Shown here: one piece after another, positions 1 to 39,604 of the stretch | How the letters are laid out: the number at the start of each line of letters is the position of its first letter | How positions within the stretch are numbered: position 1 is the first letter of the stretch | From: an uncultured Gammaproteobacteria bacterium | GTDB taxonomy: Bacteria > Pseudomonadota > Gammaproteobacteria > GCA-2729495 | Assembly (NCBI GenBank): GCA_947258805.1 | Contig: CAMYJV010000008.1 | Location: 1-39,604 of the forward strand | Length of the DNA stretch: 39,604 nucleotides | Direction: 5' to 3' | Position numbers and translations under genes: made by a program | Notes under the pieces: generated by a model | What the model was told of the DNA's origin: nothing | Seen by the model: only the letters and a program-made list of their open reading frames with translations | The model's database searches: none

Positions 1-167
1 AGTGCCATGAAAAAATGGGCATGAGCCTGAAGGGTGAAGGGGCCGACGCGATCGCAGCAAGGATCAAGGCGATTGACGGCGGTACCGGCGATCATGCGCC
101 GGAACTGAAAGGCGCCAGCGCTGCGGACATTGCCGAGGTAGCCCGGCTATTGAACGATAGGGGTTAG
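1..167 (+). CDS. C-terminal fragment of a small c-type cytochrome (partial)
   Basis: The open frame that begins at base 3 runs to a TAG at 165-167 and gives the last 54 residues of a protein cut by the window edge. It opens with Cys-His, which fits the end of a CxxCH haem-binding motif. The rest (a short Lys/Gly segment, an amphipathic helix, a LKG turn and a final helix with an ADIAEVARLL pattern) resembles the end of single-haem class I cytochromes, which carry electrons in the periplasm. The first half of the haem motif lies outside the window, and no Met is seen at the usual distance for a distal ligand; a His in a HAPELKG segment is present instead. The assignment rests on pattern memory only; it could be another small helical protein. 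Confidence 0.5.
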   Translation, partial: CHEKMGMSLKGEGADAIAARIKAIDGGTGDHAPELKGASAADIAEVARLLNDRG

Positions 168-303
168 GCTCTCACTGAACAAGCCGAAACCAGGGGTCGT
201 GCGGAGTTTCTGCACGGCCCTTGTTTTCTCCGGCGAATCGCTTTCGCGTATCCACTTGAGTTGCGGTATTTTTCCGTAGCAAAGCTTGCCGGAGTTCGAT
301 GCC

Positions 304-1428
304 ATGTCCGATTTCTCCCGATCCCGCCGTAACGCACTGACCGGTGCCGTATCCCTGGCAGCTGCCAGCACCGCTCTCGGAGGTGAACACATGAACGCAG
401 CTTCGATCGAGCCATTTCAGGGTTATGAAGTGGGCACGCAGCAAGGGCTCGCCTCCCTCCGTCGGGTGACGCGCCAGGTGTCGGCAGTTCCGGCGGGCGA
501 GGTGCTGGTGCGCGTTCGCGCGGCCGCGTTGAACCACCGCGATCTCAGCATCATGAAAGGCCAGTACGGGGCGAGAAAGCCTGACACCCGGGTGCCGGGC
601 GGCGACGGTGCGGGTGAGGTGCTGGTGGTCGGTCCGGGCGTGACCGGTGTCGCGGTGGGTGACCGGGTGACCGCGCCGCATTTCGTGCAGTGGCTCGACG
701 GTGAGTACGACCCGAGCATCTTCACCGCCGATCTCGGCAGTTCCCGGGACGGTTGGCTCAGTGAATACATCGTGTTGCCGGCCGCAGCACTGGTGAGCTT
801 ACCTGGGAACATGAGTTTCGAAGATGCTGCGGCCCTGGGTGCGGCCGGCATCACGGCATGGACGGTGTTGGAGACGCTCGGTCAGATCAAACCCGGAGAT
901 ACGGCGCTGACCCTCGGCACCGGCGGCGTGTCGATACTCGCGCTGCAGATTGCGAGCATGGCCGGGGCCCGCGTCGCAATCACGTCGTCCAGTGACGACA
1001 AGCTCGCGGTGGCGCGGGAACTGGGTGCCGACATCACGGTGAATTACCGTAAGGACCCGGACTGGGCGGCTACCGTGCGCGCGGCCACGGGCGGGCGCGG
1101 TGTGGACATCGTCGTGGAAACGGTGGGCCTGGTGACGCTGGAACAGTCGCTGGCGACCTGTGCGCCAAACGCGCGGGTGGGCCTGCTGGGTGCGCTTGGC
1201 GGCAGGCCGGAAGACGGCGCACAGCTGGGCAACCTGATTCTCGGCAACGTGATCCTGAAAGGCATCACCTCCGGCAGCCGCCGGATGCTGGAAGACCTGC
1301 TCGTCGCTTTTGATACCAACGGCGTGCAGCCGAAGATCGACCGCGTATTCCCGTTTGCTGAAACGCCGGCGGCCTATGACTATCTCGCCAGCGCGAGCCA
1401 CATCGGCAAGGTGGTAATCGCCGGCTAG
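304..1428 (+). CDS. Medium-chain dehydrogenase (zinc-type alcohol dehydrogenase-like) with Tat-like leader
   Basis: This is an MDR-superfamily NAD(P)-dependent oxidoreductase of the quinone-reductase-like branch, expected to reduce or oxidise a small carbonyl or alcohol. Seen: the GroES-like N-terminal half with a NHRDL motif and a GGDGAGEV turn, the Rossmann dinucleotide motif GTGGVS, and a C-terminal KVVIAG strand. The Cys ligands of catalytic and structural zinc are not evident, as in this NHRDL subgroup. Two starts compete. ATG 304 has GGAG nine bases upstream and adds a leader with SRSRRNALTG followed by an Ala-rich hydrophobic stretch, like a twin-arginine signal. ATG 391 has a near-perfect GGAGGTG six bases upstream and gives 345 residues, the normal family length. 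A TTG at 286 is also in frame but less likely. The function is secure at family level; substrate and location are open. Confidence 0.85.
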   Translation: MSDFSRSRRNALTGAVSLAAASTALGGEHMNAASIEPFQGYEVGTQQGLASLRRVTRQVSAVPAGEVLVRVRAAALNHRDLSIMKGQYGARKPDTRVPGGDGAGEVLVVGPGVTGVAVGDRVTAPHFVQWLDGEYDPSIFTADLGSSRDGWLSEYIVLPAAALVSLPGNMSFEDAAALGAAGITAWTVLETLGQIKPGDTALTLGTGGVSILALQIASMAGARVAITSSSDDKLAVARELGADITVNYRKDPDWAATVRAATGGRGVDIVVETVGLVTLEQSLATCAPNARVGLLGALGGRPEDGAQLGNLILGNVILKGITSGSRRMLEDLLVAFDTNGVQPKIDRVFPFAETPAAYDYLASASHIGKVVIAG

Positions 1429-1432
1429 AGAA

Positions 1433-1479
1433 GAAAAGGGGTCAGCCCGAATTTTAGAAATTTGGCCTGACCCCTTTTC
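1433..1479. repeat. Palindromic element / likely bidirectional terminator
   Basis: A perfect 13-base inverted repeat (GAAAAGGGGTCAG at 1433-1445 and its complement at 1467-1479) surrounds a core that is itself nearly palindromic (CCGAATTT...AAATTTGG). It lies between two convergent gene ends and could terminate transcription on both strands; each arm has an A- or T-rich end. The GGGGTCAG-type arms look like a dispersed palindromic repeat rather than a unique terminator, but no second copy occurs in this window. Confidence 0.7.
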
Positions 1480-1488
1480 TCACCTTTC

Positions 1489-1935
1489 TCAGGGGCTGAG
1501 GGGCACGGCGCCGATTGCGTTCAGGCGGCCCGGCGGCATGATCACCGTGGTGTCGAAGTCGAAGCAGTGTTTGCCCGCCGGGTGCTGCCAGAACTCGATA
1601 GTGGTCGTTGCCTCGGTTGGTCGGTTGAATTCCGCGCACAGGCTGAACCGCTTATCCCCGCCCGTGTACTCGTAGGCCTGGCCGCTGTCGGGATCAACGG
1701 GCAGTTTGTTCAGGCGCCGACCGTCGACGAGCTGCTGTAGCGTGGCGGGCAACTCGCCCTGCTCCTGCCAGTAGCGCTGCACGGCGTTCGCGACCTGGTT
1801 CAGGTCGCGGATACGGCGTTCGTCCAGGCGCAGCAGGCGCTGCTCGCCCGGGGACCCGCTGAGGTAGAGACCGGCCAGCCCGGCGATGATGACGACGACC
1901 GTGGCCGCGATCGCCACGAGTCGGTTCAGCGTCAT
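1489..1935 (-). CDS. Small membrane-anchored protein with pseudopilin-like soluble domain
   Basis: A 148-residue protein of unknown function. One hydrophobic N-terminal segment (about residues 5-28) is followed by a soluble domain with a helix carrying the pattern RDLNQVANAVQRYWQEQGELP, then a Pro/Asp/Gly loop and strands with two cysteines. That helix-then-LPVDP layout is typical of type II secretion pseudopilin-like domains, but the usual cleavage motif with Phe is not clear, so it may only share the fold. The start at 1935 is chosen because its ATG overlaps the TGA of the upstream gene (ATGA), implying translational coupling. A longer reading from 1971 would run into the neighbour and has no advantage. 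Confidence 0.65.
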   Translation of the reverse strand: MTLNRLVAIAATVVVIIAGLAGLYLSGSPGEQRLLRLDERRIRDLNQVANAVQRYWQEQGELPATLQQLVDGRRLNKLPVDPDSGQAYEYTGGDKRFSLCAEFNRPTEATTTIEFWQHPAGKHCFDFDTTVIMPPGRLNAIGAVPLSP

Positions 1936-2579
1936 TTGGCCAGCGCCTTGTCGTCGACGCGCATCGACCACAGGTAGTAGCCGAAGATACTGCCCGCAAT
2001 GGCACCCACTGTCAGGACCTTCAACACGAAGCGGACGGTGAGTTCACCGGACAACACGCTGTTCACCAGTGTGATCAGGTCACCGATGATGACGCATGCG
2101 GCCACGAACAGGGTCAGGTAGGTCAACCATTTGCGCACGGCGGACGTGCGTTGCGCCGGATCCCGGGCTGCGCGCCGGGCAATGCGGTTAGCGACGAACA
2201 GAAAGACCGGGAAGGCAACCAGCAGGGCGGAAGTCGCCCCCCGGATCTGGCGGCCAATGAACCCTTGCTGTCCGGACATCGGGTCCAGCGGGTCCGGAAA
2301 GCCCAGGTTGATAAACTGGAACAGCAGGTTACCGAACTGGAACGCGCTGACGTACAGCATGCCGAACATGACCAGGTACATGAACGCGTCGCGCGCAGAC
2401 AGTTGCGGCCGCGGGCGCGGCACCGGCACCGGGAAATCGATTTCGGCATAGGCTGCGAGCGCGTCGCGGATCTGCTCGTGACTCCAGCCGGCTGTCGCCA
2501 GCGCGCTTTCGGTATCCGCCCGCGAGGCGCCGGCACGCAAGGCGTCCTGAACGAAACGGCTCAGCTGCGTGTCGGCCAT
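1932..2579 (-). CDS. DUF5671-type membrane protein
   Basis: This 215-residue protein has an N-terminal helical region (about residues 1-50) with a UBA-like pattern (DALRAGASRADTESALATAGW), then a Pro-rich linker, then the conserved DUF5671-like stretch beginning ARDAFMYLVMFGMLYVSAF. Four to five hydrophobic segments follow. DUF5671 proteins are integral membrane proteins with no established function. The gene overlaps the next minus-strand gene by four bases, so the pair is almost certainly co-translated. It sits 13 bases downstream of the LLM oxidoreductase and is probably in the same transcript. Confidence 0.8.
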   Translation of the reverse strand: MADTQLSRFVQDALRAGASRADTESALATAGWSHEQIRDALAAYAEIDFPVPVPRPRPQLSARDAFMYLVMFGMLYVSAFQFGNLLFQFINLGFPDPLDPMSGQQGFIGRQIRGATSALLVAFPVFLFVANRIARRAARDPAQRTSAVRKWLTYLTLFVAACVIIGDLITLVNSVLSGELTVRFVLKVLTVGAIAGSIFGYYLWSMRVDDKALAK

Positions 2580-2592
2580 GGCAGTCCTCCAG

Positions 2593-3621
2593 TCAGACGC
2601 CCCGCAATTCGGGTATCACCCGTTCACCGATGATCTTTAACGCATCCATCGGACCAGCATGCAGGCGCAGCGCAATCTCAGTCAAACCGGCGCGGCCAAA
2701 CTTCTTGAAACGTTCAATCTCGCGATCCAGGTCTTCCAGGCCGCCGGTGGAGGTCAGGCCTGACGCGAGCTTGTTGGAGATTTCCTTCGGCACGCCTTTC
2801 ACGTCGTCGGAGTGCGTGAAGTAGGCGTCTACGTAGTTCTGGAAGTTGTCGGTAACGATTTTCACTTCGTCCTCATCGAGGTAGAGGCTCGTCAGCTCCG
2901 GATCCAGCTTGCGCGCCCGCCACGGCAGTTCACGCCGGGACTCGCGGAAGGCTGCTTCACGGTCCTCTTTTATATGCCAGCCCCAGAAAGTGTTCACCCG
3001 AAAGTCTTCAGGCGGCTCGTCGCGGCGTGCGATACCAGTGCGCACCTGCTCCATGGCCGGCTCGACAATTTCCGGCGGCGTGCAGCCGACGAAACAGCCG
3101 TCGGCAATCCGGCCCTCCATGCGCATCATCATCGCGCGGTAAGCGGTGCCATATATAAGAGGCGGCGGTGCTTGCAGCCAGTCGTAGGCACACGGCAGGT
3201 TCACGTTGTAGATCTCGCCGTCGTAACCAGTCTTCAGCCCGCCGCGCCCGGCCGCCTGCACGATCTCGATGGCCTCACGAATCGCCAGGACCACTTTCTT
3301 CGGCTTTTTCAGGTCCATCGCGTCGAGATTGCCCTCGCCGGCACCCACGGCCACCATCGCGCGGCCTTTGCTCATCTCATTCAGCGTCAGCAACGCGTTG
3401 GCGATTTTCAGCGGGTGCATCTCGAACGGGCTCACCGCCAGCCCGCCCATCAGCACCCGGTTCGTCGCTCGGGCCAGCGGCACCAGGCTCAGAAAGGGGT
3501 CCCAGTGAGCGAAGTAATTCGACGTCCAGATGCCGCGGATGCCGTAGCCCTCGGCAGCCTGACCGAGTTCCGTGATCTGGTCGGGGGTCAGGTCGGGTTC
3601 AAGAATCAGGTCGACTTCCAC
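2593..3621 (-). CDS. LLM-class flavin-dependent oxidoreductase (first copy)
   Basis: A member of the bacterial luciferase-like (LLM) family, F420- or FMN-dependent enzymes with a TIM-barrel fold. Seen: an N-terminal VDLILEPDLTPDQ strand-loop, the GIWTSNYFAHWDPF segment, a central MSKGRAMVAVGAGEGN stretch that matches the cofactor-binding core, and a C-terminal GLTEIALRLH strand near the end. The length of 342 residues is normal. The start is taken as GTG 3621, because a GAGGAG ribosome site lies about ten bases upstream and the protein then aligns with the paralogue at 31411-32427; an ATG at 3669 would add 16 residues with no family match. Likely co-transcribed with the two downstream small membrane genes. 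Substrate unknown. Confidence 0.9.
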   Translation of the reverse strand: MEVDLILEPDLTPDQITELGQAAEGYGIRGIWTSNYFAHWDPFLSLVPLARATNRVLMGGLAVSPFEMHPLKIANALLTLNEMSKGRAMVAVGAGEGNLDAMDLKKPKKVVLAIREAIEIVQAAGRGGLKTGYDGEIYNVNLPCAYDWLQAPPPLIYGTAYRAMMMRMEGRIADGCFVGCTPPEIVEPAMEQVRTGIARRDEPPEDFRVNTFWGWHIKEDREAAFRESRRELPWRARKLDPELTSLYLDEDEVKIVTDNFQNYVDAYFTHSDDVKGVPKEISNKLASGLTSTGGLEDLDREIERFKKFGRAGLTEIALRLHAGPMDALKIIGERVIPELRGV

Positions 3622-3745
3622 GCTGCTGTTCTCCTCGGCGGGTATAGACAGGACGGCTGGCGGCACCATTTTGCCGGAGATAGGCGCCCGGTGTCTTGAG
3701 CTCTAGAATAGCCAGCCCGCCAAAGCGCGCCGTTGATAAATCGCA

Positions 3746-5290
3746 TTGACCTCCAGCGATTCTCCCGACCCCGTCGCTCAGCCGCTGCTCGATGCGGCCA
3801 TGGCACTTCACCGGCAGGGTGACGGTGCCGACGCGCAAGCCTTGTACACGCAGTTCCTCGAGCAGGTGCCCGGGCACGCACAGGCCTTGCGGCTGGCCGG
3901 TGCGCTGGCGCGGGAGCAGGGGGAATTGCCGCGGTCCCGGGAGTTGCTGCACCGTGCATGTGCAGCGGCGCCGGACGATGCAGCGCCTTTCAACGAACTG
4001 GCCCTGACCTGTCTGGCTGCCGGCGATTTGACTGCAGCTGAAACGGCCCTGCGCGATGCGCTCGCCCGCGACGCGGAGTCGGTGCGGGCCTGGGCCAATC
4101 TCGGGGCGTTGCTGCAGTATCGTGGTCGACTGCATGCTGCGGCGGACTGTCACCGGAAAGTTCTGGCCCTGCACCCGGAAGACCTCGAGGTCCGTTGCAA
4201 CCTGGCCAACACGCTGCTCGACGCGGGCCGCAGCGACGAGGCGCTGGCCGAGTGCAATGAGGCGTTGGCGCGGGCGCCCGGCCACCCGTTGTTGCTCGCT
4301 GCCAAAGGCGCGGTGCTGGTGACTTTGGAACGCGCGCCGGAAGCGCTGGAATGTCTGCGCCTGGCAACCGGCAGGCATCCGGAAGACGACATGGCCTGGA
4401 CCAACCTCGGCCAGGCGTGGCGCCTGCAGGGTGACACTCCGGCCGCGATTCGGGCCCTGGAGCAGGCCCGCGAACGCAATCCGGACAATGCGCGGGCGGT
4501 GGCGGATGTCGTCAATCTGTATTCGGCGGCCGGTGATGGCGAACGCGCGTTGAGCCTCGCGGATGAGTTTTTGCAGCGCCACCCCGGCGAGCGCCTGGTG
4601 CTCGCGTCGCAGGCCATCGCGTTGCGGGATGCCGGCCAGGCAAAGGCTGCAGAGGCCCTGGTAGATCTGCAACACATGATCCAGGTGAGCGACGAAGATC
4701 TGCCGGCGGGGTTCCCGGATCAGCCCACGTTTCTTGCCGCTCTTGCAGACGCGATAAATAATGATGAATCCCTGCTGAGCGAGCCGGCGAGCAAGGCGAC
4801 GCGGGGTGGCCGGCAGACCGGCGAACTGGACCTCGGTGCTGACCCGGCATTGCGGGCGCTGGGCCAGATCTTCGACCGGGCTGTGGGCGATGCCACTGCG
4901 GCGTTACATGAGACCTGCGGCGCCGACCATCCCGCGCTGGCCTACGAAAGCGGCCGCTGGTTGCTGCGCACGTGGGGGACGGTGCTGGACGCGGGCGGCT
5001 GCCAGGCTCCGCACCAGCACCCGCTGGGCTTCCTGAGTGGTGTGTTCTACGTGCAGTTACCTGCTGACATGACCGCGCAGGAGCCGCGGGCCGGGTGGCT
5101 GGAATTTGGTCAGCCGCCGGCGCGGCTGACTTGCCGCAACGCGGTGCCGACCCGCTCCATTGAGCCGCGACCGGCCCGGCTCGTGGTGTTTCCGTCCTAC
5201 TTCTGGCATCGGACGCTGCCATTCCAATCGGCTGAAACCCGCACCAGCATTGCATTTGACGTGGTACCGGTGGCGCCGGACATTGCCTGA
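3746..5290 (+). CDS. TPR protein with C-terminal 2OG-Fe(II) oxygenase-like domain
   Basis: The protein has up to 514 residues. Residues about 15-300 are tandem tetratricopeptide repeats (recurrent patterns such as AWANLGALLQYRGRL and AWTNLGQAWRLQGD). The last 170 residues resemble the putative 2OG-Fe(II) oxygenase family seen after TPRs: a HQHPLGFLSGVFYV segment with candidate iron His residues, and a final FWHRTLPF...RTSIAFDV segment with the distal His and the Arg that would bind 2-oxoglutarate. Such proteins are presumed hydroxylases acting on peptides or small molecules; no activity can be inferred here. The start is uncertain: TTG 3746 is the far upstream choice and ATG 3800 the first in-frame ATG; neither has a clear ribosome site. 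Divergently oriented from the LLM gene. Confidence 0.8.
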   Translation: MTSSDSPDPVAQPLLDAAMALHRQGDGADAQALYTQFLEQVPGHAQALRLAGALAREQGELPRSRELLHRACAAAPDDAAPFNELALTCLAAGDLTAAETALRDALARDAESVRAWANLGALLQYRGRLHAAADCHRKVLALHPEDLEVRCNLANTLLDAGRSDEALAECNEALARAPGHPLLLAAKGAVLVTLERAPEALECLRLATGRHPEDDMAWTNLGQAWRLQGDTPAAIRALEQARERNPDNARAVADVVNLYSAAGDGERALSLADEFLQRHPGERLVLASQAIALRDAGQAKAAEALVDLQHMIQVSDEDLPAGFPDQPTFLAALADAINNDESLLSEPASKATRGGRQTGELDLGADPALRALGQIFDRAVGDATAALHETCGADHPALAYESGRWLLRTWGTVLDAGGCQAPHQHPLGFLSGVFYVQLPADMTAQEPRAGWLEFGQPPARLTCRNAVPTRSIEPRPARLVVFPSYFWHRTLPFQSAETRTSIAFDVVPVAPDIA

Positions 5291-5502
5291 AACCGTTCCG
5301 GATGATAAACTAACAAAGCTAAACACAATCCCTCGGCGGTAACTCGTGACCGCCCGCTGCATTGCAAAATAAAAAGGGGCCGGCGCCCTCAAAATACGCC
5401 AATCAGCTGACTTCAACGGCTTTCCGGCAACCGTAGGGATTCCGGTCCTGGCTCCGCGCCAGCACGCCGGTTATGCAAGCACCTCGCCTGAAGGAGAAGA
5501 GA

Positions 5503-5775
5503 ATGGCTCGCCGCCCCGCCAAGATTGTCGATGCACCGGAACTGACGGAGCCCTACGAATTGTTGTCCGTGGACAAGACCGACGCGCCCGCGGAAGGTGA
5601 TACCGGGGTGTGGTGCCGTTACCAGATCACCCAAGGCCACAACATTATTACCGGCTACAGGAAAGGCTCGCGTACCGCCGTGACCAAGGCTGCCAAGGTG
5701 ATCGTCGCGGACCTGAATGAACGTCGCACCGGCCGGCGCGGTCGTGTGCACCTGACCAGCAGCAAGTCCAACTGA
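5503..5775 (+). CDS. Small conserved basic protein
   Basis: This is a 90-residue protein of unknown function. The start at ATG 5503 is well supported by AAGGAGAAGAG immediately upstream. The sequence is basic at both ends (MARRPAK..., NERRTGRRGR) with a central GVWCRYQITQGHNIITGYRKGSRTAVTKAAK segment that looks folded. No signal peptide or membrane segment. It lies alone between a TPR-oxygenase gene and a convergent Rieske gene. Codon use and ribosome site suggest a real gene. A nucleic-acid-binding role would be a guess based only on charge. Confidence 0.65.
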   Translation: MARRPAKIVDAPELTEPYELLSVDKTDAPAEGDTGVWCRYQITQGHNIITGYRKGSRTAVTKAAKVIVADLNERRTGRRGRVHLTSSKSN

Positions 5776-5784
5776 AGCCCGTGG

Positions 5785-6948
5785 TCAGGCGGCGCCGCGA
5801 GTCGCCGGCTTTGCGGCCGCCGGATCGGCCGCAAACCTCGGCACCTCTTCGAACACCCAGCTTGCAGAGTTATCCCGGCGCCCCGGTGACGGGATGATGC
5901 GGTAGTCGCCGTCCTGTTCCAGGGCTTCGAGGCGCACACGGTCGATCTGCCAGCCCGTTCGCCGCATGTCGCGCATTGTTTGCCAGTAAGCCGCCATCAC
6001 ACGGTCTTCCCGGTCGGCGCGCACCACGGGCCAGTCTTCCACGTCCGGCGCCCGTCGCGGCAGGATGGACTCGCCGTTCGCCTTGTCCTGGAAAATATTG
6101 CGCAAATTGCGCTTCAGGTGTTCCTGGTCGTTCTCCGGCTCCAGCATGAAGCTGCGGAAGAAGAACCAGCGCATCATCGTGTTCTCTTCATCGATGGGTG
6201 TCGATATCTCGTAGAACACGTTCTTGAAGCCTGAACCCATGCCGCCGATGTCCACCTCGCCGCGCAGCGTGAAGCCGGGCACCATGAATGCGAGCCGCGA
6301 CACCACCTGCGTGCGCTCACTGCGCATTTCTTTCCACTTGCCCTTGGTGACGCTGGGCGTCGACACGATCTTGGTGCGAAAGCCGTATTCCGTAGTCTCG
6401 ACCTGGTGGTCGGGCGGGCGCACGGGATTCTCGCCGCCGAAGTTGATGCCGTGAACGATGGGCAGGTGTACGTGGTCCAGGTCGGTCATCTTCGACCAGT
6501 GCACGTTGCAGGCCCAGGTGTCGGCAAAGCGCACCTGCCGCCAGTCGGGGTTCTCGAATTCCGGCATCGGGTAAATAGGGGTCGCCGCCGCCGGATCGTC
6601 GCCCAGAAATACCCAGACCAGGCCGTATTTCTCCTGCACCGGGTAGCTGTCGACCTGTGCAGCGGCAGGAATATCACCGCTGGGGTCGGCCTGCGAAGGG
6701 ATCTGCACGCAGCGCCCGTCGCCGCCAAAGCGCCAGCCGTGAAACGGGCAGGCCACGGTGCCGTCATCATGACAGCGGCCCCGGGCCAGGCGCGCACCGC
6801 GGTGCGGGCACACCCCGCTCAGGCAGTGGGCCTGGCCGGCCGGGTCTCGAAACAGTACGAAATCGCGGCCCAGCATGCGCGCTGCCACCGGCTTCTCAGC
6901 CACGTTGTCACTGAATTCCGCCACATACCAGACGTTTGTGAAAAGCAT
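5785..6948 (-). CDS. Rieske non-haem iron oxygenase, alpha-subunit type (first copy)
   Basis: A 387-residue ring-hydroxylating-type oxygenase: it uses electrons from a partner reductase to hydroxylate, demethylate or desaturate an organic substrate. Residues 47-49 (Cys-Pro-His) and 67-70 (Cys-Pro-Phe-His) form the Rieske [2Fe-2S] site. The mononuclear iron motif Asp158-x2-His161-x4-His166 is seen within a DLDHVHLPIVH segment. The start at ATG 6948 has AAGGTG eight bases upstream; the reading frame continues further but only antisense to the next gene. Overall layout fits one-component-alpha types such as O-demethylases. No reductase or ferredoxin gene adjoins it, so electron supply must come from elsewhere. 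Substrate unknown. Confidence 0.9.
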   Translation of the reverse strand: MLFTNVWYVAEFSDNVAEKPVAARMLGRDFVLFRDPAGQAHCLSGVCPHRGARLARGRCHDDGTVACPFHGWRFGGDGRCVQIPSQADPSGDIPAAAQVDSYPVQEKYGLVWVFLGDDPAAATPIYPMPEFENPDWRQVRFADTWACNVHWSKMTDLDHVHLPIVHGINFGGENPVRPPDHQVETTEYGFRTKIVSTPSVTKGKWKEMRSERTQVVSRLAFMVPGFTLRGEVDIGGMGSGFKNVFYEISTPIDEENTMMRWFFFRSFMLEPENDQEHLKRNLRNIFQDKANGESILPRRAPDVEDWPVVRADREDRVMAAYWQTMRDMRRTGWQIDRVRLEALEQDGDYRIIPSPGRRDNSASWVFEEVPRFAADPAAAKPATRGAA

Positions 6949-7073
6949 CTGCCGGCACCTTCCAGGCTGGCCGTCGAGACTTCCAGAATATACACGAGCC
7001 CTGCCCACGCCGGCCGGCGCTGGGATCCGGCGTGTCACGATAAGTGCTCGGGCAATTATGTGGCATAGTGTGC

Positions 7074-7095
7074 GGCCCCGACGGCGGGGCCTTTT
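7074..7095 (+). terminator. Rho-independent terminator-like hairpin in the cyclophilin leader
   Basis: GGCCCC (7074-7079) and GGGGCC (7086-7091) form a GC stem with a six-base loop followed directly by TTTT. It reads as a terminator on the plus strand but lies only 18 bases before the cyclophilin start and no plus-strand gene ends nearby. It may be an attenuator, a leader structure, or the end of a short unseen transcript. Confidence 0.5.
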
Positions 7096-7113
7096 GCGTA
7101 TCAGGAGCAACGG

Positions 7114-7596
<483 letters not shown>

Positions 7597-7641
7597 TAAA
7601 CAGGCCGTTTCGGCCCGTAGACAACGAGGGAGAAGACAACT

Positions 7642-8493
7642 ATGCGCTCATTGATAATCGTGTTGCTGATGCTTGGCCTGGCCAGCACTGTCCAGGCGGC
7701 GCCGGATACACTGAAGCGAATCAAGGAAAGCGGCGAGATGCGCATCGGCTACAGGGAAGCCAGCGAGCCGTTTTCGTTCAAGGCGGACGACGGCCGCGCA
7801 GCCGGCTATTCCATCGACCTGTGCGGCCGCGTTGCGACCGCGGTCCAAACCAAGCTTGGCCTGAAGGAACTCAAGACCACCTATGTACCCGTGACGGTGA
7901 AAGATCGCTTTGACGCGGTGGCCTCGGGCAAGATCGATATCCTGTGCGCAGCCTCCACGATCACGCTCGGCCGCATGGAGAAGGTAGATTTCACGGTGAT
8001 GACATTCGTGACGGGTGGCGGCATCATGTCGCGCGCCAGTGCGCCAATTCAGATGTCGACTGAACTCACGGGAAAGAAAGTTGCCGTGGTGGCCGGTTCG
8101 ACGTCGGAAAAGGCTTTTGCCGACTTCCTGGAGGCAAATTTCATCGAGGCGACCATCGTCAAGGCGGACAGCATTGAGGCTGGCCAGCGCATGCTCGATG
8201 CCGGCAAGGTGGACGCGGTTGCCGGCGACCAGATCGGGCTGATCGGCCAGATCGTGGTCAGCGAGGACCCGCGGGCCTACAAGATTGCCGAAGACCTCTA
8301 TTCCTACGAACCCTACGGGCTGGCCGTTGCCCGGGGCGACACGGAGTTTCTGATGGTGGCCAACCGTGCCCTGGTCAGGACTTACCGGACGGGCCAGTTC
8401 AAGCCGATTTACGATCAGTGGCTCGGCCGCATTGGGCTGCGTCCCACCCCGGTTCTGCAGGCCATGTACGTGCTCTTCTCCTTCCCGGAGTAA
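7642..8493 (+). CDS. Periplasmic amino-acid-binding protein (family 3, GltI-like), orphan
   Basis: A 283-residue family 3 solute-binding protein of an amino-acid ABC importer. Residues 1-20 are a clear Sec signal peptide ending VQAA. After it come the typical IRIGYR-like strand, the GYSIDLCGRVA segment with Cys, and a second Cys in DILCAAS, a pair common in GltI-like glutamate/aspartate-binding proteins. Start ATG 7642 has GAGGGAG upstream. No permease or ATPase gene is adjacent, so it either serves a transporter encoded elsewhere or works as a sensor-type binding protein. Ligand is inferred only from subgroup resemblance. Confidence 0.88.
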   Translation: MRSLIIVLLMLGLASTVQAAPDTLKRIKESGEMRIGYREASEPFSFKADDGRAAGYSIDLCGRVATAVQTKLGLKELKTTYVPVTVKDRFDAVASGKIDILCAASTITLGRMEKVDFTVMTFVTGGGIMSRASAPIQMSTELTGKKVAVVAGSTSEKAFADFLEANFIEATIVKADSIEAGQRMLDAGKVDAVAGDQIGLIGQIVVSEDPRAYKIAEDLYSYEPYGLAVARGDTEFLMVANRALVRTYRTGQFKPIYDQWLGRIGLRPTPVLQAMYVLFSFPE

Positions 8494-8504
8494 CCCTGCT
8501 CGAT

Positions 8505-8532
8505 GCGCGGGCGGCTTAACTGCCGCCCGCGC
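8505..8532. terminator. Hairpin between convergent genes
   Basis: A perfect 11-base stem (GCGCGGGCGGC at 8505-8515, complement at 8522-8532) with loop TTAACT lies between the ends of the solute-binding-protein and HD-GYP genes. There is no U tract on either side, so intrinsic termination is plausible but not certain. Confidence 0.55.
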
Positions 8533-8565
8533 CCGACTACCAGGGAGCTTTCCAGCCCGACCGAG

Positions 8566-9900
8566 TTAGCGCCGGTCGGCCAGACCCGGCAGGCTGCGGC
8601 GGAAGTAACGGTCCAGCAGGCGCTGCAGTTCGCAGCGCGCCGCGTTCCCGTCCGCATCGCCGTATTCTTCATAAAGGTCAGCGGCGATGCCGTTGAAGCA
8701 GTCAAGCAGGGCCGGCTCGAAATGGTTGCCTCGGCCGCGGGACAGCGTGGCCAGGGTTTCCTGCAGCGACAAGGGCTGCTTGTAGGGGCGCTCTGAAGTC
8801 AGCGCGTCGAAGACATCGGCAATGGCAAATATTCTGGCCCCGATCGGGATCTCTTCGCCGGCCAGGCCGGCCGGGTAACCGGCGCCGCCAAACTTTTCGT
8901 GGTGGCCACCGACCACGTCCCCCGCGTCGCTCAACCAGCGCGCGCGGCTGGTGATGTCGAGGCCGTGTTCCACGTGGCCCTGCATCGTTGCAAACTCGTC
9001 CTCCGTGAGCTTGCCGGGCTTCAGCAACACACTGTCGCGAATGCCGAGTTTGCCCACGTCGTGCAGCAGCGCCCCTTTGATCAGTGCCGGCATGTCTGCT
9101 TCCGGGAGCCCGGCGGCTTCGCCCAGGCGCACGGAATACACCGCGACACGGTAATTGTGGGCATCGGTGTCGCTGTCCCGCTTGGCGATTGCGCTGCCCA
9201 GCACCTGGATGGTTTCCAGGTTCGCATCCAGCAGGTCAACGCTGGCCGCCGCGAGCCGATTAACTAGTGTGCTGATGACCGGGAACAGGGCGATGGAAGT
9301 GACCAGCACGATCGCGATGACATACATCAGCGTTCGGCCGATGTTGCCGCGCAATTCAGCCATCGCCGCAGTCGATACCGCGAAGGCGCCGCCCAGCCAC
9401 CCGCGGACAGTGCCATCGGCATCGCGCACGGCGATGGCCGTGGCGACGTAGGTGCGGTCGCCGACGCGGCGGCTCACAGCCCGATAGGCGGCGGTATCGG
9501 GCGGGTCGAAATCCAGGTTGGCCGCGGCGGTGCGCAGTTCGTCGATTCCGGGAAAGGTGGGGTCATCCAGGGCAGCGAGTTCCTGTCCACCCGTGTCGAA
9601 GATCTTGGCCAGCACGAAGCGGCCCCCGGTCAGCTCCGTCGCGGCGCCTTTGCGTGCCAACGCCTCCAGTGCGCGCTGCCAGCTTGCCGGATTCGTCTCG
9701 GGGTCGCTGAGCAATGGCATGGCAATGCGGCTGAACCGGGCACCTTCAAGGCGCGCGAGTTCCGAGACCGCTCGCTCCAGGCGGGCATTGCCATTTATCC
9801 ACGCCACCGCGGCGAACACCGCGCACAGGACCAGCGCCACACCGCCCAGTCGCAGCGCCAGGGTGCGGCGCACCGCGCGTTTCAGATCCTGCTCGCTCAT
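8566..9900 (-). CDS. Membrane-bound HD-GYP domain sensor protein
   Basis: The 444-residue protein has transmembrane segments at about 17-36 and 190-210 that enclose a periplasmic sensor region of roughly 150 residues. The HD-GYP domain follows: HD at 280-281 in LLHDVGKLGIRD, HHE at 333-335, GYP at 341-343, and IADVFDALTSERPY. HD-GYP proteins hydrolyse cyclic di-GMP, lowering its level and favouring motility. One position differs from the common form: the Asp usually found in HHExxDGxGYP is Gly here (HHEKFGGAGYP). The HD metal residues are intact, so activity may be kept. Divergent from the Rieske gene at 10058. Confidence 0.9.
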   Translation of the reverse strand: MSEQDLKRAVRRTLALRLGGVALVLCAVFAAVAWINGNARLERAVSELARLEGARFSRIAMPLLSDPETNPASWQRALEALARKGAATELTGGRFVLAKIFDTGGQELAALDDPTFPGIDELRTAAANLDFDPPDTAAYRAVSRRVGDRTYVATAIAVRDADGTVRGWLGGAFAVSTAAMAELRGNIGRTLMYVIAIVLVTSIALFPVISTLVNRLAAASVDLLDANLETIQVLGSAIAKRDSDTDAHNYRVAVYSVRLGEAAGLPEADMPALIKGALLHDVGKLGIRDSVLLKPGKLTEDEFATMQGHVEHGLDITSRARWLSDAGDVVGGHHEKFGGAGYPAGLAGEEIPIGARIFAIADVFDALTSERPYKQPLSLQETLATLSRGRGNHFEPALLDCFNGIAADLYEEYGDADGNAARCELQRLLDRYFRRSLPGLADRR

Positions 9901-10057
9901 GTACAGGCTAGCCTACCCGCTGCTCTACGGCCTGTCTGCCGGCGCTTGTCAGATTCCCGGTCGCAGTGCCCTCGCGGCCGCCCCGTAGGTAATTTTCCGT
10001 ATGTTGCCGGACCGGCCTGCCCGGTAGAAATTGTGAAGAAGAAGACAGGAGGCGTCG

Positions 10058-11245
10058 ATGTATATCAATTTCTGGTATCCCATCATTCGCAGCGAAGACC
10101 TCGGGCCAGACGCGCCGCAGAAGGTCAGCCTGTTGGGCGTAAACCTTGTGGCATTTCGTGATGATGAAGGCACGGCGCACGTACTCAGTGATACCTGCGT
10201 CCACCGGGGAGGGTCCCTCGGCGGCGCGTGGTCCGGCCCGGAGAGTGCACCGCGCCTGATCAACGGCTGCATCGTTTGTCCGTATCACGGCTGGGAGTTC
10301 GGTGGCGACGGCGAGTGCAAGAACATTCCATCTATCGGCTACGGCAAAAAGCCGCCCGCCCGGGCCAAGATCGACTCTTACCCGGTGCAGGAGGAATACG
10401 GCATCGTGTTCGCCTTCATGGGTGACCTGCCGGCAGAAGAACGGCCGCCGCTGCTCGAAGTGGAGGAATACGGCCGGGAAGGCTGGCGCGCCAACTCGAT
10501 CCTGTTGCTGGATGTGGACTACTACTACGAGCGGTCCATAGAGAACGCGCTGGATCCTGCCCACAATGAGTTTGTGCATCCCACCCACGGTTTCGCGGGC
10601 ATCAATCGCGACACCTACAAGGTGAACGACTATGACGTCGAAGATCACGAGCAGGGCTACGGCATGTGGTTCATGCACAAGTTCAATGCGCCGCCGCTGA
10701 AAGGCAAGACCTGGGGCAAGGTACGCGAGGACAGCGGTGACCTGTATGCCGGCGGTGGCACCTATGGCCCGAATACGGTGATCACCAACATCAACATTCA
10801 GCCCGGTGTTGGATTTCGCCAGTACTTCTTCGAACAGCCGGTGAGCCCCACTCACACGCGTATCTTCTTTCTGAACATGCGGAACTTCATGATGGAGCCT
10901 GCACAGGACGGCCCCATCCACGCGCGGAACAAGGCCATCGCGAGACAGGACATCGATATCCTGATGGATCTGTATCCCACCGTGACGCCCATCAGCAATA
11001 CAAAGGAAGTGCTGATGCCGGCGGATAAAGCCATTGTGGCCTATCGGGACTGGCTGGCGCGCTTCGACGAGAGGGGCTGGCGGATCGACTGGGAAGCCTT
11101 CCAGGCCCGCAACGGCAAGACGACGGCCTTCGCGATTCCAGGCCCGGCCCGGCGCACGGCTGGTAACTGGGTGCTGGAGCCCGTCCCGCTGCTGCCGAGC
11201 CGCGAGGCCCGCAAGCAGAGCAAGAATGATCAGCAAGCGGCCTGA
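10058..11245 (+). CDS. Rieske non-haem iron oxygenase, alpha-subunit type (second copy)
   Basis: A second ring-hydroxylating-type oxygenase, 395 residues. The Rieske ligands are Cys47/His49 (CVHRGGSL) and Cys74/His77 (CPYHGWEF). The iron triad is Asp166-x2-His169-x4-His174 in NALDPAHNEFVH. Start ATG 10058 has an excellent AGGAGG ribosome site. It shares the general plan of the Rieske gene at 5785-6948 but is clearly diverged, so the two probably act on different substrates. No electron-transfer partner is encoded next to it. The C-terminal 20 residues are basic and polar. It ends just before a strong terminator. Confidence 0.92.
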   Translation: MYINFWYPIIRSEDLGPDAPQKVSLLGVNLVAFRDDEGTAHVLSDTCVHRGGSLGGAWSGPESAPRLINGCIVCPYHGWEFGGDGECKNIPSIGYGKKPPARAKIDSYPVQEEYGIVFAFMGDLPAEERPPLLEVEEYGREGWRANSILLLDVDYYYERSIENALDPAHNEFVHPTHGFAGINRDTYKVNDYDVEDHEQGYGMWFMHKFNAPPLKGKTWGKVREDSGDLYAGGGTYGPNTVITNINIQPGVGFRQYFFEQPVSPTHTRIFFLNMRNFMMEPAQDGPIHARNKAIARQDIDILMDLYPTVTPISNTKEVLMPADKAIVAYRDWLARFDERGWRIDWEAFQARNGKTTAFAIPGPARRTAGNWVLEPVPLLPSREARKQSKNDQQAA

Positions 11246-11271
11246 CAGCCGGGGGCACGTGCCAACGATCG

Positions 11272-11302
11272 AGGGCGGCCCGCAGGCCGCCCTTGGTTTT
11301 TT
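11272..11302 (+). terminator. Rho-independent terminator after the second Rieske gene
   Basis: AGGGCGGCC (11272-11280) pairs perfectly with GGCCGCCCT (11285-11293) across a four-base loop and is followed by TGGTTTTTT. It lies 27 bases after the oxygenase stop codon and separates it from the SDR gene. Confidence 0.9.
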
Positions 11303-11345
11303 GCAGCCGGTATCATCACGGTCTGGATCCGAACAGGAAGGAATC

Positions 11346-12155
11346 TTGAGCAGGCTTTTCACCGGTCTCGCTTGCGGGCTGCTGACCCTGGCCCTTGCGG
11401 CGTGCGCCAGCCAGGGTGGCGGGCAGGGATCGTCGGCCGCCACCACGGCCAAGGACCAGGAGTTGATCCTGGTTGCCGGTGCGTCCGGCCGCGTCGGCCG
11501 TTACGTAATCGGCCATCTCAAGGACGGAGGCAGGAACTTTCGCTCCCTGACGCGCAGCCGGGCGACGGCCATAGAGCGCTGGGGCAAAGCCTATACGGAT
11601 ATGAACTGGGTCGAAGGCGACGTTCGGGATGCGGCGCGCATGCAGGAGATCATGGCGGGTGCGACGGCTGTGATCAGCGTGGTTGGCACGCGCGAAGTCA
11701 GCGGGCCAAACAGCGCAGAGTTCGTGGACTATGGCGGCGTCGTGAACCTGGTCGATGCAGCCAAAGTTGCGGGGGTCGAGCACTTTGTGCTGCTCACGGC
11801 CATCGGTGTCACCGATCCGGAGCATCCCTTCAACAAGGCGACCAAGGGCGCGCTGCAGTGGCGCCTGAAGGGCGAGGAGCACTTGCGCGATAGTGGCCTC
11901 AGCTACACCATCGTGCGCCCGGCCGGATTGGTGAACCGGCCTGCCGGCGAACAGGGGCTGCTGATCGAGCAGGGTGACAACTGGCGCCCGCTGGTGCGCA
12001 GCACGCTGTCGCGGGATGATCTTGCAGACGTGCTGATCGAGTCCTTGCAGAACCCCGGTGCACGCAATGCCACTTTCGAAATCGCCAATGATCCCACCCT
12101 GGCGCCCGGCGACTGGCGCGCCAAACTGACGGCCCTGGAACCCGATCAGCCCTGA
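11346..12155 (+). CDS. NAD(P)-binding atypical SDR with lipoprotein signal
   Basis: This 269-residue protein has an atypical short-chain dehydrogenase fold (NmrA/SDR_a5-like). The dinucleotide motif GASGRVG is at about 45-51, with a central GVEHFVLLTAIGV strand and a YTIVRPAGL segment. What stands out is the N terminus: a hydrophobic stretch ending LALAAC with the lipobox Cys at residue 20, followed by a Gly/Ser/Gln-rich linker, exactly as in a bacterial lipoprotein. TTG 11346 is chosen because GGAAGGAA precedes it and it includes the whole signal. If exported, NAD(P) supply is a problem; it could bind another ligand or be tethered facing an unexpected side. The 3' end overlaps the convergent uup gene by ten bases. 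Confidence 0.85.
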   Translation: MSRLFTGLACGLLTLALAACASQGGGQGSSAATTAKDQELILVAGASGRVGRYVIGHLKDGGRNFRSLTRSRATAIERWGKAYTDMNWVEGDVRDAARMQEIMAGATAVISVVGTREVSGPNSAEFVDYGGVVNLVDAAKVAGVEHFVLLTAIGVTDPEHPFNKATKGALQWRLKGEEHLRDSGLSYTIVRPAGLVNRPAGEQGLLIEQGDNWRPLVRSTLSRDDLADVLIESLQNPGARNATFEIANDPTLAPGDWRAKLTALEPDQP

Positions 12156-14056
12156 CCAGGTCGCGCCAGGCTGGCGCGCAGCTCCTCCAGTTCTGCCCAA
12201 CGCTCTACCGCGGATTCCAGTTCGGCTTCGGCGCTATTCACTTGATCGAGCACGCTTCGAGTTTGTTCGTGCGCACCAGCATAGAAATCCGTTGCGTTGA
12301 CCTGGGCCTGCAAGGCGGCGACCCGTGCCTCCAGGGTTTCGATCCGGCCGGGCAGCTGGTCAAGTTCCCGCTGGTCCTTGTAGCTGAGCTTGTTCCGGCG
12401 CTTTGCCGGCCGGCTCTTGCCGGCCTCGCCCTGGCCGGCAGCGCCGGCGGGATCATCCATCTCCGCCAATTGGTGGCCGCGGCGCGCCCAGTCGCTGTAA
12501 CCGCCCACGTATTCGCGCAGCTCGCCGTTCGCCTCGAAGACCAGGATGCTGGTTACCACGTTGTCGAGGAACTCGCGGTCGTGACTGACCACGATGAGCG
12601 TGCCGTCGTATTCGGTGAGCCGGGCTTCCAGTGCCTCCAGTGTTTCGATATCGAGATCGTTAGTGGGCTCGTCCAGCACCAGCAGGTTGGTGGCGCGGGT
12701 GAACAGCTTGGCGAGGATCACGCGATTGCGTTCACCGCCGGACAGCGCGCTGACCGGCATCAGCGCGCGCTTGGCATCGAACAAGAAACCGCGCAGGTAG
12801 CCGATCACATGGCGTTCCTTGCCGTTGAGGTAAATGTAGTCCCGGCCCTCGCCGACGTTCTCCGCCACGCTCTTGTCGAGATCCAGCGCAACGCGCAGCT
12901 GGTCGAAGTAGCCGATCTCCAGCCCGGTGCCGTGTTTGACCGTCCCGGTCTGCGGCTGCAGATCGCCCAGCAGTAGCCGGAGCAGGGTGCTCTTGCCGAC
13001 CCCGTTGTTGCCGATGAGTCCGATGCGGTCGCCGCGCATGATCTTCATGGAGAAGTCGCGGATCAGCACCTCGTCGCCGTAGCCATAGCTCACGTTGCGG
13101 GCCGTAATCACCTTGCGCCCGGAGCGTTCCGCTTCATCGATGTTGATGCGGGCCTGGTGAGGCTGGTCCAGCCGCGCGGCGCGGGTTTTGCGCATGGCCT
13201 GCAGGGCGCGAACGCGGCCCTCATTGCGCGTGCGGCGAGCCTTGATTCCTTCGCGGATCCAGGCTTCTTCGGTGGCCAGCTTCTTGTCGAATTCGCGGTT
13301 CGCGCGCGCTTCGGCCTGCAGCGAGCTGGCCCTGCGCTCCAGGTACTGGTGGTAAGTGCCCGGCCAGCTGCTCAGGTGGCCCCGGTCCAGTTCGACGATG
13401 CGGGTGGCCAGCCGCTGCAGAAAGGCCCGGTCATGGGTGACGAACAGCACGCCGCCGGACCAGCCGCGAATGCGGTTCTCCAGCCAGCCGATCGTCGCCA
13501 GGTCCAGGTGGTTGGTGGGTTCGTCCAGCAGCAGCAGGTCCGGCTTTGTCACCAGCGCGCGGGCGAGGCTCACCCGGCGGCGCCAGCCGCCGGACAACTC
13601 CCGCAGCGGCCGCTCGGCAGGCAGCCCGAGTTCGCTGAGCGTAGTGGCCACCCGCTGCTCGATCCGCCAGCCGTCGAGCGCGTCGATCTGTTGCTGCAAT
13701 TCCTCGAGTTCCCGCAGTGCACGACCCTGCGGGTGCTCCGCCGCCCGCTTCTCGTAGTCGGCCACCAGGGCCTGAACCGGCGCCATCGCCTCCGCCACGT
13801 ACTGGCTCGCCGTGAGTTCCAGCTGGGCGGGCAGTGTCTGTTCGAGCTGGCTGATCCGCAGGTCACTGCGGCATTCGATCTCGCCCTGATCCGGCGCAAG
13901 CCGCCCGGCGATCAGCTTCAGCAGCGTGGTCTTGCCAGCCCCGTTGCGGCCCACCAGGCAGACCCGCTCGCCGGGCTCCAGCACGAGCTCGGCATCGCGC
14001 AGGATGACCTGGTCGCCGAAGTCGAGGCAGACGTCGCTGAGGCGCACTAGATGCAT
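12146..14056 (-). CDS. uup: ABC-F family ATPase Uup
   Basis: The 636-residue protein has two ABC ATPase domains and no membrane segments. The first has Walker A GRNGAGKT (36-43), signature LSGGWRRRVSLARAL and LLLLDEPTNHLDL; the second has GLIGNNGVGKST, LSGGERNRVILAKL and LLVLDEPTNDLDI. The linker between them is the charged ABC-F interdomain linker. The last 90 residues, after a Lys-rich stretch, form a coiled coil with alternating Glu/Leu/Arg, which is the DNA-binding C-terminal domain typical of Uup. Uup affects precise transposon excision and ribosome function. Start ATG 14056 agrees with family length. Its 3' end overlaps the SDR gene on the other strand. Confidence 0.95.
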   Translation of the reverse strand: MHLVRLSDVCLDFGDQVILRDAELVLEPGERVCLVGRNGAGKTTLLKLIAGRLAPDQGEIECRSDLRISQLEQTLPAQLELTASQYVAEAMAPVQALVADYEKRAAEHPQGRALRELEELQQQIDALDGWRIEQRVATTLSELGLPAERPLRELSGGWRRRVSLARALVTKPDLLLLDEPTNHLDLATIGWLENRIRGWSGGVLFVTHDRAFLQRLATRIVELDRGHLSSWPGTYHQYLERRASSLQAEARANREFDKKLATEEAWIREGIKARRTRNEGRVRALQAMRKTRAARLDQPHQARINIDEAERSGRKVITARNVSYGYGDEVLIRDFSMKIMRGDRIGLIGNNGVGKSTLLRLLLGDLQPQTGTVKHGTGLEIGYFDQLRVALDLDKSVAENVGEGRDYIYLNGKERHVIGYLRGFLFDAKRALMPVSALSGGERNRVILAKLFTRATNLLVLDEPTNDLDIETLEALEARLTEYDGTLIVVSHDREFLDNVVTSILVFEANGELREYVGGYSDWARRGHQLAEMDDPAGAAGQGEAGKSRPAKRRNKLSYKDQRELDQLPGRIETLEARVAALQAQVNATDFYAGAHEQTRSVLDQVNSAEAELESAVERWAELEELRASLARPGQG

Positions 14057-14102
14057 GGGGCTATGCTAACGAGGGTCATCCGGGTGACCAAGGGCAACGA
14101 AC

Positions 14103-14123
14103 GCTAATGGGCTACCCGTTAGC
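14103..14123. promoter_or_regulatory. Inverted repeat in the uup/SDR divergent region
   Basis: GCTAATGGG (14103-14111) and CCCGTTAGC (14115-14123) form a nine-base dyad with one G-T style mismatch around CTA. It sits in the 156-base gap between divergent uup and the Tat-type SDR. It could be an operator or an RNA hairpin; no promoter boxes were identified with confidence. Confidence 0.35.
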
Positions 14124-14212
14124 CGCCCGCCTGACGGCGTCGGTGGGCGAATGCCATGTTCGCGCCTCCGCGCTAAACTCATCATTAGCCGACATATCCA
14201 GGGACGAAGAAG

Positions 14213-15235
14213 ATGAACGATTCCATAGACCGCCGCCAGTTTCTCCGCGGAGCGTCCACGGTTGCTGCCGGCGCAGCACTCGGGGGTTGCGCGGAGCCGG
14301 GCTCCGATAATTTTGTGAACCCTCCGGGCGTCCCGCTGGGCCCCTTCGGGCCGAAGTCCACGGCCGAAGAAGTCACCGAGGGTGTTGATCTGACAGGGAA
14401 AACCGCGCTGATCACCGGGGCCAACTCGGGTCTCGGCTACGAGACGATGCGTGTGCTGGCCATGCGCGGCGCGCAGGTGATTGGCACTGGCCGCACACTG
14501 GAGAAGGCCGAAATCGCCTGCGAGAGCATCGGCGGCGGCAGGGCCACGCCGGCCGTGCTCGAGTTGTCCGATCTCAACTCGGTGGCGTCCTGTGCGAGCC
14601 AGGTTCTTGCGATGGATACGCCCATCGACATGCTGATTCTGAACGCGGGCATCATGGCCCTGCCGGAACTCGAGCAGGTGAACGGTATCGAGCGGCAGTT
14701 ATTTGTGAACCATCTCGGCCACTTCGCGTTTGCCGTCGAGCTGCTGGATCGCGTGAAAGCCGCCCCTGCGGGTCGTATCGTGGTACTCAGCAGCAGCGGC
14801 CACATGTGGGCGCCCGATGGCGGTATCCAGTTCGACAACCTGAGCGGCGAGCGCGATTACGAGCCGATGAAGGCTTACGGGCAATCGAAGTTGGCCAACG
14901 GGTTGTTTGCCTTCGAACTGGCGCGGCGCCTGGAAGGTACCGACGCAACGGCTAACGCGGTCCATCCCGGTATCATCAACACGAATCTGGGCCGGCATTT
15001 CCCGAAATGGCAGTTGGCCTTCGCGAAATTGTTCGGCTGGACTTTCATGAAGAACGTGCCTGAAGGCGCGGCCACGAGTTCCTATGTGGCGGCGAATCCG
15101 CTGGTGGAAGGCATGAGTGGTTTTTATTTTGCCGACTGCAACCCCGTGGTGCCGGACCCGCGCATGGAAGATGCGGCGCTGGCGTCGCAGCTCTGGGAAG
15201 TCTCGGAAGAATTGACCGGCGTGCGCTCGGCCTGA
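14213..15235 (+). CDS. Short-chain dehydrogenase with Tat signal and lipobox
   Basis: A 340-residue SDR of the retinol-dehydrogenase/WWOX-like extended group. Cofactor motif TGANSGLG is at about 69-75, LNAGIM near the middle, and the catalytic Tyr-x3-Lys is in AYGQSKLAN. The N terminus carries a textbook twin-arginine motif (RRQFLRG at residues 7-13), an Ala-rich hydrophobic core and a lipobox-like LGGC with Cys26, then a Pro/Gly-rich linker to the enzyme domain. Tat transport would let it be exported folded with its cofactor bound, which makes an extracytoplasmic SDR more credible here than for Sec-type leaders. The downstream membrane protein gene starts seven bases after its stop, so the two are co-transcribed. 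Confidence 0.9.
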   Translation: MNDSIDRRQFLRGASTVAAGAALGGCAEPGSDNFVNPPGVPLGPFGPKSTAEEVTEGVDLTGKTALITGANSGLGYETMRVLAMRGAQVIGTGRTLEKAEIACESIGGGRATPAVLELSDLNSVASCASQVLAMDTPIDMLILNAGIMALPELEQVNGIERQLFVNHLGHFAFAVELLDRVKAAPAGRIVVLSSSGHMWAPDGGIQFDNLSGERDYEPMKAYGQSKLANGLFAFELARRLEGTDATANAVHPGIINTNLGRHFPKWQLAFAKLFGWTFMKNVPEGAATSSYVAANPLVEGMSGFYFADCNPVVPDPRMEDAALASQLWEVSEELTGVRSA

Positions 15236-15241
15236 CGCCCC

Positions 15242-15685
15242 ATGGCAGCCAATCTGCGCTGGCCACGGATCCTGCTGGCGACCGTGCTCGGCTTTCTGAT
15301 CGCCAGCAATCTGAACTGGGCCATCGCCGCCTTCGTACTGAACCCGTGGGCAACCCCACTGTTCGATGGCTTCATGCGCATGGGTGACGACGGTGCGTCG
15401 GGCATCAACATCGCGAAAATGACCCTGGGCTTTCTGCCCCACCTGCTGGTGTCGGTGTCACTATTGATCGTTCTGCCGCAGCCGTCGTCGTGGCCGGTCC
15501 GTGCGATTGTGGCGACGTTGCTGGTTTGTGTGCCGGCGTTCTACGCGACCTACACGTTTCTGTCCGGCTGGGGCAACGTGAACTGGGTGCCGCTGATGGG
15601 AGCAGCAACGGCCGATACCTTATGTATTGGTCTCGGCACGCTGGTGAGCGGATTCTTCCTGCGCCACCACCTCAGTCAGCGATGA
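15242..15685 (+). CDS. Four-helix membrane protein of unknown function
   Basis: This 147-residue protein has four hydrophobic segments (about 7-30, 58-80, 86-105 and 117-140), short loops, and no recognisable catalytic motif. ATG 15242 lies seven bases after the stop of the Tat-type SDR, so the two genes are coupled and the protein may help position or serve that enzyme in the membrane. I do not recognise the family. Confidence 0.7.
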   Translation: MAANLRWPRILLATVLGFLIASNLNWAIAAFVLNPWATPLFDGFMRMGDDGASGINIAKMTLGFLPHLLVSVSLLIVLPQPSSWPVRAIVATLLVCVPAFYATYTFLSGWGNVNWVPLMGAATADTLCIGLGTLVSGFFLRHHLSQR

Positions 15686-15707
15686 CACATGGACGGTCTC
15701 TGCCGCG

Positions 15708-16391
15708 TTAGCGCAGCGCCGCTACAGATTCAACGTCATTGTTGCTGACGACTACGCCTTCACAGTAGTTGACGCCACCGCCCGATGTGCCGTCCCCAGG
15801 CCGCGTGAACACGCGGTAGGGCTCGTAGTCCGGCAGGATGCCGTAATCACCGGTGTACTGGTAGCAGTAGAAGTTTTCGAACAGGAACACTTTCGGCGGG
15901 AAGAAGGTGAAGCTGGAGTACATGCCGATCAGCGCTGCGTAGGCCGGCAGCGCGTAGCGGCGCAACGCCGGCCTGAACGGTGGTGAAGTCAGAATCCTGT
16001 AGCTGATCCACTGGCCGAAGCTGATGCCGAAGCCCATGATGCTCAGCATGACCGGCAGCGAAGCTTTGTCGCCGGTGATGTCGATCAGGGCCATGTAGCT
16101 GTAGTAGGTGGCAAAGATAGTCACAGGCGTTACGGCCAGTGCCAGCGCTTTGCCGAGCCAGTAGTTATTAGCAATATTGCACGTATACGTGTATTGGATC
16201 AGGGCGTACAGGACACCCGGCCAGAAGTACATCTTCGAATGTTCCCACGCGCTTTCATTGACCGCCGCGATCAGCGCCAGGGGTTTCCAGAAGTCGCTCA
16301 GCTCGAAGGCAAAGTGCAGCAGGGAGCCGGCGACGACAATCCAGATAACGCAGCCCACTTCCCATAGACCGAGTTTGAGTTTGTGATTCAC
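15708..16391 (-). CDS. DUF6512-like membrane protein
   Basis: A 227-residue protein with about six hydrophobic segments. The NESAWEHSKMYFWPGVLYALIQY segment (a charged helix before a membrane span) resembles the DUF6512 family as I remember it; that match is not verified. The C-terminal 45 residues are soluble, with a Gly-rich stretch and cysteines (FYCYQYTG, GVNYCEG) that suggest an extracytoplasmic tail. The gene begins 18 bases after the HupE-like gene and is most likely the last gene of that minus-strand operon. Function unknown. Confidence 0.65.
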   Translation of the reverse strand: MNHKLKLGLWEVGCVIWIVVAGSLLHFAFELSDFWKPLALIAAVNESAWEHSKMYFWPGVLYALIQYTYTCNIANNYWLGKALALAVTPVTIFATYYSYMALIDITGDKASLPVMLSIMGFGISFGQWISYRILTSPPFRPALRRYALPAYAALIGMYSSFTFFPPKVFLFENFYCYQYTGDYGILPDYEPYRVFTRPGDGTSGGGVNYCEGVVVSNNDVESVAALR

Positions 16392-16409
16392 TCTTTATCT
16401 CCTGAGGGT

Positions 16410-17015
16410 TCAGGCCGCGACGCCGGCCAGGAAATAAGCGCCTAAAGCGGCGATGGCCGCGCCACCCACGCGCAGCATCACCTTGCCCGCAGCGTAGTGC
16501 TGGGAAATATCACCGATGATCACGCCGGCAACATGCAGGGCGGCCGTGCCGCTCATGAAGCCCAGCGCGTAGGTCACCGGATTGGCCACCGTGGGCATTT
16601 CCGCACCGTGGGCATAACCGTGGAAGATGGCGAAGAAGCCGACGACCGTCATCACGAGGGAGATCGGCAAACGTTTATCGGCCGCGATGGCCAGACCCAG
16701 AGCCAGCACGGAGATGGCGATGCCTGCCTCGATGGCAGTGAGACCGACGTCCAGCCAGCCCAGCAGTCCGCCGAAGGCCATCACGCAGACAAAGGTGGCG
16801 GGAACTGTCCAGATGGCGCGGCCGCCGATCTGCGCACTGACGATGCCGACGCTGACCATGGCAAGGAAATGATCCGCGCCCAGGACCGGATGGGTGAGTC
16901 CGGCCAGGAAAGAGCCGTAGGGCAGGCTCGCCCCTTCGTGGGCCAGAACGAGTCCCGGCAGCAGGCCGAGTATGAGTGCAGTGATCCAGGCGCTCGACCT
17001 GAAGTGAGTCTCCAT
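16410..17015 (-). CDS. HupE/UreJ family membrane protein
   Basis: A 201-residue protein with an N-terminal signal peptide (about 1-25, ending LVLAHEG) and six membrane helices. The family motif HPxxGxDH is seen as THPVLGADH at about 41-49; a second His-rich helix reads FHGYAHGAEMP. HupE/UreJ proteins are proposed nickel or cobalt permeases, usually beside hydrogenase or urease genes. None is visible here. Start ATG 17015 has GGAGA upstream. It follows the alpha/beta hydrolase by 26 bases and precedes the DUF6512-like gene by 18 bases, so the three form a probable operon. Confidence 0.88.
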   Translation of the reverse strand: METHFRSSAWITALILGLLPGLVLAHEGASLPYGSFLAGLTHPVLGADHFLAMVSVGIVSAQIGGRAIWTVPATFVCVMAFGGLLGWLDVGLTAIEAGIAISVLALGLAIAADKRLPISLVMTVVGFFAIFHGYAHGAEMPTVANPVTYALGFMSGTAALHVAGVIIGDISQHYAAGKVMLRVGGAAIAALGAYFLAGVAA

Positions 17016-17041
17016 CAGTATGTATCTCCGGCTGAGCGCGT

Positions 17042-18088
17042 TCAGGCGCTGGGCTTGCGCAGAAAATCCAGAACGGCCTTGTTGGCCGCATTGGGCCGGT
17101 CGTAGATGGCGGCGTGACCTGCGCCCTCGATGATGTTCGCCTCCAGGTGAGGAATCAGCCGTTTTGCCCGCTTGACGATGGGCTCCGGCTTGTACAGCGT
17201 TTCCTGTTCGCCAAATATCAGCAGGGCGGGCACTTTCAACTGCTTGATGACGCTTTTCGGTTCGGCCAGGAAGAACTTGCGCAATACGCGCAACCCCTTG
17301 CCTATGTCGACCTTGTGGGTGTCTGCGTTGTAGACGCCGACGGAGCGATCCACCCGATAATGGCGAGTGCAAAGTGCCATCAGGCGCGCCAGCTGCCGGT
17401 CGAAGGTCCTGCCGTCGCCAGGGCTGCGCGATGACACGGACTTCGCCGTCAGGTCGTGCTCCAGCTCGTTAGCGTCTTTCTTCTTGTTCAGCACCTTGGT
17501 GAGCCAGATCTTCACCGGCAGCTTGGCCCGTGATATCCCCGTGGGGCTCAGCATCACCAGCTTGCGAACACGCTCCGGCGCATCGATGGCCATTTTCATC
17601 ACGATCCAGCCGCCAACGCTGGTACCGGCGAAGTGCGCTTTCTCAATGTGCAGGCCGTCGAGCACGTCGCACAGCCACTGAGAGTAGTCGTCGTTCAGGA
17701 AGGACGGCGGGTAAGGGTCACTGCGACCGGGTTGGCCAACGATGTCCAGCGCATACACACGAAAATGTTCGGCGAAGGCCGGTATCTGGCGGTGCCAGAG
17801 CGGGGCGCAGCCTGCCACGCCCGGCAGCAGCAGCAGGGGTTCCGCGTCGGCCGGTCCGGCCACCAGCATGTGGGTGTGGCCGAAGCGGGTCGGCACGAAC
17901 TGCGACTCGAACTCGCAGTCGATGAGCTCCAGCGCGTTGTCGTACCAGTCCATGATGGCCCGGTAGCCGTCGGGCGTCTTGTACAGGCTGAAGCGCGCGT
18001 CTTCGACCGGCGGCAACTTCGCAGCCAGCCGAGCTACCCGTGGATTGTGGAATGAGCGCTCGGCGGCCCTTTCGTTGGCAGTTTCCAT
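17042..18088 (-). CDS. Alpha/beta hydrolase
   Basis: A 348-residue alpha/beta-hydrolase-fold enzyme, probably an esterase or similar. The nucleophile Ser157 is in AGTSVGG, an oxyanion-type LLPGVAG loop lies at about 88-94, and the catalytic His is in GAGHAAIYDRP near the C terminus; the acid is likely in the LLIFGEQETLY strand, where Glu replaces the more usual Asp. An atypical basic insertion rich in Lys (KVLNKKKDANE) sits in the cap region. The start at ATG 18088 has AGGGAG five to eight bases upstream; ATG 18163 would add 25 residues with no family match. First gene of the probable operon with HupE. Confidence 0.85.
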   Translation of the reverse strand: METANERAAERSFHNPRVARLAAKLPPVEDARFSLYKTPDGYRAIMDWYDNALELIDCEFESQFVPTRFGHTHMLVAGPADAEPLLLLPGVAGCAPLWHRQIPAFAEHFRVYALDIVGQPGRSDPYPPSFLNDDYSQWLCDVLDGLHIEKAHFAGTSVGGWIVMKMAIDAPERVRKLVMLSPTGISRAKLPVKIWLTKVLNKKKDANELEHDLTAKSVSSRSPGDGRTFDRQLARLMALCTRHYRVDRSVGVYNADTHKVDIGKGLRVLRKFFLAEPKSVIKQLKVPALLIFGEQETLYKPEPIVKRAKRLIPHLEANIIEGAGHAAIYDRPNAANKAVLDFLRKPSA

Positions 18089-18394
18089 CCCCGCTCCCTG
18101 TCTGCCCTGAATGACATTGATGCCGTCATTAGCTGCGGCACTTCTCGTAGGTGAATTCGTCATATCAGGCAGGACGGTTTCGAGTTTTTTGCGTCTTTTT
18201 AATTTACCAGCCGACCCGGGGGCGCCGGCCGCAGGCGCAGTCTGGCGGCCCCGGACCACGGGATTACCTCTTAAGTGATTGATTCTCCAACCACTTAGTT
18301 GACAAGCCCACCCCGGCAACAGGGCCGTCCGGCTCGTGGTCGCCGGCGCGTTGATCCCCTCCCGGGAGCCGCCGGGCCTTGCCCTGGCCAGGCT
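18089..18394. other. Intergenic region with a dyad
   Basis: This gap of about 300 bases separates two minus-strand genes. It contains an AT-rich patch around 18177-18215 and an imperfect dyad, TAAGTGATT (18272-18280) and AACCACTTA (18289-18297), separated by eight bases. The dyad is 184 bases upstream of the hydrolase start and could be an operator. A TTGACA hexamer at 18299-18304 on the plus strand has no matching -10 box. Nothing else is recognised. Confidence 0.4.
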
Positions 18395-19270
18395 TCAGGA
18401 TGGAATCCAGTCGCTGTGCATTGCAACGCGCAGCATCGAGCGCGGCTCTTCGTAGTCCACGTTCGGACTGTGCTGCACGCAGCGATTGTCCCAGATCAGC
18501 ACGGACTTGTTGTACCAGCGCACGCGACACTGAAAGCGATCGTCCAGGGAGTGTTCTTTCAGCATGCCCAGGATCGCTTTGCTTTCCCGCGGGTTCAGTC
18601 CCTTGATAGCCGTGGCCCAGGCCTTGTTGATATACAACATCTTGCGCCCGGTTTCCGGGTGCGTGCAGATCAGCGGATGCTCGACCTGCGGGAATTTCTC
18701 GCGCATCTTGACCAGGCCTTCCAGCGCCGCGACCTTGGCGATGGCGAAATGGCCGGAGTCGATCCCGTACTGGAGCACGTCATGGATCGCGATCTTGTCT
18801 GCCAGGAACGCCTTCATAGGTTCCGACAGGTACTCGTAGGACACGTAGTGGCTGGAGAACAGCGTGTCGCCGCCGGTGCGGGGCACATCCAGCGCGTACA
18901 AGATGGCACCGAGGCTCGGGTTCTTCTGGTAGCTGTGGTCCATGTGCCAGCCCAGGTTCTGGGACGACAGCTTCTTCGTGCCACCGGCGCCCTTGAAGTA
19001 ATACACGCCGGGCGTATCGGTCTTGTTCGGGACGAAAGGCTCCTCTTCCAGCTTGCCGAAGCGCAGGCCCAACTGCTGGAAGCTCTTCTCGTCCAGTTCC
19101 TGGTCGCGAAAGACCACCACGGAGTAATCCAGGAAGGCCTGGTAGATTGCGGTCCAGGTCGTCTCGTCCAGGTTGGCGAGGTCGACCCCGAAGATCTCGC
19201 ACCCGAGGGCGCCCGTGAGGGGCCGGATGTCGAGCTGGGATGCGTTGTCAGCGGCTTGTGGCTGCGCCAT
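18395..19270 (-). CDS. TauD/TfdA family 2-oxoglutarate dioxygenase
   Basis: A 291-residue non-haem Fe(II)/2-oxoglutarate dioxygenase. The iron ligands His109-x-Asp111 (WHMDHSY) and distal His267 (CVQHSPN) are present, with Arg281 (or Arg277) placed to bind 2-oxoglutarate. Other family marks are GALGCEIFGVDL near the start and YALDVPRTGGDT. TauD-type enzymes hydroxylate small substrates such as taurine, alkyl sulfates or phenoxyacetates; the substrate here cannot be told. Start ATG 19270 has GGAGA upstream. It is divergent from a flavoprotein gene across a region with a perfect dyad. Confidence 0.93.
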   Translation of the reverse strand: MAQPQAADNASQLDIRPLTGALGCEIFGVDLANLDETTWTAIYQAFLDYSVVVFRDQELDEKSFQQLGLRFGKLEEEPFVPNKTDTPGVYYFKGAGGTKKLSSQNLGWHMDHSYQKNPSLGAILYALDVPRTGGDTLFSSHYVSYEYLSEPMKAFLADKIAIHDVLQYGIDSGHFAIAKVAALEGLVKMREKFPQVEHPLICTHPETGRKMLYINKAWATAIKGLNPRESKAILGMLKEHSLDDRFQCRVRWYNKSVLIWDNRCVQHSPNVDYEEPRSMLRVAMHSDWIPS

Positions 19271-19314
19271 GGCGGTTATTCTCCGTCGGCCGGGTCAGTC
19301 GGCAGATAGTAAAG

Positions 19315-19338
19315 GTCATATAAGTATAACAATATGAC
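19315..19338. promoter_or_regulatory. Perfect dyad in divergent promoter region (operator candidate)
   Basis: GTCATAT (19315-19321) and ATATGAC (19332-19338) are exact reverse complements around a ten-base AT-rich spacer that includes a TATAAC-like -10 hexamer on the plus strand. It lies 45 bases from the TauD start and 82 bases from the flavoprotein start, the expected place for an operator controlling both genes. Confidence 0.55.
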
Positions 19339-19419
19339 GAGCAGGGCAACTGTGGCAACTCCAAACAAGCTTTCGCCCCGCCGGCGAGGGCAGATCCGGC
19401 GGCTTGCGGGCTGTGGCAG

Positions 19420-20541
19420 ATGACCCGGCTTGTCCTCGTGGGCGGCGGTCACAGCCATGTGCAGGTGCTGCTGGCGCTTGCCGGCCGTCGGCCCGGCGAG
19501 CTCGAGATCACGATGATTAGCAAGGATGTGCTGACGCCCTATTCCGGGATGCTGCCGGGCGTGGTCGCCGGCCATTACCAGCCGGCGGACGCGCTGATCG
19601 ATCTCGCGCCCCTTTGCGCCGCCGCGGGTGCAGAACTGATCCAGGGAGAAGTCAGCCGTCTCGATCCCGCCAGCTGCGCCGTGGGCACCCGGGACGGGAA
19701 TTCTGTGGACTACGACTTGCTGTCGATCAACTGCGGTTCCGCACCGGGACTCGGATCCATCGCGGGCGCGGGCGATGTCGGTTTGCCGGTCAAACCCATC
19801 AGCGGATTCTTGACCGGCTGGGACAGCTTGCTGGGGGAGCTGAGCCAGCGGCGCGGCGACGCGTTCCGGCTGGCCGTTGTAGGGGCGGGTGCGGGTGGCG
19901 TGGAAATGGCCCTCGCGCTGGAGTACCGACTTCGGGCGCTGGAAGCTTGCCGCGGCGTGCAGGTCAGTGTGGTCGATGCGGCCGACTCGGTGCTGCCCGG
20001 CCACGCGCCACAGCTGGCCCGGCGAATCGCGGCGATTCTCGGCCGTCGCGGCATCGCCTTCCGCGGCGCGACCCGGATTGCGGGGGCGAGTAAAGACGGG
20101 CTGCTCACGGAGGCGGGCGAGACCATCGCCGCCGATGAGGTCCTCTGGGTGATCGATGCCGGGGCGCAGCCCTGGCCGCGCGAGGCCGGCCTGGCCGCGG
20201 ATCGCCGCGGGTTTGTCCGTGTCGATGCCGCGCTGCGCAGCCTGTCTCACCCCAACGTGTTCGCCACCGGCGATATCGCGAGCTTCGCCACCATCGATTT
20301 GCCCAAGGCCGGGGTCTATGCAGTGCGCCAGGGCCCGCTGCTCGCGGACAATCTGCTGCGCGCGGCCAAAGGTCAGCCGCTGCGCGACTATCGGCCCCAG
20401 CGCCGCTACCTGATGCTGATTTCCACCGGCGAGCGCTACGCGGTTGCTGCCCGGGGCCGCTGGACCGCCGAAGGCGCCTGGGCCTGGCGATGGAAAGACT
20501 GGATCGACCGGCGCTTCGTCCAACGCTTCCAGTTGGGCTAG
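19420..20541 (+). CDS. FAD-dependent oxidoreductase of the 'N-terminal to SelD' type, stand-alone
   Basis: A 373-residue pyridine-nucleotide-disulfide-type flavoprotein (NDH-2-like). The N-terminal FAD site reads VLVGGGHSHVQVL, followed by SKDVLTPYSGMLPGVVAGHY; the second dinucleotide site is VVGAGAGGVEMALAL and the final FAD segment is VFATGDIASF. The GGGHSH start and PYSGMLPG segment are marks of the family found fused ahead of selenide-water dikinase SelD in some bacteria, or standing alone. No selD sequence follows here; a terminator does. No redox Cys pair is seen, in keeping with a dehydrogenase rather than a disulfide reductase. ATG 20 bases inside the alternative frames was not considered; ATG 19420 fits the family N terminus. 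Confidence 0.85.
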   Translation: MTRLVLVGGGHSHVQVLLALAGRRPGELEITMISKDVLTPYSGMLPGVVAGHYQPADALIDLAPLCAAAGAELIQGEVSRLDPASCAVGTRDGNSVDYDLLSINCGSAPGLGSIAGAGDVGLPVKPISGFLTGWDSLLGELSQRRGDAFRLAVVGAGAGGVEMALALEYRLRALEACRGVQVSVVDAADSVLPGHAPQLARRIAAILGRRGIAFRGATRIAGASKDGLLTEAGETIAADEVLWVIDAGAQPWPREAGLAADRRGFVRVDAALRSLSHPNVFATGDIASFATIDLPKAGVYAVRQGPLLADNLLRAAKGQPLRDYRPQRRYLMLISTGERYAVAARGRWTAEGAWAWRWKDWIDRRFVQRFQLG

Positions 20542-20663
20542 CCGCATAAAGCTCGCGGCGGGGTCACGTCATGAGCCCGCCGTGGGCCTATCCTGAACTC
20601 GTAGTCTCCCCACAGACTCCACTCAACGAAAAGACAGCCAACAATCCACCCCCGCAAACCATT
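20542..20663 (+). other. Long 3' untranslated region or small RNA candidate
   Basis: About 120 bases separate the flavoprotein stop from a strong terminator. No ORF with a ribosome site is seen. An AGTCT/AGACT mini-hairpin occurs near 20603-20620. It may simply be a 3' UTR, or an sRNA released from it. Confidence 0.3.
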
Positions 20664-20689
20664 GGCCCGCGCAAGCGGGCCTTTTTTTT
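20664..20689 (+). terminator. Strong Rho-independent terminator
   Basis: GGCCCGC (20664-20670) pairs with GCGGGCC (20675-20681) over the loop GCAA and is followed by eight T residues. It ends the flavoprotein transcript. Confidence 0.95.
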
Positions 20690-20748
20690 CCCATCGCCCC
20701 ACTCCCTGATCGCGCCTGGGCAGCACCGCTGTGATGACCAATCTGCCT

Positions 20749-20870
20749 GGTGGGAGCGGCTTTAGCCGCGATGGGCTGACCCACCTGGTGGGCGCGGCTT
20801 TAGCCGCGATGAACCAAACAAGTGGTATAGCGGCATCGCAACCACGATCGCGGCTGAAGCCGCTCCCACC
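20749..20870. repeat. REP cluster 1 (three units)
   Basis: Two direct units (20749-20774 and 20787-20811) with cores GGGAGCGGCTTTAGCCGCG and GGGCGCGGCTTTAGCCGCG are followed by one inverted unit (20846-20870) reading CGCGGCTGAAGCCGCTCCC. Each unit is an imperfect palindrome. This core is a familiar gammaproteobacterial REP type. The cluster lies between convergent gene ends. Just after it the heptamer GAAGACC is repeated three times (20871-20891). Confidence 0.9.
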
Positions 20871-20947
20871 GAAGACCGAAGACCGAAGACCGAAGGGGAG
20901 CATTCGCCGAGAGTGGCACAACCACCACCCAATCCAGCCTGGCCCTG

Positions 20948-21739
20948 CTATCCCTCCGCGTCAGTCCAACGCAGTTCTGCAGCGGTTGCCGGCCCGACCC
21001 GCGTGGTCTTCAAGCTGGCCGGAATCTCCGCCGTATCGGGCGAGATCGGCACTCTGCCGCCCATCACTTCCGCGTAGCGTTGCGGGTAGCGCGGTTGCCT
21101 TTCGGCTTCTGCGTAACCTTCGGGAAATATCGGCAGGTTGTTCGCCGGGTCGTACTTGTCGGTAGCGCCCAGGGTATGCAGTAACTCGTGCGTCATGATC
21201 ACGCGGTTGCTGCCGCGCATGCGCCGGCTGCCGAACAGGTGCACGATGCCGATGCGACCTTCCTTCATGCCCAGTGAGTGGGGCAGGGCGATGCCGTCTA
21301 CCGGATCGTGGTAGACGGCAAAGATGCGAATGTCCGGCGCCGGACCTGGCTGATCAGCCAGCGCTCGCCAGGTCCACCACCGCAACTTCAGGCTCCACGC
21401 CATGACGCTGAGCGGGTTGGCCGCTTCGGGAGGTAGCGGTGGCATACCGGTGGGCTCGCCGAGGTCCACGCGAATTGGCCGTTCGATGCCAACGCCGTAA
21501 CGTGCGGCCTCGCGCGCGACGAAATCGGCCAGCGGGCTGAAACTCTTGCTGGTCAGGCTGTCGACGTACTTCGCGGTGCCGGCGGCATCGCCGGCGACCA
21601 CGGGGTACACCGTGACCCACAGGGTCTCGTCCCAGCTCGTGGTGCGAGCCCGCCCGAGCCAGGTGCCTCCAAGCAGCGCAAGGGCCACGATGCCGAGACT
21701 TACCTGGCGCAGAACCCTCAATGCGTTGCCTCTGGCCAT
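20948..21739 (-). CDS. Membrane-anchored zincin-like putative metalloprotease
   Basis: A 263-residue protein with an N-terminal hydrophobic anchor or signal (about 11-28). A zinc-binding motif HExxHxxGxxD is seen at 184-194 (HELLHTLGATD), in which the third ligand is Asp rather than His. A Met at about 226 in YAEVMGG is placed like the Met-turn of metzincins. Upstream strands (RIFAVYHDP, GRIGIVHLFG) suggest the edge strand of a zincin fold. I do not recognise a named family; peptidase activity is inferred only from the motif. It is the last of three minus-strand genes behind the HerA-like ATPase. Confidence 0.7.
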   Translation of the reverse strand: MARGNALRVLRQVSLGIVALALLGGTWLGRARTTSWDETLWVTVYPVVAGDAAGTAKYVDSLTSKSFSPLADFVAREAARYGVGIERPIRVDLGEPTGMPPLPPEAANPLSVMAWSLKLRWWTWRALADQPGPAPDIRIFAVYHDPVDGIALPHSLGMKEGRIGIVHLFGSRRMRGSNRVIMTHELLHTLGATDKYDPANNLPIFPEGYAEAERQPRYPQRYAEVMGGRVPISPDTAEIPASLKTTRVGPATAAELRWTDAEG

Positions 21740-21807
21740 GGGCTCAAGCCTAGCGGGCTGAGGCTGTCCGGAACGTGACGCCTGTGGAATTCATGGCAGT
21801 CTTACCA

Positions 21808-21940
21808 GGGGACACTCTGCATTTTCCCTTGATGGATCGGCCAGGCCTGAGGCTGGCGCGGAAAATGCAGAATGTCCCCGCGGCCGATGGACTCGGATCG
21901 GCCAGGTCTGAGGCTGGGACAGAAAATGCAGAATATCCCC
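21808..21940. repeat. Palindromic repeat element with 61-base direct duplication
   Basis: A 20-base arm at 21808-21827 (GGGGACACTCTGCATTTTCC) has its complement at 21860-21879 with one mismatch and again at 21921-21940 with a few more. The segment around the right arm, starting GGATCGGCCAGG, is directly repeated at 21834 and 21895. The element fills the gap between the HerA-like ATPase and the zincin-like gene. It looks like a dispersed REP- or MITE-type sequence; no transposase is present in the window. Confidence 0.75.
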
Positions 21941-21963
21941 GGGGTTGGCGCCGTGGACTCGTC

Positions 21964-24378
21964 TCAGGCAGGCCGCAGACTGCCGTCCGTCGCTTCAATG
22001 TAGGGCACCCAGAGCAGCGCGAAAGCGCGCACTCGCGTATCCGCAGCACGCGGGTTGATGCGCTGCTCTTTCAGCTCCTCGGTTTGTGCATCGTAGGCAT
22101 CCTCGAGATCGGCAACATCATCTTCGAAAGCCGCTTCCAGTTCGGCGAGCCGGGCCTGCACGCGCTGCACGGTCTGTTCCGCGCGCTTCACGTCTGCCGT
22201 CTCGCTGCCAATTCGCCCGGCCTTGCGCACGGCAGTACCGACCCGTGTCGCCGACGTGGTGGAGATCCGCTTGCGGCCGAGGACCGCACCAAGAATCGCC
22301 GCGCCGAAAGACAGGGCCGTGTCCAGCTTCTGCGTCTTGGCCTGTTCGGCCTGGCGCTCCATCGCCTGCTGGGCACGCTGCAAGCGGTCCTCCAGCGTGG
22401 CAACCTTTTTTTCGTATCGTTTACGCAGTTTGGCGACCTTCAAATCGCGCTGCTCATTGCCCAGCTGTTGCAAACGAATTCGGAAATCACGCTCGGTCTC
22501 GGCGGGTTCGGAACTGACTTTCAACGCCGGGCTCTTGTAGAGAATCAGCGGACGGTTGGCCCGCACCCAGCGCTGCAGAGATTTTTCCCAGTCCCGGTGG
22601 GCCTTGGCATCGCCCGCTGCACCGCTGATCTCGGCGAAGGACGCGTCCGGATCGGGCCGCTGGTCCAGTGTGCTGAGTTCCAGTTCAGATTCTTCCGCCA
22701 GGTCCCAGTCTATGTCGCCGATGGCGTCATCTGCTTCGGCGACAAATACGCCGTCGCGCTTCTCGTGAACGTTCAGCCTGGCGTTCTGGTAGCCGGCCTC
22801 CCACGCACCCAGGATGCGCGGGTAGTAGACCAGCCGCTCGCCGTGCTCCGGGTGTTCGGCCGGGTCGGCGAATAATTGCTTCACCGACGGGTCGAGGACC
22901 GGGCGTTGCTGGGCGGCCGGGCGTGCCGGCGGGGTGGCTGCGACGGGTTCGGAGGGTGCCGAAGCCGCTGCAGATTCGGGACCTCGCAGCCGCTGCAGCT
23001 GGTCGCGGGTCAGCGGACCGGCCAGGTAGGACATGACCCACCGCGTTTCCATCAGGACCGGCTCGCGCTCGTGCACGTTGTGCAGCAGGAAACGCCGTTT
23101 GCCGAGACCGGACAGCACGCCGTCGAGGCGGTCCAGGGGCAGGTGCTCGCTGCCGGCGGCACCTTCCAGGCCCTCCCGCACCCGCGCCTTGTCGCGTTCG
23201 GTTTGCAGGCGGCCGATGCACCAGGTGCCCGTGTTGGACAAGGCCTTGTAGTCCAGGTCTACCGGGTTCTGGGTTGACAGCACCAGGCCCAGGCCGAAAG
23301 CGCGGGCCTGTTTGAGCAGAGTCAGGAACAGCGTCTTCGACGGCGGGTTCGCCACCGGCGGCAGGTAGCCGAACAACTCATCCATGTACAGGATCGCGCG
23401 CAGCGAGCCGCTGCCAGGTTGCCGGCGCATCCACGCCACCAGTTCCGCGAGCAGCATGGTGACGAAGAACATGCGTTCGGCGTCGCTGAGGTGGGCAATG
23501 GACATGACCGATACGCGCGGCTTGCCGCTGGCGGTGTACAACAGCCCGTCGATGTCCAGGGGCGGACCTTCCAGCCAGGCTTCGAAACCCGGCGCAGCGA
23601 GCAGGTTGTTCAGCCGCATCGCCAGCGCAAAACGATCTCTGGGCGGGAAAAAGCTGTCGAGGTCCATGACCCCAACGCGGTCGAAGCCGGGTTGCTGAAT
23701 GGCGCCGATCAGGGCTGGCAGATCGAGGCTGCGGCCTTCCTGCCACGCGCGATCCAGGACCGTCGACAGCAGAATGTGCTCCGGGCTGGTAATCGGGTCG
23801 GCCTTGATGTCGAGCAGCGTCAGCAGACCCGTGGCCGCGCTCTGTACCCGTTCGCGCTGCAGGTCCCGGTCGTCGCGCAGTTCGGGCGGCGGCGGGCTGA
23901 ATTCACGCAGAACGGAGATCGGTGTGCCCATCGCGCTGCCGGGGGTATAGATCGCAAAATCGGCGGCCTGGCGCAGCGCCTTGATGCGCGCTGGCGTCTG
24001 TCCCCACGACGCGAGGCCGTCTTTCCAGAGCTTGGCCAGCGTGGCCGCGTATTCCGCGGGCGCCTCGCCGCGATCGGCGGCGGCCCGGGGATCTACCCAC
24101 GGCTCGAAATCCTTGGCTCTCAGCTGCGGGAAGGTCAGCAGCAGGTTGCCCATGTCGCCCTTCGGGTCGATGGCAATGACGGGTACGTGATCCAGGGCCG
24201 CTTCTTCGATTATGGCAACGCCGAGACCGGTCTTGCCGCTGCCGGTCATGCCGATGATTGCCGCGTGGGTCGTCAGGTCCTTCGAGTCGTACAGGACAGT
24301 TTCTGCCGTCGTCTCGCCAGAATCCGCGTCGACCCGCCGACCGAGATAGAACGCACCAAGTTTTTCGTAGTCTTGCAT
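21964..24378 (-). CDS. HerA-like (DUF87-type) ATP-binding protein with coiled-coil tail
   Basis: This is an 804-residue P-loop ATPase of the FtsK/HerA group. Walker A GMTGSGKT lies at 43-50, an IDPKGDMGN segment at about 70-78, Walker B AILYMDE at about 328-334, and a sensor-type STQNPVDLDYKALSNTGTW stretch further on. Residues about 560-760 are charged and heptad-like, with a predicted long coiled coil interrupted by a small Ala-rich segment (SFGAAILGAVLGRKRIS). HerA relatives pump DNA or remodel complexes, often with a nuclease partner. Here a beta-CASP metallo-hydrolase lies upstream on the same strand and a zincin-like protein downstream. Actual role unknown. Start ATG 24378 is the only good one. 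Confidence 0.85.
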   Translation of the reverse strand: MQDYEKLGAFYLGRRVDADSGETTAETVLYDSKDLTTHAAIIGMTGSGKTGLGVAIIEEAALDHVPVIAIDPKGDMGNLLLTFPQLRAKDFEPWVDPRAAADRGEAPAEYAATLAKLWKDGLASWGQTPARIKALRQAADFAIYTPGSAMGTPISVLREFSPPPPELRDDRDLQRERVQSAATGLLTLLDIKADPITSPEHILLSTVLDRAWQEGRSLDLPALIGAIQQPGFDRVGVMDLDSFFPPRDRFALAMRLNNLLAAPGFEAWLEGPPLDIDGLLYTASGKPRVSVMSIAHLSDAERMFFVTMLLAELVAWMRRQPGSGSLRAILYMDELFGYLPPVANPPSKTLFLTLLKQARAFGLGLVLSTQNPVDLDYKALSNTGTWCIGRLQTERDKARVREGLEGAAGSEHLPLDRLDGVLSGLGKRRFLLHNVHEREPVLMETRWVMSYLAGPLTRDQLQRLRGPESAAASAPSEPVAATPPARPAAQQRPVLDPSVKQLFADPAEHPEHGERLVYYPRILGAWEAGYQNARLNVHEKRDGVFVAEADDAIGDIDWDLAEESELELSTLDQRPDPDASFAEISGAAGDAKAHRDWEKSLQRWVRANRPLILYKSPALKVSSEPAETERDFRIRLQQLGNEQRDLKVAKLRKRYEKKVATLEDRLQRAQQAMERQAEQAKTQKLDTALSFGAAILGAVLGRKRISTTSATRVGTAVRKAGRIGSETADVKRAEQTVQRVQARLAELEAAFEDDVADLEDAYDAQTEELKEQRINPRAADTRVRAFALLWVPYIEATDGSLRPA

Positions 24379-24383
24379 TTTAC

Positions 24384-24530
24384 GTCTCCACCGGAGTCAC
24401 TAGCACGGTGCAGCTAGCAGTCCGATAAGGTCTTTGTCTCCACCAGGATCACCAGCACGGTGCAGCCAGCAGTCCGATAACGCCTTCGCAGAGTGAGGTC
24501 ACCAGCATTCTGCAGCAGGGACTCCGATAA
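24384..24530. repeat. Three degenerate tandem repeats upstream of the HerA-like gene
   Basis: Copies end at 24428, 24480 and 24530, each with CCGATAA, giving a period of 50-52 bases. The first two 45-base copies differ at about five positions; the third is more diverged. Each contains a CAGCA(C/T)...TGCAG motif; in the first two the centre GCACGGTGC is palindromic. They occupy the leader/promoter region of the ATPase gene. Confidence 0.75.
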
Positions 24531-24548
24531 AAAATTGCATCTTAACCA

Positions 24549-25964
24549 TCAATCCACGGGCGCCTTCTTGAGATTGTCCAGATCGATTTTCAGTCCAGGC
24601 CGCGACAGCTGCACCCACGCCGCATCAGACCGCGCCAGGCGCTCGCTGAAAGCTTCGGCCGCATCGGGTTCGCCATGTACCAGGCAGACCGGGGGCCTGT
24701 TGGCGAAGCCCTCGTACCAGCGAATCATATCGTCCTGGTCGCCATGGGCTGACAGCCCGCCAACCGTGTGAATCTTCGCGCGCACCTTGATCGTCTCGTG
24801 GTGAATGCGCACGTAATCGTGACCGTCTACCAGGCGCCGGCCCAGCGACCCGCGCGCCTGGTAGCCGACGATAATGACCTGGCATTCCGGCCGCCACAGG
24901 TTGTGCTTGAAGTGGTGGAGGATGCGTCCGCCGGTGCACATGCCGCTGCCGGCAATGACAATGGCGCCGCTCTTCATCTGGTTGATTCGCCGCGACTCGT
25001 CGGCGCTGCGCGACATGCCGAGGTTGGGCAGCAGCCTGGCCTGCTGGCTGCGTTCGTGCAGGCGCGTGGCCTCGCTGTCGTAGAGCTGCGGATAGCGTCG
25101 GTACACGTCGGTGGCTTCGATGGCCATCGGGCTGTCCAGGTAAATCTGCCACCGCCCAAGTTGCCATTCGTCGTAGTGCTTGCTGAACTGGTAAAGCAGC
25201 TCCTGGCTGCGGCCGACGGCGAAGGCCGGAATCAGCACGTTGCCCCGGTGATGATCCGCCTCGGCAATGATCTCGGCGATTTCGGCGATGGTTTCCGCGC
25301 GGTCGCGATGCTGGCGGCCGCCGTAGGTGCTCTCCATCATCACGAGGTCAGCCTCGGCAATCGACTCGGGATCGTTCAGTATCGGGGTGCCGTACTGGCC
25401 CAGGTCGCCGCTGAAGACCAGCTTGCGCCGGGTGCCCTTTTCCTCGATCGAGACCTCGACGGTGCACGAACCCATGATGTGCCCGGCATCGCGAAAAGTG
25501 ATTTCGACGCCCGGTGCGACCTGCTGTGGCTGGCCGTAGGGTACGGCTTGCATCTGCATACAGGCCTGCTCTGCATCTGCCTCGCTGTACAGGGCTTCGA
25601 TAGGCTTCAATCCCTTTCGGGCGCGTTTCCGGTTTTCGTTCTCGACATCGCGCTCGCCCAGGCTGGCCGAGTCTTTCAGCATGATCCACCCGAAGTCGCG
25701 GGTGGCCGGGTGCGCGTAAATCGGGCCGGTGAAACCGCGCTTCACGAGCAGGGGCAGCCGGCCCGAGTGGTCAATGTGGGCGTGGCTCAGGACCACCGCA
25801 TCGACTTCCGACGGGGTGAATGGAAAGGGGTCGCGATTGCGGGCCTCCGCCTTGCGCCCGCCCTGGATCATTCCGCAGTCGAGCAGCACGCGCCGGCCCC
25901 CCACGTGCAGGATGTGGCAGGAGCCGGTGACTTCGCCGGCAGCCCCGAACAGTTCCAAGTGCAT
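24549..25964 (-). CDS. Metallo-beta-lactamase fold hydrolase with beta-CASP and RNA-specificity domains
   Basis: The 471-residue protein has the MBL zinc motif SHAHIDHSG (His61, His63, Asp65, His66), a GHIMGS motif, and FSGDLGQYGTP. The beta-CASP domain (PAFAVGRSQELLYQF and DSPMAIEAT) and the C-terminal RMMBL segment (HTVGGLSAHGDQDDM, VHGEPDA) are complete. This family includes RNA endo/exonucleases related to CPSF-73 and is common in bacteria under the label 'MBL-fold RNA-specificity domain'. Start ATG 25964 begins the first MBL strand; a longer reading to 26042 has no homology. No strong ribosome site is seen. First gene of the minus-strand group with the HerA-like ATPase. Confidence 0.93.
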   Translation of the reverse strand: MHLELFGAAGEVTGSCHILHVGGRRVLLDCGMIQGGRKAEARNRDPFPFTPSEVDAVVLSHAHIDHSGRLPLLVKRGFTGPIYAHPATRDFGWIMLKDSASLGERDVENENRKRARKGLKPIEALYSEADAEQACMQMQAVPYGQPQQVAPGVEITFRDAGHIMGSCTVEVSIEEKGTRRKLVFSGDLGQYGTPILNDPESIAEADLVMMESTYGGRQHRDRAETIAEIAEIIAEADHHRGNVLIPAFAVGRSQELLYQFSKHYDEWQLGRWQIYLDSPMAIEATDVYRRYPQLYDSEATRLHERSQQARLLPNLGMSRSADESRRINQMKSGAIVIAGSGMCTGGRILHHFKHNLWRPECQVIIVGYQARGSLGRRLVDGHDYVRIHHETIKVRAKIHTVGGLSAHGDQDDMIRWYEGFANRPPVCLVHGEPDAAEAFSERLARSDAAWVQLSRPGLKIDLDNLKKAPVD

Positions 25965-26048
25965 GATGTTAAAACCTATATTATCTGAGACTCGGTCGTC
26001 CGCGCGCCGTTGTGGTTCTGCTAGACTTCGTTTCGCCAACAATAATAG

Positions 26049-26061
26049 CTGTTCATAACAG
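26049..26061. promoter_or_regulatory. Small palindrome before dodecin gene
   Basis: CTGTT-CAT-AACAG is a perfect five-base dyad directly before the GGGAG ribosome site of the dodecin gene. It may form a leader hairpin or be an operator half; evidence is weak. Confidence 0.25.
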
Positions 26062-26072
26062 GGAGATTATCA

Positions 26073-26276
26073 ATGTCTGTTGCAAGAACCACCGAGATCG
26101 TGGCGAGCTCGCCCGATGGCTTCAAGGCCGCCATCAAGGCCGGTATCGCCCGGGCGACGAAGACGCTGGACAATGTGTCCGGCGCCTGGATCCAGGATCA
26201 GGAGCTCGTCATCGACAAAGGGAACATCAAGGAATACCGGGTCCGCATGAAAGTGACCTTCGTGCTGAAAGGCTGA
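26073..26276 (+). CDS. Dodecin (flavin-binding storage protein)
   Basis: A 67-residue protein that matches the dodecin family over its full length: TEIVASSPDGFKAAI helix, the NVSGAWIQDQ strand with the Trp (residue 39) that stacks on flavin, and the terminal EYRVRMKVTFVLKG strand. Dodecins form hollow 12-mers that bind riboflavin, FMN or related compounds and buffer flavin. GGGAG lies upstream of ATG 26073. It is followed 31 bases later by the DUF4332 gene, probably in one transcript ended by the terminator at 26725. A flavin buffer fits the many flavoenzymes nearby, though this is inference. Confidence 0.95.
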   Translation: MSVARTTEIVASSPDGFKAAIKAGIARATKTLDNVSGAWIQDQELVIDKGNIKEYRVRMKVTFVLKG

Positions 26277-26307
26277 CTCAACAGGAACAAACGGAGGAGA
26301 AGAGCCA

Positions 26308-26712
26308 ATGTCCAAGCTAGACACCATTGAGGGTATTGGGCCCGCGCTCAGCGAGAAGTTTGCGGCGGCCGGCATCAAAACCTGTGACAGCCTGCTGAAG
26401 GCTGGCGCCAGCAAAGCTGGCCGGGCAGAAATTGCCGCAAAGGCCGGTGTTTCGGAATCCCAGGTCCTGAAGTTCGTGAACGCAGCCGACCTGATGCGCA
26501 TCAAGGGCGTTGGCGGCGAGTACGCGGAACTGCTGGAATGCGCCGGCGTGGATACGGTGCCCGAGCTTGGTCAGCGCAGTCCGGGAAATCTCACCGCGAA
26601 ACTGGCGGAAATCAACGCGGACAAAAAGCTGGTTCGCGCGCTGCCGTCGGAGTCGCAGGTCAGCGCATGGGTTGCCCAGGCGAAGAGCCTGCCGAAGATC
26701 GTCGGCCACTGA
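26308..26712 (+). CDS. DUF4332 helix-hairpin-helix protein
   Basis: This is a 134-residue protein made of two helix-hairpin-helix-like units: TIEGIGPALSEKFAAAGIKT near the N terminus and LMRIKGVGGEYAELLECAGVDTV in the middle, as in DUF4332 proteins. Such motifs usually bind nucleic acid backbone without sequence preference. Start ATG 26308 has GGAGGAGA upstream. It follows dodecin in a probable two-gene operon; why a DNA-binding-like protein accompanies a flavin store is unclear. Confidence 0.88.
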   Translation: MSKLDTIEGIGPALSEKFAAAGIKTCDSLLKAGASKAGRAEIAAKAGVSESQVLKFVNAADLMRIKGVGGEYAELLECAGVDTVPELGQRSPGNLTAKLAEINADKKLVRALPSESQVSAWVAQAKSLPKIVGH

Positions 26713-26724
26713 GATGCAAATATG

Positions 26725-26757
26725 ACCCGGCGGTCACTATCGTGACCGCCGGGTTTT
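26725..26757 (+). terminator. Rho-independent terminator
   Basis: A perfect 13-base stem (ACCCGGCGGTCAC at 26725-26737, complement at 26742-26754) with loop TATC and a short T run ends the dodecin-DUF4332 transcript. Confidence 0.93.
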
Positions 26758-26784
26758 GCTTTGCAGGGCTTCGCCAGCCGGGAA

Positions 26785-27576
26785 TCACCAGCCGATCAGT
26801 CGGCCGTCCTCGTAATTCAGGAACTGGCCGTTGTTGTCCAGGGTCAGGCCATCGATAACCTTGATCATCTTGGCGACGGACTCCTCCGGCTCTATCGCGT
26901 TCGGCATCTTCATCCCCGGCGTGGTGTTCACCGTGCCGGGTGACAGCAGTACCGTGGTGATGCCTTTCTTTGTTGTTTCAAAAGACAGGGTGTACATGTA
27001 CATGTCCAGGGCGGCCTTGCTGCCGCGATAGCTGTACATCATCGGCATCTTCGGGCCTTCGGCAAACGAGCCGGCCTTGCTGGACATCATGATGATTTTC
27101 TTCTGCTGCGAGGCCGCGACATTCGGCATGAAGGCCTGCGCAAGCTTCAGCGGTGCCAGTGCGTTAACCTCGAAGCTCTGCCTTGCCATGTCGAAATCGA
27201 TGCCTTTCACGCGCTGAAAAGCTGTCTTGTAGCGCGGCGTAATCGCGGCATTGCTCAGCAGGATGTCGATGGGCTGGTCTGCGTAGGCCTCGGCGAGGGC
27301 GTCAATGCGGGCGTGATCCGTGACGTCCAGCTGCTCCACCACAACCTGCTCATACTCTTTTGCCACTGCGTTCAGTTCTTCAGCGGCCTCGGGCTTTCGT
27401 GCTGTCGCGATGACGTTGTAGTCTCGCGCGGCAAACTGGCGCACGAACTCCAGGCCGATGCCGCGGTTGGCACCCGTGATCAGGACCGTGGGCCGGTCGG
27501 GATTCAAGCCCGCCCACGATGGTGCACCGAGCACCAGCAAAGCGGCGCAGGCCGCTGCCTTCAACAGATCGAGCAT
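26785..27576 (-). CDS. Short-chain dehydrogenase with Sec-type signal peptide
   Basis: A 263-residue classical SDR. Cofactor motif TGANRGIG follows strand PTVLI, SNAAI replaces the NNAG motif, and the catalytic Tyr-x3-Lys is YRGSK, preceded by the MMSSKAG Ser strand. The first 22 residues (a short LLK, an Ala/Leu hydrophobic core, then APSWAG) look like a Sec signal peptide with cleavage after WAG. Start ATG 27576 has AAAGGTG seven bases upstream; ATG 27624 has no ribosome site and would put polar residues ahead of the signal. An SDR exported by Sec would meet no NAD(P) in the periplasm; the segment may instead be a membrane anchor with the enzyme in the cytoplasm. Confidence 0.88.
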   Translation of the reverse strand: MLDLLKAAACAALLVLGAPSWAGLNPDRPTVLITGANRGIGLEFVRQFAARDYNVIATARKPEAAEELNAVAKEYEQVVVEQLDVTDHARIDALAEAYADQPIDILLSNAAITPRYKTAFQRVKGIDFDMARQSFEVNALAPLKLAQAFMPNVAASQQKKIIMMSSKAGSFAEGPKMPMMYSYRGSKAALDMYMYTLSFETTKKGITTVLLSPGTVNTTPGMKMPNAIEPEESVAKMIKVIDGLTLDNNGQFLNYEDGRLIGW

Positions 27577-27714
27577 GTCAGTCACCTTTCCCCGAGTTTC
27601 ATGGGCCTGAGACGAAGGAGGCATTTTGCCACGCCGGCCATGGGAAGTATGAATCTGTGGCCAAGCGGTGGACGAAAACTGGGGTAGAATCGGGGTCAGG
27701 CAACCGGGATTAGC

Positions 27715-28797
27715 ATGGAACAGGCGAGCGACAAATCCACAGAGGGCAACCGTTTCGCGGCCGAGCTGCTCGAGCGGGGTGCGTCCGGTTATGCCGGCTT
27801 TGCCACCAACCTGATGCTGGAAAAAATTCCAGACGCGAAGCAGCGCTATGAACCCGACGCTTTCGCCACGTGGAAGACCTACATGACCCAGCGCATCCTC
27901 GAGCTGGCAGCGGCGGTCGGCACCGGGGAGCCCCTGCTGTTTTCCTCACGGGTGATGTGGTCACGTAAAGCATTCCTGGCTCGCAATCAGCACGAAGACG
28001 ATCTCGCGGTCAGCCTTAGTGCGCTGAAGGACGTTCTGGCCGACAACCTGCCTGGGCCCGCCGGCACGGAGGCCGTGGAATACGTCGAGCAGGCCCTCGA
28101 CACATTGTCGACCGCCCGGCCTGAGCTGGAAGAGACGGAACTCGACCCGCAGCGACCCCATGACCGTCTCGCACTGCGTTATCTGCAGGGAGTCCTGGAA
28201 GGCAATTGCGCTGAAGCGATCAACGATGTCCTCGCGGCGGCGGAGGGCGAAATGACGCCCATGGATATTTACCTGAAGGTGCTGCTGCCGGCGCAGCGCG
28301 AAGTCGGCCGGCTCTGGCACCTCGGTGACATGACTATTGCCGAAGAGCACCTCGTAACTTTTGCAACCCAGCGAGCCATGGCGGCGCTGGTGCAGTCGAT
28401 TCCGCCCGAGAAGTTCAACGGCAAGACACTGGTTGCGGCAGCGGTGGCGGGTAACGTTCACGACATCGGCCTTCGCGCGGTGAGTGACGTCTTTCAGCTG
28501 GCCGGCTGGCGCACAATTTTCCTCGGCGCCGACGTACCGATGCAGGACTTGCCGCCAACGCTGACTTTTTTTGACGCTGATCTGCTGATTCTGACAGCTG
28601 CATTAAGCACCCAGCTGCCGCGAGTTCGATATACCATCAGCGCTGTTCGCGACCGCACTGCGCGCGACGTGAAGATCCTGGTCGGCGGGGCCGCCTTCGA
28701 CGACGCGCAGGAGATCTGGCGAAAGGTGGGCGCCGACGGCTATGGGCCTACCATCGACGAGGCGCTGGCAGTCGGCCGACAGCTGGTCGGACTCTGA
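27715..28797 (+). CDS. Stand-alone cobalamin-binding protein with CarH-like W-x9-EH motif
   Basis: A 360-residue protein. Residues about 150-230 match a B12-binding helical-bundle domain and contain Trp201 followed by exactly nine residues and Glu211-His212, the W-x9-EH motif that marks CarH/LitR-type light-sensing B12 domains. Residues 238-360 form a Rossmann B12-binding domain with NVHDIG (His249 as candidate lower ligand), GADVP and VGGAAF. The usual DxHxxG begins with Asn rather than Asp. The N-terminal 150 residues are helical and show no MerR-type HTH, unlike CarH. This resembles AerR-type B12 regulators in lacking DNA binding, though relation is not proven. The next gene begins two bases after its stop, so it is co-translated with the DUF427 gene. 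Confidence 0.85.
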   Translation: MEQASDKSTEGNRFAAELLERGASGYAGFATNLMLEKIPDAKQRYEPDAFATWKTYMTQRILELAAAVGTGEPLLFSSRVMWSRKAFLARNQHEDDLAVSLSALKDVLADNLPGPAGTEAVEYVEQALDTLSTARPELEETELDPQRPHDRLALRYLQGVLEGNCAEAINDVLAAAEGEMTPMDIYLKVLLPAQREVGRLWHLGDMTIAEEHLVTFATQRAMAALVQSIPPEKFNGKTLVAAAVAGNVHDIGLRAVSDVFQLAGWRTIFLGADVPMQDLPPTLTFFDADLLILTAALSTQLPRVRYTISAVRDRTARDVKILVGGAAFDDAQEIWRKVGADGYGPTIDEALAVGRQLVGL

Positions 28798-28798
28798 C

Positions 28799-29314
28799 AT
28801 GTGGCAGTTCCGGGGCCAGGGGCGCCCCGCGTTTGCGCTGGAGCCGGGGCCCGGCCAGGAGTCGGTGTGGGACTATCCGCGTCCGCCGGCGCTGGTGCCG
28901 GATCCGCGGCGAGTTACGGTGCGTTTCCGTGACCAGGTGATTGCCGATACCACGGGGGCGGTGCGCATACTCGAAACCGCCAGCCCACCGACCTTCTACA
29001 TTCCGCCTGAAGATGTCCGCCAGGAATGGCTGAAGCCGTCGCGGCATCACACCTATTGCGAGTGGAAGGGCGCCGCCACCTACTGGAGTTTCGTGCACGG
29101 CAAGCTGCGCGGCGAAGACATCGGCTGGTCCTATCTGTCGCCGAGCGAGGCCTTCGCTAACATTGCCGGGCACTTCAGTTTCTACCCGTCACGGGCAGAG
29201 TGCTATGTGGACAACGAACGGGTGCGCCCGCAACCCGGCGGCTTTTACGGCGGCTGGGTGACCAACGAGATTGTCGGGCCTTGCAAAGGTGAGCCTGGCA
29301 CCGGCGGGTGGTAG
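28799..29314 (+). CDS. DUF427 domain protein
   Basis: A 171-residue DUF427 protein. The family segments are all visible: VRFRDQVIADTTGAVRILET, TFYIPPEDV, a HTYCEWKGAATYW stretch with the conserved Cys, and a C-terminal FYGGWVTNEIVGPCKGEPGT. About 40 Pro/Arg-rich residues precede the domain. The function of DUF427 is unknown; the fold is a small beta barrel. Its ATG follows the TGA of the B12 gene after one base, implying tight translational coupling, and the dienelactone hydrolase follows within 11 bases. Confidence 0.92.
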   Translation: MWQFRGQGRPAFALEPGPGQESVWDYPRPPALVPDPRRVTVRFRDQVIADTTGAVRILETASPPTFYIPPEDVRQEWLKPSRHHTYCEWKGAATYWSFVHGKLRGEDIGWSYLSPSEAFANIAGHFSFYPSRAECYVDNERVRPQPGGFYGGWVTNEIVGPCKGEPGTGGW

Positions 29315-29324
29315 GGGACCGTCT

Positions 29325-29990
29325 GTGGGTACATGGATTGAACTGACCGCAGACGATGGCCACAACTTGGCGGCTTACGAGGCCCGACCCGACGGCGATG
29401 CGCAGGGTGGGCTGGTAATGATCCAGGAAATTTTTGGGCTGACTGACCAGATGCAGCGCTGCGCGGACCGATATGCGCAGGCCGGCTATCACGTGGTGTT
29501 GCCGGCGTTGTTCGATCGCGTCGAGCCAGGCCTGGTCCTGGGCTACGCGGAATTTCAGCGGGGTGGTAAAGCGGCCGCATCCGTCCCTCCGCCGCAGATG
29601 CTGATGGACGTGGCTGCGGCTCGCGAAGCCGTAAAGCCCGCCGGGCAGACAGGCATCATCGGCTACTGCTGGGGCGGTACCGTTGCGTACATGGCAGCCA
29701 GCGGCCAGCTTGTCGACTGCGCGGTGTCCTACTACGGCGGCGGCATCGGCCGGTTACTGGAACGCATGCAGCCGAAGGTGCCGGTGCAATATCATTTCGG
29801 TGCCGACGACGGCTTCATCCCGCGGGATGTGATCGAACAGATCCGGTCGGCCGACCCCAGCGGCGAGTTCTACGTTTACGAAGGCGCCGGCCACGGTTTC
29901 AACTGCGACGATCGCGATAGCTTCCATCCAGAAGCTTCCCGGTCGTCGGAGAAGCGCAGCCTGGCCTTCCTGGCCCGCTATCTTCGGTAG
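29325..29990 (+). CDS. Dienelactone hydrolase family protein
   Basis: A 221-residue DLH-type alpha/beta hydrolase. The active-site set is complete: Glu35 in IQEIFG, nucleophile Cys114 in GYCWGG, Asp161 in FGADDGFIP and His189 in GAGHGFNC. Classic DLH hydrolyses dienelactone in chlorocatechol degradation, but most relatives act on other esters or lactones. GTG 29325 is preferred because AGGGGACC precedes it and the protein then starts at the first strand; an upstream TTG at 29271 would overlap DUF427 and add 18 residues with no match. Third gene of the B12-DUF427-DLH operon. A REP cluster follows. Confidence 0.92.
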   Translation: MGTWIELTADDGHNLAAYEARPDGDAQGGLVMIQEIFGLTDQMQRCADRYAQAGYHVVLPALFDRVEPGLVLGYAEFQRGGKAAASVPPPQMLMDVAAAREAVKPAGQTGIIGYCWGGTVAYMAASGQLVDCAVSYYGGGIGRLLERMQPKVPVQYHFGADDGFIPRDVIEQIRSADPSGEFYVYEGAGHGFNCDDRDSFHPEASRSSEKRSLAFLARYLR

Positions 29991-30032
29991 AAGCGTGGCG
30001 GTGTCCCGCCACTGGTGCCATACAAAACTTCC

Positions 30033-30151
30033 TGGTGGGAGCGGCTTCAGCCGCGATTCCCGGATTGCGCCGATGGGCTGCTCAGGAAGGCAGAATCGCG
30101 GCTGAAGCCGCTCCTGCCAGGGAGCAGAGGCGCGGCAAAAGCCGCTCCCAC
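30033..30151. repeat. REP cluster 2 (three units)
   Basis: One direct unit (30033-30058, core GGGAGCGGCTTCAGCCGCG) and two inverted units (30094-30119 and 30130-30151) of the same REP family as the cluster at 20749. The first two could pair into a long hairpin. It again lies between convergent gene ends. Confidence 0.9.
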
Positions 30152-30159
30152 TGTGTTCG

Positions 30160-30834
30160 CTATTTCTGCGCCTGGCTGCGCATCGACGCGCGCTTCTTCC
30201 GCACCACTTCCTTACGGCGCTCTTTCGCTTCTTCGTAGAACTCGTCCCAGGCGTCGTCCACGTCCTGCTCGAACAGGTCTTCTATATAGACCATGGCCGT
30301 CTTCGGTGACTCGGCCCAATGAATGTATTTCCAGCCGTCATCGGTGTTACGCAACACGGCGCTGACCCGCACCGATTCGCCGATTGCGTTCGACATCACG
30401 CGCTTCATGTGAAAGCGCATTTCCCAGATGGCAATAGCCAGATCAGGCCCGATCTGCTTGACCTGAACATTGAACATATCCTCGCGGATCGCCTCGACAA
30501 TAGGATTCGGCCGCGGCGGGTCGAGATAATTGTTCAGCCGGTCCCAGCCCACGAACCACTGCGCCTGTTCCTCAGCCAGGTAAGTGGGGTAGGCCTCGTT
30601 CGGGTCCCACAGTTCCAGCACCGTGGCGTAATCCTGGGAATTCCACCGCTCGGCCGTTGCCATGACCACAGCCGTGACGCCGGCTTTGACATCCGGATCA
30701 ACTTCGATGTCGACCAGGGGCAGGACCGTCTTATGCGCTCCCGCAAAGCTTGCCGGCGCTGCAAGCAGCATCAGGCAACCGATGCCCGCAAAGACACTGA
30801 GGGACCGACGCGCGGTGTTTGCTTTCGTTGACAT
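30160..30834 (-). CDS. Exported NTF2-like (SnoaL-type) protein
   Basis: The protein has 224 residues from ATG 30834. Residues about 8-32 form a signal peptide (hydrophobic core GIGCLMLLAAP, then ASFAGAHK). The next 150 residues follow the NTF2/SnoaL-like cone fold: a VTAVVMATAERWNSQDYATVLELWD helix and a terminal VSAVLRNTDDGWKYIHWAESP strand pair. The final 35 residues are very charged, with Lys/Arg-rich helix. The role could be ligand binding or an isomerase-type enzyme; nothing specifies it. GGGGGA lies upstream of ATG 30834; ATG 30849 is possible but lacks a ribosome site. Confidence 0.75.
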   Translation of the reverse strand: MSTKANTARRSLSVFAGIGCLMLLAAPASFAGAHKTVLPLVDIEVDPDVKAGVTAVVMATAERWNSQDYATVLELWDPNEAYPTYLAEEQAQWFVGWDRLNNYLDPPRPNPIVEAIREDMFNVQVKQIGPDLAIAIWEMRFHMKRVMSNAIGESVRVSAVLRNTDDGWKYIHWAESPKTAMVYIEDLFEQDVDDAWDEFYEEAKERRKEVVRKKRASMRSQAQK

Positions 30835-30974
30835 CAGGAGTTCCCCCATTTGTTTTGAACGTATGGAGGAAGGTTAATGTCTGCTGCAAGGCCGGCGCAA
30901 CAGCCGGTCCTGCCGCCGATTTTCGCTGGCTCCGGTCCGCTGGGTGCAGCCCGTCAGTCCTTATAGTTTCCGGA

Positions 30975-31376
30975 TCAAGGATCTTGCGGCCCTGTCAGCG
31001 GGTTGGGTGGCAGGAAATTTTCACGGGAGACGGGCGCGGCGTCGGCATTTCGCTTCGTGCCGCTGACATGGACATCGAATTCCGGTGCAGTTTCTTCCAT
31101 CGGCTGTGCCTCTGGCAGCCAGTCACTCCCGTCCATGCGGGCTGGCGCCGGCGGCACCGGTTCTTTCAGCGGTGCCAGTATGTCAGGATCCAGTTCGTCA
31201 GCCACCGACGCATCTTTGCTGGCCCACGGCGGATCGAAGTCTGCTGCGGGCTGCGCTGGCACTTCAACGTCGGGTTGAGGCGCTTGCCACGCGTAGAGCA
31301 CTACGGCCAGAATGAGGCCCAGCGTGATCACGCCGATGGCGCCGATCAGGTTGGCAAAAGAGCGGTAATAGTTCAT
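30975..31376 (-). CDS. Small single-span membrane protein, Pro-rich
   Basis: A 133-residue protein with one membrane helix (about residues 7-29, LIGAIGVITLGLILAVVLYAW) and a Pro/Asp/Glu-rich tail predicted to be disordered and extracytoplasmic. No motif is recognised. It sits 34 bases downstream of the second LLM gene on the same strand, so is probably co-transcribed. Confidence 0.6.
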   Translation of the reverse strand: MNYYRSFANLIGAIGVITLGLILAVVLYAWQAPQPDVEVPAQPAADFDPPWASKDASVADELDPDILAPLKEPVPPAPARMDGSDWLPEAQPMEETAPEFDVHVSGTKRNADAAPVSRENFLPPNPLTGPQDP

Positions 31377-31410
31377 GTCTCGGCTATTACTCCCCGAACG
31401 GGTCCGGAGA

Positions 31411-32427
31411 TTACTGCAGCGCGGGAATCACGTACTTGCCGATTTGACGGATCCCTTCAGCCGGATCCTCGTGCAGCCCGAGGGCGATCTCGGTCAGACC
31501 GGCGGCGCGAAAACGTTCCAGTTCTTCCAGCTGGCGGTCCATGCTGCCGGGATCGCCGGTCAGTGTCAGTTCCTCCAGGAGCCGGTCGATCATGTCTTCC
31601 GGTATCCCTGGGAATTCGCCCGTTTGTTTGCGCCAGGCTTCCCAGAAAACGCCCATGTGGTTCTGTACGAAATCGATTTCGTCCTCATCCATGAATGAGC
31701 GCAGGTATTGCGGGCGCAATATCCCGCGCAGCACGAGGTAGCGTTTCGCTTCGCTGATGGCGTCCTGTTCATCATCCTTGATGTGCCAGGCAAAAAAGTT
31801 GTTGATGCGGAACTCGTCGGCGGCGGGCGTGGTCTTGGAGCGCGCTTCGTTTGCGATGCCTACGATATTTTCGACCATCGGCACTGTGAAGTCGCTCATC
31901 ATCATGCCGTCTGCAAGGCGCCCGGCCAGGCCGGCCATCTGCGGCCCGTTGGCGCCCACGTAGATGCCGGGCGGCGGCTGGGTGAGCCACTCGGCCTGGT
32001 AACCGTAGGCGGTGTAAAGCTCACCCTTGTAATTAACGACCTTGTCTTTCGAATCGGCCGCCAGGCGCAGGAACTCTATGCATTCGCGAACCGCCCTGAT
32101 CTTCCGCTGGGGCTTCATGCCCATCGCAGCCATCACCGCGCCGCCGCCGCCGACAATGATATCGGCACGGCCTTTCGAAAGTTCGTTCAGCGTCAGCACC
32201 GAGTTCGCCATCATCAGCGGATGCAGCTGAAACGGGCTGACGGCAACCGGCCCCATGCGGATTGTCGAGGTCTCGCGGGCGAGCCAGCTCAGGTTGACGA
32301 AGGGATCGGGATCGGCGATGTAGTTGTAGGTCCAGACTTCCCGAATGCCTACGCTTTCGGCCAGCTTTCCCAGTTCGATGGTCTCTGCAGCCGACAGTGC
32401 GGGGGGAATAAAGACATCAACATACAT
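31411..32427 (-). CDS. LLM-class flavin-dependent oxidoreductase (second copy)
   Basis: A 338-residue luciferase-like monooxygenase-type protein, paralogous to the one at 2593-3621. Shared stretches include the start (VDVFIPP...TIELGKLAES), EVWTYNYIADPDPFVNL, AVSPFQLHPLMMANSVLTLNELSKGRADIIVGGGG, and GLTEIALGLHEDP near the end. The family uses reduced flavin or F420. The two copies are clearly diverged, so they probably differ in substrate. A 110-base duplicate of this gene's 5' end lies at about 34371-34483, on the far side of the antiporter gene. Confidence 0.92.
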   Translation of the reverse strand: MYVDVFIPPALSAAETIELGKLAESVGIREVWTYNYIADPDPFVNLSWLARETSTIRMGPVAVSPFQLHPLMMANSVLTLNELSKGRADIIVGGGGAVMAAMGMKPQRKIRAVRECIEFLRLAADSKDKVVNYKGELYTAYGYQAEWLTQPPPGIYVGANGPQMAGLAGRLADGMMMSDFTVPMVENIVGIANEARSKTTPAADEFRINNFFAWHIKDDEQDAISEAKRYLVLRGILRPQYLRSFMDEDEIDFVQNHMGVFWEAWRKQTGEFPGIPEDMIDRLLEELTLTGDPGSMDRQLEELERFRAAGLTEIALGLHEDPAEGIRQIGKYVIPALQ

Positions 32428-32478
32428 GCCGGAAAGTATGCCCGATCATCGCTGCTAACGCGTTATTTTTCTGGCGGT

Positions 32479-34278
32479 CTACTCGGCCGGGAACAAGCTG
32501 GCGACGCTCCAGTCGGCGCCAGGTTCCCAATCGATATCTGGTCCGAGGATGCGGATGCGGCCCTTGTCGTTCCATGCAAGCAGCGGGATGGCGCGGCCCG
32601 CATGCTGTTGCTGGTAGTCGGCAAAGCTGAACTCATTCGACAGACGGGTCACGCGAATTTCGTGGCCCTGCGCCAGCAGGCTGGTGAATTTTGTGAGGCT
32701 CAGGTCTGTGGCAAATGCGCGTCGGCCGCGTCGCGACGACGCGACGGAGTACTTCTCGGCGCGCTCATCGGTGTCGTCCAGGGTCTGCGGGATAGTGTAG
32801 ACGGCATCCCTCCCGAACTCGGCGGCGAAGTGCGTGCACAGCAGATCGTTCAGATCCGGCCGCCGGGACAGGGCAAGCAGCTTGCCGATGCCCGTCAGAT
32901 CCATCTCCCGTTCGGCATGATCGGATGCCGGGTTGCCGAAGTAGGTACGCAAACCCGCCATGCGCGCGCTGCTGATGCCCTCCCATGAGGAGTCCGCAAC
33001 GAGCACGGGCAGTTTGTTCGATTGCAGGACTTCTGCGATGGTCCGCGGCACGGGCCCGCTGCCAGCAATCAGGACCCCCTCCGCGGGGGGCGCAGCCACG
33101 CCGAGCCAGCGCACGAGTGGGCCCGCGGTCAGGCTCTGGAACACGACGGTTCCCACGATAATGACGAAGGTCAGCGGCACCAATAGGGCCGCGTCCTGGT
33201 ACCCCGCAGACTCGAGGCGAATGGCAAACAGTGCGGAGATGGCCGCTGCGACTATCCCGCGCGGCGCTATCCAGCTCAGCGCAATGCGTTCGCCGCGGTT
33301 CAGATCGCTGCCCCGGGCACAGAGCAGGATCTTCAGCGGCCGGGCCACAAACTGGATAACCATCAGCACGCCCAGACCGGCCCAGCCCAGCCCCAGTACC
33401 TGGTCGAATTTGAGTCGCGCCGCCAGCAGGATGAACAGCCCGGAAATCAGCAGCAGACTCAGGCTCTCTTTGAAGTCGAGGATCTCCTCGAGGTGCACAC
33501 CACGCATATTGGCGAGCCACATGCCCATGATCGTTACGGAGAGGAGGCCTGACTCCGACTCGGCGGTGTCGGCAATTGCGAAACAGGCGAACACCAGGAG
33601 CAGGGTGGCAATGTTTTGCAGGTAGTCTGGTACCCACATCGCGCGCAGGGCGTAACCCCACAGGTATCCGAAGGCAGCACCCGTGAGCAGGCCTGCCAGC
33701 ACAACCTTGAGCAGGCCTATTAACGCTTCACCCGTCGCATCGGCCACGCTGGTGGCGAGGATGACCTCGAAAGTCAGCACTGCGAGAATCGCACCGATCG
33801 GGTCGATCAGGATTCCCTCCCACCGCAGAATATTGGCAATCCGGTGATTGGGGCGCACGGCTCGCACGATCGGCACGATGACGGTGGGTCCGGTGACGAC
33901 CATGATTGCCCCGAACAGGCAAGCAATTGGCCAGCTCATGCCGACGAGAAAGCGCGCTGTAAGTGCCGTTACCACCCAGGTTACGAAGAAACCCACCGAC
34001 ACCATGTTGCGCACCACGGTTCCGTGGCCGCGAATCTCGTCCCGGCGCAAGGTCAGGCTGCCTTCGAACAGAATGACGGCCACGGCCAGCGACACGAACG
34101 GGAACAGCAGGTCACCGAACAGCGCATCCGGCGACAGCAGGCCCAGCCCCGGGCCCATCACGATGCCGGATATCAGCAGGAACAGAATCGCTGGCAGATT
34201 CGTCCACCAGGCCAGCCACTGCGACAGCAGCGACAGGATGCCGATGCCGGCGAGCAGCAGAATAATGGAGTGATCCAT
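32479..34278 (-). CDS. CPA-family sodium/proton antiporter with RCK-like C-terminal domain
   Basis: A 599-residue protein. About 12 membrane helices cover residues 1-400, with the CPA1-type core (VILFEGSLTL, GAIMVVTGPTVIVPI, EGILIDPIGA, SWIAPRGIVAAA). Residues 405-599 are soluble and begin with a Rossmann-like GVLIAGSGPVPRTIAEVL segment, like the TrkA-N/RCK regulatory domain, followed by a TrkA-C-like region. It exchanges Na+ or K+ for protons across the inner membrane and helps pH and salt balance. Start ATG 34278. It separates an intact LLM gene from a fragment of a second one. Confidence 0.93.
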   Translation of the reverse strand: MDHSIILLLAGIGILSLLSQWLAWWTNLPAILFLLISGIVMGPGLGLLSPDALFGDLLFPFVSLAVAVILFEGSLTLRRDEIRGHGTVVRNMVSVGFFVTWVVTALTARFLVGMSWPIACLFGAIMVVTGPTVIVPIVRAVRPNHRIANILRWEGILIDPIGAILAVLTFEVILATSVADATGEALIGLLKVVLAGLLTGAAFGYLWGYALRAMWVPDYLQNIATLLLVFACFAIADTAESESGLLSVTIMGMWLANMRGVHLEEILDFKESLSLLLISGLFILLAARLKFDQVLGLGWAGLGVLMVIQFVARPLKILLCARGSDLNRGERIALSWIAPRGIVAAAISALFAIRLESAGYQDAALLVPLTFVIIVGTVVFQSLTAGPLVRWLGVAAPPAEGVLIAGSGPVPRTIAEVLQSNKLPVLVADSSWEGISSARMAGLRTYFGNPASDHAEREMDLTGIGKLLALSRRPDLNDLLCTHFAAEFGRDAVYTIPQTLDDTDERAEKYSVASSRRGRRAFATDLSLTKFTSLLAQGHEIRVTRLSNEFSFADYQQQHAGRAIPLLAWNDKGRIRILGPDIDWEPGADWSVASLFPAE

Positions 34279-34319
34279 TTGGACCCAGGCTTCTCAGAAA
34301 AGGCTACAGGGTCCTGAGT

Positions 34320-34463
34320 CTAGCCGAGGCGGATCAGGCAGGCATCGGAAAACATGCGATCGAAACGCGCGGCTTCCCGAATGCCTGCGCTTTCGGCCAG
34401 CTTGCCCATTTCGATGGTCTCTGCAGCCGACAGTGCAGGGGGAATGAAGGCGTCGACAGTCAT
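34320..34463 (-). pseudogene. Truncated 5' copy of the LLM oxidoreductase gene
   Basis: On the minus strand an ATG at 34463 opens a 47-residue frame whose first 33 residues closely match the start of the LLM protein at 31411-32427 (both contain DxFIPPALSAAETIExGKLAES). DNA similarity covers about 110 bases, from the segment CTTCCCGAATGCCT near 34373 to about 20 bases upstream of the ATG, so the leader is duplicated as well. After GIRE the reading diverges and ends at a TAG (34320-34322). The rest of the gene is missing. Confidence 0.85.
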
Positions 34464-34597
34464 GCCGCCCAGTATGTCCGATCAGTTAGCCAGAGGTCTA
34501 AATACGGGGACCAACCCTATATGCGGTCAGAAAAGCAGCATCGAGTTTTTTTTGGTCTTCTTGGGATCTTGGCAGCCGCAGTATACTTTTGCGCTGG

Positions 34598-35680
34598 ATG
34601 CGTATCGACACCATCAACACCCATGCAGAGTTCGATAATCTTCGTGCGAACTGGGAATCTGTGTATTCGGTCGATCCTGAAGCACAGTTTTTCCTGTCGT
34701 GGATCTGGCTCTCGCAGTTATTCACCCGCAGGCCCCGGAAGTGGTGCGTCCTCGCCGCGGACCCGGGCGCAGGTGATTCGAACTACGCTGGGTTCCTGCC
34801 ACTTCGTTTGAAGAAACGTTTCAGTAAATCCCGCCAGCGCGAGGTTCGCGAGATCTACATGGCCGGCAATTTCTGGGCCGATTACACCGGTGTCATTTGT
34901 CATCCCGACCATGAAGAAGACGCGATCCCGGCCCTCGCCCGGCACCTGAAGGACGAGATGTCGTGGGAAAGGCTCCACCTTGAGAATATTCGCGCGTCCG
35001 ACCGGCGTCTCGAGCTCTTGAAAAGCCAGTTTCCGGCCGCCGAGTTCCGCACCACCTATCGCAACCGGACCAGCAAGACCGACGGCATCAACCTCCTTAT
35101 CTGCCCTACGGTGGCGCTACCAGCGACTTTCGACGAGTACCTTCAACTGCGCGTGAGCCCCAATACACGCCAGAAAATTCGCCGTTTTATTCGGCAGATC
35201 GACGCTGCCGACGACCTGCGGATCGTGGAATCGGGCCCCGCAACACGCCAGCGTGATATCGACGCGCTGACGCAGTTCTGGCAGCTCCGGTGGGCCGAGC
35301 GCAAAGGTGACCAGGTCGAGGTAATGGCGCAGAAGTACCACCGGATTCTCGAGCAGGGTCTGGAGGCCGGCATCATTCACATGTCGCTGTTACTGGACCA
35401 GGATCGTCCCGTTGCGGTGAACGCGAGCTTCGTTGACAGGGAAAAGCGGTGCATGTTGTTCTACGTGACCAGCCGGGACATGTCGTGGCAGCGACTTCCT
35501 GCCGGTCTCGCGCTGCACGCTTACAATATCCGCTGGGCCATCGAGCAGGGAATGCAGGAATATCACCTGCTGCGAGGCGACGAGCGGTACAAGCATTCCC
35601 TGGGCGGCACCGACCGTTCGATTGCCTGCATACGAATAGAACGCCGCCGCCAAAGAAAGCGCACTGGAGACAGTCGCTAG
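34598..35680 (+). CDS. BioF2/FemAB-like GNAT acetyltransferase
   Basis: A 360-residue protein with two GNAT-like halves, as in the BioF2-like (CelD/FemAB-related) family. Seen: an FFLSWIWLSQLF segment near the N terminus, GFLPLRLKKR, SPNTRQKIRRFIRQ in the middle, and the C-terminal half with LPAGLALHAYNIRWAIEQGMQEYHLLRGDERYK. Such proteins transfer acyl or amino-acyl groups and are often linked to exopolysaccharide or peptidoglycan modification. ATG 34598 is preceded by TATACT at 34582-34587, a good -10 box so close that the transcript may have almost no leader. Convergent with the kinase-TPR-PhyH gene. Confidence 0.8.
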   Translation: MRIDTINTHAEFDNLRANWESVYSVDPEAQFFLSWIWLSQLFTRRPRKWCVLAADPGAGDSNYAGFLPLRLKKRFSKSRQREVREIYMAGNFWADYTGVICHPDHEEDAIPALARHLKDEMSWERLHLENIRASDRRLELLKSQFPAAEFRTTYRNRTSKTDGINLLICPTVALPATFDEYLQLRVSPNTRQKIRRFIRQIDAADDLRIVESGPATRQRDIDALTQFWQLRWAERKGDQVEVMAQKYHRILEQGLEAGIIHMSLLLDQDRPVAVNASFVDREKRCMLFYVTSRDMSWQRLPAGLALHAYNIRWAIEQGMQEYHLLRGDERYKHSLGGTDRSIACIRIERRRQRKRTGDSR

Positions 35681-35700
35681 CCTGCCAGGCTCGGAACGCC

Positions 35701-35728
35701 CGGAACCGGTAAGCAGGCCCCGGTTCCG
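35701..35728. terminator. Hairpin between convergent genes
   Basis: CGGAACCGG (35701-35709) and CCGGTTCCG (35720-35728) form a perfect nine-base stem between two convergent gene ends. There is no U tract; probably a bidirectional termination or end-protection hairpin. Confidence 0.5.
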
Positions 35729-35743
35729 CTCACGCTGCTGCAA

Positions 35744-37954
35744 CTACCGGCTGATGTCCGGGCCCGGTTGCACTGCCCATGCGAACAGTTTCCGGTGTTC
35801 TTCCGGAATTTTGTCGTACTCGCCGGCAGGGATCGTCAGGGCAGGCTGTTTAGAGAAGTTCTTGTTGTCAGCAAACCAGCGCTGCTGATACACCATGTTC
35901 AGGATCGGCCGTACCTGGTCTGTCTTGTTGCCGAGACCCGCGTGCGACAGCCGCATGTCCATCAGGAAACAGGAACCGACATCTACGATCGGCAGCTGGC
36001 GCGGCAGGTCGGCGGAATCAGGCCGGGACAACTGGTGACTGCCTTTGCGCACGGTCGTCGTGCCGGTCATTTCGTCCAGCGGCACCAGCGGCACCATCGT
36101 GGTGATCGCAAACGGTGGCAACGCCATCGGTGGGTCATCCACGTCTTTCGTGAACAGGGCGCGATGGTCCTTGTGCAGATGCTGGTCCTTGGCGCCCGGC
36201 AGGGATGCGGCACACACGGTGCAGCCCAGCTGGAACTTCGATCCGAGCAGACGCTGCATCAGGTTCATGATGAAGGGGTTGGCGTAAATTCCCGGGTTGT
36301 TGAAGGGGCCCTCGATGGCAAAGGTGATCTGGTAACGCTTGTTGCCAATCGATAACGCATCCGGCTGACTGCCGGGGCGAAAATAATCGGCATACTCACG
36401 AACGAAATGCTCTCTGCAGGTGTTGATCAGCTCCGCATCGAACACATTCTCGATTACCAGCACGCCGTATTCGAAAAACAGTTTACGGGCCAGCTCAACG
36501 GACTCGGGCCGCAGCCGTCCCGCCTCCAGTTCGGCCGCCGAAACGGGCAGCGTCGGCGCCACTTCCGGGCGGCGGGCCTCTTGCACGCAGCGTCTCATCC
36601 GAGTGGCGCGATCGAGATCCTCTGCGGCCATCTTCGACGACGCCCCTAGATGAATCGACCGGCGAATTGACGAAATGGCTTCGTCGATACGCAGTTCTTC
36701 CAGCAACGCCTGGCCGTAGTCGTGGTGCAGACTCGCATCGTCCGGGTTTAGCTCCAGCGCATCGCCGTACACCGCGAGGGCCTCCGAGCGCTTCCCGCGC
36801 TGTTGCAGCGTGCGCGCCAGTTGGGCGTTGGCAGCCGGATCGTTAGGGCTCGTCGCCAGGTACCGTCGCAGCAGGGCTTCGGCGCGGTAGGGTCGCCCCT
36901 TGAGTCGGTAGTCCAGCGCGCAGCGCAACAGCGCATTACGATTCCCCAGGGCAAGCAGGTCGCACAGGTCCAGCAGGTCGCTGAGCCGCGACAGCAGCAT
37001 GCGCCGCACCCGGCGGCGATAGCTGCGACTGTCCGACGGGTAATCTGCATACCAGACCAGGTGCTGGATGAGACCGGCGCACACCGCCGCCGGCAGGGCC
37101 CGATGCAGGTCTTCCGGCGCGGCATAACCAGCGCCGGCCAGCGCATGCATGTATAAATCGAGGGCATACTTCATCGGCCCCGTGTTCTCAATTTTGCTGG
37201 CTGCCCCGGGATCCATGTAAAGCGTTGCCACCGTCGCGCAACCGGAGAACAGTGCCTGCAGGGACAAACCGGCAGGACCCACCGTCGCGTGCTCCCAGTT
37301 ACTGAGAACGATGCGCCTCTCGGGGGTTTCCGACGCGTTCTTCAGGCGAAGGTCGCAGTGATTCACCGTTGGCGGGACTTCGGCGGCCAGGTTGACGAAT
37401 GACTGCAGCAGATCGGCGCGCACCGACAACGCGGCGTGATAATTTTTTGCCTTGCCGCGCCCGATGAAATAGGCCGCCGTGGCCTTGTCACCGGCCCCTT
37501 CGCCGGGGTCATCCAAAAACTCCAGCAGGGCTGGCACGAGCTGCCCGAGATCGATGGTGGGGAACAGTTCCAGGAGTTCCGGGAGGCGCCGGGCGCGGCC
37601 CTGCATTTCCGCGTAGGCTTCCAGCAGTTTGCGGTGGGATTTATAGTCGGCATCGCTTTCCAGCCTCCGACCCCGCGGATCCTTCAGGATGAGCAGGCCC
37701 AGGTCGGCATTCGTGGATATGACATCCGGTATCTCGCCGGCGAATCGCTGCGCGAGTGCCACCGTCGTTTCCAGTGACGGGGTGAGGTGCGGCGACAGCT
37801 GCTTGCGATAGGCTCTCTCGCTCTTGCCGTTCAGCTTGTGCACCCGGGCCCACGGCGCCACGCTGACCAGTTCACTGGAACTGAACTCCAGGCGCGCCTT
37901 TGCCCATTGCAGTGCGTGGTCGTCAGTTACATAGGCTTGTTGTTGAACCGCCAT
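35744..37954 (-). CDS. Three-domain fusion: APH-like kinase, TPR, PhyH oxygenase
   Basis: This is a 736-residue multi-domain protein. Residues about 40-300 resemble an aminoglycoside-phosphotransferase/choline-kinase-like domain: the catalytic loop is HCDLRLKN (His199, Asp201, Asn206), and the metal-binding segment reads SNWEHATVGPAG, where Asn219 replaces the usual Asp. Residues about 340-445 are TPR-like (PNDPAANAQLARTLQQRGKRSEAL). Residues about 485-736 form a phytanoyl-CoA dioxygenase domain, with HLHKD iron ligands (His594, Asp596), distal His671 and Arg682. A phosphotransferase, or a degenerate pseudokinase, fused to a 2OG oxygenase suggests a two-step modification of one target; substrate unknown. 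No good alternative start is apparent. Confidence 0.82.
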   Translation of the reverse strand: MAVQQQAYVTDDHALQWAKARLEFSSSELVSVAPWARVHKLNGKSERAYRKQLSPHLTPSLETTVALAQRFAGEIPDVISTNADLGLLILKDPRGRRLESDADYKSHRKLLEAYAEMQGRARRLPELLELFPTIDLGQLVPALLEFLDDPGEGAGDKATAAYFIGRGKAKNYHAALSVRADLLQSFVNLAAEVPPTVNHCDLRLKNASETPERRIVLSNWEHATVGPAGLSLQALFSGCATVATLYMDPGAASKIENTGPMKYALDLYMHALAGAGYAAPEDLHRALPAAVCAGLIQHLVWYADYPSDSRSYRRRVRRMLLSRLSDLLDLCDLLALGNRNALLRCALDYRLKGRPYRAEALLRRYLATSPNDPAANAQLARTLQQRGKRSEALAVYGDALELNPDDASLHHDYGQALLEELRIDEAISSIRRSIHLGASSKMAAEDLDRATRMRRCVQEARRPEVAPTLPVSAAELEAGRLRPESVELARKLFFEYGVLVIENVFDAELINTCREHFVREYADYFRPGSQPDALSIGNKRYQITFAIEGPFNNPGIYANPFIMNLMQRLLGSKFQLGCTVCAASLPGAKDQHLHKDHRALFTKDVDDPPMALPPFAITTMVPLVPLDEMTGTTTVRKGSHQLSRPDSADLPRQLPIVDVGSCFLMDMRLSHAGLGNKTDQVRPILNMVYQQRWFADNKNFSKQPALTIPAGEYDKIPEEHRKLFAWAVQPGPDISR

Positions 37955-38020
37955 CGAATGATTCCTTTTCTTTTTCTAGTCATGACGATCAGGTTGCTTG
38001 GCGATCAGCCGAAATAATGT

Positions 38021-39369
38021 CTAGCCCTTTAATCCGCTGATCGACTTCACCTCCAAAAACTCCAGTAGCCCGTGCTCACCGAGCTCGCGGCCATTGCCGG
38101 ACTGTTTGAAGCCACCAAAGGGCGCATCGGAACTGTGCGATGCGCCGTTGATTCGCACCATACCGGCCCGCAGCCCCCTGGCCAATCGCTGCGCGCGGTC
38201 CGCGTCTGCCGTGTACAGGTACGCGCACAATCCATAGGGCGTGTCGTTCGCCAGCTTGAGAGCCTCGTCTTCATCGCTGAAGGGCATCAGGCACAGGACC
38301 GGGCCGAAAATTTCTTCGCGACAGATGCGCATGTCGGGCCTAACGTCGGTGAAGATAGTTGGACGAACATAGTAGCCCCGTTCGAAGCCGTCGGGCTTGC
38401 CCGGGCCACCCGCCAGCAGCGTAGCGCCCTCGGCAATGCCCGACTCGATCAGAGACTGAACTTTCGCATATTGGGCGGCGCTGGCAAGGGGGCCGAGATG
38501 CGAGCCCTCAGTGGCCGGATCGCCCAGTTTCGTGGCATCGGCGCGCGCCTTTGCCAGCTTGACGGCCCGGTCGTACACGGTCGCTTCTACCAGCATCCGC
38601 GTTGCGGCGTTGCAGGATTGGCCGGAGTTGACAAAACACTCACGCGCTTGATCGTGTCGGCCCCTGCAATGGAAACGGCGCGGCCGGTCTGCGTGGAACC
38701 CGTGACAGAAACCATGTCGACACCGGGATGCGCCGCCAGCGCGGCGCCAACGTCGCCCTCGCCGTTAATGAGATTAAACACCCCGGCCGGAAATCCGGCT
38801 GCGTCGATCATCTCGGCAAAGAGCATGGCCGATAGCGGGGCCAGCTCGCTGGGCTTCAGCACGACGGTGCAGCCGGCAGCGAGTGCGGGCACGACCTTGG
38901 CCGTGATCTGGTTCATGGGCCAGTTCCAAGGCGTGATCAGCCCACAGACGCCAACAGGTTCGTAGGCAATGAGCGTCTTGCCATCGCGATTCGGGCGTGC
39001 CCACCGGAACTTGCGCAGCGTGCGGATGGTCGTGCGTATGTGCGAGCGGCCCGCGCCGGTCTGCGAGCGTTTTGCCAGCCGGATGGGCGCGCCCATCTCC
39101 ATGGACAGTGTCGCGGCCATCTCGGCCTGGCGCTGCCTGTAGATTCGCCGCAACGCCTGCAGGTATTCCAGGCGTTCCGTGACGCGGGTCATCGAGTAAT
39201 CGTCGAAAGCTTCGCGGGCGGCGGCCACGGCCTGATCCAGGTCGGCACGACTGGCCAGCGCGATGCGCGCAATGGGCGCTTCCGTCGCCGGATTGATGAC
39301 GTCCCTCTCGTCACGATCGCGGGCAGCGCGCCACGCGCCGGCTATGTAGAACTGTGTCTTGTCAATCAT
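38021..39369 (-). pseudogene. Aldehyde dehydrogenase broken by internal deletion and frameshift
   Basis: Two overlapping frames encode the two halves of an NAD(P)-dependent aldehyde dehydrogenase. The N-terminal part (39369 down to about 38640) has PWNWPMNQ, KPSELAPLSA and VSVTGSTQTGRA and ends in KRVS. The C-terminal part picks up in another frame at about 38638 with CFVNSGQSCNAATRM, including the catalytic Cys, and continues to 38021 with EIFGPVLCLMPF and GGFKQSGNGRE. The normal LELGGK segment with the catalytic Glu, and about 27 residues in all, are missing at the junction. A deletion not divisible by three explains both the loss and the frameshift. The product would be inactive; an assembly error cannot be excluded. 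Confidence 0.88.
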
Positions 39370-39604
39370 CGCTGCGGCTGCCCGCCCTCGTCACCGGCAC
39401 CCGCGGGTTGTTTTTGCGCGCGCGGTGCGGGACTGGCGGCTGTTGTAATTTGTCATAAGCTGGCCCGAAAAAAGAGGCGCTTTCGAGCTTGGAGCCGTAA
39501 CTCACTATAACGCACCGAGAAATATGTTTACTAAAAGAAGCTGTTTGATCTCGTTCTTCTTAGCGAGAATTTTTGTTGCTTGACAGTAAAAAGGCTAAGC
39601 ATTA
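39370..39604. other. AT-richer intergenic end of window
   Basis: The last 235 bases upstream of the broken ALDH gene contain no supported gene. From about 39500 the base composition becomes clearly AT-rich, and a perfect TTGACA hexamer at 39580-39585 on the plus strand suggests a promoter whose -10 box would fall at or past the window edge. Confidence 0.4.

Follow-up and report, generated by a model that had tools for sequence, protein, structure and literature searches.

Among the closest known systems to the protein described here are AerR/PpaA (7TE2) and the SCHIC domain of AppA; AerR/PpaA proteins have a B12/SCHIC fold without a helix-turn-helix (HTH) domain and act as antirepressors of a PpsR/CrtJ partner. 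CarH and class II LitR combine a W-H-x8-EH B12 domain, including the axial histidine, with a MerR HTH. Four light signatures, GxxW, EH, GxxH and GxxxP, have been published, and His132 of TtCarH ligates cobalt in the light form (PMC11796333). The photocobilins SasPcob (8J2W/8J2X) and AbDPcob (8J2Y) pair a B12 domain with a photoglobin, a domain to which a CXQD motif has been attributed (PMC10151467), and Asp270 of SasPcob is the key biliverdin contact (PMC10979010). In BBAG-2 a phycobiliprotein-like globin works near a B12 protein, both being separate proteins, with an RGMC motif and with biliverdin binding shown (PMC10151467).

We analysed a window of 39,604 nucleotides from an uncultured Gammaproteobacteria bacterium (contig CAMYJV010000008.1), in which a forward-strand gene (27715..28797, ATG start) encodes a 360-aa protein consisting of a photoglobin and a CarH-like B12 domain. 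By sequence and predicted fold these are the same two domains as in SasPcob and AbDPcob, with a common W/EH/H B12 pocket and an equivalent of Trp296, but SasPcob carries its B12 domain N-terminal to the globin and the query has the reverse order. Predicted photocobilins include forms with a C-terminal AdoCbl domain, both orders being counted (PMC10979010). The photoglobin domain (residues 9-134, 27739..28116) is all-helical, and structure prediction, which had been proposed as a check for the N-terminus, returned an intact phycobiliprotein-like fold. Pfam detected the four-helix cap PF02607 (residues 155-225, 28177..28389, E 2.9e-14) and the Rossmann B12 domain PF02310 (residues 239-351, 28429..28767, E 1.4e-18), the latter with the NVHDIG sequence noted in the original prediction, and the model of the B12 domain matches photocobilins, CarH and AerR. 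No other family, and thus no HTH family, was recognised in the sensor up to E 0.1, which agrees with the predicted lack of a MerR HTH; where CarH and LitR have the latter, the query has a photoglobin, and direct DNA binding is therefore not expected. The comparison with AerR had overlooked the photoglobin, which makes photocobilins the closest relatives; the AerR fold is similar, but membership of the AerR group was not favoured, as the photocobilin match is stronger and spans both domains. The NCBIfam CarH model NF052513 gave 53.7 bits (cut-off 400), and the remaining NCBIfam scores were likewise well short of their cut-offs. Compared with BBAG-2, globin and B12 domain are fused in the query, which has neither RGMC nor CXQD. 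A promoter and terminator scan gave one weak match each, both within the sensor ORF, and none of the viral contigs matched six peptide patterns.

All four light signatures are present in the query. Alignment equates Trp201-His202 (28315..28320) with Trp131-His132 of TtCarH, and together with Glu211-His212 of the adenosyl pocket (28345..28350) and His249 at the lower axial ligand position (Asn247-x-His249, 28453..28461) these residues correspond to W131-H132-x8-E141H142 and axial H177 of CarH; the fourth signature (PMC11796333) is Gly271-xxx-Pro275 (28525..28539, all on the forward strand). The exact W-x9-EH motif from which the original prediction started is indeed there, as the only one in all six frames of the window. 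Residue counts were made over 121 sequences, consisting of the query and 120 listed homologues out of a total of 534, among which Trp201, Glu211 and His249 are invariant, His212 occurs in 120 and the Gly of GxxH in 97. This conservation makes the motif a family feature rather than a chance occurrence. The Asn at the first Asp of DxHxxG, pointed out as a possible influence on His ligation, turned out to be a family trait (Asn247 in 120 of the 121 listed sequences) next to an invariant axial His, whereas photocobilins have Glu or Asp two residues before it. His202, at the position of TtCarH His132, is also found in 121 of 121 of these sequences; this position holds Gln in SasPcob, Tyr in AbDPcob and Arg in CtMerR (PMC11796333).

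The globin differs from photocobilins at the bilin contact. An ungapped alignment with 8j2w, in which the chain numbering equals the paper numbering minus 6 (Trp61 and Trp296 agree), places query Trp82 (27958..27960, forward strand) at the corrin/bilin-contacting Trp296, which is invariant in a further alignment (A2) and in all 121 listed sequences. The CXQD position is occupied by WKTY (residues 53-56, 27871..27882, forward strand), and Tyr56 falls on Asp270 only if the ungapped alignment is carried six residues further; the Asp-Phe and Asp-Trp spacings of 20 and 26 recur in motif-keeping relatives, with the variants CLQD, CVED, SLQD and ARED as well as TAED in Streptomyces. None of the 121 listed sequences has Asp at site 56, which is occupied by His (105), Tyr (9), Asn (4), Phe (2) or Ser (1), and every one of them carries Trp (Trp53) in place of the Cys of CXQD.

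A tree of 63 B12 domains, from which the globin site was excluded and the partial matches L025 and L042 were left out, placed the query in a mostly gammaproteobacterial clade that is supported at 100/98 and comprises 45 rows including itself. Trp at the Cys site and His directly after the adenosyl-contacting Trp (W+1) are common to all 45, and none has the Asp, for which clade relatives usually carry His instead of the Tyr of the query. Among the 11 globin-bearing rows outside the clade, Asp is kept in 10, Ilyobacter having Asn, and W+1 is Gln in four, His in three (spirochaetes), Ala in two, Met in one and Glu in one. The three spirochaete rows combine Asp with His at W+1, so that the loss of the one and the gain of the other cannot be strictly coupled. 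Site 56 was left without a call in seven rows, L035 and L037-L041, which have no N-terminal globin, and L036, whose long N-terminal region is unaligned. Among 196 genomes sampled from the order of G001, which carries the 91% ortholog (3.49 Mb chromosome record), 40 gave a match below E 1e-70, that of G195 in two pieces. In clade row L024 (8001-9071), which adjoins a fasciclin gene, the EH of the adenosyl pocket is replaced by ER, and this member is possibly light-insensitive.

In our view the protein is probably (about 0.7, judged from sequences and structure models) a soluble light sensor of reversed photocobilin type that uses AdoCbl only, with the globin as signalling domain. Since the Asp that binds biliverdin has been lost throughout the clade, its globin would probably be a bilin-free signalling or docking surface, and light sensing would probably be left to B12 alone. 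In the dark, AdoCbl would be held with His249 below the cobalt and with its adenosyl group surrounded by Trp201, Glu211 and His212. Once green or blue light had broken the Co-C bond, His202 could fill the upper site in the manner of TtCarH His132, and an altered oligomer or domain contact on the Trp82 side would be read by a partner protein, with light and photo-oxidative stress genes as the probable outputs. Action through a partner had been part of the original prediction, and the complete set of light signatures and the similarity of the B12-domain model to photocobilins, CarH and AerR speak for the light sensor it proposed.

It is rather unlikely that the protein is instead a photocobilin with two chromophores, in which Tyr56, or His56 in relatives, would allow bilin binding without the Asp and thereby a response to green and red light. 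The intact phycobiliprotein-like fold and the retained Trp82 would suit such a protein, and AbDPcob, with His at the Asp site, still takes up about 20% biliverdin and responds to red light (PMC10979010), which counts against the loss of bilin in the clade; the complete replacement of Asp and Cys in the listed homologues argues in the opposite direction. Since AbDPcob is a named photocobilin without this Asp, Tyr56 lowers the claim of bilin binding, not that of kinship. Bilin supply is less informative. Heme oxygenase (PF01126) exceeded the cut-off in none of 27 genomes, 23 from the clade and four that keep the Asp (G023 had one match below cut-off), was not found in G001, and was detected in one of 22 other genomes that contain close relatives, counted regardless of their site 56 (G038, 24.9 vs 23 bits). 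Close relatives are thus accompanied by it in one of 45 genomes (the 23 of the clade and these 22); other sources of biliverdin are possible. Because the four Asp-keeping genomes lack it as well and most searched genomes are bins, which may be incomplete, its absence is weak evidence for bilin loss, and heme oxygenase was dropped as a discriminator. A PduO adenosyltransferase was above cut-off in all 23 clade genomes and BtuR in none of them.

A role unrelated to light, either as a corrinoid methyl-group carrier or as an AerR-type B12/redox sensor, appears very improbable given the CarH light signature and the conserved His132 position. The methyltransferase-type carrier, named with the original prediction as the result that would contradict it, was rejected on the NCBIfam cut-offs (MtbC 71.6 vs 350 bits, MtgC 70.5 vs 370), and a corrinoid methyltransferase is absent from the 25 commonest of 75 neighbour families in the clade.

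Returning to the proposed AdoCbl-only sensor, a DUF427 gene (PF04248, 28799..29314, forward strand) starts one base after its stop and is thus likely part of the same operon; the same adjacency occurs in L004, L005 and L006. A divergent short-chain dehydrogenase gene (SDR, 26785..27624, reverse strand) lies 90 bp upstream; by eye, its product has a hydrophobic N-terminal stretch resembling a signal or anchor peptide, which is odd for an SDR. Further upstream (21964-26042), genes for a HerA-type ATPase (DUF87 match) and a beta-CASP metallo-hydrolase form a pair that also adjoins the sensor in the nearest relatives (L004).

For the clade, the 96 nearest ORFs of 26 loci including the window were picked by hand from 198 crude ORFs, one start being shortened, and two pairs of loci come from the same two bins (L014/L019 and L015/L020). 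NAD_binding_10 (11), adh_short (8), CMAS, a CFA-type synthase (6), sigma-70 region 2 (6), DUF427 (5), RND pump (3) and fasciclin (2) were found among these neighbours, and the 25 commonest of 75 families include neither histidine kinase nor GGDEF, though a lone neighbour of either kind may lie among the rest. Outside the clade, 40 hand-picked nearest ORFs of 10 loci, some with the gene ends of the record, showed HATPase_c (6), HisKA (5), response regulator (4), GGDEF (3), SpoIIE (2) and STAS (2) among the 25 commonest of 38 families. Sigma factors stand beside clade sensors in L013, L014, L015, L017, L023 and L028, of which L014 and L015 are close kin, and that of L023 is accompanied by an RskA-type anti-sigma. 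The Planctomycetota locus L028 groups CFA synthase, DUF1365, FAD oxidase, sensor, ECF sigma factor and a fasciclin gene. A side branch of the clade (L019:4765-9053, L020 and L031) directly follows a gene for an RND efflux pump of the AcrB family; L019 and L020 share their bins with L014 and L015, which hold the ECF-linked copy.

Of the 23 clade genomes, 16 have DUF1365, and in nine of these, among them one Krumholzibacteriota and one Planctomycetota bin, it is no more than 6 kb away from the sensor (crude chance estimate 1e-15, kinship ignored). It is absent from the window and from G001-G005, the genomes nearest to it, and a scan of 29 window ORFs gave neither an ECF nor a CFA gene, so that the DUF1365 context fixes no target for the sensor of the window. 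Comparable gene sets are reported from Pseudomonas mendocina, where the region of class II LitR includes photolyase, SDR, FAD oxidoreductase and furan-fatty-acid synthase (PMC9758184), and in the RpoE/ChrR list of Rhodobacter sphaeroides (photolyase, CfaS, putative cyclopropane synthesis RSP_1090/91, a GPH symporter, SDR and fasciclin RSP_1409; PMC7074977).

The FAD oxidase/DUF1365/CFA cluster that lies beside clade members stands beside a MerR-B12 gene in G013. In the seven DUF1365-bearing genomes without a nearby photoglobin, a MerR-B12 gene lies beside DUF1365 in G013 and G014 and about 4 kb from it, adjoining a photolyase, in G019, and the nearby match in G021 covers the MerR part only. 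Among the nine with the photoglobin nearby, a match that covers the MerR part together with the B12 part was seen only in G020; in G001, which carries a photolyase, no MerR-B12 match across both domains was found. Photoglobin may thus hold LitR's place at DUF1365 sets, the numbers being small. A strict replacement was rejected, the pattern being only suggestive; G007-G012 and G016 have an additional B12 protein whose match lies wholly outside the HTH, and which in G010 is a 222-aa stand-alone protein (L057:1616-2284) with its own W-H-x8-EH, too short for a globin or MerR domain.

A more tentative proposal is that the clade dropped the second pigment, relies on bis-His B12 photochemistry of CarH type and uses the vacated fold, with Trp at the Cys site, as a light-gated dock for partners such as ECF sigma/anti-sigma factors, where LitR has its MerR HTH, which would constitute a direct light pathway from B12 to a sigma factor in photo-oxidative stress. 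With AdoCbl as its only pigment and without an HTH, the clade would in any case provide a naturally occurring B12 photoswitch, and some of its members stand beside ECF sigma factors. Photocobilins are defined by two coupled pigments, and as the clade keeps the globin-B12 architecture without the bilin contact, the role of the globin beyond colour range can be asked directly. The neighbour set is under LitR in pseudomonads and under sigma-E/ChrR in Rhodobacter, and therefore bears on the rewiring of light sensing through B12 and of the response to photo-oxidative stress. Reversed photocobilins are already in print, and what appears to be new is the clade with its swapped residues; we found no description of it or of its sigma-factor/CFA context in a literature survey that stopped short of supplements and the original photoglobin paper.

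Some further observations concern relatives and other genes of the window. Contig C4 of G042 carries three full-length sensor relatives (263748, 287507 and 479155; 41-47% identical to the query), possibly paralogues with different partners. Ilyobacter polytropus, an anaerobe in which a light sensor is unexpected, has MYEN at the CXQD site of a relative (L045:2776-4819) whose gene overlaps a GGDEF gene. The window itself encodes two luciferase-like monooxygenases (PF00296; 2593-3669 and 31411-32427) and two TPR proteins (3746-5290 and 35744-37954) that differ in their dioxygenase-type ends, 2OG-FeII_Oxy_5 versus PhyH.
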